A stretch of DNA of 59,740 nt from Phycisphaerae bacterium (GTDB taxonomy: Bacteria; Planctomycetota; Phycisphaerae; Phycisphaerales; SM1A02), in NCBI GenBank assembly GCA_016873335.1, contig VGXN01000005.1, forward strand, positions 1 to 59,740, written 5' to 3'. Position 1 is the first letter of the stretch, and every line of letters starts with the position of its first letter. The position numbers were made by a program, and so were the translations under genes. Below are positions 1 through 59,740 of the stretch, piece after piece. A model generated the notes under the pieces. It was not told the DNA's origin. It searched no databases and saw nothing but the letters and a program-made list of their open reading frames with translations.

Positions 1-103
1 ACAACGCGATGGCGATGGCCTGAGCGCGTTCGGTTCCGCGGGTCCAGTTCAGCGCGGCTTCCAGAGCGCCGCGTCGAGAATGGACCAGAGATGGATGATC
101 CAT
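1..103 (-). CDS. possible partial gene running off the left edge
   Basis: An ATG at 103 opens a minus-strand frame that stays open for 34 codons to the window edge. It overlaps the end of the small membrane-protein gene in another frame. The visible C-terminal part (NWTRGTERAQAIAIAL) has ordinary, coding-like composition. There is no clear ribosome binding site, and the frame is too short to assign. It may equally be a chance frame. Confidence 0.2.
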   Translation of the reverse strand, partial: MDHPSLVHSRRGALEAALNWTRGTERAQAIAIAL

Positions 104-255
104 CCAAGCCAGATGAGCCAGAGCAAACCCGCTGCGACGAACATGATCACTGCGAGCAGGAGTCTCCCCTGCACCAGTTGCCCAAGCCCCGGGATGAAGA
201 AGCTGCAGACCGCCGCGATGACATTTCCTGCTGAGCCTTGTCCGCCGTTTGCCAT
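49..255 (-). CDS. small two-helix membrane protein
   Basis: This 68-residue protein has a polar N-terminus (MANGGQG) and two hydrophobic segments at about residues 10-27 and 30-56. Between them lies a PGLGQLVQGR turn like that of small TM2/DUF5683-type membrane proteins of unknown function. The start at 255 is chosen because GGAGG sits five bases upstream; a longer frame to 303 lacks such a site and adds a basic, non-conserved-looking extension. It follows the truncated photolyase-like pseudogene on the same strand. No enzymatic motif is visible. Confidence 0.7.
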   Translation of the reverse strand: MANGGQGSAGNVIAAVCSFFIPGLGQLVQGRLLLAVIMFVAAGLLWLIWLGWIIHLWSILDAALWKPR

Positions 256-305
256 GCCAACCTCCAGTGAACGAAGACTACCCCGCACCATCCGTTTCGT
301 CACCG

Positions 306-701
306 TCAGCGCGGTATCGCTTCAGACGGGCTGCCCCCCGCCCGCCCGAATCGCACGTGCACGCGCCACTCACCTGGCTGCACGACGAGCACCCGGGCGG
401 GTTTCCACTTCGCGATGGAACGCTCGAGCGCAGATCCGAGATCGATGCTGCCGTCGTCCGCATCCAGCGTTCGGTAGTCGACGTGGATTCCTTCCTTCTC
501 CAGTGCCAAGCGAAAGTGACGCATCGCGCTCAGAAAGAGCGCTGTACGCACTTTCGATGAACGCACATGCGTGCTCTCCCCCATCACCTCCGCCATCCAC
601 ACGCGATCGGCCGCAGCATCGAATCCGTCGAACGCCGCAGAGTCGCGGTTGAGTTGATCACCCAGACACACGATCAGGTTGCGTGTGCGCGTCTGCGGCA
701 T
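306..701 (-). pseudogene. truncated cryptochrome/deoxyribodipyrimidine photolyase-related protein (N-terminal fragment)
   Basis: The 131-residue product begins like the photolyase-related protein family (COG3046/DPRP): LIVCLGDQLNRDSAAFDGFD, then VWMAEV, ESTHVRSSK, ALFLSAMRHFR and LVVQPGEWRV. That family is about 500 residues, with an N-terminal alpha/beta domain followed by a large FAD-binding helical domain. Here homology-like sequence stops near residue 115 and the frame ends within about 16 more codons, after which an unrelated membrane-protein gene begins. I see no continuation in other frames. The FAD domain therefore appears deleted and the remnant cannot be a working photolyase. A TAGGCT hexamer overlapping the stop of the upstream transporter gene ends six bases before the ATG. 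Confidence 0.7.
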
Positions 702-710
702 GGAAGAAGC

Positions 711-1997
711 CTAGGCAGCACGCGAGCGAAGCAGCGGAATGCACAGGAGTCCAGGCACGCCCAGCAACACCGACCAGCCAAAGAACGGGCCGTAATCGAG
801 ATGGCGAAGCAGCACGCCACTGATACTGCCGCCGATGGCACCCCCCACCGCCATGAGCGCAGTCAAAAGCGCATACTGCGTCGCAGCGACGCGGCGCTCG
901 CAGAGCGACATCAGTGCGGCAACAAAGCCCGCACTGACCATCCCGCCGGCGAGACTCTCCACCATCACCACCGCCGTCAGCGCGGATAGCGGAGCAGGTA
1001 CGACAGCCCCACCCGAAATGCTCGCGCCTTGCCGCCATGCAAGCCACAGGAACCCCGCATTGCTCACGGCTTGCAAGACCCCGAAGGCCCACAGACACGG
1101 GCGAAGTCCGATGCGCCCTACCAGCCAACCGCCCGCCACTGCCCCCACAATCGTGACGCCGAATCCGAGCCCCTGCCGGATGAAGGCGAGATCCTGCAGC
1201 GAATGCCCCAGTCCCTTCAGCAGCAGCGGCTCGATCATCGCGTTCCCCACCTGGTCGGGCAACTTGAACGTCAGGACAAAGAGCAGCAGGATCGGCAAGC
1301 GCGTTCCCCACTGGGACGCGAACAGGGCGAGCGGCTCCCACAGTGCGGCGCCGAATCCGTGCGCGGGTCGGTCGCTTCGCTGCGGTTCTGCCGCCCACAG
1401 CGTCACGAAGGCACCAACCGCCGCGAGCGCGCACGCAGCCGACGCCGCGAACGTCCATCCCCACACGGGCGCTGCAGCAAGGACGGCAAGACCAAGCCCC
1501 GCCCAGGCAATCCGATACCCGCTCACGAAAAGCCCCGCACCCTTCCCGAAGGCCTCGCGAGGCAGCACATCGATCTGATACGCGCTCGCGGCAATGTCGA
1601 TGGTCGCGCTCGCGATCGCCGCCACGGCGAGCAGCGTCAGAAACACGCGCGCATCCCCTGGTCCGACCACACAAGCCCCAATCAGCAGCGCGGCTGCGAT
1701 GACATGTCCTGCGAAGAGCCAGCTTCTTCGCTGCCCCAGCGTGCCGCACAGTGGTGGGCGCACATGATCCACGAGCGGCGCCCACAGGAACTTCAACGCG
1801 TAGGGCAGTGAAAGCAGCGAGAGAAGTCCGATCGCCTCGATCGACCACTGCGCCGCTGTTGTCCACGTGCGCACGACCGACGTCAGCATCAGGTTTGGGA
1901 TTCCAGTGGAGAATCCAAGGACCGCGATGACAGCAAGCGTTGCGGCGCTCGCGCCTCCAACTGCGCCATCCTTGCGAACTCCGTCCGTGGAGATCAT
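711..1997 (-). CDS. AmpG-like MFS transporter
   Basis: This 428-residue polytopic inner-membrane protein has about 12 hydrophobic segments. AmpG/PAT-type signatures include LGFSTGIPNLMLTSVVRTW near the N-terminus, IGLLSLLSLPYALKFLWAPL with a following D (the loop 2-3 motif), LGQRRSW, and a conserved Asp/Tyr region DIAASAYQIDVL around 150. AmpG proteins import anhydro-muropeptides for cell-wall recycling; other PAT members carry acetyl-CoA, so the substrate is inferred only. It is divergent from the Rrf2-type regulator. A TAGCCT hexamer lies ten bases before the ATG and there is no Shine-Dalgarno site. The pseudogene downstream could be co-transcribed. Confidence 0.75.
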   Translation of the reverse strand: MISTDGVRKDGAVGGASAATLAVIAVLGFSTGIPNLMLTSVVRTWTTAAQWSIEAIGLLSLLSLPYALKFLWAPLVDHVRPPLCGTLGQRRSWLFAGHVIAAALLIGACVVGPGDARVFLTLLAVAAIASATIDIAASAYQIDVLPREAFGKGAGLFVSGYRIAWAGLGLAVLAAAPVWGWTFAASAACALAAVGAFVTLWAAEPQRSDRPAHGFGAALWEPLALFASQWGTRLPILLLFVLTFKLPDQVGNAMIEPLLLKGLGHSLQDLAFIRQGLGFGVTIVGAVAGGWLVGRIGLRPCLWAFGVLQAVSNAGFLWLAWRQGASISGGAVVPAPLSALTAVVMVESLAGGMVSAGFVAALMSLCERRVAATQYALLTALMAVGGAIGGSISGVLLRHLDYGPFFGWSVLLGVPGLLCIPLLRSRAA

Positions 1998-2007
1998 CCT
2001 GCGGTGC

Positions 2008-2063
2008 AGGCTAGACGCAACACAGCCGCGGTGCGGACCACGTGAGGTGTCATCGGATACTCT
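2008..2063. promoter_or_regulatory. divergent promoter region between the MFS and Rrf2-type genes
   Basis: Two outward-facing -10-like hexamers lie in a 73-base intergenic region: TAGCCT on the minus strand (2013-2008), ten bases before the MFS ATG, and TACTCT on the plus strand (2058-2063), seven bases before the GTG of the regulator. Neither gene has a Shine-Dalgarno sequence, consistent with leaderless or near-leaderless transcripts. Clear -35 elements are not visible. Confidence 0.45.
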
Positions 2064-2070
2064 GCGCCCT

Positions 2071-2574
2071 GTGTACGGAAAGCACGCCGAGTGCGCGATT
2101 GCAGTGCTGAGCCGGCTCGCCGAACTCTACGACGATGGCACGACAAAGCTCGACGCAAGGGAGATCGCAAAGGTTCGCAACCTGCAAGCGCCGTTCGTTG
2201 CAAAGGTCTTGACGTCGCTCGCCCATGCCGGATTGGTCAAGGGCTTTCGTGGACCCACGGGCGGCTTTGTGCTCGCGCGCCATCCGCGTTCGATCACCCT
2301 GCGCGAGGTCTATGACCTGTTCGAGAGAACGGATACGAGCCTCAATTGCCCATTCGGCGGTGGTGTCTGCGGTGCGGGCGACCCATGCCCGCTCCACGAT
2401 GTGCTCGTGCAGGTCCAGCGGGACATCGATCGATGTCTTGAGACCAACTTCGACTGTTTCCGCGTGGCGTATCAGGAACTTGGGCACCGCGCCACCGAGC
2501 ATCCGCGCATTCCGCGGGCAGGACCGCGCACAACATTTCGTGCTCGAAGCACAGGCTCCTCCAAGCGCTTGTGA
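2071..2574 (+). CDS. Rrf2-family transcriptional regulator with a likely Fe-S cluster
   Basis: The 167-residue protein has the Rrf2 layout. An N-terminal winged helix (residues 1-80) includes a recognition helix QAPFVAKVLTSLAHAGLV and the wing G-x-x-G-G-F (RGPTGGFVLAR). Three cysteines follow at about 93, 100 and 106 (C-x6-C-x5-C), close to the cluster ligands of IscR and NsrR. Family knowledge makes it a redox, iron or NO sensor; which cluster it holds cannot be read. A GTG start at 2071 matches the usual family N-terminus (YGKHAECAI); an open frame extends upstream to 1867 but overlaps the divergent gene and looks non-coding. TACTCT ends seven bases before the GTG. The last 25 residues are basic and probably disordered. 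Confidence 0.85.
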   Translation: MYGKHAECAIAVLSRLAELYDDGTTKLDAREIAKVRNLQAPFVAKVLTSLAHAGLVKGFRGPTGGFVLARHPRSITLREVYDLFERTDTSLNCPFGGGVCGAGDPCPLHDVLVQVQRDIDRCLETNFDCFRVAYQELGHRATEHPRIPRAGPRTTFRARSTGSSKRL

Positions 2575-2589
2575 GCCGCGCGACGGCGA

Positions 2590-4068
2590 TCACAACAGCA
2601 GCAGGCAGGCGACTGTGATGATGATCGCCGCACAGATGTTCAACTGAATCCCGACCCGCATCATGTGTCCGATGGGCAACTTGCCCGTCGAGAACACCAT
2701 CGCGTTGGGCGCCGTGCCGACCGGGAGTGCGAACGCGAGGCTTGCAGCGAGCGCTGCCGCGACCACCATTTGATCGGCGGGCATGCCAAGTCCAACCGCC
2801 AGTGGCCCCACAATTGGAACAGCCGTCGCGGTCAGTGCAGTGTTGGAAGCGACCTCACTGGCGATGAGAAGCGTCGACACGAGGAGGAGCAGAATCGCCC
2901 ATGGCGGCAATGCCACGAGCGACGACGCGCTCTGCGCGATGGACTGTGACACGCCGGTTCGGTCCATCGCATCGGCGAGGGAGAGCCCCCCACCAAAGAG
3001 AATGAAGACCCCCCACGGCAATCTCCCAAGCATCTGCACTGGAACAATCCGTGTTCCCGAAGTTCCCGGTTCAGGGAGAGCAAGCAGCAGAATCGCCGCA
3101 AGCACCGCGACCGCCCCATCGGTGAGCGGCGGCATCGGCACGCCAGCCGCGCGCGCCAACGGAACGCCGATCCATCCGAGGAGCGCCACCAGGAAGACCG
3201 CGAGCGTGATCCATCCACCCCGACTGATTCGGTCCTGAACAGGCTGTCGTCCACCGATCGATGCGGGCGCGAGACCTCGCACTGGAAGATTCGCCCGAAG
3301 CACGAGTGCCGCGGCAACGAGTGTCGCAACTCCGACAGGCGCACCGAAGGACACCCACCGAACAAAGTCCACCCCACGCGTATCGGGATGATCTTGCGCG
3401 TATCGGTTGATCCACTCGGCTGCGATTGGATTGGGCGGGCTGCCGAGGACCGTCATCACACCGCCAATCGTCGCACCATAGGCAACCGCCAACAGCAGAC
3501 CACTTCCAAAGTTTCGCAGTGCAGGGGCAGTCGGTGGCAATGAGGCGTTGCCACGCTCAACGGCAGCAATCGTCGCGAGCACCATCGGCAGCAGCATGGC
3601 AACCGTAGCCGTGTTCGAAACGAAGGCGCTCACGAGAGCGGACACACAGAGAAACCCAAGCATGAGTCCGGGCGGCGATGGGCCGACAACCGCGATGACC
3701 GACCGCAGCAGCCGTGCCGCGATCCCATGCCGCTCCAATGCCAGCGAAAGCACGCATCCGCCTGCAAAGAGGAATATCAACTCGTTTGCGTAGGGCGCCA
3801 GCACCGCATTGCCCTTGCCTGCCCCGATCAGTGGCAGCACCACAACTGGGAGCAGACTGGTGACTGCAAGGTCCACGGGTTGAAGCGCCCACCAAAGAGC
3901 CATCCACCCAAGCAGCCCAATCGTGCCCGCCGCTGGTTCCGTGAAGTCCCCGAACCCACCGAAGTGCGGGTGGAACAGAAACCACAGCAGCGCGCCAACC
4001 ATCGGCCCTGCGGCGGCGGTCCACAACCTTCCGGAACGCCCTCGAAGTTCGGCGGCATTCGTCGCCAT
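2590..4068 (-). CDS. DASS/SLC13-family anion (dicarboxylate/sulfate) symporter
   Basis: This 492-residue protein has about 12 hydrophobic segments. It carries the two SNT signature motifs of the divalent anion:sodium symporter fold: SNTATVAMLLP at about 151 and SNTALTATAVP at about 408. The conserved end LPVGTAPNAMVFSTGKL is also present. Family members import C4-dicarboxylates, citrate, sulfate or phosphate with sodium; the substrate here is not determined. The ATG at 4068 shares its A with the TGA of the upstream glycosyltransferase gene (TGATG) and has GGAG about ten bases upstream, so translational coupling is likely. A start at 4110 is possible but less attractive. It is the third gene of the MntR-like operon. 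Confidence 0.85.
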   Translation of the reverse strand: MATNAAELRGRSGRLWTAAAGPMVGALLWFLFHPHFGGFGDFTEPAAGTIGLLGWMALWWALQPVDLAVTSLLPVVVLPLIGAGKGNAVLAPYANELIFLFAGGCVLSLALERHGIAARLLRSVIAVVGPSPPGLMLGFLCVSALVSAFVSNTATVAMLLPMVLATIAAVERGNASLPPTAPALRNFGSGLLLAVAYGATIGGVMTVLGSPPNPIAAEWINRYAQDHPDTRGVDFVRWVSFGAPVGVATLVAAALVLRANLPVRGLAPASIGGRQPVQDRISRGGWITLAVFLVALLGWIGVPLARAAGVPMPPLTDGAVAVLAAILLLALPEPGTSGTRIVPVQMLGRLPWGVFILFGGGLSLADAMDRTGVSQSIAQSASSLVALPPWAILLLLVSTLLIASEVASNTALTATAVPIVGPLAVGLGMPADQMVVAAALAASLAFALPVGTAPNAMVFSTGKLPIGHMMRVGIQLNICAAIIITVACLLLL

Positions 4069-5825
4069 CACGCCGATGCTCCGCGCACTGCCTTGCATGC
4101 CATCCGCCATGCCTCGCGAACAAGTTTCTGCCAGCGCGCGGAATACGCGGTTCCATCGCAGAGCGCGCTCGCCGCCATCTCCGACCGAAGTGAGGTCCGC
4201 CTATGCGCGAGCAGTGCCGAGTCCTGCGCGAGACCTGCCGCAATCGCGACGAAGGCATCGTCGCCCTCCGCCGCCCATTCCGCATGCCCAACCGCAGAGA
4301 GCAGCGACGCGCCAACGCGCGCCGCATGCCGATCACCCACGCGAGTCACCACTGGAACGCCCATCCACAGTGCCTCGCATGTTGTCGTCGTGCCGTTGTA
4401 CGGCATCGTGTCAAGCGCCACATGGACACGTCCGTACAGCGCGAGATGCTCCTGCTGGGTCGGCAGATGGGTGACAATCTCCAATCGGTCGAGCGGAACG
4501 CCGTGCCGAACAAAGCGCTCTCGCAGAGGACTGACCACACTCTGATCCGACAGGAACCTGCTTTTGACAAGCAGCCGTGCATTGGGGACCGCGTTCAGGA
4601 CGCGCCCCCACAGTGCCATGCAGGAATCAGAAATCTTGGAGGCGAGATTGAACGACCCGAAGGTGATCGGACCGCTCGGTACGCGAGCAGGCGAAGGCAT
4701 CTCCGCGTGGGGCGTGTAGCAGAGAAAGCAGGGATCGATGCGCACGAGCTGCTCGCTGCAGGCCCCGTCGCTGCCGATTGGATCCGTGATCGAGTCCACC
4801 ACACGGATCGCAACGCCGGGATGTCCCGTGGTGTTGGGATAGCCAATCGCAGAGATCGTGACCGCTGCAGGCGGTCGGTCGAAGACCGCCATCCTGCCCC
4901 CCGCCGTGTGCCCGCCAAGCTCAATCAACACATCCACACCGTCTGCCGCGATGCGCGTGCTGATCGCCGCATCATTCATCATGCCGACCTCCGCCCATGC
5001 ATCTGCATGCGCACGGAAGTGCCGCGCGCCCGCATCATCGGCACCAGCATCGAGCAGCGAGTACACAGACAACGTCCAGTCCGATGGCTTTGCGTCAAAG
5101 AGTGCGACCACGAAGCGCGCCACGGGGTGCGCACGCAAGTCGGCGCTCAGCAGACCGACATGCAGCGGTCGCTCGGGGTTTGGGTCGTGTGGCGCTGGCA
5201 TGCGAAGCGGCTGAACGCACCCGCGGTACTTCAGGTGTTCGGTCGCAACTTCCGCCGCGGGCAGTTCCGCGTAGTTGGTGAGCATCAGCAGCGTCGTGCG
5301 GATACCTGCATCGTCCACGTGATCATCCGCAAGTGCACGGATCAGTTCGATCGCTTCCGACAACCGACCCGTCGCTTCAAGCAGCCCGCCGAGATTCCGG
5401 GTCAACTCAGGCCAACCTGGCTTTGCTGCGAGTCCTGCCCGCGCCGCGGCGATGCCTGCGGCGATGTCATCGAGTTGATTGCACGCAATGGTGAGCCCCA
5501 TGTAGGACAGCGGATACTTGGGATCAAGCCGAACGGCCTCCTCGAAGTGGGCGCGTGCCTCACGAAAGCGGCGTACCTGCATCAATGCACTGCCAAGATT
5601 GCTTCGGTAGGCGGGTGAATCGGGGACCGCCCGCACCGAGCGCTCAAGATGATGAATGCCCTGGGCATGCTGCCCGCTCTCCACGAGCGCAAGTCCAAGC
5701 GCATGCACCGCAGCCACATCGCGCGCGTCGCGCTGGACAAGAAGGCGCAGGGCGGCAATCGCCTGCGCAGAACGCCCCGCATGGAGGTCCTCAAACGCCC
5801 TTTGAATCACGGCGGGCGATGCCAT
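4068..5825 (-). CDS. TPR protein with O-GlcNAc transferase (GT41)-like catalytic domain
   Basis: The 585-residue protein combines about four tetratricopeptide repeats (residues 5-175) with a GT41/SPINDLY-type catalytic region (about 220-585). Visible signatures are LLSADLRAHPVARF (225-238, including the conserved His), ELGGHTAG (302-309), YPNTTG (329-334), FGSFN..K (389-397, the conserved Lys), YNGTTTTCEALWMG (476-489) and RVGASLL (503-509). Family members move a sugar from a nucleotide-sugar donor to Ser/Thr of proteins, or to Asn in bacterial relatives; the acceptor here is unknown. No signal peptide is seen, so the cytoplasm is likely. It overlaps its neighbours at both ends by TGATG junctions, so it should be made with the MntR-like repressor and the DASS symporter, an unusual pairing. 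Confidence 0.85.
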   Translation of the reverse strand: MASPAVIQRAFEDLHAGRSAQAIAALRLLVQRDARDVAAVHALGLALVESGQHAQGIHHLERSVRAVPDSPAYRSNLGSALMQVRRFREARAHFEEAVRLDPKYPLSYMGLTIACNQLDDIAAGIAAARAGLAAKPGWPELTRNLGGLLEATGRLSEAIELIRALADDHVDDAGIRTTLLMLTNYAELPAAEVATEHLKYRGCVQPLRMPAPHDPNPERPLHVGLLSADLRAHPVARFVVALFDAKPSDWTLSVYSLLDAGADDAGARHFRAHADAWAEVGMMNDAAISTRIAADGVDVLIELGGHTAGGRMAVFDRPPAAVTISAIGYPNTTGHPGVAIRVVDSITDPIGSDGACSEQLVRIDPCFLCYTPHAEMPSPARVPSGPITFGSFNLASKISDSCMALWGRVLNAVPNARLLVKSRFLSDQSVVSPLRERFVRHGVPLDRLEIVTHLPTQQEHLALYGRVHVALDTMPYNGTTTTCEALWMGVPVVTRVGDRHAARVGASLLSAVGHAEWAAEGDDAFVAIAAGLAQDSALLAHRRTSLRSEMAASALCDGTAYSARWQKLVREAWRMACKAVRGASA

Positions 5826-6547
5826 CAGGCCGCCCCAACCTTCCTCGCTGGCGCACGGTCCTGCGATACTCGAGCGGCTGGCCTTCGCTTCACGTTCACC
5901 TCCACGGCCGTGACGAGTCGCGCCATGCTTCGCCGAACGCGGATTGGCGCATTCCGTCCGATGCGCAACTGCACGCCACCCACACCCGATGCTGCCTGCA
6001 TCACCACAAGCGACGCACCCGGCCGCAGTCCGCAGCGTGCCGCTTTGCGCAGGAACTGCGGCGACTGATGCATCACACGCGCAACCCTCGCCGCGGTACC
6101 CGTCGGCAGACAGTCAAGGGGAACCCCCTGCACGGCGCGAATGCGCCCTCGTGCACTTGGGATTGGATCGCCATGCGGATCCTGCGACGGATGCCCGAGC
6201 AGCGCATCGAGCCGTTCGAGCACCCGCGGCGAAAGCGCGTGTTCGAGCCGTTCCGCTTCCGCATGCACCTCCGACCAGTCGAGCCCGATGAAACGGACGA
6301 GAAAGCACTCAATGATGCGGTGGCGGCGAAGGACATCGAGCGCCTTGCGACGCCCTTGGGTTGTCAGCGCAATGCTGCCATAACGCGGCGCCCGAAGCAG
6401 TCCGCGCCGTGCCAGCCGCTGCACCATGGATGTGACAGTCCCCTTCGTCAGCCCAAGTTCTTGGGCAAGACGCGCGACGCCAACCTCGCCCGTTCGGCTG
6501 AGGGACTCCACGGCCTTCAGATAGTTCTCCACGGTCTCGGTTGCCAC
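5825..6547 (-). CDS. mntR: MntR/DtxR-family metal-dependent repressor
   Basis: The 240-residue protein has an N-terminal winged helix (1-65), a DtxR-type dimerisation/metal-binding domain (70-140) and a C-terminal FeoA/SH3-like domain (about 150-225). Metal ligands match MntR rather than DtxR in part: H76, E80, H95, E99 (Cys in DtxR), E102 and H103. The MntR positions D8 and E11 are Asn and Lys here, so the second site is altered. It probably represses the divergent Nramp gene when Mn2+ (or Fe2+) is plentiful, binding the inverted repeat at 6591-6610. The start is GTG, with TACCCT ending six bases upstream and no Shine-Dalgarno site. Its TGA overlaps the ATG of the glycosyltransferase. Confidence 0.85.
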   Translation of the reverse strand: MATETVENYLKAVESLSRTGEVGVARLAQELGLTKGTVTSMVQRLARRGLLRAPRYGSIALTTQGRRKALDVLRRHRIIECFLVRFIGLDWSEVHAEAERLEHALSPRVLERLDALLGHPSQDPHGDPIPSARGRIRAVQGVPLDCLPTGTAARVARVMHQSPQFLRKAARCGLRPGASLVVMQAASGVGGVQLRIGRNAPIRVRRSMARLVTAVEVNVKRRPAARVSQDRAPARKVGAA

Positions 6548-6590
6548 AGCGAGAGGGTACCGCCACGGTGCGATGGCATGGATGTTGCCT

Positions 6591-6610
6591 GAGTTTGACT
6601 CATCAAACTC
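6591..6610. promoter_or_regulatory. perfect inverted-repeat operator, probably for the MntR-like repressor
   Basis: GAGTTTGA and TCAAACTC form perfect 8-base arms around a CTCA spacer. The site lies between the divergent repressor and transporter genes, and its left arm and spacer contain the TTGACT that fits as the -35 of the Nramp promoter. Size and symmetry resemble known MntR/DtxR boxes. Binding would block the transporter promoter, and possibly also that of the repressor 32 bases away. Confidence 0.7.
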
Positions 6611-6622
6611 TGTTGGTACTCT
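6595..6622 (+). promoter_or_regulatory. mntH promoter, probably leaderless
   Basis: TTGACT (6595-6600) and TACTCT (6617-6622) are separated by 16 bases. The ATG begins seven bases after the -10 element, about where transcription would start, so the mRNA is predicted to have essentially no leader. No Shine-Dalgarno sequence is present. Confidence 0.6.
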
Positions 6623-6628
6623 GTCTCC

Positions 6629-7975
6629 ATGGACCGCGACAGGCAGCCCACGGCGCCAACGGCAGGCTGGCGGCGTGCACGACGACAGCTGTCACTTCCA
6701 GAGGTGCATGCATCCATTCGGGTGCCGACTGGTCCGATCCGTTTGCGCACATGGTTGGCGTTCATCGGTCCGGGGCTGATGGTGGCGGTGGGCTACATGG
6801 ACCCAGGCAACTGGGCGACCGATATCGCCGGCGGTGCCCGCTTTGGTTATGCGCTGCTCTGCGTTGTGCTGCTTTCAAACCTGATGGCGATCCTGCTGCA
6901 GCATCTCGCGGTGAAGTTGGGAGTTGTTGCCGAACGTGATCTCGCCCAGGCGTGCCGCGATCACTTCGGACCTCGCGCGAACTTCATCCTCTGGATCCTC
7001 TGTGAAGTCGCGATCGCCGCCTGTGATCTTGCGGAAGTCATCGGCTCGGCCATTGCCCTCAATCTTCTCTTTGGCATTCCACTCGTGTGGGGCGTCGTCA
7101 TCACTGCAGCGGATGTGCTCTTGATTCTGATCCTCCAAGCACGCGGCTGGCGCGTGCTCGAAGCGGTTGTTGCTGCCATGGTTCTGCTGATCGGCGCTTG
7201 CTTCGCGTACGAGATCGTCGCGGCGCGCCCTGATCTCCCGGGCATGCTGCGCGGATTGATGCCGCGCACCGAAGTCGTCGTGAATCCCGAGATGCTTTAC
7301 ATCGCCATCGGGATTCTGGGGGCGACCGTTATGCCCCACAATCTGTACCTGCACTCGGCGATCGTCCAGACGCGCGCCTACCCACGCACCGAAGATGGAA
7401 AGCGCCTCGCCGTTCGCCTCGCGACCTTCGACTCCACGGCGGCGCTGCTCTTTGCGTTCTTCATCAACGCTGCGATCCTTGTGCTCGCGGCGGCCACGTT
7501 CCACAACTCTGGCCACGACGATGTCGCCGGCATCGAGGATGCGTACACCTTGCTCACGCCGCTGCTTGGCGCGCCGCTTGCGAGCACACTCTTTGCCGTC
7601 GCACTGCTCGCTTCAGGGCAGAACTCCACGTTGACCGGAACACTCGCCGGGCAAATCGTGATGGAGGGATTCCTCGACATTCGACTGCCGCCGTGGTTGC
7701 GCCGACTCATCACGCGACTGATCGCCATCGTGCCAGCCGTCATCGTTGCTGCGCTCTACGGCGCAAGTGGCGTGAACGACCTGCTCATTCTCAGCCAAGT
7801 CATCCTGTCGCTTCAGTTGTCGTTTGCGGTTGTTCCGCTCGTGTGGTTCACGGGCAGCCGCAGCAAGATGGGAACCTTCGTGAACACCCCGCTTCTCTCG
7901 GGAATCGCATGGTTCGTCACGGCGGGCATCGTTCTGCTGAACGGCTACCTCCTGCTGCAGATTGTCGTGGGCTGA
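6629..7975 (+). CDS. mntH: Nramp-family Mn2+/Fe2+ transporter
   Basis: This 448-residue inner-membrane protein has about 11 transmembrane segments and couples proton entry to uptake of manganese or ferrous iron. The metal-site motifs are intact: DPGN at 58-61 in the first helix, and A232..M235-P-H in the sixth ([12 protein letters not shown]), matching the Asp, Asn, Ala and Met ligands of the family. The N-terminal 40 residues are basic and cytosolic. It stands alone on the plus strand, facing the MntR-like gene across the 8-4-8 inverted repeat, so metal-dependent repression is a safe inference. Confidence 0.93.
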
Positions 7976-8011
7976 CAGGGTGGAGAGCGCTGCGGTAGGC
8001 TCTTGCGAACT

Positions 8012-8284
8012 ATGTCCGACCAAGCACAAAACACCCTCCGCCAGATCTTTGCCCATCCGACCTCGCACAACATCCACTGGCGGGATGTGGTGCACATGTT
8101 CGAGGGACTGGGTGGCACGACGGAGGAGACCAAGAAGGAACACCTGAAGGTGAGGTTGCGCGGAAAGGAGATGACCTTCCGTGCTCCACACCACGGTCAC
8201 CACTCGCTCGATGACAATTCGGAGATCGGACACATCCGACGCTTCCTCCGAGAGTGCGGACTCGAGCCCGCGAAGGAACACTGA
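8012..8284 (+). CDS. small conserved protein, possibly HicA-like fold
   Basis: The 90-residue product contains IFAHPTSHNIHWRDVVHMFE, a Lys/Arg-rich beta segment (HLKVRLRGKEMTFRAP), a His-rich stretch (HHGHHS) and a C-terminal helix IGHIRRFLREC. I recall similar small proteins of unknown function in many bacteria. The alpha-beta-beta-beta-alpha pattern resembles the double-stranded-RNA-binding-like fold of HicA toxins, but no partner antitoxin gene is adjacent, so a toxin role is not claimed. The ATG at 8012 is preferred over TTG at 8003. TAGGCT ends ten bases before it, with CTGACA 18 bases further upstream, overlapping the end of the Nramp gene. Confidence 0.7.
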   Translation: MSDQAQNTLRQIFAHPTSHNIHWRDVVHMFEGLGGTTEETKKEHLKVRLRGKEMTFRAPHHGHHSLDDNSEIGHIRRFLRECGLEPAKEH

Positions 8285-8357
8285 TCCCTTCGCGGCCGCG
8301 GGCGGTCACACCACAACTTCGGCATTCCGACCGGGCTCGAGATGCCACCGCCGCTCG

Positions 8358-9020
8358 TCAGAACGAGCGCGTTTTGCCATTGATACTTCGACGGTGCGCC
8401 CACCACTCCCACACCAGCGGCAGGACGCTAACGATGATGATGCCGATGACCACGACGCTGAAGTTGCGCTTGACCCACGGGATATTCCCGAAGAGACATC
8501 CGCCACCAAAGGCAACGACAACCCAAAGCGCTGCACCAAACACATTGAATGCAACGAAGCGCCGGTAGCGCATGACACCAACACCCGCGACGAATGGCGC
8601 AAATGTTCGCACAATCGGCACGAATCGTGCAAGGACCACCGCACGCCCGCCGTACCGCTCGAAGAACTTTTTGGTGCGTTCAAGGTGATCCTGACGAAGC
8701 CAACGGTAGCGACCTGAAAAGGCCGGCGGACCGATCCAACGACCGATGTGGTAATTGACCGCATCACCAAGCACCGCTGCGATGAAGAGCACCGTGGCAG
8801 TGGTCCAAGGATCGATACCGATGTCGCGTACGGCGATCGCCCCTGCTGCAAAGAGCAGGCTGTCGCCAGGCAGGAAGGGAAGAATGACGAGCCCCGTTTC
8901 GCAGAAGACAATCGCGAACAGAAGCGCGTAGGTGAGCGTTCCATGATCGCGCACAAAGTCCGCGAGGAACTGATCGAGTTCGGTGAAAAGCCTCAGGAAT
9001 TCGTGGATCAGACCGTCCAT
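8358..9020 (-). CDS. DedA-family membrane protein
   Basis: The 220-residue protein has the DedA/VTT-domain layout: an early acidic motif E-x6-LPFLPGDSLL (residues 41-55), an amphipathic re-entrant region, and the conserved F-x-x-R-F-x3-R type motif (RAVVLARFVPIVRTFAPFVAG, residues 126-146), followed by two C-terminal membrane segments. DedA proteins are inner-membrane transporters, some flipping undecaprenyl phosphate or phosphatidylethanolamine and affecting membrane potential. The particular lipid here is unknown. It is convergent with the small protein upstream and followed by a small basic-protein gene on the same strand. Confidence 0.88.
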   Translation of the reverse strand: MDGLIHEFLRLFTELDQFLADFVRDHGTLTYALLFAIVFCETGLVILPFLPGDSLLFAAGAIAVRDIGIDPWTTATVLFIAAVLGDAVNYHIGRWIGPPAFSGRYRWLRQDHLERTKKFFERYGGRAVVLARFVPIVRTFAPFVAGVGVMRYRRFVAFNVFGAALWVVVAFGGGCLFGNIPWVKRNFSVVVIGIIIVSVLPLVWEWWAHRRSINGKTRSF

Positions 9021-9055
9021 CGGCTTTGCGTGGCGCGAGCTGCGCGCCCGTCGCT

Positions 9056-9364
9056 TCAGGCGATCTTGATGAACCGCGACACAGCCTGAATGTCAGGGAT
9101 GATTTTGGCGGTGACCTTCAGCGGGAAGGTGGCGCCAAGGCTGGCGGACACGCAGCGGGTCGCCGGGATTCGCGAGGTCCACATTCGCCCACCGCGCTGA
9201 TTGCGCGGATTCTCGCGGCCGCGGCGCTTCGCCACTCGGGTGAGCGTGCGCTGCACCGCCGGCTGAAGCCGCATGAGCCGCTCGATCGTCTTTCGATGAC
9301 GGGGTGCAGCGGGCATCTTGAGGACGGAGATGGTGACGGTCTTGCCAGCGGTGAGGGCGGTCAT
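9056..9364 (-). CDS. small basic conserved protein
   Basis: The 102-residue product is strongly basic. It starts with a beta-like segment (TVTISVLKMPAAPRH), continues with an Arg/Lys-rich helix (TIERLMRLQPAVQRTLTR, RRGRENPRNQRGGRMW) and ends TIP-type beta strands (LGATFPLKVTAKIIPDIQAVSRFIKI). I recall similar proteins with an RGGR-[MI]-W motif from planctomycetes, without known function. The ATG at 9364 has AAGGAG seven bases upstream; a longer open frame to 9556 is not needed and overlaps the next gene. Binding to nucleic acid is an inference from charge only. Confidence 0.65.
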   Translation of the reverse strand: MTALTAGKTVTISVLKMPAAPRHRKTIERLMRLQPAVQRTLTRVAKRRGRENPRNQRGGRMWTSRIPATRCVSASLGATFPLKVTAKIIPDIQAVSRFIKIA

Positions 9365-9455
9365 GAGGGGCTCCTTGCGAAGATTGGAAAGATTACCCAA
9401 ACCACACCGCTGCTGCAACGTCTGCGTTCCTCTGGAGGTCCGCAGATAATCGGAC

Positions 9456-10343
9456 TCATCTCCGCGAATCGGCGGCAGGATGAACCACCGCAAGCGCATG
9501 GGTACCGCGGTCCGCCAAGCCCGCATCGACCGCGTCCCTGTACACGCGGTGCGCAAGCGCAGTGCCAGGAAGATTCAAACCAGCCTGATCACTCGCCTCG
9601 AGCGCGATTCCAAGGTCCTTCACAAAGTGCTCGATGCGAAATCCCGGCGCGAAGTCGCCACGCAACATTCGGGGGGCAAGATTGGCAAGGGTCCAACTTC
9701 CCGCTGCCCCAGCCCCCACCGACTCAAGCACCTTGTGCGGATCAAGCCCACTTCGCCGCGCAAAGGCGAGCCCCTCCACGACTCCCACCATCGTCGATGC
9801 GATCAGAATCTGGTTGACCGCCTTGGCCAATTGGCCGCTGCCCGCCGGTCCATGGAGAATCACAGTCTTTCCCATCACACGAAGCAGCGGCTCGGCGCGC
9901 GCAAGCGTCCCCTCGTCACCGCCCACCATGATCGACAGGCGTGCCTCTCGCGCACCGACATCACCTCCAGTGACCGGTGCATCCAACGCTGCAACGCCCC
10001 TCTCCCGCGCACGCTCGGCAATCTGAACCGCGAGTGCGGGGGTACTCGTGGTCATGTCAATCAAGACCGAGTCGCGCGGGGCGCTGCGAAGCGTTCCAGC
10101 GTCGCCCAAATGAACGCTCTGCACATCGGCGGGCATCGACACCATGGAGAAGATGAACGCGGCATCGGCAGCCGCATCGGACGGCGACGCTGCCCACTCC
10201 GCTCCAAGCGCGATGAGCGGCTCCGCGCGAGCACGCGTTCTCGAATGAACCCGCAGGGAATGCCCCGCGCGGATCAGGTGTGCAGCCATGGAGAGCCCCA
10301 TCACACCTGTGCCAATCCAGCCAACTTGAACGGGAGTCTCCAT
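9456..10343 (-). CDS. NAD(P)-dependent beta-hydroxyacid dehydrogenase (3-hydroxyisobutyrate dehydrogenase family)
   Basis: The 295-residue protein has a Rossmann nucleotide-binding motif GWIGTGVMGLSMAAHL (8-23) and the substrate motif DAPVTGGDVGA (140-150). The catalytic-region helix GSGQLAKAVNQIL (about 166-178) includes the conserved Lys and Asn. A C-terminal helical domain with VKDLGIALE follows. Family enzymes oxidise 3-hydroxyisobutyrate, reduce tartronate semialdehyde or reduce glyoxylate/succinic semialdehyde; sequence alone does not decide which. It is divergent from the MoxR operon. TAACCT ends eight bases before its ATG. Confidence 0.85.
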   Translation of the reverse strand: METPVQVGWIGTGVMGLSMAAHLIRAGHSLRVHSRTRARAEPLIALGAEWAASPSDAAADAAFIFSMVSMPADVQSVHLGDAGTLRSAPRDSVLIDMTTSTPALAVQIAERARERGVAALDAPVTGGDVGAREARLSIMVGGDEGTLARAEPLLRVMGKTVILHGPAGSGQLAKAVNQILIASTMVGVVEGLAFARRSGLDPHKVLESVGAGAAGSWTLANLAPRMLRGDFAPGFRIEHFVKDLGIALEASDQAGLNLPGTALAHRVYRDAVDAGLADRGTHALAVVHPAADSRR

Positions 10344-10400
10344 GCCAATGGAGGTTACGCTTCACCCTTCATCGCGCCTTGACCAGAGGGCCATGAACCC

Positions 10401-11441
10401 ATGCACAGCACGCCGCGTAGTACCCCAATGCAAACAACCATGACCAACTCAGCACACACCGACATCCGAGAGATTGAACGACAAGTCGAAGCAGCCAGCC
10501 GCCCCTTCCGCAGCCTGACGGATCAGATCCATCGGGTCATCGTCGGGCAGCCTGGCATGATCGAAGGCATGCTCTGCTGCCTGCTCACCAACGGTCATGT
10601 GCTGATCGAGGGCGTTCCGGGTCTTGCAAAGACCACGGCCATTGCTGCACTCGCGCGAGCCATCAACACGGGCTTCCGTCGCATCCAGTTCACACCGGAC
10701 CTTCTGCCGGCCGACCTCATCGGAACGATGATCTACCGCCCCAACACGGGCGAGTTCACCGTCAAGCACGGACCGATCTTCTCGAACCTCATTCTCGCCG
10801 ATGAGATCAACCGTGCGCCCGCGAAAGTGCAGTCAGCGCTGCTTGAGGCGATGCAAGAACGGCAGGTGACGATTGGCGAGCAGACCTTCCGTCTGCCCGA
10901 TCCGTTTCTCGTGCTCGCCACCCAGAACCCGATCGAGCAGGAGGGCACATACGCGCTGCCTGAGGCGCAGGTCGATCGCTTTGCGATGAAGTTGGTCGTC
11001 CGTTACCCATCGGCGAAGGAGGAACGCACAATCCTCGATCGGATGGCGTCCACCGATCCCAAGACCACGGTCGATGCCGTCATGCAGCCGCAGGACATTG
11101 CGGCTGCGCGGCGCTTGGTGGATCAGATTTTCATGGAGGACCGCATCAAGGACTACATCGTCGATCTCGTCATCACGACGCGCGATCCGAAGCGCCATCG
11201 CGTGCCGATCGACGGGCTGATCCAGTACGGGTGCTCACCGCGTGCGACCATTGCGCTCACGCTCGCGGCCAAGGCAAAGGCGTTTCTGGATGGTCGTGGC
11301 TACGTCGTACCGCAGGACGTCAAGGATGTCGCGCACAACACGCTGCGGCACCGCCTCGGACTGTCGTACGAAGCGGAGGCATCGGAGCGAAGCGCGGACG
11401 ACATCGTTCAGACCCTGCTCGATCATGTCCCGGTCCCCTGA
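10401..11441 (+). CDS. moxR: MoxR-family AAA+ ATPase
   Basis: The 346-residue cytoplasmic ATPase has Walker A GVPGLAKT (71-78), Walker B LILADEINRAP (130-140), and the MoxR-typical EAMQERQVTIG and ATQNPIEQEGTY segments with sensor residues, then the MoxR lid domain. MoxR proteins act as chaperone-like partners of von Willebrand factor A proteins in envelope stress and maturation pathways. It is the first gene of a plus-strand run of eight genes (to 19361). ATGs at 10401, 10428 and 10440 are all possible starts; the first is used. Confidence 0.93.
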   Translation: MHSTPRSTPMQTTMTNSAHTDIREIERQVEAASRPFRSLTDQIHRVIVGQPGMIEGMLCCLLTNGHVLIEGVPGLAKTTAIAALARAINTGFRRIQFTPDLLPADLIGTMIYRPNTGEFTVKHGPIFSNLILADEINRAPAKVQSALLEAMQERQVTIGEQTFRLPDPFLVLATQNPIEQEGTYALPEAQVDRFAMKLVVRYPSAKEERTILDRMASTDPKTTVDAVMQPQDIAAARRLVDQIFMEDRIKDYIVDLVITTRDPKRHRVPIDGLIQYGCSPRATIALTLAAKAKAFLDGRGYVVPQDVKDVAHNTLRHRLGLSYEAEASERSADDIVQTLLDHVPVP

Positions 11442-11496
11442 GACCTGACGCCACCTCCACGCGACGACGCTGCCACAGGACGAGGGGACAGCCACC

Positions 11497-12378
11497 ATGC
11501 TGACGAGCGAAACGATCCAGAAGATCCGACGCATCGAGATCCGCACGAAGCGGATCGTGCAGGATGCGCTGTCGGGACGGTATGTCTCCGCCTTTCGCGG
11601 GCGGGGCATGGAGTTCGAGGAGGTGCGCCCCTACATCGAGGGCGACGATGTGCGCGCGATCGACTGGAATGTCAGCGCTCGCGCAGGCAGCCCGCACATC
11701 AAACTCTTCCGCGAAGAGCGCGAACTGACGGTCTTTGTCGTGGTGGATCTCTCCGCATCACTCGGGTTTGGTTCGCGCCAGCGCACCAAGCGCGAACTCG
11801 TGGCAGAAGTCGCCGCGACGGTTGCCTTCAGCGCCACGCGCAACAATGACAAGGTCGGCCTGCTGCTGTTCACCGATCGGATTGAGCGGCATGTCCCGCC
11901 ACGCAAGGGACGCCGTCATGTGCTGCGAATCATCCGTGATCTGCTCGCGCATGAAGCGGAAGGCACTGGGACTGACATGGCGGCTGCGCTCGACGAGATC
12001 AATCGCGTCCAAAAGCGCCGCGCCGTCGTGTTCGTCATCAGCGATTTTCTCTCGCAGGGATGGGAACGCCCACTGGCCATCGCAGCGCAGCGGCATGATG
12101 TGATTCCCCTGTGCATTCGTGATCGCCATGAGGAGTCGGTGCCGGCCGCGGGTCTTGTCCAGGCCTGCGATTCCGAATCCGGAGTCGTGCGCTGGCTCGA
12201 TCTCGGCAGCCGTTCCGGGCGTGTGGCATTTGCAGCCGCCGCTGCGAACCGTGCGGAGGCGTTCGACCACGCCATGCGGCGCTTGAAGATCAAGCCGCTG
12301 GTGCTGCGAACAGACGAGGACTTCGTGCACCCCATGACCGAGTATTTCGAGCGTCGCAGCGGAGGGAAGATGCGATGA
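11497..12378 (+). CDS. DUF58 / vWA-like protein
   Basis: This 293-residue protein carries the DUF58 signature FRGRGMEFEEVRPYIEGDDVRAIDWNVSAR (split here into FRGRGMEFEE at 34-42 and IDWNVSAR at 55-62). Next comes a vWA-like metal site D84-L-S86-A-S88 and a later FVISDFLS strand. DUF58 genes almost always lie next to moxR, and the proteins are thought to be MoxR substrates or partners at the membrane. No signal peptide is evident. Its end overlaps the start of the next gene by four bases (ATGA). Confidence 0.9.
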   Translation: MLTSETIQKIRRIEIRTKRIVQDALSGRYVSAFRGRGMEFEEVRPYIEGDDVRAIDWNVSARAGSPHIKLFREERELTVFVVVDLSASLGFGSRQRTKRELVAEVAATVAFSATRNNDKVGLLLFTDRIERHVPPRKGRRHVLRIIRDLLAHEAEGTGTDMAAALDEINRVQKRRAVVFVISDFLSQGWERPLAIAAQRHDVIPLCIRDRHEESVPAAGLVQACDSESGVVRWLDLGSRSGRVAFAAAAANRAEAFDHAMRRLKIKPLVLRTDEDFVHPMTEYFERRSGGKMR

Positions 12379-13390
12379 GGCTCGGCGCGATGGTGGCACT
12401 TCGTTCGCTTCTCTTTGTTGCGGTCATAGCCGTACTGATCGCACAGCACTCGGATGCGCAGACTTCGGTCGCACCACCGCCCGCCGCGCGCGCGATCGAC
12501 GAGGAAGCTTCGGCAGACGGCGTACGCGCGCGCTGGACTCTCCCGAGCAATGTGGTTCAGGTGGGCGATGCGATCCCGTTCCGCCTGACGGTGTACACGC
12601 CCGAGGGCATCACGCTGGAGTTCCCTGAGATCGGGTCGACCAGCGGTGCCTTCGATATCCGCGGACTCGATCGGCAGTCGCGCGCATCAGGCAGCAACCG
12701 CGAATGGACACTCTCGTTCACCGCGTCCACATTCGATTCGGGCACTCAGCAGTTGCCGCCCTTCCAGTTGTCGTGGAAGGATGCGGCAGGCGAAGCGCGC
12801 ACACTCGAGGTCGGTGGTTGCACGCTTGACGTGGTGAGCATTGCAGGCGATGCGGAGCCTGCTGCGTTCAAGGACATCAAGGGTCCGCTTGCCATGGATC
12901 TCGGCGGCGTGCCATCGTGGGTCACTGCGGTCGCCGTTGGCGCACTCGTGCTGCTGCTGATGACGCTGGTGATCTGGCTGATTCGCAAGCGACGCGCAGC
13001 GGCTCTTGAGCGAGCCATGACGCCTGATGCGTGGGCGCTCCGCGAACTGGCTCTTCTTGAGAAGGATGATCTTGTGGGCAAGGGGGATTACCACACATAC
13101 TGGGTGCGGCTGTCGGGGATCATCCGTCAGTATGTCGAGCGGCGTTTCCACATTGCGGCCCCCGAGAAGACCACGCAGGAGTTTCTCGCAGCGGCTCGCG
13201 AGCACCCCGAGGTTGGGGCGGAGCACCGCCATGTGCTGACTGACTTTCTCCGCGCAGCGGACATGGTGAAGTTTGCCGCGCTGCGTCCCGCAGATGAGGA
13301 CTGCCGCCGCGGACTGTTTGCTGCACGGGACTTCGTGCGCGATACCACCGCATCCGCACCTGAACGCCCATCCCCGCAAGAGGTGCGCGC

Positions 13391-13394
<4 letters not shown>
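12375..13394 (+). CDS. BatD/DUF4381-like single-pass membrane protein
   Basis: This 339-residue protein has an N-terminal signal segment (residues 8-29) and a periplasmic beta-rich domain (about 45-170: GDAIPFRLTVYTPEG, FTASTFDSGTQQLPPF). One transmembrane helix follows (about 178-201), with a basic anchor RKRRAAALERA and a cytoplasmic helical tail that includes LSGIIRQYVERRF. This is the layout of the short BatD-like or DUF4381 proteins in MoxR-Bat operons. Four-base overlaps join it to DUF58 upstream and BatA downstream. Its partner proteins are inferred only from the operon. Confidence 0.7.
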
Positions 13395-14488
<1,094 letters not shown>

Positions 14489-14499
14489 AAGGCACCCTG

Positions 14500-15564
14500 A
14501 TGAACGGCATCGAGTGGAACAACCTCGCGGCGCTGAACTGGCTCTGGCTCGTTGGAGCGCTCGCGGTGCTCGTGGGCTGGACGATCGCGTGGCGCCGCCG
14601 TGCGATGGACACGCTGATCGAACGGGGACTGCAGCAGCGGATCATTGCCGGCGCCTCACGCATCCGACCTGCGGTGCGCTCGCTGCTCTGCCTTGCGGCG
14701 CTCGTATGCCTCGTGGTGGCACTGGCCGATCCACGCGCAGGACGGCAGGAAGAGGAAGTCACACGGCGCGGCGCGGACGTGATGTTCGTTGTCGATGTGA
14801 GCAGGTCGATGCTCGCGGAGGATGCGACACCAAGCAGGCTCGACCGCGCGAAGGCGTTCATCGATGATGCGGTACGGAAGATGGCTGGCGACCGGGCGGG
14901 CCTGGTTGACTTCGCGGGCAGCGCCGCGATGCGTACCCCACTCACGCTGAACTATGGCGCGCTGATGCGCAGTGTGGATGACCTGACGCCGAAGGATTCC
15001 GCGCGCGGCGGATCCATGCTCGGTGCAGCGATTGAGAGTGCGGCAAGCAGTTTTCCAAGCGACTCCACTGCTGGTCGGGCCATCGTTGTATTGACCGATG
15101 GGGAGGACATGGACAGCAATCCTGCCGCCGCAGCGAAGGCTGCGTTCCAAGAGGATGGCATTCGCGTCATCACGGTCGGGATCGGCGATCCTCGCGACGG
15201 TGGACGCATCCCCGTCGACGGCAAGGGCGGACGAACTTGGCTGCTCTACGAGGGACAGGAAGTCTGGTCCAAGATGGATCCCTCGACCCTGCAGGAAGTC
15301 GCTGATGCGGGCGGCGGGATTTTCGTGCCCGCAGGCACGGCACAGATCGATCTGGGAGAGATCCTTGAACGGGCGCTCGGTGATCTCGAGCGCAAAGAGT
15401 TTGAAACGACGACCGTGGTGTTGACTTCACCGCAGTTTCAGTGGCTGGCGGGTGCGGCACTCCTGCTGCTGCTCATCGAACTGCTGCTTCCGAACCGCCG
15501 TACCGTATCTGTTGCCGCACCGAAGGCGCGGCGATCGGTTCCGTTGGTGGAGGTCGGATCGTGA
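14500..15564 (+). CDS. batB: BatB-like von Willebrand factor A membrane protein
   Basis: A 354-residue paralog of the upstream BatA-like protein. It has N-terminal helices (about 12-30 and 60-76), metal site D99-V-S101-R-S103, a downstream LTDGEDMDSNPAAA loop, and a C-terminal membrane helix (about 310-328) followed by a basic tail. The ATG at 14500 is eleven bases after the batA stop, with GAAAGG upstream; a start at 14389 inside batA is rejected. Having two vWA proteins in a row is normal for bat operons. Confidence 0.88.
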   Translation: MNGIEWNNLAALNWLWLVGALAVLVGWTIAWRRRAMDTLIERGLQQRIIAGASRIRPAVRSLLCLAALVCLVVALADPRAGRQEEEVTRRGADVMFVVDVSRSMLAEDATPSRLDRAKAFIDDAVRKMAGDRAGLVDFAGSAAMRTPLTLNYGALMRSVDDLTPKDSARGGSMLGAAIESAASSFPSDSTAGRAIVVLTDGEDMDSNPAAAAKAAFQEDGIRVITVGIGDPRDGGRIPVDGKGGRTWLLYEGQEVWSKMDPSTLQEVADAGGGIFVPAGTAQIDLGEILERALGDLERKEFETTTVVLTSPQFQWLAGAALLLLLIELLLPNRRTVSVAAPKARRSVPLVEVGS

Positions 15565-16643
15565 AGTCTCACCTGTTCATGTCAATGCTTGCCGCGTCTT
15601 GCGCGCTGTACGCATCAGCAGAGCCGCCGCCGGTGCAGCCTGCGCCTGCGCAACAGAGTGAGATGACCAAGCGGCGCACGATCGACCGCGACGCGTTCCG
15701 CGCGAGTGCGCGAGAAGGAATGCAGGCGCTGGAAGCCAAGAACTACACGAAGGCGCAGAGTGCGTTTGCTGCTGCAATCGCCGCAGACCCCACCGACCCC
15801 CGCGCCGCCTACAACCGCGGCGTTGCCGCCTACAAGAGCGATGACTTCCCAGTCGCAGGCGAGAGCTTTGCCGCATCCGGCAGTTCCGGCGATGCGGCTC
15901 TTGCCGCGGCATCGATGTACAACCAGGGCACCGCGTCCTTTGCCCAAGCGCTTCGCATGCTGCCGAAGGAGTCGGGAGCCGATGGCGCTCAGCAGCCAAC
16001 AGACCTCAAGCCAGCCATCGATGCGCTGAAGACTGCCCTCACCCACTTCAAGGACGCTGTGGCAGCGGATCAGCGCGACCTTGACTCGCGCTTCAATGCC
16101 GAACTTGCCCAGCGGCTCCTCCGCCAACTCGAACAGCAACAGCAAGAACAGAAGCAAGAGCAGGAGAAGAACGAGGAGAAGGAACAGAACCAAGACAAGC
16201 AGGACCAGCAAAACAAGCAGGACCAGCAAAACAAGCAGGACCAGCAAAACAAGCAGGACCAGCAAGACAAGCAGGATCAAGGTCAGGACCCAAAGCAGGA
16301 CCAACAGCAGGATCAGAAGCCCGGCGACCAGAAGAAGGATGGCGATCAGAAGGCTGACAAGGATGGTCAGTCAAAGGATGGGGGCCAGGACAAGCAGGAT
16401 GCCAAGGAAGATCCATCGAAGGACGGCAAGCAAGACAGCCCTCCGAAAGACGGTACTGAGAAGTCAGATGAGGGTGCCACGGAGTCTGCCGCAGGTCAGC
16501 CGCAGACGGGGGCTCCGCTGACCCGCGAAGAGGCAGAGCGACTCCTGCAGATGGTGCGCGACCGTGAGAAGACCCGCGAAGATGCAAAGGAGCGTGCCAA
16601 GCAGGCGCAGCCACGCAGGGCGCCTGGCGGCAAGGACTGGTAA
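15561..16643 (+). CDS. batC: BatC-like secreted TPR protein with Lys/Gln/Asp-rich tail
   Basis: This 360-residue protein has a signal peptide (residues 1-20, ending ALYASA) and tetratricopeptide repeats (about 40-160: AKNYTKAQSAFAAAIAADP, AAYNRGVAAYKSDDF). A long charged, low-complexity tail (about 190-330) is dominated by K, Q, D and E. Part of the tail is an array of six-residue repeats (see the 18-base DNA repeat at 16194-16265). The GTG start overlaps the batB stop (GTGA) and has GGAGG upstream. The tail probably forms an extended, highly charged linker in the periplasm. Four bases separate it from batD. Confidence 0.82.
   Translation: MKSHLFMSMLAASCALYASAEPPPVQPAPAQQSEMTKRRTIDRDAFRASAREGMQALEAKNYTKAQSAFAAAIAADPTDPRAAYNRGVAAYKSDDFPVAGESFAASGSSGDAALAAASMYNQGTASFAQALRMLPKESGADGAQQPTDLKPAIDALKTALTHFKDAVAADQRDLDSRFNAELAQRLLRQLEQQQQEQKQEQEKNEEKEQNQDKQDQQNKQDQQNKQDQQNKQDQQDKQDQGQDPKQDQQQDQKPGDQKKDGDQKADKDGQSKDGGQDKQDAKEDPSKDGKQDSPPKDGTEKSDEGATESAAGQPQTGAPLTREEAERLLQMVRDREKTREDAKERAKQAQPRRAPGGKDW
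16194..16265 (+). repeat. four tandem copies of an 18-base repeat inside batC
   Basis: Four back-to-back copies of (G/A)ACAAGCAGGACCAGCAA are identical except for the first base of copy 1. They are in frame and encode (D/N)KQDQQ. A degenerate fifth copy follows. Such identity at DNA level suggests recent slippage expansion, so copy number probably varies between strains without shifting the frame. Confidence 0.9.
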
Positions 16644-16647
16644 ACCC

Positions 16648-18480
16648 ATGCGTCACTTCATGCGCACTCTCCGTTTCTGGATTCCACAGGTCCTCGCGCT
16701 CGCCGTCAGCGTGTGTGCGCTGGCAGGCGATGTCGCATTCGATTTGTCACCGCTCCAAGGGTGGGCTGGTACGCCCGCGGTACTGAAGATCACTGTGCGC
16801 GACGGAACCACGATTGCCGATCCCGTGCTGCCACACGTGGACGGACTTGATTTCGTGCTGCAGTCAGGTCGACAGACGATGAATTCCATGCAGGTCATCA
16901 ATGGACGAGTGACCCGTGACAACACGACTGTCCTGAATGTCCTCATCACGCCGAGGACCGCAGGCAAGTTCACCATTCCACCGATCACGATCGATGTTGA
17001 TGGCGTGCAGCATTCATCCGGCCCGCTCACGTTCTCATCACTCAAGTCGGAAGCTGGCGATCTGCTGAAGGTGCAGGTCGTCACCGATCAGCCGACCCTG
17101 TGGGAGGGGCAGACCGTGAACGCCACGCTCCGCATCGAAGTGAAACCCTATCAGTCACGTGAACACCGCGTTACGCTGCGAGAGGGGGACATGTGGCAGT
17201 TCATCGATCTCGAGAAGTGCGAGTTCGGACCCTTCCAGCCGCGAATGCGCGAATTGCTGCAGTCCAATCAGCGCCCGCAGGGTCGAGAGGCGCTCGTCGA
17301 TGGACAGTCCATGTTGGTGTACGAGATCACGGCGCCGCTCACGATGGGAGCGCCCGGCGTTCCGGATTACTCGGATGTGCGAATCGTCTGGAACTATCCC
17401 TCGCGCCTGACCGCAAATCAGGATTTCTTCGGGCGTTCAGAGTTGAGTGTGTCTGCGACTCGCCCCATCACCGCAGATGCCGCTAACTCTGGCATCGAGG
17501 TGAAACCACTGCCGCAAGATGGCAGACCATCGGATTTTGGTGGTGCAGTCGGTTCGTTCTCCGTCGAAGCCACGGCCAAGCCGCTCGCCGTTGGCGTTGG
17601 CGATCCGATCACCCTGACCTACCGCATCACCGACACGACAGGCGGAGGTCAGCTCGACTCTGTCGGACCGCCGCGGCTGGACGCGCCTGCGCTCACCGAG
17701 GACTTCCGCATGCCGACGGCACCACTCGCCGGCTCCGTCCAAGGCAACACCAAGACCTTCACGCAAACGCTCCGCCCAACCGCAGAGTCGGTTCGAGAGA
17801 TCCCCCCCATTGCGTTTTCCTGGTTCGATCCAGAGACAGGTCGCTACGAGACAGCAGCGTCAAAGCCGATCGCATTGTCCGTCAGCGCGGTGGAACGCCT
17901 CACCACCGACGCGATCCTGGGCGGCAAGATGGCGCCGATCCAGAGTGCCCCAGCATTGGTCGCCACCGCTGGCGGACTCAGTGCCAACGCATCTGTCACT
18001 CCAGCGATCGTTCAGAGCCGACCTGTGGGCGCACTTTCTTGGCCACGTGTGGGCGCAGCGTTGATCATTCCGCCGCTCGCGTGTGCGACTGTTCTTCTGA
18101 TGCGGCGCCGAAGGGATCGCCGGCTTGGAGACCGCGGGTGGGCACAGGAACAGGGCGCTCGGCAGCGCGCGACCGCGCGCGCGCGGACAGGTGCTGGCGC
18201 AGAGGCTGTACAGAGCTACATCGCCGACCGTCTGCACCGCCCAAGCGGTACGGTGACGCGTGCAGAGGCGAGCCGATGCCTGCGCGCTGCGGGCGCGGAT
18301 GATGCTCTTCAGCAGCATGTTGAGGAGATTCTCAGCCGAGCTGAACGCGCACGCTTTGCGGCGCCAGGGGCTGCGCCAACCGCCACCACGGACGATGCGG
18401 CGCGCGCAGTTTCCTGCATCGCATCCCTGGATCGACTGAACTGGCGCGCGGCACGCGCGGGAACGGGAGGCGCCGAATGA
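16648..18480 (+). CDS. batD: BatD-family (oxygen tolerance) membrane protein
   Basis: This 610-residue protein has a signal peptide (residues 10-28) and a long periplasmic region of repeated beta domains (GWAGTPAVLKITVRDG, ITPRTAGKFTIPPI, AKPLAVGVGDPITLTYRI). A single C-terminal transmembrane helix (about 463-485) precedes basic RRRRDRR and a cytosolic helical tail. This is the classic BatD architecture. The ATG at 16648 follows the batC stop by four bases and precedes a good signal sequence. It overlaps batE by four bases (ATGA). Confidence 0.85.
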   Translation: MRHFMRTLRFWIPQVLALAVSVCALAGDVAFDLSPLQGWAGTPAVLKITVRDGTTIADPVLPHVDGLDFVLQSGRQTMNSMQVINGRVTRDNTTVLNVLITPRTAGKFTIPPITIDVDGVQHSSGPLTFSSLKSEAGDLLKVQVVTDQPTLWEGQTVNATLRIEVKPYQSREHRVTLREGDMWQFIDLEKCEFGPFQPRMRELLQSNQRPQGREALVDGQSMLVYEITAPLTMGAPGVPDYSDVRIVWNYPSRLTANQDFFGRSELSVSATRPITADAANSGIEVKPLPQDGRPSDFGGAVGSFSVEATAKPLAVGVGDPITLTYRITDTTGGGQLDSVGPPRLDAPALTEDFRMPTAPLAGSVQGNTKTFTQTLRPTAESVREIPPIAFSWFDPETGRYETAASKPIALSVSAVERLTTDAILGGKMAPIQSAPALVATAGGLSANASVTPAIVQSRPVGALSWPRVGAALIIPPLACATVLLMRRRRDRRLGDRGWAQEQGARQRATARARTGAGAEAVQSYIADRLHRPSGTVTRAEASRCLRAAGADDALQQHVEEILSRAERARFAAPGAAPTATTDDAARAVSCIASLDRLNWRAARAGTGGAE

Positions 18481-19361
18481 AGGGCATTTCAACAGTCTGC
18501 CGTCTGCTGACCATCATTCCATGCATGCTCTGCACAGGCGCACAGGCGAGCGCCATGCCGCACATGGTTCAACAGACTTCCATCTCCGATCCCTACGCGG
18601 TCGCCGTTGAAGCGCAGCAACACTATGACGCAGGGATGGAGGCAGTTGCCACGGACCCGGAGCGCGCACACGCGCTGTTCGCCAAGTCAGCCGAGCTCTA
18701 TCAGTTGCTCGCGGATGTACCCATTGCCAACGGCGAACTGAACTACAACCTCGGCAACGCATGGATTCAGGCGGGCGATTCGGGCAAGGCGATCGCAGCG
18801 CTGCTCGATGCGCAGTTGCTCTTGCCCGGCGACGCGCGCGTGGCTGCAAGTCTCACCCATGCCCGCGCACTCGTCGAATCAGGATCGTCGACATCGCACA
18901 GCACCGCCCCGCTTGACCGAGCCGCCGCCTGGTGGTCATGGCTGTCGCCGTCGGCGCGCGGCTTCACTGCGGCAGGCATGTGGACAGCGCTCTGGCTGGT
19001 GGTGGCATACGGCGTGTGGACACGCTGGAACGCCCGACTGCCGTGGCGTACCGTCATCACTTCGCTGGCGTTCACTGCGGCGGTTGTGACCGGGACGTGC
19101 GTGGCAGATGCCGTGCGAACAACGCTCCATCCGCCAGGAGTCATCACGAGCGAAACGACGGTCGCACGAAAGGGCAACGGGGAGGGCTTTGCGCCCGCAT
19201 TCTCTGAGCCGCTCAAGCGCGGCATGGAGTTCACGCTCATCGAAGCTCGTCCGCAGTGGGTTCATGTACGGCTTCCCGATGGTCAGTCGGCATGGGTGCG
19301 CAGCGGCGACGCGCATATCGCAGGCGCCTGGGACACGGACCGAACCGCAAGCAGCCTCTGA
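18477..19361 (+). CDS. batE: BatE-like TPR membrane protein with SH3-like C-terminus
   Basis: The 294-residue protein has a signal-like N-terminus (8-26) and TPR-like helices (about 40-135, including ELNYNLGNAWIQAGDSGKAI). Two hydrophobic helices follow (about 157-180 and 190-212). A C-terminal SH3-like domain (about 222-285) contains ARPQWVHVRLPDGQSAWVRS. This matches BatE, the last member of bat operons. It ends the eight-gene unit; a 9-base-stem hairpin follows 15 bases after the stop. Confidence 0.78.
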   Translation: MKGISTVCRLLTIIPCMLCTGAQASAMPHMVQQTSISDPYAVAVEAQQHYDAGMEAVATDPERAHALFAKSAELYQLLADVPIANGELNYNLGNAWIQAGDSGKAIAALLDAQLLLPGDARVAASLTHARALVESGSSTSHSTAPLDRAAAWWSWLSPSARGFTAAGMWTALWLVVAYGVWTRWNARLPWRTVITSLAFTAAVVTGTCVADAVRTTLHPPGVITSETTVARKGNGEGFAPAFSEPLKRGMEFTLIEARPQWVHVRLPDGQSAWVRSGDAHIAGAWDTDRTASSL

Positions 19362-19376
19362 ACGCACCAAAGGAAA

Positions 19377-19406
19377 GGGCGTCCTCCTTCAGTCAGCAGG
19401 ACGCCC
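19377..19406. terminator. hairpin terminator between the bat operon and tRNA-Ser
   Basis: GGGCGTCCT and AGGACGCCC form a perfect 9-base stem around a 12-base loop. On the minus strand it is followed by TTTCCTTTGG, so it looks like an intrinsic terminator for the tRNA transcript. On the plus strand there is no T tract, but the hairpin is well placed to end the bat operon. Confidence 0.65.
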
Positions 19407-19419
19407 AGACGCTGTTCAA

Positions 19420-19507
19420 CGGAGAGGGTGAGATTCGAACTCACGAGCAGGACAAGCCCGCTACTAGTTTTCGAGACTAGCTCCTTCAACCGCTCGGACA
19501 CCTCTCC
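19420..19507 (-). tRNA. tRNA-Ser(CGA)
   Basis: An 88-base cloverleaf is read on the minus strand. It has a GGAGAGG acceptor stem, a D arm with GCGGTTGAAGGAG, and the anticodon loop CTCGAAA between CTAGT and ACTAG (anticodon CGA, codon UCG). A long variable arm typical of class II tRNAs, the T arm GTTCGAATC and discriminator G follow. The 3' CCA is not encoded, so it must be added, consistent with the cca gene at 36367-37623. Confidence 0.95.
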
Positions 19508-19565
19508 AGAGCCGTGCCGAGTATAGCCGCGCGCGCCACGCGCCCCCCAGATTCAGCCTCAAACC

Positions 19566-21095
19566 TCAACCCCAATTGGCAAGAAGCGTTGTGAGATCTG
19601 TTCCATTCACTGTTCCATCATTGTTGAAGTCTGCCGCTGGAACGCTGTTCCCCCACGCTGCCAAGAGCAAACTGAGATCCGCCCCGTTCACCACATTGTC
19701 TCCGTTTACATCGCCTGGGCGTCGTTCACAGACATCAGCCGTACCGTTGCCATTCCCATCCGCACAGGTGGTACCAGCCCCCTTCCACGACGCGCCAGCT
19801 GCGGTGGCGTCCGCCTGCGAAAGAATCAAGCAGAATCCGTTGGGGAAGCAGGCTGCACCCTGAGGCGGTGGGCAGTTCTGCTGGGAACAGACGGTGTTGT
19901 CTCCGCGGTAGTTGCCGCCCTGCGCCGAACATGCGGACGGGCTCACTGGACCCACGCAGGAACCATCTGGCAAGCAGCATGCACCCGTTGGAAAGCAGGT
20001 GTAGGTGGCACAGACGCTGCCCTCCGGACCGGGGACACCGCCGGCGCCGATGCACGACTGATACGACAGCGCGACACATCCCCCCGTGGATGCGAAGCAG
20101 CACGCATTATTGCCTTGGGGCAGGCAGATGGTGGAACTGCAGATCGAACCGTCGCCGCGGTACGTCCCGCCCACGGACTGGCAGTTGGCCTGCGTCGAGA
20201 GCGAACAGTTGGTGCCGACACAGCACGCGCCCTGCGCGGGCGAGCACTGCAGCGGTGTGTAGGTCGCGCGCATCACCCAGTCACCACTTGGACGGCACAG
20301 ACTCGGCAACTGTGCGAAGGTCTTCCAGCCGACACCGCAACCGAACGACCCGCAGTTGAGCAGGTACAGCCAGTTGCGCGTGGGCTGTGCAAGACCGCTG
20401 ACATCGGTTGTTGGGAACGCATTGCTCGCGCTCGGTGGCGCTGTGAAGCACGGGTTCTGCGTCTGATTGTTGTGATCATCGATGCGGTAGCCAATCGAGA
20501 ATGTCTGCGTCCCGTTGTCATCGAGGTACATCTGCTCGGGGTCCTGCGGATCAATCAGGAACTGCACATTCACACCGCTCGTGCCTGGAGGAAGAATGAT
20601 GTGCGGAAGCATCTTTCCATCCGATGAGAACTCATACTTCGGTGTCCCAGACGGATTCCCTTCCCACACAAGGATGGACCACTTCGTTGTCGTCTGGACC
20701 GTTGCGTTGCTGGTGGCGAAGATGATCTCGGTCATGTCAAGCCGCATCGGGAACGCTGCGGCGGGAACCGTGAAGGAAACCGCGGCGATCTCCTGCTCAG
20801 CGAATCCCCCCTGCACGATGTAGGAACCGCCTGTGAAACTCGCGTCCGTATGCGCCACCGTTTGCGATGGACAGTTGCCTGCGATGCCACCTTCCGATTG
20901 CCCGCCGCGGCGATAGATCGCCTGCATGGTTGGGATGTCTCGGGACGCGGACCAGATCGGGAACAGACGGCTCGAATCGACAACCTGTTGCTCCCCCACG
21001 ACCGCTGGCGGCGCATCACTGGCTGCGTGCGCGTCAACCGCACACCACATGGCAAGCGTGAAACACAAGGTCGTCGCACATGATCTGATTGCCAT
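19566..21095 (-). CDS. secreted Cys-rich protein with dockerin-like C-terminal repeats
   Basis: This 509-residue protein has a signal peptide (residues 1-24, ending VDAHA) and a beta-rich region of about 240 residues. Four or five Cys-rich repeats follow (about 283-450), each like GACC-x-G-x-C...C-x3-G-G-x-Y-x-GDGS-x-C...C. The C-terminus has two calcium-loop-like repeats (from about 461: GDVNGDNVVNGADLSLLLAAWG, then DFNNDGTVNGTDLTTLLANWG, given here in pieces) resembling type I dockerin and seen on many Phycisphaerae exported proteins. The role is unknown; surface or extracellular. GGAG lies nine bases before the ATG. Confidence 0.8.
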   Translation of the reverse strand: MAIRSCATTLCFTLAMWCAVDAHAASDAPPAVVGEQQVVDSSRLFPIWSASRDIPTMQAIYRRGGQSEGGIAGNCPSQTVAHTDASFTGGSYIVQGGFAEQEIAAVSFTVPAAAFPMRLDMTEIIFATSNATVQTTTKWSILVWEGNPSGTPKYEFSSDGKMLPHIILPPGTSGVNVQFLIDPQDPEQMYLDDNGTQTFSIGYRIDDHNNQTQNPCFTAPPSASNAFPTTDVSGLAQPTRNWLYLLNCGSFGCGVGWKTFAQLPSLCRPSGDWVMRATYTPLQCSPAQGACCVGTNCSLSTQANCQSVGGTYRGDGSICSSTICLPQGNNACCFASTGGCVALSYQSCIGAGGVPGPEGSVCATYTCFPTGACCLPDGSCVGPVSPSACSAQGGNYRGDNTVCSQQNCPPPQGAACFPNGFCLILSQADATAAGASWKGAGTTCADGNGNGTADVCERRPGDVNGDNVVNGADLSLLLAAWGNSVPAADFNNDGTVNGTDLTTLLANWG

Positions 21096-21169
21096 CTGAG
21101 CGTCTCCGTGAGGGGTCTAGACCGATAGCCGTGCAGCCCACCCCGGCTCCAAAGAACATAACTCCTCCC

Positions 21170-21242
21170 CACTTGAATGCAAGTGAGACAGCCCAAGAAT
21201 TAGCACAAGACCCATCTTGGGCGCAAGTTTCAGCCTTGCGCC
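21170..21242. other. cluster of three hairpins downstream of rpoZ
   Basis: Three perfect inverted repeats lie in a 159-base spacer: CACTTG/CAAGTG (21170-21185), GCCCAAGA/TCTTGGGC (21191-21222) and GGCGCAAG/CTTGCGCC (21220-21242, 7-base loop). The last two share three bases, so they cannot fully form together. The one closest to the rpoZ stop is 12 bases away and is the best terminator candidate, though no T tract follows. They may also shape the leader of the secreted-protein mRNA. Confidence 0.5.
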
Positions 21243-21254
21243 GCGGTGCAAGTC

Positions 21255-21476
21255 TTACCGCGCTTCAGCGGGCAGGTTCGAACGCTCCCAGTCGATGGTG
21301 ATCTTGTCCGTTGCGATCTCCTCGATCACAACCTCGAAGTCGCTCCGACCGTTGCGTTCCACCAGCGGTCGCGCACCAGCGATGAGTTCCGCGATGCGGC
21401 GCTGGATCAACGCAGTGAACTTGAACCGACCACCGACCTTGGCAATGATTTCGTCACTCTTGAGCGCGTCGTGCAT
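21255..21476 (-). CDS. rpoZ: RNA polymerase omega subunit
   Basis: The 73-residue protein matches the omega family: MHDALKSDEIIAKVGGRFKF, then TALIQRRIAELIAGARPLVE and a short acidic C-terminal region. Omega helps fold and assemble the beta' subunit. The start at 21476 gives the family length; the open frame continues upstream to 21914 across rnpA and is not real there. AAAGG lies upstream of the ATG. Its promoter shares bases with that of the divergent rnpA gene. Confidence 0.88.
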   Translation of the reverse strand: MHDALKSDEIIAKVGGRFKFTALIQRRIAELIAGARPLVERNGRSDFEVVIEEIATDKITIDWERSNLPAEAR

Positions 21477-21502
21477 GGTGGAAGTGCCTTTGGGAAGCCC
21501 AA

Positions 21503-21532
21503 TAGAATAGCGGAACGACGCGTAAGAGGCAA
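21503..21532. promoter_or_regulatory. overlapping divergent promoters of rpoZ and rnpA
   Basis: For rpoZ (minus strand), TTGCCT (21532-21527) and TATTCT (21509-21504) are spaced by 17 bases. For rnpA (plus strand), TAGAAT occupies 21503-21508. The two -10 elements share five bases, so both promoters cannot be opened at once. The leaders are short, about 20-30 bases. Confidence 0.5.
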
Positions 21533-21536
21533 GCCG

Positions 21537-21896
21537 ATGCCCGAGGCACGAAGAGTCTTCACCAGATCGATGCGAATCACGACCGGATCGGACTTTCAGC
21601 GGGTCTATTCCCGCCGTGTCCGCAAGGATCTCGGCTGGATCGTCCTGCATGCGGACTTGAATGGGCGTGGGTGCACACGCTTGGGGCTCTCCGTGGGTGC
21701 CCGCGTTGGCGGCGCGGCGCAGCGAAACCGCATCAAGCGTCTCACCCGCGAGGCGTTTCGCCAAGTGCACGCACAACTGCCAGGCGGCGTGGATCTGGTT
21801 GTGTCCGCTCGAGTGCCGCAAGCACGCCCCCTCGGCGACTACATCGCCGCGCTCACATCCGAAGTACCACGACTTGCCCGCGCCCTCCTCGGGTGA
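21537..21896 (+). CDS. rnpA: ribonuclease P protein component
   Basis: This 119-residue basic protein has the RnpA layout: an FQRVYSRR region near the N-terminus, a central beta sheet, and the signature RNRIKRLTREAFRQ (about 62-75). It binds the RNase P RNA and helps cut 5' leaders from pre-tRNAs. The ATG at 21537 has an AAGAGG site about seven bases upstream. In most bacteria rnpA follows rpmH and precedes yidD/yidC on one strand; here rpmH and yidC are absent and yidD is convergent. Confidence 0.92.
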   Translation: MPEARRVFTRSMRITTGSDFQRVYSRRVRKDLGWIVLHADLNGRGCTRLGLSVGARVGGAAQRNRIKRLTREAFRQVHAQLPGGVDLVVSARVPQARPLGDYIAALTSEVPRLARALLG

Positions 21897-21917
21897 CGGC
21901 ACCCACAGGGACACATC

Positions 21918-22148
21918 TCACGGGACCGGATCATCACCGCATCCGCCCCACGGGTGACAGCGCGAAAGTCGGCGCAGGGTGAGCCATCCGCCACGCCAGG
22001 CGCCATGCCGCTCGATCGCCGCAGCCGCGTAGACGGAACACGATGGGTGGAATCTGCATCGCCCACCAAAGATCGGCGACAGCAACCACTGGTAGAGCCG
22101 AACGCCTTGCACGCAGCAGCGTGCAGCGATCGATGGCGACCGCTGCAT
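21918..22148 (-). CDS. yidD: membrane protein insertion efficiency factor YidD
   Basis: The 76-residue protein contains the YidD signature LYQWLLSPIFGGRCRFHPSCS (split: LYQWLLSP, then CRFHPSCSVYAAAAIERHG), WLTLRRLSRCHPWGGCGDDPVP. YidD is a small membrane-associated protein that aids insertion by YidC. The ATG at 22148 follows the FAA-hydrolase stop by one base, so it is the last gene of the minus-strand operon that starts at 32508. Three conserved Cys residues are present. Confidence 0.88.
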   Translation of the reverse strand: MQRSPSIAARCCVQGVRLYQWLLSPIFGGRCRFHPSCSVYAAAAIERHGAWRGGWLTLRRLSRCHPWGGCGDDPVP

Positions 22149-22149
22149 G

Positions 22150-22812
22150 TCAGGCCTCCTCAACGACCGGATTGCGAAGCACGCCGACGCGCTCGATGCG
22201 AATCTCAACGACATCGCCCTGCCGCAGGTAGCGCGGCGGCTTTCGCGCGTGCCCCACCCCGGATGGCGATCCTGTGAGGATCACCGTACCGGCGAGCAGC
22301 GTCATGCCACGCGACAGATCCGCAATGAGCCGTGCCACAGGGAAGATCATCGACTCCGTCGATACGTCTTGCATGCACTCACCGCTCACAAAGGTTTGCA
22401 TGCGCAGCGTTTGCGGATCACCGACAGCCGCCGCCGGCACAGCCGCCGACAGCGGGCAGAATGTGTCGAAACTCTTCCCTCGGCTGAACTGCCCCCCCGC
22501 TCCCTCATTCTGCCACCAACGCGCGCTCACGTCGTTGGCGACCGCGTAGCCGCCAACACATTCGAGGGCGCGTTCAAGCGGCATGTCGCGGCAATCCCGC
22601 CCAAGAATGACCGCCAACTCGCCCTCATAGTCCACCTGCGGTCCGCCCTCGCGGCAAATGGCCGGGATCACAATCGGCTCTTCGTGCCCAATCACCGCCG
22701 CAGGATTCTTGAAGAACACCATCGGCCGCTGCGGAACGGCATGCCCCAGTTCCTTCGCATGGTCGCTGTAGTTGCGCCCGATGGCGATGATCGCTGGCGG
22801 GCGTGGCGTCAC
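22150..22812 (-). CDS. fumarylacetoacetate hydrolase (FAH) family protein
   Basis: The 220-residue protein has the FAH fold markers: IGRNYSDHAKELG at the start, PMVFFKNPAAV, the metal site VDYEGELAVILGRDCRDM (Glu-x-Glu), GYAVANDVSAR, and near the end LLAGTVILTGSPSGVGHARKPP. Family enzymes hydrolyse or decarboxylate 2-oxo acids such as acylpyruvates or oxaloacetate with Mg2+. The exact substrate is not known. It starts with GTG overlapping the previous stop (GTGA). Confidence 0.85.
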   Translation of the reverse strand: MTPRPPAIIAIGRNYSDHAKELGHAVPQRPMVFFKNPAAVIGHEEPIVIPAICREGGPQVDYEGELAVILGRDCRDMPLERALECVGGYAVANDVSARWWQNEGAGGQFSRGKSFDTFCPLSAAVPAAAVGDPQTLRMQTFVSGECMQDVSTESMIFPVARLIADLSRGMTLLAGTVILTGSPSGVGHARKPPRYLRQGDVVEIRIERVGVLRNPVVEEA

Positions 22813-24764
22813 CGCGTCTCCGCCTTCGAGCGTTTGCTGGTCTCTTCCGCTTCACGCCGTCGCGCCTCCTCGGCGGCGACTGCGAGCCGATGCTCCTCCA
22901 TGCCAGGCGGCTCGGGAAGCACCTGCGCAAAGGGCACCATCTGCGAGATCGGATCGAGGCTGTACTCCGCTTCCATCGGTCCGCGCACGAGGTCATACAC
23001 CATCCGCCGCTCCGCCTCGCCCGCACGGTTGTAAATCGTCAGGCGGTCCATCAGTGGCTGCGACGGATCCACAAGCACATTCGCGAACACATCGCGAACA
23101 CTCGTCCGCAGGTCGCCGATCAGGGCCGCCATCCGCCGTTCACCGAACTTGTTGACAAAGTCGGCAATCTGGCTGCTTTGAAAGTAGTCAGTCAGGTCAC
23201 GCGCGAACTTGAGCGCCTCCTCGAGCACCTTCGGACGGTCGAGCAGCAGCCCTTCGCGGAAACCACGCTGCAGCGAGGCGTAGACATCGCTGCGGGCGAC
23301 ATCGGGAGCCAGTCCATACTCGCCATAGGTCGTATTACGAACGAAGACTTCCAGCGGCGCCTCGTACTTGTTGTTGGGAACAAGCCCGCCGCGGCCAAAG
23401 AGATTGTCCAACTTGGTGAGGATCTCTTGGGCTCCCTCAATATCCCCAAAGCGGTAGAGCTCGCGAACTGCCTGGGTCATGTAGTTCTGATAGAAGTCAC
23501 AGAATGTGTCGCCACCGCCACCACGCGTGCCGTAATGCTTGCGGTAGAGTTCGCCGAAATAGCGCTCGATCGCCTTGATCCAGCGTGGGTCGTTCAACCT
23601 CGTCGGGTTGTCGCTGCTGAAGACGTCGTAGCCCATGAGTCCCGTGCGGGCGAGTGCCTGCATCGCGTGAATGTTGACTCGGTCAGTGTTGAGAACTTTG
23701 TAGATGTCGTCGGGTGCCTGACTGCGCTTTGCCGCGGTCGTCGTGCCCTTCTGTGACCAGTAGAACGCGTGGCTCTGCGGGTGACGCCAGTCGAAGGGCC
23801 CGAAGTCGCGCGTGTACTCCCACATCAGTGCGGGATCCATGTTCAGCGACTCCAGCAGCACCTTTCGCCGCAGGAACGGAAGGAACTTGGCGAGTGCCTC
23901 GCGCGACTCGGGCTTTGAAAGCACCGTGTCGAGCGCGAGATACACGGGATCATTGCGCTTGAAGGTTGCCTCCAGTCCCAACAACTTCGCGTAGCGGCTT
24001 GACTGCACTCCCTCCCAACGACCGAGGTTCATCAGGAAGTCCTTGTCAAGCCGGAACTGGAAGCGCGCATCAAAGCCAGCGAGGTTCGCTCGAAGTTCAT
24101 CCAACATCCGCTTCACGCCCGGCTCACGCAACTCCAGTTCGTCGATCGTGTGCGGGGCATCCTTGATCGCTGCGATCCACTGAATGCGGTCCGCGAAGGA
24201 GAGCGGCGGAACTCCAAGCAGCAGTTGCCATTCGCGCGCGAACTCCCGCTTGTAGTACAGATGCGCATCGTCGGCGACGCCATCGAGCTTGTGCGCCATC
24301 ATGAACGCCAGTTCCTTGTGCAGGATCAGATCGTTCGGGTTGTAACGGAGCCCCTCATCGCGGATGAGATTGAACCCAGCTCGCACCCACTCCCACCGCT
24401 CCTGCGGCGTGTCCGTCATGACCGAAATGTTGTAGGTCATGTTGTGACCATGAAATCCCCAGACATCGCCAAAGCGCGGCTGGAGTTTGGTGATGAGCGA
24501 GGCATCCGCCATCGCCTCGAAGAAGAGCCCCTTCTCCCTCATGATGTTCGTCTTGATCCAGAGGTAGTCGACAATCAGGCCGCGCAGCGCGCCGATCGCC
24601 GTACCGATTGCCACGATGGGAGGCGCGCCCTCCACGGAGACATCCGTATAACGCAACGCCTTCTCATCGCTGATGCGCAGGATTTCGGGCAGCAGGCGCG
24701 ACCCCGCGAACAGTGCGGCGACTGCGACCAGAACACACGCCAGTTGCATCAAGCGATCGCGCAC
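22809..24764 (-). CDS. large conserved membrane-anchored protein of unknown function
   Basis: The 651-residue protein has one N-terminal membrane helix (about residues 7-27) and a long soluble part, presumably periplasmic. It contains VSVEGAPPIVAIGTAIGALRG, LIVDYLWIKTNIMREKGLFF, and a TPR-like region (LQPRFGDVWGFHGHNMTYNISV, RYNPNDLILHKELAFM). A Lys/Arg/Glu-rich tail ends it. I do not recognise a family with known function; the sequence looks planctomycete-specific. It immediately follows the ABC permease gene, so a link to that transporter is likely. The GTG at 24764 follows the permease stop by one base and has GAGGG upstream; ATG at 24749 or 24824 are alternatives. Confidence 0.75.
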   Translation of the reverse strand: MRDRLMQLACVLVAVAALFAGSRLLPEILRISDEKALRYTDVSVEGAPPIVAIGTAIGALRGLIVDYLWIKTNIMREKGLFFEAMADASLITKLQPRFGDVWGFHGHNMTYNISVMTDTPQERWEWVRAGFNLIRDEGLRYNPNDLILHKELAFMMAHKLDGVADDAHLYYKREFAREWQLLLGVPPLSFADRIQWIAAIKDAPHTIDELELREPGVKRMLDELRANLAGFDARFQFRLDKDFLMNLGRWEGVQSSRYAKLLGLEATFKRNDPVYLALDTVLSKPESREALAKFLPFLRRKVLLESLNMDPALMWEYTRDFGPFDWRHPQSHAFYWSQKGTTTAAKRSQAPDDIYKVLNTDRVNIHAMQALARTGLMGYDVFSSDNPTRLNDPRWIKAIERYFGELYRKHYGTRGGGGDTFCDFYQNYMTQAVRELYRFGDIEGAQEILTKLDNLFGRGGLVPNNKYEAPLEVFVRNTTYGEYGLAPDVARSDVYASLQRGFREGLLLDRPKVLEEALKFARDLTDYFQSSQIADFVNKFGERRMAALIGDLRTSVRDVFANVLVDPSQPLMDRLTIYNRAGEAERRMVYDLVRGPMEAEYSLDPISQMVPFAQVLPEPPGMEEHRLAVAAEEARRREAEETSKRSKAETR

Positions 24765-24765
24765 T

Positions 24766-26802
24766 TCAGCCCTCGCCTCCGCTGTAGATCGCGATCTCCT
24801 TGCGCGAGAACGCCCAACCGCCAATGGCGAACGCCAAGGCGCTCCACAGCAGCCCGATGAGACCCACGGCGCGCACCACCGATCCCCACGGGATCACTCG
24901 CCCATCGACGAGGTCGGTCGAACTCCCGACCGAAGCGAATGGCGCGAGCACCCACTGCACGCTCCCCACAAAGCCTTGAATGAATGCCTCGAAGACCTGC
25001 ATGAACCAGGGCGCATCGATCGGCACGGCGAACTGCTCGACCGCGATCTCCAGGAAGGGAGACATGGAACCGACAATGAAAATGGTCATCGCCACGAGGA
25101 CAGCCACGGGGAAGGACAGGATGCCCGCAGCACTCACCCCAAGCGCCGCGATGAACAGCAACTTCCCCCAGTCGACCAACATGGCACGCAGGAAGTTTCC
25201 CTCGAACCCGCCGACGCGGTGCAGCACCTCGAGTCCGTCGGCATCGAAGTTCAACGACCACGGTGCCTGAATGATCCGCCCACCCTGCATCATCGCACCG
25301 TTCACAATGGTCACGCGCAGCGTTCCATCCTCGGCAATCGCCTCCACTGGTATGCCGAGGACATTTCGCTGCACGGGGACATACTCCACGAGCTCAGGCG
25401 GCAGATCACCAAACAGGAACGAAACGGGGTAGACCTCGTGCGTACTGTCCGGTCCACTGTGGAAGGTGTACCGCAGCATCGGTGCAATGCCCGCCTTTCG
25501 AGCCTCGAGAAGGCCCGAGAACGTGTAACTCCGCGAGGCTCCTGCGGCGATCGTGCGCTGTGCCGAGGAGAACTCCGTGATCTTCTGCACGCGGAGTTGG
25601 CGCACAACATCCGCTTCTGACTTTGCACCCGCTTCGATCTCCCCGCGAAGCACCGTATCGTTTTCAATCGCACGGTTGACCGCATCACGAAGTTCGATCG
25701 GATCAATGCTCTTGTACACGGGCCGTTCTGTGGCGCGGGCCACGAGCACCTGGCTCGTCAGCGCCGCAGCATCCTCCATGCTGCCCGCAGGTCGGGCACT
25801 CAGGAGCGAAACCTGCACAAGCACCGCGGCACCAGCCACCGTCAGGATCAGCCCATCGAGAACCGCGAGTCCAAGCCACTTCCCCGCGAGGTACTGGAAT
25901 CGCGAAACGGGTTTGGTAAGCACACTCCAAATCTGACGGTCACGAATCTCGAATGCGACGGTGGCACATGCAAGCAGCAGCGTCAGAAACGCGGCGACGA
26001 GAAAGACCAGCCCCGTCCCCCTCGCGATGAACGTCTGGACCTGATAGCGCAGCGGATCACGACTGGAGATGAACAGCGGCAACAGCGGCAGCAGCACCAG
26101 CAGTCCACCAATGCATGCCAACGAAATCCGCTGTCGAGTCGCCTCGAGCAGCAGCGTGTGGGCAACACCCGTGATCGCTCCTGCGGGAGACAGCATCCGA
26201 AGTGCCAACTGTGTCGCCACGAGAAACAGAAAGAGCAGGATCCCGATGCCCGTGAACGCAACAAACAACTGCATCTGTCCAAATGCAAAGCAGGCAGTCG
26301 CGATCGGCGCGGTGACAAGCGTGATGCCCATGAGCGGCAGCGCAAGTCCGAGCCAGATCGCCAACACCGCGACTCCTGCAATGCCGATCCCGATCCCGCC
26401 AACCAGCAGCGGCTGCTCGACGACTTGTGGTGGTGCCCACCGCGGCGCTTGGATTGCAGCGATGAACGATGCAAACGCAGGAACATCGTCGATCGTTCCG
26501 GCTTCGTTGAACATCTCTTGTGCAACGAGTTGCACGCGCGCGCTCCCCACCTCCCGCCCGTTCAGTTGCACGGTGCCCCGATCCACAAGGTTGATGGCCT
26601 GCGGATTGCGTTCCTTGATGTTTGCTTCGCGAAGGACACTCGCAATCTCGCTGACAAGTTGCGCATGCTGCAGCGAGGACCACCACAGCGGCACGACGGC
26701 TGCACTCACAAGCACCACAGCAAGCACGGTCAGAAGAACGCGGCTGCCAACCCGCTCTTGCCACACGGCGAAGCGTTCAAGGGCACTTCCAAGCCAGTTC
26801 AC
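24766..26802 (-). CDS. ABC-2 type transporter permease (GldG/NosY-like, long)
   Basis: This 678-residue membrane protein has an N-terminal helix (22-42), a periplasmic part, a block of helices (about 130-335) and a second block near the C-terminus (about 545-670). A large extracytoplasmic domain (about 350-540) separates the blocks. IRDRQIWSVLTKPVSRFQYLAGKWLG is the typical cytoplasmic loop of ABC-2 permeases. It should pair with the ATPase encoded just upstream (four-base GTGA overlap). The large external domain is longer than in standard exporters and may contact the SPFH proteins or the 651-residue protein. Confidence 0.85.
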   Translation of the reverse strand: MNWLGSALERFAVWQERVGSRVLLTVLAVVLVSAAVVPLWWSSLQHAQLVSEIASVLREANIKERNPQAINLVDRGTVQLNGREVGSARVQLVAQEMFNEAGTIDDVPAFASFIAAIQAPRWAPPQVVEQPLLVGGIGIGIAGVAVLAIWLGLALPLMGITLVTAPIATACFAFGQMQLFVAFTGIGILLFLFLVATQLALRMLSPAGAITGVAHTLLLEATRQRISLACIGGLLVLLPLLPLFISSRDPLRYQVQTFIARGTGLVFLVAAFLTLLLACATVAFEIRDRQIWSVLTKPVSRFQYLAGKWLGLAVLDGLILTVAGAAVLVQVSLLSARPAGSMEDAAALTSQVLVARATERPVYKSIDPIELRDAVNRAIENDTVLRGEIEAGAKSEADVVRQLRVQKITEFSSAQRTIAAGASRSYTFSGLLEARKAGIAPMLRYTFHSGPDSTHEVYPVSFLFGDLPPELVEYVPVQRNVLGIPVEAIAEDGTLRVTIVNGAMMQGGRIIQAPWSLNFDADGLEVLHRVGGFEGNFLRAMLVDWGKLLFIAALGVSAAGILSFPVAVLVAMTIFIVGSMSPFLEIAVEQFAVPIDAPWFMQVFEAFIQGFVGSVQWVLAPFASVGSSTDLVDGRVIPWGSVVRAVGLIGLLWSALAFAIGGWAFSRKEIAIYSGGEG

Positions 26803-28025
26803 TTCGGTCGCGCTCCTGAGCCGTCAGCCCCTCCATCCGGCTCGCGGTTGTCGCTGCCCCCAAGCAGTCCCTCGATCACCGACTTGTCAACCGTCTCGGA
26901 ATCCGCCTTTGTTGCGGCAGCACTCGCAGGCTTGGCGGTACGCGTGCCATCCGCCCGCTGCAGCTCCGCAATCGTGTCCATGTGCGGTCCCCGCACAACG
27001 GGGGCGGACCGAGCGACCGGTGCAGCCAGCTTCGACTCCGTTGCTGCGCGCTCAAGGTCAGCAATCAACGCGCCAGGCTGTCGCTCATCGCCCTCGCCTA
27101 GGAACGCGGCGGTTGGGCCACCCCGCATCGCACCGCTCGTTTCCACCTGCTCGGCCCGAGCGGCGTCGACGATCTGCAGGAAGAGATCCTCGAGGCGCTG
27201 TCGCGGCGTCTCCACGCGATCGATCGCAACACCAACCTCACGCCGAATGGCGGCATCCACCTTCGAAATCGTCGCCGCATCCAAGCGTGGAAGATGCAGC
27301 GTTGTGTGTTTCGTATCACGAAGGAGCTCTTCTGCGGTTCCCGATGCGCGAATCTTTCCCCCATAGAGAATCACCATGCGATCACAGACATCTTCCACAT
27401 CGGCAAGCAAGTGCGAAGACAGCAGTACTGTCTTGCCTTTGCGTCGCAAGTCGACAAGCAAGTCCTTCACCTGCCGCGTGCCGATCGGATCGAGCCCTGA
27501 TGTGGGCTCATCGAGAATCAGGAACTCAGGATCGTTGATGAGCGCCTGCGCGATGCCAAGGCGGCGCGCCATTCCCTTCGAGAACTCACCAACAACACGG
27601 TGCGCAGCCCCCTCGAGCCCCACCATCTCGAGCAGTTCATCCGTTCGACGACGACGGGTTGTCCGCGGCAGCCCGAACAGCTTGCCGAAGTAATCAAGCG
27701 TCTCCCTCGGATTGAGGAAGCGGTACATGTATGTCTCTTCAGGCAGATAGCCCAGTCGAGCCTTGACGGACACATCGGATGGATCGCGTCCAAACACGCT
27801 GAGCCTGCCCTTTGACTTCCGTAGCAGCCCAAGGATCATCTTGATGGTGGTGCTCTTTCCAGATCCGTTTGGACCGAGCAAACCAAAGATCTCATTCGGT
27901 CGGATCTCGAACGTCACCCCGTCCACGGCACGCGCCTTCGCACGCAGCCAGAAATCGGAGAATGTCTTGACGAGTCCTTCGGCCTCGACCACCGTCCGAA
28001 CACTGCCTTGCCCGCGTGGGTTCAT
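26799..28025 (-). CDS. ABC transporter ATP-binding protein
   Basis: The 408-residue protein has a standard ABC domain (about 12-235): Walker A GPNGSGKS (51-58), Q-loop region LPEETYMYR, signature FSKGMARRLGIAQAL, Walker B EFLILDEPTSGLDP and switch HLL. A C-terminal extension of roughly 120 residues, rich in Ala, Arg and Glu, is not needed for the ATPase. The ATG at 28025 has GGGAGG seven bases upstream; a start at 28094 would overlap the SPFH gene. It powers the permease encoded next. Confidence 0.9.
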   Translation of the reverse strand: MNPRGQGSVRTVVEAEGLVKTFSDFWLRAKARAVDGVTFEIRPNEIFGLLGPNGSGKSTTIKMILGLLRKSKGRLSVFGRDPSDVSVKARLGYLPEETYMYRFLNPRETLDYFGKLFGLPRTTRRRRTDELLEMVGLEGAAHRVVGEFSKGMARRLGIAQALINDPEFLILDEPTSGLDPIGTRQVKDLLVDLRRKGKTVLLSSHLLADVEDVCDRMVILYGGKIRASGTAEELLRDTKHTTLHLPRLDAATISKVDAAIRREVGVAIDRVETPRQRLEDLFLQIVDAARAEQVETSGAMRGGPTAAFLGEGDERQPGALIADLERAATESKLAAPVARSAPVVRGPHMDTIAELQRADGTRTAKPASAAATKADSETVDKSVIEGLLGGSDNREPDGGADGSGARPK

Positions 28026-28038
28026 GCCGAGCCTCCCG

Positions 28039-29466
28039 TCAGTCTTTGCCGAACGCCTTGGTGCCCGACTTGTCGAGTCGCCGCCCTGGCGCATCCGGAG
28101 TAATCAGCCGAGAGCCAAGTTGGAACGAGGGAAGGTCTGCCCCGATCGCAGCGGCCGCCGCCTTCTTCCGCTCGAGTTCGGCATCGCGTCGTGTCTGCAT
28201 CGTGTCAGGCGAACTCCGCACCCGGAGCACATAGCGCCCGAGGTTGTCGGGCACCGAGAACACTTCAACTTCCTCTTGGTTGACCACCTGCCGTACCGCA
28301 TCCAGCCACAACTGCCGAATCAGCTGCCGTGGATTTTCCTGAAAGGTCGCCGCCAAACTCCCGACCCGACGCGCTTCCTGCGCGAGTGCAGCCGTCACCG
28401 ATGACTGCTTCGATCGCGCCTGCGCAATGATGCGCGCAGCCTCGCCGCCGATATCAGGCTGTTCGAAGCGTTCGCCAATGCGCCGAAGCAGCGCGTCGGA
28501 TGCAGCCACATCACCCTTGGTCAGCAGCATCTCGTAGTCGTGGATCATGTCGAGCACCTCGGCGAAGCGTGGACCTGCCACACCAACCAACTTCGTGTTG
28601 GCGTCCTGACGCGCTCGCTCGACATTGGTCTTCATCTCTTCGCGCGCCGTCTGAACGCGGCGCAGTGCCCCCCGCACCGCAAACGGCGCGGTCCGCTCAA
28701 GAATGGTCACCGAAACCACCTCAATGCCCGCATCCATGCCGCGAAGCGTTGCCTGCATCCGCTGACGGATCGCCAGCGCAGGAGGCTCCCGCTGCTCAAG
28801 AAACTCTGGCAATGTCATCTCCGCAACGGTCGAAACCGCAGCGCGGCGAAGCACCGCGCGCATCAGTTCGGCGGCGCGCTCCGGATCGATCAGACGCAGC
28901 ATGGCAACGGGATCAACCACCGTCCACTCCGCCGAGAACTGCGCGTGTGCGAGGTCGCCATCCGCCGTGAGCAGTGATCCATCGCGCCCAGGCCGGATCG
29001 GATCATCGGCACTCGCGGCATCGGTCGCGGCTTCGATGGTCACATCTTTGAGCGCACGCTGCGGCCAGAACGACTCGCGCACCTCAAAGGTCTGCCGCTG
29101 CGACAGCGTGACAAACTCGCCGATGGGCGTTGGCCAGAACGGATGCAGTCCAGGCGTGACGACCTGTCCATCGCCCTCGCCAACAACCCGCCCAAACACG
29201 GTGCGGATTCCGGTGACACCCTCAGGCACCGATTGGAATCCGGAGAAGAGGAACGTCACAACCAGCCCGGCGATCGCGATCTGGAGAACCCGGTAGGACA
29301 GCCGCAGCGCCTCACCAAGACTCTGGTTGGCAGGATCCATCGCGGCGCGGAGGCTGGCCCGTTCGCTTGCAACATCCGCCACCTGCAGGGTGGCGCGCTT
29401 GCTCGCACGCTGTGCGCGCTGCGCCTCCTCGGGCGACTCAGGCTCGTCCAGGGGATCGACCGCCAT
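28039..29466 (-). CDS. SPFH/band-7 protein, HflK-like
   Basis: This 475-residue protein has an acidic cytoplasmic N-terminus, one transmembrane helix (about 56-78) and a band-7 domain (about 80-320: VPEGVTGIRTVFGRVV, PGLHPFWPTP, AEWTVVDPVAMLRLIDPE). A coiled-coil region (about 320-400) and a short basic tail follow. HflK/HflC-type proteins form large cage-like assemblies around membrane proteases such as FtsH. No ftsH is in the window; the adjacent genes are ABC components instead. It starts one base after the HflC-like gene stop. Confidence 0.88.
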   Translation of the reverse strand: MAVDPLDEPESPEEAQRAQRASKRATLQVADVASERASLRAAMDPANQSLGEALRLSYRVLQIAIAGLVVTFLFSGFQSVPEGVTGIRTVFGRVVGEGDGQVVTPGLHPFWPTPIGEFVTLSQRQTFEVRESFWPQRALKDVTIEAATDAASADDPIRPGRDGSLLTADGDLAHAQFSAEWTVVDPVAMLRLIDPERAAELMRAVLRRAAVSTVAEMTLPEFLEQREPPALAIRQRMQATLRGMDAGIEVVSVTILERTAPFAVRGALRRVQTAREEMKTNVERARQDANTKLVGVAGPRFAEVLDMIHDYEMLLTKGDVAASDALLRRIGERFEQPDIGGEAARIIAQARSKQSSVTAALAQEARRVGSLAATFQENPRQLIRQLWLDAVRQVVNQEEVEVFSVPDNLGRYVLRVRSSPDTMQTRRDAELERKKAAAAAIGADLPSFQLGSRLITPDAPGRRLDKSGTKAFGKD

Positions 29467-29467
29467 C

Positions 29468-30409
29468 TCAGCGCTGCTCCTTGCCCGTTGGTTGTGCGAG
29501 ATACGGTTCGCGCGGCTGCGGGATTCCCGCGGCGCTCCCCGCTTCGTTCAGATCAAGCAAGTGGAACGGCGCTCGATTGAGGTCCGTCACGAAAGTGGTG
29601 CTGCCAGACAGCGACCCCTTCAGCGTGTCGAGCCATGCCAAGAAAATCGCGAGGTCCGCTTCCTGCTTCATGAGCTGGTAGTAGCGAGTGGACTCCTCGT
29701 TGCCAAGCGCCTCGATTTCCGCCGCCCACTGTGCAGCGAAGTTGCGGATCGTGTCGGCTGAACTCGCGGCTTGGCTCTTGATGGCCTCGGCTTCCGAGTT
29801 CCCCTTGGACTCTTCCAGATTCGCGAGCGTTTCCTGAACCGCAGCCATTCGCCGAAGAACGGCCACGGACGTCTTCGGCGGCAGAACCACCTGCGAGATT
29901 CCAACGCTGACCGGCTCGATGCCCGGCAAGCGAGTGGCCTTCATGTCGGCAAGGATCGAAGCTTCCGCCTCCCCAATTCGACTCGATTGACCGATGAGTT
30001 CCGCGAACGTGAATCCGCCGACTGCACGCACCGCACCTTGCAACTGCACGCCCAACTCCTTTCCTGCCGCATCAAGCGTCCCATGCGACACGAAGAACTG
30101 GAGCGGCGCATCGCCTGTCTCCTGCACACGCCACAGCAGATATGCCTGCACAAGCACCTGCTGACCATCCTTGGTGAGAACGGTCTCCAGTGGGCTCTCG
30201 ATGAATTGCAGACGAACATCGAGCTTCGTCACCTGATCGATGAAGAGCGGCGCCTTGAGGTGGAGCCCCGCTTCGCGCTCCACCCCTGCGGGCTTGCCGA
30301 AGCGGGTCAGCACGGCGATCTCATGGAAGTTCACGGTGTAGGTGGTGCTGAAAAGCACAAGCACTGCGACAATCACGACCGCAACAACGACTGGAAGTTT
30401 TCGCATCAT
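29468..30409 (-). CDS. SPFH/band-7 protein, HflC-like
   Basis: The 313-residue protein has an N-terminal transmembrane helix (about 6-24), then a band-7 domain beginning YTVNFHEIAVLTRFGKPAG and LHLKAPLFIDQVTKLDVRLQ. An Ala/Glu-rich helix (about 190-250: EESKGNSEAEAIKSQAASSADTIR, in pieces) follows. This matches the HflC type, which pairs with HflK. It lies between two HflK-like genes and overlaps the first by four bases (ATGA). Confidence 0.88.
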   Translation of the reverse strand: MMRKLPVVVAVVIVAVLVLFSTTYTVNFHEIAVLTRFGKPAGVEREAGLHLKAPLFIDQVTKLDVRLQFIESPLETVLTKDGQQVLVQAYLLWRVQETGDAPLQFFVSHGTLDAAGKELGVQLQGAVRAVGGFTFAELIGQSSRIGEAEASILADMKATRLPGIEPVSVGISQVVLPPKTSVAVLRRMAAVQETLANLEESKGNSEAEAIKSQAASSADTIRNFAAQWAAEIEALGNEESTRYYQLMKQEADLAIFLAWLDTLKGSLSGSTTFVTDLNRAPFHLLDLNEAGSAAGIPQPREPYLAQPTGKEQR

Positions 30410-32508
30410 TTGTCCTGCTTCTCCAAATAGTCCCCAAGATTGAGTCCCGACTCGGGCTGCTCCATCTGCACATCGATGTCCACACGCGATGGATCCACAG
30501 CCAACACATACTTCACGCGGGCCTCCGAGAGTGCGCGCGTCAGTACCGCCATGATCGCGCGCTCGCGGTAGAGCGCGGGTGCGGCGCGGTACGAGGGAGC
30601 CTGACCGAGCACTTCACTCGCTGTTGCCCGCGCGCGCATGAGCATGTCCCAGCGCCGAGCTTGCGCGATCGAAATGACGCTTGCCGCCTGACCGCGCGAC
30701 TCCACGATCATTGCTTCAATCTCGGCACGCTTTGTGCGCGCCGCCTGCGCATCCTTTCCCGACTGACGCTCGATCACTCGAAGCGCCTCGATCGATTCAA
30801 CAATTCGCCTCGCCTGCTCGGGCGAACCTGCCAATGTGGACATGGTGGTGTTGACGAGACGATTTGCCTCATCGACAACCTTGCGGGCATTCTGCAGGTC
30901 GATCGAGAGATCCTCAAAGCGGCCCGATGGCTCGCCCGCGGGCGGTCGCAGTACAGGGATCTGAATACCCACCACTTCGATTCCGCTTTGTGCCACATCG
31001 AAGGCACGCTGAATGCGCTCCTTCAGACGGCGGACCAGTGAATCACCCTGCGGCGAGAGCACCTCATCCGCACGGAGTGTCGCGAACAGTTGGGTGACCT
31101 CCCGAAGTGCGATCGCCTTCAACGCGCGCTCGCGCATGTCGAGCGGCGTTCGGCGACTGCGTGCGTCGGAGGTAAATCCAAGGAAGTCCAGCAGTGCGCC
31201 AGCACGGATTCGATAACTCAGCACGATGTCCGCATCGATGAGGGCGAACTGCGCCGCGACTGGCGATCCGTCGGACTCCAATGCCCCGGAGCCGCCCGCA
31301 CGACTGCCGGTTCCACTGGCGAGCACCACAAAGCCAGGTCGATTGGCATCGGGCTCGCCCTCGATCACCCATGCGTTCACGCTCTCGTTCTTGAGGGGCG
31401 CAGGTCCAAGCACGACGGAGCGAACCTGTCCGACATCGAAGCGTTCCACAGACTCCAATGGCCACGGCCACTTGAACAGCAGCGTGCCCGAGGCCACATC
31501 GCCGACAATTCGCCCGCCGCGCAATCGAACCGCCTGCTCGCCCGGCTGCACCACCACCACCATTGATGTGAGAAGAAACACGACCACCGCCAGCACTGAC
31601 AAGCGCGCCACACTTCGGAGCAGGAGCTGGTACCCCCACGAACTCGTGATGTCGAATCCAAACTGATAGTTCACAGCCTCATTGATGCTGCGAACGATCG
31701 AATCCGGTGCGGCGGCAAGACCGAGCAACTTTGAGTCGAATGCAGGTCGCGGCGCATCCTCGCGGCGACGCGGTCGATAGATGTTGAGAATGAGGTTGAG
31801 CAGGATCTCTGCCGCAATGAGTGCGGCAAAGACGGCGATGCCATACGCGACTCCCTCCAACACATTCGGCTTTCGAAAGACCTCAAAGACGATGCCGACC
31901 GCGATGGCAAGCAGAACGAGGGCGTTGCCGACGCTGGTCCCCGCACCACCACGAAGATTGGCCCAGGCCGCCTGCTGCGACATGCCTGCGACGAAACGCG
32001 AAAAGATGAAAGTGCCAAGCGCGAGCGCCGTGCACAGCGCCAACTGCCAGCCGAGGTTCGCACCAACACCGAATGGTGTCGCCGTTGCCGATGCATCGTC
32101 CAATCGCCGCAACCAGTCGATCGTCAGATAACTCAGCACCCCGAGCGCCAACGCAACGAATGCGCTGACCGTCGGCATCAGCCAGCGGTGCATCGATGCG
32201 AGCCGACGCGTCGCGACATCGCTCTGCTCCCGACCACCCTCGAAGACGCTCCGACCGGAGGTACGCAGTTGCTCAAGTTCCTCATTCTCGAGTGCCTCAA
32301 GGCGCTCCAGCGAGTGCTGATGAAAGAGCACGATCAGCGAGAGCCAAGGCAGGATGCCGATCAGCACGTAGAAGGAGGCGAGCGTGATCGCCGAATCTCC
32401 CGCAATCCGACCAAAAACTGCGAGGAATGTTCCGAGCACCAGTTGGATGCCGAAACCGATCCCGCACACGCGGGTTGCCTGCTGATAGACGAACTGATCG
32501 CGGACCAT
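30406..32508 (-). CDS. multi-pass SPFH/band-7 protein, HflK-like with extra membrane helices
   Basis: The 700-residue protein has six hydrophobic helices in its first 240 residues (about 16-33, 40-62, 109-131, 149-167, 188-206, 214-238). A seventh (about 299-319) is followed directly by a band-7 domain (MVVVVQPGEQAVRLRGG, LLFKWPWPLESVERF) and a long helical C-terminus (ARKVVDEANRLVNTTMSTL). Standard HflK has one helix, so the N-terminal membrane module is unusual. The ATG at 32508 is used, with TACAGT ending ten bases upstream and no Shine-Dalgarno site; GTG at 32520 is an alternative. It opens the eight-gene operon. Confidence 0.85.
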   Translation of the reverse strand: MVRDQFVYQQATRVCGIGFGIQLVLGTFLAVFGRIAGDSAITLASFYVLIGILPWLSLIVLFHQHSLERLEALENEELEQLRTSGRSVFEGGREQSDVATRRLASMHRWLMPTVSAFVALALGVLSYLTIDWLRRLDDASATATPFGVGANLGWQLALCTALALGTFIFSRFVAGMSQQAAWANLRGGAGTSVGNALVLLAIAVGIVFEVFRKPNVLEGVAYGIAVFAALIAAEILLNLILNIYRPRRREDAPRPAFDSKLLGLAAAPDSIVRSINEAVNYQFGFDITSSWGYQLLLRSVARLSVLAVVVFLLTSMVVVVQPGEQAVRLRGGRIVGDVASGTLLFKWPWPLESVERFDVGQVRSVVLGPAPLKNESVNAWVIEGEPDANRPGFVVLASGTGSRAGGSGALESDGSPVAAQFALIDADIVLSYRIRAGALLDFLGFTSDARSRRTPLDMRERALKAIALREVTQLFATLRADEVLSPQGDSLVRRLKERIQRAFDVAQSGIEVVGIQIPVLRPPAGEPSGRFEDLSIDLQNARKVVDEANRLVNTTMSTLAGSPEQARRIVESIEALRVIERQSGKDAQAARTKRAEIEAMIVESRGQAASVISIAQARRWDMLMRARATASEVLGQAPSYRAAPALYRERAIMAVLTRALSEARVKYVLAVDPSRVDIDVQMEQPESGLNLGDYLEKQDK

Positions 32509-32617
32509 TTGGGTGCACACTGTACGCAGAATTCAGGATCATGGTTCGCAACTGGGGGCCTTCAAACTGACCCGATGAAGGCAACATCCGTACCATCTCG
32601 GCAGCGACGAGAGCGTC

Positions 32618-33658
32618 ATGATCGGTTTCTTTGAACAGGTCCTTGCGATCCTTCGAAACACATTCCTTGAGTGTGTTCGCCAACCAGTCTGTCTGGTGAT
32701 CATTGCCGCAGCGACTCTCTTGGTCCTCATCAGCAATCCGCTGTCTGCGTTCACCATGATGGATGATCAGCGCATGTACGTGGACATCGGACTGTCGACG
32801 GTTTTCATGTCGGGCGCAATCCTTGCCGCATTCCTCGCCACAGCGGTCGTGCATCAGGAAGTGCAAAGCCGCACGCTGCTGCTCGTTGTCTCGAAGCCTG
32901 TTCCCAGATGGATCTTTGTGCTTGGGAAGTTTCTTGGTGTCACGCTCGCACTGCTGGCCGCCACCGCGCTGCCAGCTTTCTTCTTTCTGCTCGTCGAGGT
33001 GCATGGAGTGATGCAGACTGCCGCGACACCGTTCCATCTTCCGGTCCTGTTGTTCGGTGCTCTTGCGCTCCTCACCATCGTTGCCATCGCGATCTGGTGC
33101 AACTTCTTCTATGGATCGTCCTTCCCCGCCGTCGTCTGCGTTGTCGGCGTTCCTTTGATGGCACTCGCCTACGTTGGCACGCTGTTCTTTGATCCATCGT
33201 GGAAATCCATCTCGCCAAGCAAGGAGTTTCGTCCCGAGCTGTTGGTGGCACTCCTGCTGATGGGCACTTCACTGACCGTGCTCGCGGCGATTGCCGTTGC
33301 CGCAAGCACCCGCCTTGGACAGATCCTCACGATTGGCGTGACACTTGGACTGCTGCTGCTTGGGCTTCTGTCGGACTGGCTCTTTGCAAGGAACATCACG
33401 CGCCTGAAGGAGGTGCTTGAGGTACGCCAGGCGGCGAACCTCGACTGGCTTGACTGGGACCGCGTTCTCCTGTGGCTCAACGAAGCCGCCTATGCGGTCG
33501 TCCCAAACTTTCAAGTGTTCTGGACTGTGGACGCCATCAACCAAGGGGTTGAGGTCCCACCCGACTACCTCTGGCGGGTGCTGGCGTACGGCGCAGCGTT
33601 GACGGTCGCCGCGCTCGCAATCGCCACGGCGCTCTTTCAGCGCCGCGAAGTCGCCTGA
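32618..33658 (+). CDS. ABC-2 type transporter permease
   Basis: The 346-residue protein has an N-terminal amphipathic start (FFEQVLAILRNTFLECVRQP) and about six transmembrane helices. The typical loop HQEVQSRTLLLVVSKPVPRWIFVLGKFLG lies near residue 75, and a helical extracytoplasmic stretch precedes the last helix. No ATPase gene is adjacent on this strand; it may share the ATPase encoded at 26799-28025 in the divergent operon. A TACCAT hexamer lies 24 bases before the ATG. Confidence 0.82.
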   Translation: MIGFFEQVLAILRNTFLECVRQPVCLVIIAAATLLVLISNPLSAFTMMDDQRMYVDIGLSTVFMSGAILAAFLATAVVHQEVQSRTLLLVVSKPVPRWIFVLGKFLGVTLALLAATALPAFFFLLVEVHGVMQTAATPFHLPVLLFGALALLTIVAIAIWCNFFYGSSFPAVVCVVGVPLMALAYVGTLFFDPSWKSISPSKEFRPELLVALLLMGTSLTVLAAIAVAASTRLGQILTIGVTLGLLLLGLLSDWLFARNITRLKEVLEVRQAANLDWLDWDRVLLWLNEAAYAVVPNFQVFWTVDAINQGVEVPPDYLWRVLAYGAALTVAALAIATALFQRREVA

Positions 33659-33673
33659 CGAAATCTCGCGCGC

Positions 33674-34855
33674 TCAGTTCCCCTGATTGTTGCGCGGTGC
33701 GGCTTGGAGTTCCTTGATCTGCTTGCGCAGTTCCTCGTTCTCCTCCTTGAGGCTCTCGATCGCCTGCTCACCGATACCCAAGTCGTACACCATCTCTGGC
33801 TTGCACTTTTTGAACCAGTCAATGATGGCTTGGTTGTTCTTGATGCGTGCCTGCATCTGCGCCACGCCACCTTCGCTGGTCCCCTCGATTTCGCGCTTTC
33901 TCATGAGAAGCGGAACCTTCTCCTTGCAGTCCTTGATCAGCTTCTGCCAGGCCGCCGCGATCTTCTTGCCCTCATCGCTGATGGTGTACTTCTCCGCATC
34001 ATCGACCCCGAGGAGTTTGTAGAGATCCGCTTCGGTCTTTGCCGTGCCATCTGAAAACCCGCAGTGCTCCGCGTTCTGTGCGTTGAAATCCAAGTTCTCA
34101 TTGTTGCGGCTGAGCACATAGGTGTGCTTCACATCGGGGTAGAAGGTGACCTTGCCGTCCGGCGTCTTTTCGTACGACAACTCGACCTCCGAGTGCACCA
34201 TGGCGGGACCGATCAGCGGATCACGCCCCCCGCCTGCGCACGCCTCGGCCACACGCTCCTTCCACTCCTCGCGAACCGCAGACACCTCGGTTCGTCCGCT
34301 CAGCATGGTGATCGAGCCGAGCGCGGCCTCCGGCATGAAATACATCTCATCACACCAGAGTGCCGTGAACGCACCGCCTGAGATGGCCTTCTCAACCCAG
34401 GCGACCAAACGATGCTTGTTCTTGATGCGCGTGAGCGACTCCGCAATCATGTCTCCCTCGATCACGAGTCCACCGTTGGAGTTGATTCGGAGAATGATCA
34501 CCTGCCCTGGCCCGATCTTGTCGGCAACCTGCTCGACCTTCTCCATCTCGTCATGTCGAAGCCCGATACCCACCATCCCGTCGAGGGGCAGCATGAAGAC
34601 ATGCTTCTTGGCGTCGGCTGACACATCCTTGGCCGTGCTCTTCCCCGTCGCACTCTTTGCAGGCGCAGCCGCTTGCTTGCCCGTTGGCGTCGGAGCCGAT
34701 GGCTTGGTGCCCTGTGCGGGGGCAGCCGAAGTCGGTGAAACGGCGGCAAGGATGACCACCGCACAGGTCAGTGCGCGGAGCCACTCCCAAGCAGCGAAGG
34801 GCAGCACACGAGCGAGCGGACCAGACCGACGCATCGAACTCATCTCTTGTTTCAT
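33674..34855 (-). CDS. secreted ClpP/NfeD-fold serine protease-like protein
   Basis: The 393-residue protein has a signal segment (about residues 15-45), a Pro/Ala/Lys-rich linker and a ClpP-crotonase-like domain: VIILRINSNGGLVIEGDMI, then VAWVEKAISGGAFTALWCDEMYFMPEAALGSI. The Ser in AISGGA lies where NfeD/SppA proteases carry the nucleophile. A coiled-coil tail (about 355-385) ends it. Peptidase activity outside the cytoplasm is inferred. Several ATGs compete; 34855 gives a signal-like N-terminus, 34834 is also plausible. It follows its paralog by 66 bases on the same strand. Confidence 0.75.
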   Translation of the reverse strand: MKQEMSSMRRSGPLARVLPFAAWEWLRALTCAVVILAAVSPTSAAPAQGTKPSAPTPTGKQAAAPAKSATGKSTAKDVSADAKKHVFMLPLDGMVGIGLRHDEMEKVEQVADKIGPGQVIILRINSNGGLVIEGDMIAESLTRIKNKHRLVAWVEKAISGGAFTALWCDEMYFMPEAALGSITMLSGRTEVSAVREEWKERVAEACAGGGRDPLIGPAMVHSEVELSYEKTPDGKVTFYPDVKHTYVLSRNNENLDFNAQNAEHCGFSDGTAKTEADLYKLLGVDDAEKYTISDEGKKIAAAWQKLIKDCKEKVPLLMRKREIEGTSEGGVAQMQARIKNNQAIIDWFKKCKPEMVYDLGIGEQAIESLKEENEELRKQIKELQAAPRNNQGN

Positions 34856-34921
34856 TGGCATCATCTCACATCTCATCATCGCAAATGGTCTCATGGGCCT
34901 TGGAACGCGCGATCCCCACAC

Positions 34922-36280
34922 TCAGGAGCCGGCCCCAATACCGCCGCCGCCTCGTTGGCGCCCGCCGCCAGTCGGCTGAGACCCTGACTTGTTCAACCCG
35001 CGCAGGCGTTCCTGCAGGCGGAGAATCTCCGTTTCAATCTCAAGTTTCGTGATCCCGAACTCCTGACGCAGTTTCATCTCGATCGCGGGATACCTCTTCA
35101 ACTTGGACAAGACAGATTCCAGAATGCTCTTTGCCTTCTGAACGAACTTTTTCTCGTTGGGGCCCGTGGCATCGCCGAGCGCTTCCTCGTACTTCGGGTA
35201 CGCCTCCACGATGTCCGCCAGAGCCTTGCGCCAACCTTCGATGTACTCGTTCACAATCAACGCGCCATCCTCGGGCATCCGCTCGAAGGCGCGGTAGCCG
35301 CGCTGATACATCATGTCGTCGATCATCGTGGCCGGGTCATCGGAAACGGTCCCATCGGAAAGGCCGAGCTCTTCCGCAAGTTCCGCATTGAAGTTCGCCG
35401 TGATGCGGTCCGTGCTGCCGTCCACGACCCACGTTCCCGAAGCGTCTTCGGTCCACACAATCTCGCGTCCCTTGAATGTCGCGCTCAGCATCTTGTCATC
35501 GCGCATCATGGCAAGCCCGATCGATGGGTTGTAGCCGCCCGCGACGAGAAATCCATTGCAGATGCCCACGAACGCCTCTCGGAACTTCGCCCTCACCTCA
35601 GGATCCTCGACTTCCGTGCGCTCCTTGATGCGTGACAGCCCGGCGAGTCGCGCGGACTCGGTCATGTACATGTTGGCCCAGTTGAGACCAAGCAGCGCCG
35701 AGTAGCCCACCGCATCACGGATGATCATGACTGCATCACAACCGTTTCGGTCCACGACCTCGTGCAGGTCCCGCGACAGAGCGCGCATCGAATCATCGTC
35801 GAACATGCCAAACTTTCGCGGGTCATCGCCGAGGTAGCGAACCGAATCCAGATCCGCCGAATCAAGAATGAAGACGACCACATCAGGCTTCTTCTCATCG
35901 ATGTCCTTCACCACGGCGCCGTAAGGCTGCGCGTGGATATCGAGCCCGAACACACCTTTGCCACGGACACCCATCGGTACGACATAAACGCTCTTCGGCT
36001 TCTCGGCAGGTACAGCAGGCTCAGCCGGTGCCTTGGCAGCGGCGGTCGCCTTCCCCCCCGCAGTCTGTCCCTTCGTCGTCGGTGATGTCGCAGGCTTCGC
36101 AGCCGGTGCTGCGGCGGGCTTCGCCGAAGGAGTCGCGGGTGGCGTTGCACCCGGCTTTGCAGCCGGCTTCGACTGTTTCCCACTTGGCGTCGTGCCGGCA
36201 GGCGCATTCTGCGCACAACAATCGGATGCGTCAGTGAGCGCGAGCGCGCAAACAACAACAAGCAGGCTGAAGTTTCGCAT
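34922..36280 (-). CDS. secreted ClpP-fold paralog, probably lacking the catalytic serine
   Basis: The 452-residue protein has a signal peptide (4-22), a long Pro/Ala/Thr/Lys linker (about 28-95), and a domain aligning with its downstream neighbour: VVVFILDSADLDSV, then AVMIIRDAVGYSALLGLNWANMYMTESARLAGL. When aligned on the shared 'MY', the neighbour's AISGGA Ser falls on Gly here, so it may be a pseudoenzyme or scaffold. The C-terminus is coiled-coil then Gly-rich. TATCAT ends six bases before the ATG. Confidence 0.72.
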   Translation of the reverse strand: MRNFSLLVVVCALALTDASDCCAQNAPAGTTPSGKQSKPAAKPGATPPATPSAKPAAAPAAKPATSPTTKGQTAGGKATAAAKAPAEPAVPAEKPKSVYVVPMGVRGKGVFGLDIHAQPYGAVVKDIDEKKPDVVVFILDSADLDSVRYLGDDPRKFGMFDDDSMRALSRDLHEVVDRNGCDAVMIIRDAVGYSALLGLNWANMYMTESARLAGLSRIKERTEVEDPEVRAKFREAFVGICNGFLVAGGYNPSIGLAMMRDDKMLSATFKGREIVWTEDASGTWVVDGSTDRITANFNAELAEELGLSDGTVSDDPATMIDDMMYQRGYRAFERMPEDGALIVNEYIEGWRKALADIVEAYPKYEEALGDATGPNEKKFVQKAKSILESVLSKLKRYPAIEMKLRQEFGITKLEIETEILRLQERLRGLNKSGSQPTGGGRQRGGGGIGAGS

Positions 36281-36366
36281 GATTGAATGATATACGGCAG
36301 GAGCATCGATTCGAAGGCAACCACTTTCACGCGCCCCCATCACCACCCGCCACCCTCCCGGGGTGT

Positions 36367-37623
36367 TCAGAGCCCGTCCAGACCCTTCAACATCGTCCGT
36401 GCTTCCGCCAGTGCTGCCGCGGGGTCGTTCACTTTGCCTTCCAGTTGCAGGTCGTAGACACTATCAAGAACCCGCTTGAACGCAGGCCCTGGCGCGAAGC
36501 CCAGTTGAACCAGATCGTCACCCCGCACAAATGGTGTTGGCGCAAGACCGCCCTCTTCGCGGGCAAGCGCTTCCACCTCGCGCCGCACAGTGTGCGCATG
36601 GTCTGCATCGCTCCCCAGAAGAACATCGAGCGCGCCGATGAAGCACGGCACAGAGGCGAGCCGCTTGCGGGCTGACTTGGGGCATCCGCGCCATTCCGCC
36701 GCGATGACACCAACGATCCGACGCGTTTCCATGAGATCCGCACGCTCACGCAACGACAGATTCACCGCCTCAGACCAATGACCCACGCCGACCAGGACGC
36801 CGCGTGCAGCACGGTCGAGGCTCCACGCAGCGAGGGCTGTCGCGAACGAAGCACGCGGTGAAAGAGCAGCAACCCGCGGAAGTTCGCCGGCGGAATGCGC
36901 CTCGCCAAGCGCCGATGCATCGAGCCCCCACTGCTCGAGCAGTGTCACAGCGCGGAGGCGCGACGGGTGAGCAAGCATGCGGCGCAACTCGCCACCGACG
37001 CGTTCGCGGCTCACGCCCTTGAGTTCCGCCGCAGTCGCTTCGATCGCAGCCTGCGTGCGTGCATCCACCTGCAGCGAGAAGCGCGCGGCAAATCGCGCCG
37101 CTCGAAGCGAACGCAAGCGATCCTCGCGGATGCGGTCCTGCGGATCGCCAATGGCACGCAGGGTCTTGGTCGCGATGTCCCGTTGCCCTCCGACAAAGTC
37201 CACCACATCGCCCGACTCCGGGTCGCGAAAGAGCCCGTTGATCGTGAAGTCTCGGCGCTGCGCGTCCTCCTGGGCCGTCGCGTAGTGCACCTCACTCGGG
37301 CGGCGCCCATCGTGATAGGGACCGTCGGAGCGGAATGTCGCCACCTCCACCGTGCGCCCCTGGAACCGAACAAGCATCACGCCGAACGACTCGCCGACCC
37401 CACGGGCCTTCGGGAATACCTCTTGAATCTGCTCTGGTCTCGCATCCGTCGCCAAGTCGTAGTCCGTTGGCTCAAGGCCGAGCAGTTCATCACGAACGCA
37501 GCCCCCCGCGAGATACGCGACGTGCCCCTTCTGACTCAGCAATCTCGCGATCGCAAGCGCAGCTGCGCGAGGAGCGATCGCCGGCGCATGCTTCGTGCGC
37601 TGCTGCGACGGGTCAGATTCCAT
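36367..37623 (-). CDS. cca: CCA tRNA nucleotidyltransferase / poly(A) polymerase family
   Basis: The 418-residue protein has the class II nucleotidyltransferase head: GG at 40-41 (YLAGGCVRDELLGL), catalytic D54-Y-D56, RRDFTINGLF, and GVSRERVGGELRRML. The rest is a helical tail. It adds CCA to tRNA 3' ends or poly(A) to RNA; the tRNA-Ser in this window lacks an encoded CCA, so a CCA-adding enzyme is needed. The ATG at 37623 has GGAG about eleven bases upstream and overlaps the plsC end by 11 bases; 37656 is an alternative. Confidence 0.88.
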   Translation of the reverse strand: MESDPSQQRTKHAPAIAPRAAALAIARLLSQKGHVAYLAGGCVRDELLGLEPTDYDLATDARPEQIQEVFPKARGVGESFGVMLVRFQGRTVEVATFRSDGPYHDGRRPSEVHYATAQEDAQRRDFTINGLFRDPESGDVVDFVGGQRDIATKTLRAIGDPQDRIREDRLRSLRAARFAARFSLQVDARTQAAIEATAAELKGVSRERVGGELRRMLAHPSRLRAVTLLEQWGLDASALGEAHSAGELPRVAALSPRASFATALAAWSLDRAARGVLVGVGHWSEAVNLSLRERADLMETRRIVGVIAAEWRGCPKSARKRLASVPCFIGALDVLLGSDADHAHTVRREVEALAREEGGLAPTPFVRGDDLVQLGFAPGPAFKRVLDSVYDLQLEGKVNDPAAALAEARTMLKGLDGL

Positions 37624-38344
37624 GATCAGCCACTCCGTGCGCGGGGAACTCACCATCGGAGCGGGCGCGAAGCTGCGACCGACAGCGGAGCATCAGCTTC
37701 CGCACGCGTGTACGAAGTTCTTCCAGCCCAGCATCCACATCACGGAACAGGATCGCCTGCTGCGCCGAATCGATGGGCGTGCCGATGGTCGCCCAGATAC
37801 GCCCATTCCACTTCGGCAGCGATGCATGCGGCGACCACACGTCGTAGGCACCATCGATGCCCATTGGAACGATCGTTGCCCCCGACTTGCGCGCGAGCAA
37901 CTCGACCCCGCGCTGGAATGGCTGCACCGATCCATCGAGCGATCGTCCACCCTCCGGGTACAGCATCACCGTACGCCCCGCTTCGAGTTCACCGAGTGCC
38001 GCACGAAATGCGTCACGGTTGCCTCGCTCTGGGCGCACGGGGATTGTGCCGACCGCACGCAGGACTGCACCGAAGATCGGATTTCGGAAGAGTTCCTCCT
38101 TCGCCATCGGTCGAGCGGGTCGATCGGCGACCGCAAGCCCGTGGATCATCGGATCGAGATAGGACTGGTGGTTGCCGATGAAGATGAGCGCACCGGAACG
38201 AGGAACCAGATGCGCACCCTCGATGCGGTACCGATAGCGCCACGACAACACCGACTGGCAGACCTGTGCACACGCATCCCAGAACGCCGTACGCAGCAGC
38301 CCGTAGCCAGGGCGTCGCCGATGATGGTCAAACGAGTTCCTCAC
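37613..38344 (-). CDS. plsC: 1-acyl-sn-glycerol-3-phosphate acyltransferase
   Basis: The 243-residue protein has the PlsC motifs: N58-H59-Q-S-Y-L-D64 (H-x4-D catalytic pair), a GTIPVRPERG block, the substrate motif YPEGGRS, and IVPMGIDG. It acylates lysophosphatidate in phospholipid synthesis at the membrane. A GTG at 38344 overlaps the cmk stop (GTGA); ATG at 38362 is an alternative. It lies between cmk and cca on one strand. Confidence 0.88.
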   Translation of the reverse strand: MRNSFDHHRRRPGYGLLRTAFWDACAQVCQSVLSWRYRYRIEGAHLVPRSGALIFIGNHQSYLDPMIHGLAVADRPARPMAKEELFRNPIFGAVLRAVGTIPVRPERGNRDAFRAALGELEAGRTVMLYPEGGRSLDGSVQPFQRGVELLARKSGATIVPMGIDGAYDVWSPHASLPKWNGRIWATIGTPIDSAQQAILFRDVDAGLEELRTRVRKLMLRCRSQLRARSDGEFPAHGVADHGI

Positions 38345-39051
38345 GCCGACATACCACCGCATCCGACCTTGGCTGCGGCGAGGCTTTCGCGGACAATCGT
38401 CTCCAGGCGATCCACGACCTGTGCAAACGACAGATCACTTGTATCGACAACATGCGCGCCGCTGGGCTGCCGCAGCGGACCCTCCGCGCGCCCGCGATCG
38501 GACGCATCACGGTTGGCGATGTCGCGAAGCACGGCAGCATCATCGACTGCGATTCCTTGCGCGCGGAGTTCATCGGCGCGTCGGTGCGCCCGCACGTCTG
38601 GGCGCGCATCGAGCCAGATGCGAACGACAGCGTTTGGAAACACGATGGTTCCCTGATCACGACCCTCGGTCACCAACTTGGCGTGGGTCAGCGCAACCTG
38701 TCGCTGCGCCTCCACCATGCGATGGCGAACGTCGCGGTGCGATGCGACCTGCGACACGATCGCGGTGACATCATGATCGCGGATTCGCAGATGCACGTCC
38801 CGACCATCAAGCCGAATGATCGGCGGTTGCACTGAGAAATCCACCTGCAATGTCGACCGATCGAGGGCAGCGGCGATCAGAGCCCCGTCGGCGGGACTGA
38901 TCCCCGCCTCCAGTGCGAGAAGCGCCACGGTGCGGTACATCGCGCCCGTATCGAGCATGTCGAAACCAAGCCGCTCCGCGAGCACTGCCGCTGCGGATGA
39001 CTTGCCCGTGCCCGCAGGACCGTCGATCGTGACGATCAGCGACCGACTCAT
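38341..39051 (-). CDS. cmk: cytidylate kinase
   Basis: The 236-residue protein starts MSRSLIVTID followed by the P-loop GPAGTGKSS (11-19), then LDTGAMYRTVAL, VSQVASHRDVRHRMVEAQR, TEGRDQGTIVFP and the RRADELRAQG lid region. It phosphorylates CMP and dCMP. The ATG overlaps the previous stop (ATGA). The open frame upstream of 39051 is not part of the gene. Confidence 0.93.
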   Translation of the reverse strand: MSRSLIVTIDGPAGTGKSSAAAVLAERLGFDMLDTGAMYRTVALLALEAGISPADGALIAAALDRSTLQVDFSVQPPIIRLDGRDVHLRIRDHDVTAIVSQVASHRDVRHRMVEAQRQVALTHAKLVTEGRDQGTIVFPNAVVRIWLDARPDVRAHRRADELRAQGIAVDDAAVLRDIANRDASDRGRAEGPLRQPSGAHVVDTSDLSFAQVVDRLETIVRESLAAAKVGCGGMSA

Positions 39052-39839
39052 GCCACGGGATCCTCTTGCCCCAGCTTCTTCATCAGATGTGCGCGCACGC
39101 TTTGCACTGCCAGCGCCCAGTTGCCGCTTCCGCGCCAATCGATCGACAACTTGTTCGAGAACCCAAGTTTCACGAGCATGTCGATGTGTTCATCGAACGA
39201 CTCGTCGACCGGCACACCCTGTTTACCCACGGATGTCACCGTGGCTTCCACAGCGAGCGAATAGGGAATGAGCTTGCGCAAGGACTGCTGTGCGTCGCCC
39301 GTGGCGGCCGCGTTCGAAAAGGACGGCATCGCGCCGATGTGGAAGCCGCCGATCTTTCGAATCAACTCGATCACCGCATCCGGCTGATCACACGGCTCAT
39401 CGGAGGGGCGAATGAGCAGGTTCACCTCCAATCGCTGCAGTCCATCGAGGACAGCCTTGATCAGTGGTGCGATTTGCTGCGAGGCGGTTGCGATCTTCGT
39501 GACGCGGACGGCAATCTCGGCGCAGCCAAGAATGCGTGCCCGCTTGCCCATCTCGCGCAGGACCTGCGCAGACTTCTCACCCTCGGCAACGAAATCGAGG
39601 GGCTCATCTCGGTAGAGCACGAGGCACGGGCACTGCGCCCGGTCCGCCTCGTCGCGCAGGCGGTCGAGTGTTTGAGGCGACTGGTGTCGGATCATCTGGA
39701 CGGGAATGTTGATCCCGCGAACCTCAAGTTCCTCCGCCACAAATCGCGGCACATCGAGCAGCGCAATAGGCGACTGCTGCCTTGGCAGCGGCTGCAGAAG
39801 GCAGGAGGCAGAGAGCGAGACAAGGATCTCGGAACTCAT
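39048..39839 (-). CDS. conserved protein, possibly TIM-barrel sugar phosphate isomerase/epimerase-like
   Basis: This 263-residue soluble protein has alternating beta/alpha segments (LLDVPRFVAEELEVRGINIPVQMIR, LDRLRDEADRAQCPCLVLYRD, LGCAEIAVRVTK, LQRLEVNLLIRPSDEP). The pattern is that of xylose-isomerase-like TIM barrels, but I do not see the usual metal ligands clearly, so enzymatic function is left open. The ATG at 39839 has GGAG nine bases upstream. It is the first gene of the cmk-plsC-cca run and is divergent from gcvH. Confidence 0.6.
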   Translation of the reverse strand: MSSEILVSLSASCLLQPLPRQQSPIALLDVPRFVAEELEVRGINIPVQMIRHQSPQTLDRLRDEADRAQCPCLVLYRDEPLDFVAEGEKSAQVLREMGKRARILGCAEIAVRVTKIATASQQIAPLIKAVLDGLQRLEVNLLIRPSDEPCDQPDAVIELIRKIGGFHIGAMPSFSNAAATGDAQQSLRKLIPYSLAVEATVTSVGKQGVPVDESFDEHIDMLVKLGFSNKLSIDWRGSGNWALAVQSVRAHLMKKLGQEDPVA

Positions 39840-39921
39840 GCAGTGGTGCTCCGCCACGGGAGGATAGCAGGCGACTACCATCCCCCACCTTCCACACATC
39901 CACTTTCAAGAGAAATCGACC

Positions 39922-40305
39922 ATGCCAAGCCCTGCCAACTGCCGTTTCACCGACTCGCACGAATGGTTTCGCGTCGAGGGCGATGAAGTCGTCGTCGGCA
40001 TCACGCAGTTTGCGGCAAACGAACTGACCGACGTCACCTTCGTTCAGTTGAAGCCAGTCGGCACGGCGGTGCTTGCGGGCGGCTCACTGGGTGAAGTGGA
40101 AAGCGTCAAGACCACGAGCGATGTGTACAGCGCAGTCGGCGGAACGGTCACGGCGGTCAATGACACGGTGACGAAGGATCCCTCCCTCGTGAACGCGGAT
40201 CCCTTCGGCAAAGGTTGGCTCGTGCGTCTGCGCGCAGGTGACACCGGCAGTCTTGCAGCGCTGATGGACGCCACCACCTATGACGCCAAGCACCCGATCG
40301 GCTGA
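39922..40305 (+). CDS. gcvH: glycine cleavage system H protein
   Basis: The 127-residue protein has the lipoyl-domain fold with the lipoylated lysine K63 in GEVESVKTTSDVYS, the N-terminal FTDSHEWFRVEGDE and the C-terminal NADPFGKGWLVRLR. It shuttles the methylamine group in glycine cleavage. No gcvT or gcvP gene is in the window; the following genes are ABC transporter components, so it is split from its pathway or works in another lipoyl route. Confidence 0.95.
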   Translation: MPSPANCRFTDSHEWFRVEGDEVVVGITQFAANELTDVTFVQLKPVGTAVLAGGSLGEVESVKTTSDVYSAVGGTVTAVNDTVTKDPSLVNADPFGKGWLVRLRAGDTGSLAALMDATTYDAKHPIG

Positions 40306-41053
40306 CCCTCCCATCGCGGTACGAGGCGTTCACAAGAGCTATGCCCCCGCCTCGCGCGGAGGGCGCCCCGTGGAGGCGCTGCGTGGCGCAGAGATGACCA
40401 TCGAAGAGCCGGGGTTCTATGCGGTGATGGGCCGATCGGGGAGCGGCAAGAGCACGCTGCTGCATCTGCTTGCGGGTCTCGACCGCCCAGAGAGCGGCGA
40501 AATCATCGTGGGCGGCACTGCCGTTCACTCGCTCGGTGAAACCGACCTCGTGCGCTACCGCCGCCGCGGTGTTGGCATCGTCTTTCAGCAGTTCAATCTG
40601 ATTCCGACGCTTGATGCGCTCGGCAACGTGATGCTGCCCGGGCTGCTCGATGGCATGGCGGAACGCGACGTGCGCGAGCGTGCGCGTGCGCTGCTCCACG
40701 AACTCAATCTCGCAGACCGCAGCGCACATCGACCGGACACGCTTTCGGGTGGCGAACAGCAGCGCGTGGCGATTGCACGTGCGCTGCTGCTGGACCCGCC
40801 GGTGGTGCTCGCCGACGAACCCACGGGCAGCCTCGATTCGACCACGAGCGCTGCCTTGTGGAAGCTGCTCGAGCAGACGGCGCAGCGCCGGGGGGTGACC
40901 GTGCTGATGGTGACGCACGAACCGGTCGCCGCCTCGTACTGCCGGCGCACGTTCATCCTCCACGACGGTCGCGTTGCGGGAAGTCTGGAAAGCCATGGTC
41001 TCGATCCCTCCCAGCTGGCACATCGCTCGACTGAGCTTGCTCGGTCGGCCTAG
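40280..41053 (+). CDS. LolD/MacB-type ABC transporter ATP-binding protein
   Basis: The 257-residue ATPase has Walker A GRSGSGKS (51-58), VFQQFNLIPTLDALGNV, signature LSGGEQQRVAIARAL, Walker B VVLADEPTGSLDS and switch His in VTHEP. This is the LolD/MacB/FtsE class that partners FtsX-type permeases. The ATG at 40280 lies inside the end of gcvH (26-base overlap); the next ATG is internal. The FtsX permease gene overlaps its end by 59 bases. Confidence 0.9.
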   Translation: MTPSTRSADPPIAVRGVHKSYAPASRGGRPVEALRGAEMTIEEPGFYAVMGRSGSGKSTLLHLLAGLDRPESGEIIVGGTAVHSLGETDLVRYRRRGVGIVFQQFNLIPTLDALGNVMLPGLLDGMAERDVRERARALLHELNLADRSAHRPDTLSGGEQQRVAIARALLLDPPVVLADEPTGSLDSTTSAALWKLLEQTAQRRGVTVLMVTHEPVAASYCRRTFILHDGRVAGSLESHGLDPSQLAHRSTELARSA

Positions 41054-43643
41054 CCGCACGCTGCTCTGCGGCTTGTCGGTCTTGCTGGCGTCCACGCTGG
41101 TGGTCGCCATCAGTTGCGCCATGGAGACCGCCCTCGCGAACATCGATGCGCGCATGCGCACACTGATCGGTGAGGCTGATGTGCGCGTGGTGCACGAGCA
41201 TGGCGCATCATTCGATGTCGAGGCACTCGATCGCGTGCGCGCGCTTCCCCAGGTTCGCGCGGCATCGGGCCGACTCGGTGGAGCCCTCTCGCTGCGGCGC
41301 GCCGATGGCGGCACCGATGCGCAAGGTCGTGTTCGGCGGGCCACGCTGCAATGCCGCGGCGCCGATCTGGAAACCGAGGCGGTGTTCGATCAGATCAAGT
41401 ACACGGAAGGTCGCGCGCCCGCGAGCGACACGGAGATCGGCATCGACTCACTCGCCGCCCGCGCGCTCGGAGCTGACATTGGCACTCCACTGGAAGTGGT
41501 GCATTTCGGTGCGCCGATCGTGCTCCAAGTCAGCGGCATTCGCGAGCGCCCCGCACTCGGCGCACTGCAGCGTCCACTCGGGCATCTCTCCCGCCGCGTG
41601 CTGGCGGATGTCGTGCAAAGTGAGGGTGAAGTGGATCTCGTCTCGATCGTGCTTGAGAAGGGCGTTGATCCAGCCACCTGGATTGCAGCGAACGCGCCCG
41701 CCTTCGAGTTGCCACTGAAACTGGAACCGACCGAGTTGGCGTCGAGTGGGCTCGACCGCCCCGCTTCCGCCGGCAGGATCGCCGTTGCCGTGGCCACGAT
41801 GCTTGCCTTCCTCTGCTGTGCGTTCATCGTGACCACCGCCATGACGACCGCGCTCGCCGAGCAGCAGCGCCTCTTCGCCATTGCGCGCTGCATCGGCGCG
41901 ACCCGCGCACAACTGTTCCTCGGACAGGTGGTTGCGGGCGGGGTGCTCTGCCTTGTGAGTGGTGCGATCGGCGTTCCTGTGGGGATCGCACTGACGGGGG
42001 CCGCGGTCTGGTGGTACGCACTGCTCCTGCCTGCGGGGCTTGCGCTGTCGTGGACGGGCATGGCACTCGCCATTGGCGGCGCAACGGCAGCGGGAGTGGG
42101 CGGCGCACTCTTCCCCGCGTGGAAGGCATCACGCGTCTCGCCGCTCGAAGCGCTTGCGGTGCACGCGCGGCCGGCATCACGGCGCGGCATTGTGGCCGCG
42201 GCGTGCATCGGGGTGGGATGCCTGGCAGTTCAACTGCTGCTGCTGCTCGTTCCTGACCGGGACTCACGCTTCTGGTGGTACATCCTGTTTGGATTGCCCC
42301 TCCTGCATGTCGGCTGGTTCGTGCTCGCGGTACCGATCCTCCGCTGCATTTCGCGCCTGTTCGCACCACCGCTTGAGCGCGCACTCGCTCTGCCGCGCGG
42401 GCTGCTCGTTGGCTCACTCGCCGCCACACCGTGGCGATTTGGGCTCATCGCTGGTGCGCTCATGGTGGGCGTCGCCATCCTGGTGAGCACGTGGTCGAAC
42501 GGCGCTGCAATCCTCTCCGACATCTCCGAACGGATCCGCTTTGGCGATGCCTTCGCGTTCAAGACGAGTGGCTTCAACCGAGAGGAAGTGGAACGCATTC
42601 GGATGCTTCCGGGCGTGCAGTCATCGGCGGCGGTCGGATACCTGCCCGTCCGCGTCTTTGGCGAGCAAGTCATCGGTCTTGAGGGTCTCTCCACGCCGAA
42701 TGTCGTGTGCATCGGATTCGATTCGCAACCGTTCCTCGCGATGAACAGGCTGGAGTGGATCGCAGGCGATCCTGCGCATGCCGCACGGCGACTGCGCGAG
42801 GGTGATGCGGTGCTGGTCGCCAAGGAGTTCCTGCTCGCGCGCGGCGTGACCGTGGGCGACCGTGTGCAGCTCGGTGCGACAGAGTCGAACCACCCGTTTG
42901 AAGTGGTGGGTGTCGTTGGCGCCGCCGGACTGGATGTTGCCACGCAGTTCTTTGGGATACGAAGCCTGTACATGGAGCATGCGGTGAGCTGTGTCTTCAT
43001 GGACTTTCAGGCAGTCGAGCGCTTCTTCGGAACGCGCGAGGCATACCTCGTGCAGGTCGAGATGGCGAAGGATGCGCAAGATGCCGAAGAGACGCTTCTC
43101 GCGGAAGGAGTGGAGTCCGCCGCGCCTGGAGCCGTGTTCGCCAGTGGTCGAGGCATTCGCCGCGAGATCTTGCGCATCGGCGGACTCATGATGACGATCA
43201 GTTCTCTTGTCGCCGTCGCGGCGATGGCACTTGCCTCGCTTGCCGCCGCTGGGGTCATCGCCGCCGGCATCGCCACGCGTGCGCGCGAACTCGGCGTACT
43301 GCAGGCAGTCGGGGCTGGGCGAGGCACGCTGCGCGCACTGGTGCTCGGCGAAAGTCTTCTTGTTGGTGCAGCAGCGGGCATCACAGGAACGCTCTTCGGA
43401 CTGCAGTTGGCGTGGATGGGCGTCCGCTCGTACCGCGATGTGGCCGGCATGGAGTTGTCCTTCAACATTCAGCCGCTGGTGATTGCGACTGCGTTGTTGG
43501 CGGTTTGCGCCGTGTCCCTGCTCTCCGCCCTGCCCTCCGTTCGCCGCCTGCTGCGACATGAACCGCGTGAACTGCTGAGCGCCGGCGCGGGGCTCGCCAC
43601 GCGGCGATGGGCACGTCGTGGGGGACAGGCCGTGGCGACCTAA
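40995..43643 (+). CDS. FtsX-family ABC transporter permease
   Basis: This 882-residue membrane protein has two FtsX repeats. A first helix (about 17-37) precedes a large extracytoplasmic domain, then helices from about 255, a central helix group and second extracytoplasmic domain, and three final helices (FtsX pattern MASLAAAGVIAAGIATRARELGVLQAVG). It is the size of the predicted lipoprotein/macrolide-type exporters (COG0577). The ATG at 40995 is preferred to TTG at 40974. It works with the ATPase encoded just upstream; cargo is unknown. Confidence 0.85.
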   Translation: MVSIPPSWHIARLSLLGRPSRTLLCGLSVLLASTLVVAISCAMETALANIDARMRTLIGEADVRVVHEHGASFDVEALDRVRALPQVRAASGRLGGALSLRRADGGTDAQGRVRRATLQCRGADLETEAVFDQIKYTEGRAPASDTEIGIDSLAARALGADIGTPLEVVHFGAPIVLQVSGIRERPALGALQRPLGHLSRRVLADVVQSEGEVDLVSIVLEKGVDPATWIAANAPAFELPLKLEPTELASSGLDRPASAGRIAVAVATMLAFLCCAFIVTTAMTTALAEQQRLFAIARCIGATRAQLFLGQVVAGGVLCLVSGAIGVPVGIALTGAAVWWYALLLPAGLALSWTGMALAIGGATAAGVGGALFPAWKASRVSPLEALAVHARPASRRGIVAAACIGVGCLAVQLLLLLVPDRDSRFWWYILFGLPLLHVGWFVLAVPILRCISRLFAPPLERALALPRGLLVGSLAATPWRFGLIAGALMVGVAILVSTWSNGAAILSDISERIRFGDAFAFKTSGFNREEVERIRMLPGVQSSAAVGYLPVRVFGEQVIGLEGLSTPNVVCIGFDSQPFLAMNRLEWIAGDPAHAARRLREGDAVLVAKEFLLARGVTVGDRVQLGATESNHPFEVVGVVGAAGLDVATQFFGIRSLYMEHAVSCVFMDFQAVERFFGTREAYLVQVEMAKDAQDAEETLLAEGVESAAPGAVFASGRGIRREILRIGGLMMTISSLVAVAAMALASLAAAGVIAAGIATRARELGVLQAVGAGRGTLRALVLGESLLVGAAAGITGTLFGLQLAWMGVRSYRDVAGMELSFNIQPLVIATALLAVCAVSLLSALPSVRRLLRHEPRELLSAGAGLATRRWARRGGQAVAT

Positions 43644-43649
43644 CCTTTC

Positions 43650-43666
43650 GGCGCACGCTGTGCGCC
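43650..43666. other. short perfect hairpin between the permease and uvrB genes
   Basis: GGCGCAC and GTGCGCC pair perfectly around GCT in the 27-base gap. There is no following T tract, so it is either a weak terminator, a structure near the uvrB start, or an operator. Its position four bases before the uvrB ATG would put a stable stem over the ribosome site. Confidence 0.45.
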
Positions 43667-43670
43667 TGAG

Positions 43671-45779
43671 ATGGACCACCCCTTCACACTGCAGTCCCCC
43701 TTTCAAGCCGCGGGCGATCAGCCGCGCGCAATCGAGCAACTTGTCGCGGGAGTCCGCGCCGGCAGACCGCACCAAACGCTGCTCGGCGCCACCGGCACTG
43801 GGAAGACATTCACGATGGCAAGCGTGATCGCGGCCTGCCAGAAGCCTGCGCTGATCATGAGCCACAACAAGACGCTCGCCGCGCAGTTGTATGAGGAGAT
43901 CAAGGCGCTCTTTCCCTCGAATGCGGTCTCATACTTCGTGTCGTACTACGACTACTACCAACCCGAGGCATACATCCCGCAGCGGGACATCTACATCGAA
44001 AAGGATGCATCACGAAACGCCGACCTCGATCGGCTTCGGCTCGCCACCACGAGCAACCTGCTGCATCGACCCGACACGATTGTGGTCGCGAGCGTCTCCT
44101 GCATCTACGGCCTTGGATCACCGGACGAGTACGCCAATCGCACGGCGCTCGTGGTTCGCGGGCAGCCGCTGAGTCGCCGCGGGTTCCTGACTTCACTCCA
44201 TGCGATGCAGTACAAGCGCAACGATGTCGCCCCGGAGCGCGGCTGCTTCCGCGTCCGAGGCGAGTGCGTGGACGTGTGGCCAGCCACTGAACAGTCCGCG
44301 ATCCGATTCGAGTTCTTCGGCGATGTGATCGAGCGCATCGAACGATTCGATTCGCTGACGGGCGAGATCTTGAGCGACGAGGAGCGTGTGTTCGTGTCGC
44401 CTGCGGTGCATTACATGATGCCCGAGGATCAACTGCTCCGCGCGGTCGATTCGATTCGTACTGAGATGGAGGAACACGTGCGCACCTTGCAGGGACAGGG
44501 CAAGTTGCTCGAAGCCCAGCGGCTGCTCGGGCGCACGCGCTGGGATCTCGAACTGCTGCGGGAGACGGGTGTGTGCCCCGGCATCGAGAACTACTCCGCC
44601 CACATGGAAGGACGGGGCCGAGGCACGCGGAGTTTCTGTCTCCTCGACTACTTCCGACACATCCCCGGGCGTGATCCAAACGACTGGCTGCTGTTCGTGG
44701 ACGAGAGCCATGTCACCGTGCCGCAAGTGCGCGGCATGTACTTCGGCGATCGCCGCCGCAAGGAGACGCTGATTGAGCATGGCTTCCGACTGCCGAGCGC
44801 ACTCGACAACCGCCCGCTGACCTTCGCAGAGTGGGAGTCGATCGTTCCACAGACGATCTTCGTCAGTGCAACACCATCGGCGTACGAGATCGAGCGCTCG
44901 GAGGGGATCGTGGTCGAGCAAGTGATCCGCCCCACGGGTCTTCTCGATCCGCCCGTCACGGTTCGCGATGCGCGTGGACAAATTCCCGATCTCCTCGAGG
45001 AGATCCGCCCCGTCATCGGCAAGGGGCAGCGCGTGCTCGTCACCGCTCTCACCAAACGGCTCTGCGAGGAACTCACCAGTTTCCTGCACGAGAAGGGTGT
45101 TCGCGTGCGCTATCTGCACAGCGATATCGAGACGCTGGAGCGCCTGGAGATTCTGCGCGATCTTCGCGACGGCGCATTCGACGTGCTTGTGGGGGTGAAC
45201 CTCCTGCGTGAAGGACTCGATCTTCCCGAGGTCGCGCTCGTTGCGATCCTCGATGCGGATCGTCAGGGGTTCCTGCGAAGCGAGGCGAGTCTCATTCAGA
45301 CGATGGGGCGCGCGGCGCGCAACGCCGATTCCAAGTGCATCTTGTATGCGGAGCGCGTGACCCCGGAGATGCAGCGGGCGATGGATGAGGTGGAACGCCG
45401 CCGCACCAAGCAACTCATCCACAACACCGAACATGGGATCATCCCGCAGACGATCGTCAAGGAAAATCGACGCGCGCTTGAGGATCAGGTTGCTGCGGAC
45501 CGCCGTGCGAATGCACCGCGCCGTGAACGCGCGATGGTTCGCAAGGCCGAGTTGGTTGCGGCACTCGAGGAGGAGATGGTGGCAGCCGCTCAGGAGTTGG
45601 AGTTTGAACGCGCCGCCCGCCTCCGTGATGAGTTGACGCGAGTGCGTTCGTTGCCCGAAGAACTGGTGGATCAGAACGCCCTCGATGACGACCCGCGCAC
45701 GGCGCGCGCCGCGAAGCCCGGCGCACCTGGAACGCGCCCTCGCAGGGGAAAGCGCCGCAAGCCCAAGCCGAAACAATGA
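43671..45779 (+). CDS. uvrB: excinuclease ABC subunit B
   Basis: This 702-residue nucleotide-excision-repair helicase-like protein has Walker A GATGTGKT (39-46), the beta-hairpin YYDYYQPEAYIP (about 91-102), a DESH box (about 344-347) and helicase motifs ending LIQTMGRAARN. The C-terminal UVR coiled coil (about 615-660: LVAALEEEMVAAAQELEFERAARLRDEL, split) binds UvrC. Length is standard. It lies upstream of uvrA with a 525-base spacer. Confidence 0.97.
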   Translation: MDHPFTLQSPFQAAGDQPRAIEQLVAGVRAGRPHQTLLGATGTGKTFTMASVIAACQKPALIMSHNKTLAAQLYEEIKALFPSNAVSYFVSYYDYYQPEAYIPQRDIYIEKDASRNADLDRLRLATTSNLLHRPDTIVVASVSCIYGLGSPDEYANRTALVVRGQPLSRRGFLTSLHAMQYKRNDVAPERGCFRVRGECVDVWPATEQSAIRFEFFGDVIERIERFDSLTGEILSDEERVFVSPAVHYMMPEDQLLRAVDSIRTEMEEHVRTLQGQGKLLEAQRLLGRTRWDLELLRETGVCPGIENYSAHMEGRGRGTRSFCLLDYFRHIPGRDPNDWLLFVDESHVTVPQVRGMYFGDRRRKETLIEHGFRLPSALDNRPLTFAEWESIVPQTIFVSATPSAYEIERSEGIVVEQVIRPTGLLDPPVTVRDARGQIPDLLEEIRPVIGKGQRVLVTALTKRLCEELTSFLHEKGVRVRYLHSDIETLERLEILRDLRDGAFDVLVGVNLLREGLDLPEVALVAILDADRQGFLRSEASLIQTMGRAARNADSKCILYAERVTPEMQRAMDEVERRRTKQLIHNTEHGIIPQTIVKENRRALEDQVAADRRANAPRRERAMVRKAELVAALEEEMVAAAQELEFERAARLRDELTRVRSLPEELVDQNALDDDPRTARAAKPGAPGTRPRRGKRRKPKPKQ

Positions 45780-46304
45780 ACGAACGGGCTGCGTCCCTTC
45801 GCATCGGTGCCGCTCGCAAGCGTTGGTCCATGTCGGAACGGCACCGCTCCCGCGGTACTCGGTGCCACCGAACCGATATGAATGTGATTCGAATCAGTGT
45901 GCGCGCAGGCGGATGCGCTGCACGCGTCGGCGCAGTTCAGCATCCAGATCAGTGATCGGCGTCCGGTTTGCACCGAGGACAGGAGGCCGCTGATCCATCG
46001 TCGTCGTGCACACTGTCATGGTGCAGGCTGACGATCCCGATGAGGAACAGGCTGCCCCGCGTCCAGGCCCCTGATCCTGCAGCGAACCGCCTGCCGTGCC
46101 CGTTCTTGGGGCAACGGTTCTCTCGAGAGTGCTAACAGTTGTGGATGAGGGGGCAGGCACGGTTCACTTCCTTCGTGCCTTGCGATTCGACCAAAGTTGG
46201 TCGACGGATGCACAATTGGTGTGCATACGATAGCGCATTCGAGCCGCAAGACCAGTCCGACCGCGTTTTTTTGCGATCAGGCATTTTGATCTCCCCCATT
46301 TCTC
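45780..46304. other. 525-base intergenic region between uvrB and uvrA
   Basis: No convincing gene is seen. It holds a TGATTCGAATCA palindrome (45885-45896), and two perfect palindromes at 46187-46204 and 46208-46226 just upstream of uvrA. A -10-like TACGAT (46226-46231) overlaps the second palindrome. A run of seven T follows at 46264-46271. A minus-strand frame (45949-46131) looks protein-like at its end (CPRCKPDADH) but has no start codon. Confidence 0.5.
46187..46226. promoter_or_regulatory. uvrA: two adjacent palindromes in the uvrA promoter region
   Basis: The first is TCGACCAA-AG-TTGGTCGA (8-base arms, 46187-46204). The second is ATGCACA-ATTGG-TGTGCAT (7-base arms, 46208-46226). Only three bases separate them, and they sit about 80-120 bases before uvrA and next to a TACGAT -10-like element. 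They are good candidates for a dimeric repressor, for example an SOS-type regulator. Neither matches the classical LexA boxes. Confidence 0.5.
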
Positions 46305-49295
46305 GTGCGCAGCACCAATAACAATCAAGCCCAGAACCGCGATGCAGCCCGCTGCATCCGCGTCCGAGGTGCCGCAGAACACAACCTGCGCGGCATCGAT
46401 GTGGATGTGCCACGCGACCAACTTGTGGTGATCACTGGAGTATCGGGGAGCGGCAAGAGCTCGCTTGCCTTCGACACCATCTTCGCCGAAGGGCAGCGGA
46501 AGTACATGGAGAGCCTGAGCGCCTATGCGCGCCAATTCCTCGATCAGATGAAGAAGCCGCATGTGGAGTCGGTTGATGGACTCCCGCCGACCATCGCGAT
46601 CGAGCAGCGCTCGGGTGGACATACACCGCGCTCGACCGTTGCGACCACGACCGAGATTCACGACTACCTTCGGCTGCTCTACGCGCGCTGCGGCGATCCC
46701 CGCTGTTGGCATGTCGATGAGAGTGGGAAGACCTGCGGACGACCGATTCAGGCATCATCGGCGACACAGATCGTGGACAGCATCGTCGGGGACCTCGATG
46801 GGCGTCGCGTGCAGTTGTGCGCGCCCGTTGTTCGCGCGCGCAAGGGGTTCCACAAGGACACGCTCGAGGATCTCCAGCGCGCTGGCTTTGTTCGGGTGCG
46901 GGTCGATGGTCGCGTGCTCGATCTGCGCGACGCACTGAAGGCGGGCGGCGAGAACCCCCTGAAGCTCAAGCGGTACGAAGTGCACGACATCGAGGCGGTG
47001 GTGGATCGTCTCGCCGTTGCCGCAGACGCGCGTCAGCGCCTTGCGGAGAGCGTGGAAACTGCACTCCGTGCGGGCGGCGGATCGCTGCTCGTGCTCGCGG
47101 AAGAGGGCGAGCAATGGGAGCAGATTCGCTACAGCGAGCACTTTGCCTGCGCAGAGCATCCCGAGTGCTCGCTGGAAGAGTTGGAACCGCGGCTCTTCTC
47201 GTTCAACTCGCCGCAAGGTGCCTGCCCGGCGTGCGCCGGGCTCGGGTGTGTTGATGAGTTCGATGAACAACTCGTGGTTCCCGATCCCTCGCGCGGCGTT
47301 GCGGAGGGCGCCATCGAGCCATGGCGACGCAACGGTCGCCGCATGAACATCTTTTACTCGCGAACGCTGCGGCGCTTCTGTGCGGCAGCGGGCATTGACC
47401 CAGCCATGCCATTCGCGTCGCTCGCAGCACCCATCCGCCGTGCACTCATGCAGGGCAGCAGCGAGGAAGATGGACCGCTTGCGTTTGCGTTTGAGGGCGT
47501 GCTGCCGAATCTCAAGCGGCGCATGGCGGAGAGCGAGAGCGAGTTCGTGCGGGAACGACTCCACGCCTACACCAGCAACACCCCCTGCACTGCGTGCGGC
47601 GGCGCCCGCCTGAAGCCAGCGTCACGCGGTGTGCTGCTGCACGGCGCGAAGAGCAGCCTGTCGCTCCCTGCGTTCACCGCGCTCTCGATCGACTGCGCGC
47701 GTGACTTTGCAGCCTCACTGAGGCTGACTGCACCACAGCAGACGATCGCTGCGCCGATTCTGAAGGAGATCGATGCGCGGCTTGGGTTCCTCTCGTCGGT
47801 GGGACTGAACTATCTCACACTGGACCGTTCATCTTCCACACTCTCTGGTGGTGAAGCACAGCGCATTCGCCTCGCCACCCAGGTTGGATCGGGTCTCGTT
47901 GGTGTCTGCTATGTGCTCGATGAGCCGACGATCGGATTGCATCAGCGCGACAACGACCGACTCATCGCCACACTGCAGCGGCTCTCCCACATTGGCAATA
48001 CGGTGCTCGTGGTTGAGCACGACGAGGGCACGATCCGTGCAGCGGACCATGTGATTGATGTCGGACCTGGTCCTGGTCGGCATGGCGGCACGATCGTCAC
48101 AGCCGGCTCCATCGCGCAGATTTGCGCGAACCCGGCGAGCATCACCGGGCAATATCTCTCGGGCAGGCTGGGCATACCGGTTCCTGCGAAGCGGACCGCA
48201 GTACAGGAGTCGCGAGCAATCCTCGTGCAGGGTGCGCGCGCCAACAATCTGCGCGGCATCGATGTGCGCTTTCCGATGGGTGGGCTGATCTGCGTGACTG
48301 GCGTCTCTGGCAGCGGCAAGAGCACCCTCGTGGGCGACATCCTGCTCAAGACCGCACAGCGCGATGTGCTCGGCAAGCGAATCGTGCCTGGTGCGCACCG
48401 CAGCATTCGCGGGCTCGATCAAGTCACTCGCGTCATCGAAGTGGATCAGTCTCCAATCGGACGGACCCCGCGCTCGAATCCCGCGACCTACACCGGCATC
48501 TTCGACCATGTTCGCCAGTGCTTCGCACGCGTTCCAGAGGCGCGCATCCGTGGCTATCCGATCGGACGATTCTCCTTCAACGTGAAGGGTGGGCGCTGTG
48601 AAGTCTGCCAAGGTCAGGGCGTGCGGCGCATCGAAATGCACTTCCTGCCCGATGTCTTCGTCGAGTGCGAGGCATGCCGCGGTACGCGCTTCAACAAGGA
48701 GACGCTGGAAATCCTCTCCAAGGGGAAGTCGATCGCACAGGTGCTCGACATGACCTGCGAGGATGCGCTGGCCTTCTTCGAGGCGCACGGACGGATCGCA
48801 GCGATGCTGCAATGCCTGTGCGATGTCGGTCTTGGCTACCTTCAACTCGGTCAGGCGTCGACGACGATGAGCGGTGGTGAGGCGCAGCGCATCAAGTTGG
48901 CGACGGAACTGGGAACGCCCTCGACCGGACACACGCTCTATGTGCTCGATGAGCCGACGACCGGGCTTCACTTTGCGGACGTTGCCAAGTTGGTGACGGT
49001 GCTCCACCGACTGCGAGATGCGGGACACACGGTCGTTGTCATCGAACACAACCTCGATGTCATCAAGGTCGCGGACTGGATCATCGACCTCGGTCCAGAC
49101 GGCGGCGAGGGCGGCGGGCATGTGATCGCGGTCGGCACTCCTGAAGAGATCGTGGCACAGGAAGGCAGTGCCACGGGCGCTTACCTCCGCCGCGTTCTCG
49201 CAAGCCCGACCCTGACGCCCGCGAACGCGCACTCCACGGCGCCGAAGTCGCGCACAAGACCCGCGCCACCGCGCACAGTTCGTGGCGCCCACTAG
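46305..49295 (+). CDS. uvrA: excinuclease ABC subunit A
   Basis: The 996-residue DNA-damage recognition ATPase has two ABC modules: Walker A GVSGSGKS at 45-52 and again near 666. LSGGEAQRI signatures are in both, and zinc-binding Cys clusters lie near 306 (CPACAG) and at about 765-790 (CEVCQGQG, CEACRGTRF). The N-terminal block IRVRGAAEHNLRGIDVDVP is typical. The GTG at 46305 is used; no Shine-Dalgarno site is seen. Confidence 0.97.
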   Translation: MRSTNNNQAQNRDAARCIRVRGAAEHNLRGIDVDVPRDQLVVITGVSGSGKSSLAFDTIFAEGQRKYMESLSAYARQFLDQMKKPHVESVDGLPPTIAIEQRSGGHTPRSTVATTTEIHDYLRLLYARCGDPRCWHVDESGKTCGRPIQASSATQIVDSIVGDLDGRRVQLCAPVVRARKGFHKDTLEDLQRAGFVRVRVDGRVLDLRDALKAGGENPLKLKRYEVHDIEAVVDRLAVAADARQRLAESVETALRAGGGSLLVLAEEGEQWEQIRYSEHFACAEHPECSLEELEPRLFSFNSPQGACPACAGLGCVDEFDEQLVVPDPSRGVAEGAIEPWRRNGRRMNIFYSRTLRRFCAAAGIDPAMPFASLAAPIRRALMQGSSEEDGPLAFAFEGVLPNLKRRMAESESEFVRERLHAYTSNTPCTACGGARLKPASRGVLLHGAKSSLSLPAFTALSIDCARDFAASLRLTAPQQTIAAPILKEIDARLGFLSSVGLNYLTLDRSSSTLSGGEAQRIRLATQVGSGLVGVCYVLDEPTIGLHQRDNDRLIATLQRLSHIGNTVLVVEHDEGTIRAADHVIDVGPGPGRHGGTIVTAGSIAQICANPASITGQYLSGRLGIPVPAKRTAVQESRAILVQGARANNLRGIDVRFPMGGLICVTGVSGSGKSTLVGDILLKTAQRDVLGKRIVPGAHRSIRGLDQVTRVIEVDQSPIGRTPRSNPATYTGIFDHVRQCFARVPEARIRGYPIGRFSFNVKGGRCEVCQGQGVRRIEMHFLPDVFVECEACRGTRFNKETLEILSKGKSIAQVLDMTCEDALAFFEAHGRIAAMLQCLCDVGLGYLQLGQASTTMSGGEAQRIKLATELGTPSTGHTLYVLDEPTTGLHFADVAKLVTVLHRLRDAGHTVVVIEHNLDVIKVADWIIDLGPDGGEGGGHVIAVGTPEEIVAQEGSATGAYLRRVLASPTLTPANAHSTAPKSRTRPAPPRTVRGAH

Positions 49296-49306
49296 GATCG
49301 TGCGCC

Positions 49307-49720
49307 ATGCAGCACCCTGACGGCGAGATCGTCCTGCGCGTGATCACGATGCCGCGGGACACGAATCACTCGGGAACGGTGTTCGGCGGTGTCATCATGA
49401 GTTACATCGATCAGGCGGCGTACGCGCACGCACGCACGCTCGGCCTGCATCGATGGGTCACCGTCATGGTCGAGCGCATCGAGTTCGTTGCACCCGTCTA
49501 CGTGGGCGAGATGGTCACGCTTCGTGCATGCACCGCCACGACCGGTCGCACATCCGTCACGGTTCGCGTTGTGGTCGAGGCCGAGCGCTACACGACGGGT
49601 CAAACGGCGCGCGTAACCGTTGCCACGGTCAAGATGGTCGCCATCGACCGCCAGCATCGCCCCATCCCCTTCTCGGCGCCCGCAACGCTCGGACCCGATG
49701 ACGGGCTGAACCCAGTCTGA
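49307..49720 (+). CDS. acyl-CoA thioesterase (hotdog fold, YciA-like)
   Basis: The 137-residue protein matches the YciA/BFIT group: MPRDTNHSGTVFGGVIMSYIDQAA with the catalytic-region Asn/His and Asp, then ERIEFVAPVYVGEMV and a hydrophobic central helix. It hydrolyses acyl-CoA. TAGGAT ends eight bases before the ATG, overlapping the uvrA end. Its stop overlaps the next ATG (TGATG), so it is coupled to purN. Confidence 0.85.
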   Translation: MQHPDGEIVLRVITMPRDTNHSGTVFGGVIMSYIDQAAYAHARTLGLHRWVTVMVERIEFVAPVYVGEMVTLRACTATTGRTSVTVRVVVEAERYTTGQTARVTVATVKMVAIDRQHRPIPFSAPATLGPDDGLNPV

Positions 49721-50313
49721 TGCACCCCCCGCGCATCTTCAGAACTGCCATCCTCGTTTCGGGCGGCGGAACGAATGCCCTGAGTTTGCTTCGCGCCTCG
49801 GCCGCGCGTGAAATCCCCATCGCAGTGGTCGCGGTCATCGCACACCGCGCGGACATTCCCGCGGTGGAACGCTGCCGAGCCGCGGGAATCGAGCCGATCA
49901 TCCTGCCGCTGCCTGCGGGCGATGCAGCGAGCGATGCCATCGATGCGGCGCTTCGGAGCGTCGGCACGGAACTGGTCCTGCTCGCTGGATATCTGCGCCA
50001 CTTCCGTGTCGGCGCGTGGGCGGGTCGCACGCTGAACATCCATCCGGCGCTCCTTCCAGAGTTCGGTGGCAAGGGCATGTTCGGCGAGCAGGTGCACGCT
50101 GCAGTGCTGCGAAGTGGCGTGCGTGAATCAGGGTGCACCGTCCACTTCGTCGACGATCAGTTTGACCACGGTGCAACGGTTGTGGAGCGGCGCGTTCCCG
50201 TGCTGGATTCCGACACGCCGCGAACACTCGCTGCCCGCGTGCAACAGGAGGAAGCCGCCGCGTACTGCGAAGCGATCCGCCTGTGGACTTTGCAGCAGCA
50301 CGCACACGCATGA
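49720..50313 (+). CDS. purN: phosphoribosylglycinamide formyltransferase
   Basis: The 197-residue protein has the GART fold: ILVSGGGTNALSLL for GAR binding, LLAGYLRHF, the catalytic NIHPALLPEFGGKGMFG (Asn and His) and VDDQFDHG with the catalytic Asp. It performs the third step of purine synthesis using 10-formyl-tetrahydrofolate. It is coupled to the thioesterase gene by TGATG. Confidence 0.92.
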   Translation: MHPPRIFRTAILVSGGGTNALSLLRASAAREIPIAVVAVIAHRADIPAVERCRAAGIEPIILPLPAGDAASDAIDAALRSVGTELVLLAGYLRHFRVGAWAGRTLNIHPALLPEFGGKGMFGEQVHAAVLRSGVRESGCTVHFVDDQFDHGATVVERRVPVLDSDTPRTLAARVQQEEAAAYCEAIRLWTLQQHAHA

Positions 50314-50341
50314 TTGCATGCCGAGGCACGCGGTCTAGTAT
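50314..50341 (+). promoter_or_regulatory. promoter of the TPR-metalloprotease-PDZ gene
   Basis: TTGCAT (50314-50319) and TAGTAT (50336-50341) are spaced by 16 bases. The ATG follows after nine bases with no Shine-Dalgarno sequence, indicating a very short or absent leader. Confidence 0.6.
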
Positions 50342-50350
50342 GCCGATGGG

Positions 50351-51874
50351 ATGGGTTCGGCGGCACTCTCCATCATCGCCACAGTCCTGCTGCTTCAGGG
50401 TCCGCCACTGCCACCGCTTCCGGATGAGGCATCGCCAGCGGAGGCCGCCGCGCGCCCGACCGAAATCACGCGCACGGACTACGACCGCCAGTTCCCTCGG
50501 TGGCTTGCACAAGGTCGTGTGCAGGAAGCACTGCAACTGGCGGAGCAGTACCTCGAGACGCACTCGGATGATCCACAGGTGCTGTTTGATGCGTGTCGCG
50601 CGAGCGCGCTGATGGGTGATGGGCGCTCCAGCGCGGCGTTCGCACTCCGCGCGCTGCGTGCGGGGTGGGTCGATGACCGAGCACTCGACGAACACCCGGA
50701 TCTTGCGCGTCTGCGCGCGCATGATGGTTGGCTGCAGGTGAAGGACCTGCGTGCTGAACTTCGTGCGAATGCACCGCCACCCCAACCAGCTGAGGAGCAG
50801 CCGGAAGCGGAGGCGCTCGGGGAGTCTCTTGCCCGTTCAGCACTGGCGCAGTGGATGCGCCGCTTCGGTGGCGGTCAGTACAGAGTCGACGAAGACAAGC
50901 CGATGGGGCTGCTCATTGCTTCGGCACTCGAGCCAGATGCCGTGAGGCGTACTCGCACCGCGCTCGAACTTCTCTCGAAGCAACTGACAGGACACTTTTT
51001 CGGACAGCGCCAGCCTGACACTGTGCTGTTGGTGCTGATTGCTCCCGAACACGCCAAACAACTCTTCGAGGATCCTCGCCAAGGCGGCATCTATCAGCAT
51101 CACCTGCGTCAACTCCTTGCATGCTCGACGGGCGCGATTCTCCGTCATGAGTTCACGCATCTCCTGCACCGCGGTCACATGCAGCGGCTCGGGCAAAACC
51201 ATCCGATCTGGATTCTGGAGGGCTTCGGAACGCTCTTCGAGGACTGGACCGTCGGTCCAGCCGGGGGAATCGTGATCCTTCCAAATCACCGAACTGCGGA
51301 GACCTATGACCGTGTGAAGAAGGGCGTGCATACGCCGTGGCGCGAGTTCATCGCACTGCCCGATGGCGAGTTCATGAAGGACTCGCGCTGGAACTACGCG
51401 CAGGCGCGGTCCATGCTGGCGTTCCTCTCCCATCAGGGGCAGCTGGCAAACTGGTACCGCGAGTACACCCAAGGGTACGCGGAGGATCCGAGCGGGCTGC
51501 GCGCCCTCGAGCGTGTGATGCGGTCCCCTTTGGCGGCAATCGAAGCGCAGTGGCGGGACTGGGTGCTGCAACGCGGGCGGCAGGATGGAACCGTCGAGGG
51601 TGGCGAGGGAGTCCTCGGAACAACGCTCGCCAACCGCCCGGAAGGCGTACGCATCGATTCGCTCGCTGCGGGCGGCCCCGCGCAGCGTGCGGGGCTCCAG
51701 CGCGGCGACTTCCTGCTTGCCATCGATGGCGAGGAGATTCGGTCCGTTGGGGACTACTTGATGCTGCTCGCCGGGCGGCAATCTGGAGAAAAAGTGGAAG
51801 TTCGTTTCCGCCGCGGGCTCGTGAATAGCACGGTCGTTGTGAACCTAGCGGCAGGTCGTACCGTAACACCGTAG
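50351..51874 (+). CDS. exported TPR-gluzincin metalloprotease-PDZ protein
   Basis: The 507-residue protein has a short hydrophobic N-terminus (signal-like), a TPR-like region (about 45-130) and a metalloprotease region with H266-E267-F-T-H270. A downstream Glu at 290 (HExxH-19-E, gluzincin spacing) is consistent with zinc binding. A C-terminal PDZ domain (about 415-495) contains GVRIDSLAAGGPAQRAGLQRGDF (split). I see no named family with all three parts. Periplasmic proteolysis is inferred. Confidence 0.78.
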   Translation: MGSAALSIIATVLLLQGPPLPPLPDEASPAEAAARPTEITRTDYDRQFPRWLAQGRVQEALQLAEQYLETHSDDPQVLFDACRASALMGDGRSSAAFALRALRAGWVDDRALDEHPDLARLRAHDGWLQVKDLRAELRANAPPPQPAEEQPEAEALGESLARSALAQWMRRFGGGQYRVDEDKPMGLLIASALEPDAVRRTRTALELLSKQLTGHFFGQRQPDTVLLVLIAPEHAKQLFEDPRQGGIYQHHLRQLLACSTGAILRHEFTHLLHRGHMQRLGQNHPIWILEGFGTLFEDWTVGPAGGIVILPNHRTAETYDRVKKGVHTPWREFIALPDGEFMKDSRWNYAQARSMLAFLSHQGQLANWYREYTQGYAEDPSGLRALERVMRSPLAAIEAQWRDWVLQRGRQDGTVEGGEGVLGTTLANRPEGVRIDSLAAGGPAQRAGLQRGDFLLAIDGEEIRSVGDYLMLLAGRQSGEKVEVRFRRGLVNSTVVVNLAAGRTVTP

Positions 51875-52006
51875 TTTCCGATGTTCAAGGCGCTCCAAAC
51901 TCCACCTCCCTTGCAGCCGAAAGGCTCATGGTTGGTGGGACAACACGGGGGGCGCGTTGCCCTTCGCGCACGCGCAGCGATCTGATCCGCACGAGAGGAG
52001 ACCATC

Positions 52007-52303
52007 ATGCTCATCACCATCAGCGCAAAGCACATGGAACTGACCGAGGCCATCCGCAAGTACATCCGATCAAAGGTCAGCAAGTTGCCGCGCTTCTTCA
52101 ACGGGCTGCAACAACTCGCCGTCACGATCGAACGTGCGCCCCGAGGCTTCCATGTGGAAATCCGGTCCGATGTCGAGCATCACAAGGACTTCGTCTGCAA
52201 CTATCTCCACCGCGACCTCTATGCGTGCGTGGATCTGGCTGTGGACCGCAGCGTGCGTCAACTCTCGCACTACAAGGACCGCGTTCGCCACCACCACCGC
52301 TGA
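52007..52303 (+). CDS. hpf: ribosome hibernation promoting factor, short form
   Basis: The 98-residue protein matches the HPF/RaiA beta-alpha-beta domain: ITISAKHMELTEAIRKYI, KVSKLPRFFN, AVTIERAPRGFHVEI, and a C-terminal helix DLYACVDLAVDRSVRQLSHYK. It binds the 30S decoding site during stress and has no long-HPF dimerisation domain. AGAGGAG lies eight bases before the ATG. It precedes the PTS genes as in many bacteria. Confidence 0.92.
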   Translation: MLITISAKHMELTEAIRKYIRSKVSKLPRFFNGLQQLAVTIERAPRGFHVEIRSDVEHHKDFVCNYLHRDLYACVDLAVDRSVRQLSHYKDRVRHHHR

Positions 52304-52319
52304 GCCTGCTCGACCGCAG

Positions 52320-52325
52320 TATGAT
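52320..52325 (+). promoter_or_regulatory. -10 element of the PTS EIIA gene
   Basis: TATGAT ends eight bases before the ATG of the EIIA gene. A clear -35 is not seen. It suggests a separate near-leaderless start between hpf and the PTS genes. Confidence 0.4.
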
Positions 52326-52333
52326 CGAACCGC

Positions 52334-52816
52334 ATGAACTTGCGGGATATCGTCTTGACGGATGCGATCGTTCCGGAGCTTGAGGCAACCAAGCGTGACC
52401 ACGCGATCGGCGAACTGCTCGATCGGCTGATCGCGTGCGGCGCCGTCGATGGAGCGTCGCGCGCATCACTGTTCAAGGAGGCGCTCGTGCGCGAGAAGCG
52501 CGGTTCGACGGGATTCGGTCATGGAGTTGCCGTCCCGCACACCAAGACAAGCCTTGTGAAGAAGCCCATCGCCGCGCTTGGCGTTTCCCAGACGGGCGTG
52601 GACTTCAGTTCGCTCGATCGCCAGCCCGTGCATTCGATCATCTTCATGCTGAGCCCGAAGGACCATCCCGAGCAGCACCTTGCCGCGATGGAGACGATCT
52701 TCGGTGCGCTCAGCCAAGAGACATTCCGACGATTTCTCCGTCAGGCTCGAAGCCGCGATGATGTCCTGACACTTCTGGATGAGACCGACGGAGCCGCCAA
52801 CGCGGGCTCGGCGTGA
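52334..52816 (+). CDS. ptsN: PTS EIIA type-2 domain protein (PtsN/FruA-like)
   Basis: The 160-residue protein has the EIIA(Fru/Ntr) motif with the phosphorylated His69 in HGVAVPHTKT, plus LVREKRGSTGFGHG and LSPKDHPEQHLAAM. Without a sugar-transport EIIB/EIIC next to it, a regulatory (Ntr-like) role is likely. It overlaps ptsH by four bases. Confidence 0.85.
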   Translation: MNLRDIVLTDAIVPELEATKRDHAIGELLDRLIACGAVDGASRASLFKEALVREKRGSTGFGHGVAVPHTKTSLVKKPIAALGVSQTGVDFSSLDRQPVHSIIFMLSPKDHPEQHLAAMETIFGALSQETFRRFLRQARSRDDVLTLLDETDGAANAGSA

Positions 52817-53085
52817 CCACGGGGCAGTCCACCATCCGCAACTCGCTCGGGCTTCACGCGCGACCCGCGATGACCTTTGTGCAATGTGCCAACGCATTCG
52901 CATCCTCGGTGCGAGTGCGCCGCTGCGATGCCGCGGAGTGGGTCGATGGCAAGAGCATCATGCAGATGCTGCTCCTGGCGGCGACGTGTGGGTCGCACAT
53001 CGAAATCGAGTGCACTGGCAACGATGAACAAGCTGCGCTCGATGCGCTCCTTGATCTGGTCAATCGCCGATTCGATGAAGAGTGA
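52813..53085 (+). CDS. ptsH: phosphocarrier protein HPr
   Basis: The 90-residue protein has the HPr active site G-L-H15-A-R-P-A and a regulatory Ser48 in DGKSIMQML, with the EC-helix that follows. It accepts phosphate from Enzyme I and passes it to EIIA; Ser phosphorylation by HPr kinase is possible. No Enzyme I or HprK gene is in the window. The GTG start overlaps EIIA (GTGA). Its 3' end overlaps obg by 26 bases on the opposite strand. Confidence 0.92.
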   Translation: MTTGQSTIRNSLGLHARPAMTFVQCANAFASSVRVRRCDAAEWVDGKSIMQMLLLAATCGSHIEIECTGNDEQAALDALLDLVNRRFDEE

Positions 53086-54109
53086 CTGGCTCCGCAGCCC
53101 GCGCGTCCTGCACGGCGTTCCAGACGTTCTCAAGCACATCGCGAACTCCGATGCCCGTGGCACCGCTCGCCACAAGCGGCGTGACGCCGCGGTCTCGCTT
53201 GAAACGCCGCACGACTTCGTCGACAACGCTCCCGCGATCCTCCTCGGCGATCAGATCCACCTTGTTCAACACCACGAGTTCACGCTTGCGCGCAAGCCCT
53301 TCGCTGAACTCGGCGAGTTCACGGCGAATCATGCGGTGATTCTCGAGTGGGTCCGATCCATCGACGGGCGCGATGTCCACGACATGCAGGAGAACACGCG
53401 TCCGTTCGACGTGACGGAGGAAGTCATGTCCAAGCCCCGCACCCTGCGACGCCCCTTCGATCAGCCCCGGAAGATCCGCGAGCACCAACCGCCGCTCCCC
53501 CGGCAACTCGGCGATGCCAAGCTGCGGTGAGAGCGTTGTGAACGGATAGTCCGCCACTTTCGGATGCGCGCGCGTCGTGGACTTCAGCATCGTGCTCTTC
53601 CCGGCGTTTGGAAGCCCGACAAATCCGACATCCGCGATCAACAGCAGTTCGATGCGCAGGAGCCGCTCGATCGGCTCGCCGGCCGGTGAAGTCTCCGTCG
53701 GCGTCTGGTGGACCGCGCTCTTGAAGTGCACGTTGCCCCTCCCCCCGATGCCGCCCTGCGCCACCACAACGGTCTGCCCCGCCTCGGTGATGTCCGCCAC
53801 CAGATCGCCCGTCTGCGCATCGAACACGCGCGATCCAAGCGGCAACTCGATGATGCGGTCCACACCCTCCTTGCCATTGCAGTTCTTGCGCGACCCAGGC
53901 TCGCCGTCCGTCGCGCTCCAATGCGGTTGGTAGGCAAACTGCACGAGCGTGTCGAGATGCGGATTGCCACGCGCCACGACATCGCCACCCTTGCCGCCAT
54001 CGCCGCCATCGGGACCGCCCTTGGCGTTCCCCTTCATGCGCAGCAGATGCCGCGAGCCCGCACCTCCGCGACCGGAGCGCACGGTGATGATGGCGGAGTC
54101 AACGAACAT
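53060..54109 (-). CDS. obg: GTPase Obg
   Basis: The 349-residue protein has the glycine-rich OBG fold (FVDSAIITVRSGRGGAGSRH, GGPDGGDGGKGGDV), then a GTPase domain with G1 GLPNAGKS (165-172), G3 DLPGLIEGA and G4 NKVD. It acts in ribosome assembly and stress control. The ATG at 54109 is the family start; the frame to 54169 is not used. It is convergent with ptsH. Confidence 0.95.
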   Translation of the reverse strand: MFVDSAIITVRSGRGGAGSRHLLRMKGNAKGGPDGGDGGKGGDVVARGNPHLDTLVQFAYQPHWSATDGEPGSRKNCNGKEGVDRIIELPLGSRVFDAQTGDLVADITEAGQTVVVAQGGIGGRGNVHFKSAVHQTPTETSPAGEPIERLLRIELLLIADVGFVGLPNAGKSTMLKSTTRAHPKVADYPFTTLSPQLGIAELPGERRLVLADLPGLIEGASQGAGLGHDFLRHVERTRVLLHVVDIAPVDGSDPLENHRMIRRELAEFSEGLARKRELVVLNKVDLIAEEDRGSVVDEVVRRFKRDRGVTPLVASGATGIGVRDVLENVWNAVQDARAAEPVTLHRIGD

Positions 54110-54202
54110 GTTTGCTGAAGAGTGATCCGAGCAACGGTTCAGACATGGCTCGAACGCCAGCGCCCGCACATGGCAGCAGCCCCTCGCACAGGAGCCGCGC
54201 GA

Positions 54203-54475
54203 TCAGCGGTCGATGGCAAGACGCGGTGTGGACGGGTCGAGCGGGATCACATCGACGCATCGACCGCGGAAGCGCACCGTGCCATCGACGAGCGCGGTCA
54301 GGGTGTAGTCGCGCCCCTGATGGACCATGAAACCGGGACGCCACTTCGTGCCGCACTGGCTCACGAGCACACAGCCCGCGCGAGCGGTCTGCCCGCCGTA
54401 CAACTTGATGCCGCGGTACTGCGGATTCGAGTCGCGGCCGTTCTGGGTTGAACCTTGTCCCTTTTTGTGTGCCAT
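54203..54475 (-). CDS. rpmA: 50S ribosomal protein L27
   Basis: The 90-residue protein begins [22 protein letters not shown] (in pieces) and continues [27 protein letters not shown], the L27 pattern. GGAG lies upstream. obg follows 93 bases downstream on the same strand, the usual order, but rplU (L21) is not upstream; the next upstream gene is the secreted-protein gene. Confidence 0.95.
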
Positions 54476-54559
54476 AGCAGGTGACTCCGAGTGGGTTCTC
54501 CGATCGAGCCCCGCAGGATAGCGGAGCCTTTGCGGTGGATCAAGCGGTCTTGGGAATGT

Positions 54560-55255
54560 TCAGCGCAGAATCCACTCGCGGTGTTCGCAGGGCACGGGCT
54601 CTCCCCTGCGCTCGGCGGGATCCCCTGAAACCCGATAATCAAGCTTGAGGGTCTTGTACATCATCACTTCGCCCGCCTTTGTTTGGACCTTCTGCATCTC
54701 GCTTGACATGCCGCGGATAAACAGATGCAGTTCGGTCGCGCGAAGATCGTCATCACTCCACACCACGAATCCTTCCTTCGCGTGCTCCTCACCCTGCTTG
54801 ATCTCACCAAGGACCTGGTACTGGTCCGCGATCAGTCGATTTCCGATCAGCGCCTCGACACGCTTCATGATGATCGGATCAACATTCTGTCCGGAACGGC
54901 GCACCCTGCCGTGATCCTCCAAGAGTTCGAACTTCGGCGCCCACCAACGGTCCTGCCCAGTGCGGTTCACCACCTTGTAGGTGAAGTACCAGAAGTGCTG
55001 ATTCGTCTGCGGGTCGGTGTACACGCGCAGATCACCCGGGGTGAACTCCAACTGCCACTGCCCGGGGGCGGCCTCTGGCGAGAGCGTTCGCTCACGCTCG
55101 GTCGGCAGCGGCTCGGCTGGCTGCGGTACTGCAGGTGGTGGCGCCTTGGGTGCACCGATCGGGCCAGAGTCCTGAGGGGCCGCGGCGACCATGCTTGCGG
55201 CTGTGACGCAGAGCATGGCGAGACACATGATGGACATGACAAACTGCCGTTGCAT
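54560..55255 (-). CDS. conserved secreted protein
   Basis: The 231-residue protein has a signal peptide (about 5-25, ending SMVAA), a Pro-rich linker (30-50), and a beta-rich domain: GQWQLEFTPGDLRVYTDP, FWYFTYKVVNRTGQDRWWAPKFELL, KQGEEHAKEGFVVWSDDD, LHLFIRGMSSE. I do not recognise it; planctomycete relatives are likely. TACACT ends nine bases before the ATG. It is divergent from the GNAT gene. Confidence 0.7.
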   Translation of the reverse strand: MQRQFVMSIMCLAMLCVTAASMVAAAPQDSGPIGAPKAPPPAVPQPAEPLPTERERTLSPEAAPGQWQLEFTPGDLRVYTDPQTNQHFWYFTYKVVNRTGQDRWWAPKFELLEDHGRVRRSGQNVDPIIMKRVEALIGNRLIADQYQVLGEIKQGEEHAKEGFVVWSDDDLRATELHLFIRGMSSEMQKVQTKAGEVMMYKTLKLDYRVSGDPAERRGEPVPCEHREWILR

Positions 55256-55264
55256 GAACCGCGA

Positions 55265-55291
55265 AGTGTAACGCCTGTCAGCCGATACGCT
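55265..55291. promoter_or_regulatory. divergent -10 elements between the secreted protein and GNAT genes
   Basis: In a 42-base gap, TACACT on the minus strand (55270-55265) and TACGCT on the plus strand (55286-55291) face outward, nine and six bases before their start codons. No Shine-Dalgarno sequence is seen for either gene, so both transcripts are predicted leaderless. Confidence 0.5.
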
Positions 55292-55297
55292 CACGTC

Positions 55298-56230
55298 ATG
55301 GGACGGCTCCCGCCACGTGATCAGGAAGTGCAAGAGGTCTCTGACGTGCTCCGTGAGGAGGCGGTCGTGCTCGCCTTTGGCGGCTCGCGCATGCGTGCGC
55401 AGCGCGTTCTTGAACGCCCCCGTGATCCATCGCGTGAAGCCGTGCTCGTTCTGCGTGATGACAAGGGGCGTTTGCAGCATGCGGCAGTCCTTGCGCGTGC
55501 TCCTGGGCGCACGGCACTGCTGACGATGTCCCCTCTGCGCGGCGCGGCAGACCGTCCGCGCGGCGCGCTGCTTGTCCGCGAAGCCATCGTGACGGCGCAG
55601 CGGATGGACGCCGCGGTGGTGCAGGCTCTCGTGGAGCCTCTGGCAAAGGATGATCTCGCCGCGATGGAGTCGGGGGGGATGCATCACATTGCGACGCTTG
55701 CGTATCTCGAACGAGCTGCGACGCGCGAGTGCCGCCCCCTGCCCCCAGCGCACTCCGAGATTCGCATCAGCCCGTGGGACGGAAGACAGCGTGACATGCT
55801 CGAGTCGCTGCTGTCCATGACATATGTGGATTCGCTCGACTGCCCGGGACTCGCAGAGTTGCGAAGCACGCGGGACATTCTCGATGGACACCTTTCGACA
55901 GGCGTGCTTGATTCGCGTTTGTGGCTGCTGCTCGAGTGGCGCGGCGAGACGGTCGGTGCATGCTTCATCAGCGAGATCCCGTCATCGCGCTGCATGGAAC
56001 TTGTCTACTTCGGGTTGATCCCGCGGGCTCGCGGCATCGGACTTGGGCGCGTCCTGCTTGATCACGCGCTCGCGCTCCTGAAGAGTGATCTGCGCGGTCC
56101 CGTCGCGCTTGCCTGCGATGAACGCAACACACCTGCCATGAGGCTCTACGCATCGCGCGGATTCGCCCCGCGCTTGCGGCGCGCAGCGCTTGTGTGCAAG
56201 GTGGCAACAGCCCGGCAGTCGCCCCACTGA
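55298..56230 (+). CDS. GNAT-family N-acetyltransferase
   Basis: The 310-residue protein has a C-terminal GNAT domain with the acetyl-CoA motif RARGIGLGRVLLDHAL (about 244-259), preceded by MELVYFGLIP and followed by ACDERNTPAMRLYASRGF. The N-terminal ~150 residues are another, degenerate GNAT-like or unrelated domain. The substrate is unknown. The ATG at 55298 is used; the open frame upstream to 54725 is antisense to the secreted-protein gene. Confidence 0.8.
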   Translation: MGRLPPRDQEVQEVSDVLREEAVVLAFGGSRMRAQRVLERPRDPSREAVLVLRDDKGRLQHAAVLARAPGRTALLTMSPLRGAADRPRGALLVREAIVTAQRMDAAVVQALVEPLAKDDLAAMESGGMHHIATLAYLERAATRECRPLPPAHSEIRISPWDGRQRDMLESLLSMTYVDSLDCPGLAELRSTRDILDGHLSTGVLDSRLWLLLEWRGETVGACFISEIPSSRCMELVYFGLIPRARGIGLGRVLLDHALALLKSDLRGPVALACDERNTPAMRLYASRGFAPRLRRAALVCKVATARQSPH

Positions 56231-56581
56231 GTTTCCCACAAGTTGTAGACAACTCTGCACGGCCGCGACTGTCCGAAAAGACCAGAACGCGCATATCCCG
56301 CCCAGAGCGGCACATGTGAAACACGAACTGGAAACACCGCCGAGGAGCCTTGTCAATGTTTCCGACAGCGATAGTTTTGCACCTCTGTGCCTCACGGACC
56401 GAGGCGCATTCGTTGGGCTGAAGGCAGGTGGGCGGCTGGCGTGCGGATCCAAGTCCGAGAGCCACCGCCCCCTGCCGCCTCCCACGTCTCTCCCGGACGG
56501 ATCCGAATCCCCATATCGGTCTCCTGCGTGAACTGCATTTGAGTTTGCAGTGCGCTGTCCGTCGGCTCTGACACTCCTCCG
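56231..56581. other. non-coding region upstream of dnaA, possible origin of replication
   Basis: This 351-base gap holds four GTTTC(C/A)-type motifs: GTTTCCCACA (56231-56240, plus), TGTGAAAC (56315-56322, i.e. GTTTCACA minus), TGGAAAC (56329-56335, minus) and GTTTCCG (56358-56364, plus). The first matches seven of nine bases of the standard DnaA box. A perfect AGTTGT-AG-ACAACT palindrome (56241-56254) abuts it. A GC-rich imperfect stem (about 56426-56479) follows. No AT-rich unwinding stretch is obvious, so the origin role is tentative. Confidence 0.4.
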
Positions 56582-58060
56582 ATGATTCAAATGCCTCACC
56601 AACCCGCTGCGCACCTTGGCAGCGGCAACACTCGGCGGCTGCACGAGGCGCTGATCCGCCGCGTGGGCCCATCGCGGCACGGCTTGTGGCTTGTCGACAA
56701 CGCGACCCTTGCGGTGACCGACCGGCGGCTCTGCGTGCACGCGGCGAGTCGCTTCGCAGCGGAATGGATCGAGCGGCACTTTCACGTTCACCTTCGGGCT
56801 GCCGCGGATGAGGTGCTTGGAACCGAAGCGGTCATCGACATCTCCATCGCTGCCGCGTGCGCCGAGCCGCCGACAGACATCGCGGCAGCCGATGAGTCGA
56901 CAAGGGAGACACTCCCCCTGCACCTGACCAGTCCAGCTCCGCAGGCCGCGCACGCCCGTTCACTGGAGAGCCGACCGAATGCGCCTCGTGCCGCTTCGAG
57001 CCACCGATCAATGTGGAAGCGGTTCGATGACTTTCTGGTCTGCTGTGGCAATCGCATGGCGTTCGACAGCGCCGTACGAATGGCGGAACGCGCAGCAGAC
57101 ACACCACACATGCTCTTCCTGCATGGCGCGTGCGGCGTTGGCAAGACGCATCTGTGCGAAGCGCTTTGCCGCCGCTTCACCGAGTGCACGCCGGAGGCAC
57201 GCATTCGTTGCATCACGGGCGAGCAGTTCACCAATGAGTTCATCGCGGCCGTCCGCGACGGCTCCATCGAGTCAATCCGTCGCCGTCAGCGGCGACACGA
57301 TCTGCTGGTGATCGACGATGTCCACTTCCTCGGCAACAAGAACGCGACGCAGTCGGAGTGCCTGCACACGCTGGATGCGATTGCTGCAGGCGGCGGTCGA
57401 GTGGTGTTGGCATCCGATGCGCACCCTCGGGCGATCGCGCGGTGCAGCCCTGCACTTGTCAGTCGTTTTCTTGCGGGACTGGTGGTGCAGGTTGAGCCCC
57501 TCGACCGAACTGGACGGATCGCGCTGGCCAAGCGGCGGCTTGCTGCGCGTGGACTCGATCTGGTCCCGACGGCCCTCGAGGCTCTTGTCGATCGGTCTGG
57601 CACAAGCATCCGCGAACTGGAAGGGGCCGTCCTGACCGTGTGCGCCCACCAGGCGTCACTCGGCTCCACCGCGGAGAGCGGGCATGTGCTTGTGGCACGG
57701 GCACTTGGTCATGCGGAACCGCCGCGTTCCGGTCGCCCAGTGCGGCTGTCGGAGATCATTGCAGCCGTGTGCGTGGAAACCGGACTTGAGACATCGGAAC
57801 TGCTTGGCGCTGGTCGCCATCGGCGCGTTGCCACGGCGCGCGGGCTCGCTGCGCTCCTCGCGCGCGAACTGACCACCTGTTCGTTTCCAGAGATTGCCGC
57901 GGCGCTCGGACGTTCAAGCCACTCTGCGGTGCACGCAGCGGCCACCAAGTACCGCACCTCGGTCGAGCAGCGCGAACAGGTGGATGTCGCCGGTCATCGG
58001 ATCGGAGCAGACTCGCTTGTGGAACGCACCCGGCGCAGCATTCTGACGGTGCGCGGCTGA
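56582..58060 (+). CDS. dnaA: chromosomal replication initiator protein DnaA
   Basis: The 492-residue protein has an N-terminal domain I, a variable linker (about 95-140) and the AAA+ domain: Walker A GACGVGKT (182-189), Walker B LLVIDDVHF (241-249), SRF Arg-finger region and GTSIRELEGAV sensor 2. DNA-binding domain IV runs from about 388. In the signature helix, the usual GRDHTTV reads RSSHSAV: the positions equal to E. coli R432, D433 and T436 are Ser445, Ser446 and Ala449, while the His (447) is kept. Box specificity is therefore probably altered. dnaN is not adjacent. Confidence 0.85.
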   Translation: MIQMPHQPAAHLGSGNTRRLHEALIRRVGPSRHGLWLVDNATLAVTDRRLCVHAASRFAAEWIERHFHVHLRAAADEVLGTEAVIDISIAAACAEPPTDIAAADESTRETLPLHLTSPAPQAAHARSLESRPNAPRAASSHRSMWKRFDDFLVCCGNRMAFDSAVRMAERAADTPHMLFLHGACGVGKTHLCEALCRRFTECTPEARIRCITGEQFTNEFIAAVRDGSIESIRRRQRRHDLLVIDDVHFLGNKNATQSECLHTLDAIAAGGGRVVLASDAHPRAIARCSPALVSRFLAGLVVQVEPLDRTGRIALAKRRLAARGLDLVPTALEALVDRSGTSIRELEGAVLTVCAHQASLGSTAESGHVLVARALGHAEPPRSGRPVRLSEIIAAVCVETGLETSELLGAGRHRRVATARGLAALLARELTTCSFPEIAAALGRSSHSAVHAAATKYRTSVEQREQVDVAGHRIGADSLVERTRRSILTVRG

Positions 58061-58081
58061 CGCGAAACGAAGGCAGACCGT

Positions 58082-58087
58082 TACACT
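58082..58087 (+). promoter_or_regulatory. -10 element of the secreted helical-repeat gene
   Basis: TACACT ends eight bases before the ATG at 58096; no Shine-Dalgarno sequence is present. A CTGACG lies 19 bases upstream. Confidence 0.4.
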
Positions 58088-58095
58088 CGCGGCGC

Positions 58096-59619
58096 ATGGT
58101 GGCTGCGTGTTTCCAGATTGGCGTGACTCGTGCAGTGCACGGCGCTGTCCTTGCTGCGGTGCTGTGGTTGCCACCATCGCCTACGTCGGCGCAGTACGGT
58201 CGCACCGATCATGTCGAGGGCGCCATCTCAACGCTGAAGCGTTGCTCGCTCCCCAGTCCGCGGGGCGACCACCACACACTGATCGTTGCACTTCGAGCGT
58301 TGGAAGATCCGGCACTCGCGCCGTTCTATGAGGCGCTGCTCACGTCGCCCGACTGGCGCTCGCGAATCGATGGCATCCTCGGTCTTGCCGAACTGTCGAA
58401 GGAGAGGGACCTCAATCTCGATCTCGTGCTTGCCCTCCCGAGTGCCGAGGACCGTTCGACCGCCATTCGTGCCGCGATCGGATTCGAACTGCTGAAGCCG
58501 AAGAATCTGCGCGCGCTGCTCGATGAACCCGACGTGCCATCCGTGGATGCGCTTGTGATCTGCGGCGAACTGCATCGACAGGGGCAGCCATTCCCCGCGA
58601 ATGCCGTGCGTTCGGCGTGTGCTGACCCCGCGGATGACATCGCTGGTCTCGCATCACTCCTGCTGATGGAGTCCGGCGATGACTCGGCGTGGAAAGCCTT
58701 TGTCGAGCGCTGGTCTTCGCGAAGCGACGAGATTCGCAACACGACGCTGCAGGAACTTGCGCGGGTTGGGCTGCTGTACCGCCTGAAGTCCTCGGTCCGT
58801 GGACTCGGCGAACTCGCGCGAAAGCCAAACATCAACGCGGCAACGCTCATGATGGTGAACGCCACCGCGCTTGCGCTCGAACCGAAACTTGGCGCGCGAA
58901 TGTGGAGCACCTTTGTGGAACGGGAGCGTTCACAGGCACTGCTCCTGCGAGCAGGACTGCAACTGCTCGCCCACGAAGCTGCGTGCGAAGCTGGTCTCGG
59001 TGCAAAGTTGCGGAATGGTGAGCCGCTTGTCGATGCGATTGCCGACGCGATCGATGCCAGTGCTGGTGGCGATCCGGATGCGATGGCATCGGCACTTGAA
59101 GTGGTCATCGACCGTGCAAACAAGACCAGCGCGGAGTGGGCGATTCGTCGTGCGGCTTCGCTGCCCGCGCCGCAGGCGACCCGAGTGTGGAAGCACTTGA
59201 TTGATGCCTTTCTTGGAGCGCCCGCAAATGCGATGGCGCTCTCGCCAGTTGTGCTTGATGCGGCGACGCGACTGGCGGGGAGCAACCCTGAGTTGCTCGA
59301 GCCCATGATCCGCAACGCAGATGGTGAACGGCAAGTGCAGGAGGTGCTGCTGCTGGCGCTGTGCAATGCCAGTTCGGCTGGAGGTGCGGCTGTGGCAGAG
59401 AAGGTGCGCGGGCAGTTGAGTCGCCGCGGGGATGCGTTGGCGCTTCTGGCGATTGCGCGCGCGCGCGCTGAGTTGACGCCCCAGATTCGAAGCGATCTGG
59501 GCATCGTTGCCGCGGGTGGCGGCGATCTCGATCAAAGCCTGCTCGCCCAAGCGGCATGGTTGTTCGTCAAGAGCAGCGGCAAGCAGGACAGTGCGCTCGA
59601 GCAGATGCGTGCGCCATGA
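58096..59619 (+). CDS. secreted helical-repeat protein of unknown function
   Basis: The 507-residue protein has a signal-like N-terminus (about 10-32, ending PTSAQ) and is otherwise alpha-helical, with repeating helix pairs such as LIVALRALEDPALAPFYEALL, SRIDGILGLAELSKE and TTLQELARVGLLYRLKS. The pattern resembles HEAT-like repeats but no family is recognised. The downstream aminotransferase gene overlaps by four bases (ATGA), suggesting an operon. Confidence 0.7.
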   Translation: MVAACFQIGVTRAVHGAVLAAVLWLPPSPTSAQYGRTDHVEGAISTLKRCSLPSPRGDHHTLIVALRALEDPALAPFYEALLTSPDWRSRIDGILGLAELSKERDLNLDLVLALPSAEDRSTAIRAAIGFELLKPKNLRALLDEPDVPSVDALVICGELHRQGQPFPANAVRSACADPADDIAGLASLLLMESGDDSAWKAFVERWSSRSDEIRNTTLQELARVGLLYRLKSSVRGLGELARKPNINAATLMMVNATALALEPKLGARMWSTFVERERSQALLLRAGLQLLAHEAACEAGLGAKLRNGEPLVDAIADAIDASAGGDPDAMASALEVVIDRANKTSAEWAIRRAASLPAPQATRVWKHLIDAFLGAPANAMALSPVVLDAATRLAGSNPELLEPMIRNADGERQVQEVLLLALCNASSAGGAAVAEKVRGQLSRRGDALALLAIARARAELTPQIRSDLGIVAAGGGDLDQSLLAQAAWLFVKSSGKQDSALEQMRAP

Positions 59620-59740
59620 AACTGGATATCCCGCTCAGCAAGCCAGATCTGACCGACGAGGATCGGCAGGCTGTCCTCGCCACACTTGGGGGCGGGCGGT
59701 TGACGATGGGACGCGCACTGCTCGAGTTCGAGGCGGTGCT
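59616..59740 (+). CDS. DegT/DnrJ/EryC1-family aminotransferase (partial, N-terminus)
   Basis: The visible 41 residues (LDIPLSKPDLTDEDRQAVLATL, GGRLTMGRALLEFEAV) match the start of PLP-dependent sugar aminotransferases that act in amino-sugar and polysaccharide synthesis. The gene continues past the window edge. The ATG overlaps the preceding stop (ATGA). Confidence 0.8.
   Translation, partial: MKLDIPLSKPDLTDEDRQAVLATLGGGRLTMGRALLEFEAV

Follow-up and report, generated by a model that had tools for sequence, protein, structure and literature searches.

The gene dnaA2 (56582..58060, + strand), identified by its open reading frame, Pfam matches and trees, encodes a divergent DnaA paralog of 492 amino acids that is likely a DnaA with an ATP switch and that probably regulates its own expression. 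With a probability that we put slightly above even, DnaA2 would be a second DnaA in which the ATP switch is intact and the DNA reader is altered, whose gene is preceded by a phased pair of half-sites and is autoregulated, as we infer, and which does not open the replication origin. The window, that is, the whole 59,740-nucleotide stretch of DNA that was analyzed, is contig C5 of an assembly (G000) of 1,996,029 bases in 228 contigs, with 90.43% completeness.

The DnaA2 protein and its ancestry

Two Pfam domains place the window protein in the DnaA superfamily: Bac_DnaA (PF00308; 133.7 bits, gathering score 23) and Bac_DnaA_C (PF08299; 54.5 bits, gathering score 31.5). Domain I (approximately residues 13 to 90; 56618..56851, +) scored 21.4 bits with DnaA_N, below the cutoff of 24.6 bits, and its predicted fold was confident. 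Domain III, the AAA+ domain (approximately residues 147 to 375; 57020..57706, +), contains the Walker A residue K188, the Walker B residues D245 and D246, the arginine finger R295, and the sensor II residue R344. It is followed by domain IV, the box-reading helix-turn-helix (approximately residues 389 to 462; 57746..57967, +), and, in the predicted model, by a C-terminal hairpin and helix (residues 466 to 489; 57977..58048, +). The model, made from 48 sequences, had a mean pLDDT of 85.2 and a pTM of 0.56 and comprised domains I, III, and IV plus this hairpin and helix; the solved structures that matched it best were DnaA structures, with a DnaA structure from the basal origin unwinding system (8btg) at the top. 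The median number of residues after H434 was 47 in the DnaA2 proteins of the order versus 37 in its canonical DnaA proteins.

With the DnaA equivalog model TIGR00362 (cutoff, 343.9 bits), the window protein scored 271.1 bits and thus fell below the cutoff, as did L038, its nearest relative in the comparison set (85% identical; 265.8 bits); the canonical DnaA of G010 scored 460.8 bits. Three second copies from outside the order exceeded the cutoff (L230, 435.3; L226, 359.7; L227, 429.5), and it was reached neither by the short copy L217 (234.0) nor by L236, of unclear type (317.1). Compared with the TIGR00362 proteins of E. coli and B. subtilis, DnaA2 likewise has domains I, III, and IV, Walker A and B motifs, the R285 finger, and sensor II, but it is changed at D433, H439, T435, and R281, is longer by about ten C-terminal residues, and is not encoded at the origin where the skew is clear. 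The Hda model TIGR03420 gave 84.7 bits, below its cutoff of 194.8 bits; Hda is a DnaA-derived AAA+ regulator, as DnaA2 would be, and it lacks domain IV. The model PRK12422, which we take to be linked to Chlamydiae, does not single out DnaA2.

The altered domain IV signature reported in the earlier note is real: alignment with E. coli DnaA gave GRSSHSAV in place of GGRDHTTV at residues 443 to 450 (57908..57931, +), with D433, H434, T435, and H439 of E. coli corresponding to S446, H447, S448, and A452 of the window protein. The base-contacting residues of DnaA are given in PMC7561715 as R399, P423, D433, H434, T435, and H439. The window protein departs from this canonical origin-reading set, keeping R399, P423, and H434 and having D433, T435, and H439 changed. 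Residues were counted, in E. coli numbering, over 37 DnaA2 and 33 DnaA1 (canonical) proteins of the order. D433 was present in all 33 DnaA1 and in none of the 37 DnaA2 proteins (N17, S12, T4, G2, H1, A1), and the same held for H439 (A18, T17, G1, Q1 in DnaA2); T435 was replaced by serine in 36 of 37 DnaA2 proteins, and R399, R407, P423, and H434 were unchanged in all 37. At the P423 position, the order's own canonical DnaA1 has E or Q. Eleven second copies from outside the order were also without D433 (H2 N2 and N4 S2 K1) and H439 (L3 Q1 and S5 F2). Five short DnaA copies of another class had N2, D2, and T1 at D433 and H439 in all five; D433 has therefore been lost outside DnaA2 as well, which speaks against a simple reading of this change.

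The ATP-switch residues K178, D235, D236, R285, and R334 were intact in 37 of 37 DnaA2 proteins of the order, the window protein included. F46, the helicase-contact residue of E. coli DnaA, was present in 35 of 37 DnaA2 proteins (V27, I5, L1 in DnaA1); its retention would suit an initiator role and is a point against the explanation that we prefer. R281 was present in 33 of 33 DnaA1 versus 2 of 37 DnaA2 proteins. The position of R245, which in E. coli DnaA binds single-stranded origin DNA (PMC5835720), was A29, K7, and S1 in DnaA2 and R18 and Q15 in DnaA1.

Paralogy is widespread. A search with PF08299 of 61 genomes (the window's own and 60 relatives) found at least two proteins in 48 genomes, one in 12, and none in 1, with two score types (about 89 to 109 bits and about 44 to 79 bits) plus two weaker extra copies. 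The single proteins were of the weaker, paralog type in 11 of the 12 genomes, including that of the window, and of the stronger type in G028. Across the phylum, evenly sampled with 148 genomes, at least two DnaA-C proteins were found in 114, one in 32, and none in 2. Three genomes of a single family, f38 (G145, G164, and G195), had five or six DnaA-C matches each.

The DnaA2 and DnaA1 proteins of the order, drawn from part of the genomes searched, had been told apart by their phmmer scores against the window protein, no score falling between 212.8 and 187.3 bits, and the trees agreed with this sorting. In a quick tree of 96 rows, all 37 DnaA2 proteins formed one group (support, 100), which 12 second copies from other parts of the class and phylum joined behind a branch with support of 96; the DnaA1 and DnaA2 proteins of the order were parted by a branch with support of 100, and the short copies of another class lay outside both groups on long branches. 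A more careful tree had 45 rows, with 14 of the 37 DnaA2 and 14 of the 33 DnaA1 proteins and with nine rows omitted (eight long-branched or short copies and the near-identical G123b). DnaA1 and DnaA2 of the order again fell on opposite sides of a branch (support, 100/100), E. coli DnaA sat with DnaA1, and a 100/98 branch separated both from all second copies retained. The two trees disagreed on how the second copies from other classes branch. DnaA2 stems from a duplication that the trees place before the class. Duplications at the level of the order (p-AU, 1.7e-47) and of the class (p-AU, 9.9e-6), each uniting DnaA1 and DnaA2 in one clade, were rejected, with p-AU values that are optimistic because the groups were named after the first tree had been seen.

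Half-sites in front of dnaA2

DnaA-type sites before the gene, as expected of an autoregulated DnaA, were found at most dnaA2 loci of the order: an inverted pair of the half-sites TTNTCCAC and GTGGANAA, with at most one mismatch, lay upstream of 66 of 106 dnaA2 genes (not independent counts, since the genomes are related) versus 9 of 3,456 control stretches. The 106 loci were the 108 order loci left after removal of duplicates, less two with short upstream sequence. In 59 of the 66 pairs versus 1 of the 9 controls, the start-to-start spacing was 12 to 14, 23 to 26, or 34 to 37 bases, close to whole helical turns (one to three), these ranges having been chosen after a two-mismatch scan had been viewed. 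That scan found an inverted pair in 85 of 126 upstream regions (nine of them outside the order) versus 74 of 2,021 controls. At least one exact half-site was present in 85 of 106 upstream regions of dnaA2 versus 95 of 1,827 controls. The pair was not found in 40 of the 106 upstream regions, among them that of the window, where it has decayed. The conservation of the pair before the gene suggests that a DnaA, possibly DnaA2 itself, controls dnaA2. The possibility that a –35 element lies between the half-sites was considered and rejected, since GACA occurred close to the expected offset in only 11 of 38 pairs with long spacing.

Within the genus, the pattern TTNTCCACN5GTGGANAA (at most one mismatch) occurred in 17 of 19 genomes, at a single place in each, and in 16 of these 17 the place was the gap between the GNAT gene and dnaA2, the exception being G013; among the 19 genomes scanned, it was not found in G000 or G003. 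A reversed control pattern matched 1 of the 19 genomes. With spacers of 4 to 34 bases and no mismatch, matches were found in 38 of 61 genomes, at dnaA2 and elsewhere, including near dnaA1 in G033, G036, G048, and G049; the claim of a private site is therefore limited to the genus and to the form with a spacing of 13. The window assembly itself has exact inverted half-sites with a start-to-start spacing of 17 away from dnaA2 (G000:C43:4760-4784), which may be a chance occurrence. In this wider scan, the reversed control pattern had 30 and 10 matches per strand in G017 and G021, respectively, and these genomes may hold a resembling repeat family.

Boxes with at most one mismatch to TTATCCACA were counted on either side of both genes in the order. 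A total of 41 lay in 16,500 bases behind dnaA1 and none in 11,565 bases before it; 38 lay in 18,500 bases before dnaA2 and 1 in 18,500 bases behind it. All 41 boxes behind dnaA1 had A at position 9, versus 27 of 38 before dnaA2 (p 1.3e-4), and with at most two mismatches 86 of 96 had it versus 50 of 90 (p 1.5e-7); position 3 differed less (p 0.13 with one mismatch and 0.003 with two), and any difference in the TCCAC core was toward greater strictness before dnaA2 (31 of 38 versus 28 of 41, p 0.20, with one mismatch; 65 of 90 versus 42 of 96, p 1e-4, with two), all these p values being optimistic because the genomes are related. Within the pairs, the strictness of the TCCAC core is partly built into the scan. 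The sites before dnaA2 differ from the boxes beside dnaA1 chiefly in that A is no longer required at position 9. The earlier note had proposed that a changed DnaA and changed sites may have evolved together. This idea survives in part, in that the residues are changed throughout the order and the DnaA-type sites differ at position 9, and fails as regards the origin and the GTTTCC motifs that the note had in mind: protein and sites may have changed together, at the front of dnaA2 itself.

In a rather unlikely alternative, the protein that binds the pair is DnaA1; it would then govern dnaA2 and place DnaA2 downstream of the initiation cycle, as one of its outputs. The half-sites before dnaA2 are close to TTATCCACA, and repression of E. 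coli dnaA through a DnaA box is described in PMC5835720. However, A at position 9 is constant behind dnaA1 and less frequent before dnaA2, and the lack of boxes with at most one mismatch 5' of dnaA1 suggests that DnaA1 makes no use of them at its own locus.

In the explanation that we prefer, the inverted pair would be bound by a DnaA, most probably DnaA2 in the form of an ATP-dependent dimer or short oligomer, which would in this way set the expression level of its own gene. DnaA2 might, more tentatively, leave the opening of the origin to others and yet influence initiation, either through ATP-dependent contacts or mixed assemblies with canonical DnaA or by sharing near-canonical sites with it. 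The canonical DnaA gene would adjoin the likely origin. In the lineage of the window the pair has partly decayed. Besides the retention of F46, this explanation has against it the 40 upstream regions in which the pair was not found, the absence of a sigma-70-like promoter from the interval searched before the window gene, the loss of D433 in some short DnaA copies, the local skew change in G046, and the inverted half-sites at other places in some genera.

Location of the origin and comparison with known systems

GC skew was taken from 20-kb samples of five single-contig genomes, of which G056, G027, and G046 belong to the order. The skew of G056 passed from negative to positive within the stretch holding canonical dnaA (2.44 Mb), with dnaA2 at 0.84 Mb. 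In G027 it turned between 1.41 and 1.54 Mb, adjoining canonical dnaA (1.40 Mb), with dnaA2 at 2.20 Mb; two later samples (2.30 and 3.33 Mb) contradict the sign. In G163, from another class, the turn was at the start of the record beside a short DnaA, and the long copy was at 0.50 Mb. In these relatives with clear skew, dnaA2 lay away from the turn, by 1.6, 0.8, and 0.5 Mb, respectively, and an origin at dnaA2 was rejected there, the turns being at or next to canonical dnaA or the short DnaA. The picture to which the earlier note points, of a DnaA reading a re-coded origin beside its gene, conflicts with the skew of G056 and G027, which changes sign at canonical dnaA or adjoining it; a sign change elsewhere was among the findings that the note itself had named as refuting. 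The skew of G046 was noisy, with a local negative-to-positive change in the dnaA2 stretch that was gone 150 kb further on. G148 turned near 3.3 Mb, away from both dnaA genes and about 0.5 Mb from dnaA2; a second turn in this genome was near 1.0 Mb, and its canonical dnaA, at 0.97 Mb, lies by this positive-to-negative turn, as if near the terminus.

A role of DnaA2 as second initiator or co-initiator, with a second origin formed by the sites 5' of dnaA2, is improbable. DnaA-type sites at dnaA2, the intact AAA+ residues, the retention of F46, and the local skew change in G046 would all fit such a role, but the skew turns elsewhere in G056, G027, and G163, and R245 and R281 are mostly lost in DnaA2. 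A candidate oriC lies instead behind dnaA1, where a pair of boxes on the minus and plus strands, 180 to 220 bases apart, was found at 12 of 33 loci versus 0 of 720 control stretches from dnaA2 loci.

In another class, short DnaA proteins of about 340 amino acids are encoded at the very start of the record (L217, L218, and L233, from G077, G163, and G134, respectively); the match of L217 to DnaA starts in the AAA+ domain.

DnaA is usually regarded as a single-copy initiator with one box, and the great majority of genomes are described as having just one copy of dnaA (PMC3080875). Several dnaA copies per genome are already known from Kuenenia, Chlamydiales, and Acidaminococcus. "Candidatus Kuenenia" has three dnaA copies, the origin-defining one being beside dnaN and gyrB (PMC7709395); anammox planctomycetes thus also have several dnaA genes with one linked to the origin, but the available part of that paper describes no separate box-reading class or operator such as those of DnaA2. 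Waddlia, of the Chlamydiales, a related phylum, likewise has two dnaA genes and differs in that neither is linked to the skew minimum (PMC2878342). In Acidaminococcus fermentans, two neighboring dnaA genes are both in an rpmH-dnaA-dnaN cluster by putative origins (PMC4403523); a second dnaA is the shared trait, and dnaA2 lies outside such a cluster. In E. coli, a DnaA box precedes dnaA, as here, but one DnaA serves both the promoter and oriC (PMC5835720), whereas here an inverted, phased pair stands beside a paralog. No description of the DnaA2 paralog or its sites was found in the titles and abstract openings of the open-licence literature searched.

It is possible, if somewhat doubtful, that Planctomycetota have had two DnaA proteins since before the classes split, one canonical and at the origin and the other with a relaxed box and a private operator, in partly insulated circuits. 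If so, a lineage with a second DnaA kept for so long, its recognition residues changed and its operator nearly private, would offer a natural experiment on the evolution of DnaA specificity and on the question whether a DnaA can turn into a plain ATP-dependent regulator. In planctomycete genomes, a dnaA gene is a poor marker of the origin.

The window locus and the canonical gene

In the window, dnaA2 is preceded by a gap of 351 bases (56231-56581, the start of this interval being that given in the earlier note) and by a GNAT acetyltransferase gene (55574..56230, +), the start of which is unsettled, with the frame open from 54725. The genes for the GTPase Obg (53060..54103, –; start unsettled), which belongs to the conserved neighborhood, and for ribosomal protein L27 (54203..54475, –) lie further upstream.

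All four of the GTTTC(C/A) motifs that had been noticed in the gap, in both orientations, were located: GTTTCC at 56231 (+), 56358 (+), and 56330 (–) and GTTTCA at 56317 (–). At least four such motifs occurred in 0 of 2,000 simulated gaps with the gap's own dinucleotide steps (mean, 0.40), for a motif that had been picked after inspection. In the alignment with L038, only the motif at 56317 retains the GTTTCC form; GTTTCC was rejected as a recognition motif because the other three are altered in this nearest relative compared. No site with 0 or 1 mismatch to TTATCCACA is present in 56000-58300, in agreement with the earlier note, which had seen no perfect copy in the gap. The palindrome that it had pointed out is also real and is the element of the gap that is kept in relatives: at 56232..56252 (no strand assigned), the window has a decayed inverted pair of DnaA-type half-sites, TTTCCCAC-5-GTAGACAA, with two mismatches to TTNTCCAC-5-GTGGANAA. 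The palindrome common to both sequences reads TTTTCCACAAGTCGTGGACAA in L038 and TTTCCCACAAGTTGTAGACAA in the window. A scan of 56150-56620 revealed no sigma-70-like promoter.

The position of this repeat, directly 3' of the GNAT gene in the genus, and the hairpin that could form at a spacing of 13 would also suit a transcription terminator of the GNAT gene unrelated to DnaA, and since the near invariance of TCCAC comes partly from the scan, missing compensatory changes weigh little against it. Such a terminator is nevertheless quite improbable: its loop would be 16 to 28 bases at spacings of 24 to 25 and 34 to 36, position 3, which was left unconstrained in the scan, was unpaired in 19 of 22 rows with a spacing of 13 (counted by eye), and no terminator-like site was found in 56150-56620.

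The earlier note had named a second canonical DnaA in the genome as a finding that would speak against it. Most relatives have a canonical DnaA, and the near relatives G008 and G010 carry both dnaA1 and dnaA2; the window assembly has a single PF08299 match, the paralog. The gene 5' of dnaA1 in G010, which encodes a metallo-beta-lactamase fold protein, had no match (E 1e-10) in 11 of 12 genomes without dnaA1, with G010 as the positive control and the 12th genome, G059, left out; the test is weak for G022, G025, and G026, which are from other genera, where this neighbor may be unlinked. A DUF58 gene lies further behind dnaA1, and among the genomes without dnaA1 only G012 and G017 had a close homologue (67 to 68% identity), the others having matches of 29 to 37% identity or none. 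The contigs end 72 bases (G012) and 1,328 bases (G017) past this homologue, the latter distance roughly matching the length of the gene expected next. As both contigs end between the next neighbor and the expected place of dnaA1, a gap in assembly or binning explains the absence best, and canonical dnaA is most likely missing from the window assembly through an assembly gap. True loss was judged unlikely, given the missing neighbor gene and the contig ends in G012 and G017. It is very improbable indeed that the window organism has only DnaA2 and initiates replication with it, as the single match in G000 and the 11 of 61 genomes with only a weaker, paralog-type match would allow, since the assembly is about 90% complete, the dnaA1 neighbor is unmatched in the 11 genomes tested, the contigs of G012 and G017 end before the expected dnaA1, and G008 and G010 have both genes.

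In the genus, dnaA1 is absent from 8 of 19 genomes (G000, G004, G006, G009, G012, G014, G016, and G017), possibly because the higher coverage of origin DNA causes it to be binned separately. Downstream of dnaA2, an open reading frame without a Pfam match (58096..59619, +) encodes a product of 507 amino acids and is kept in relatives, which were found at 25 of 37 dnaA2 loci.
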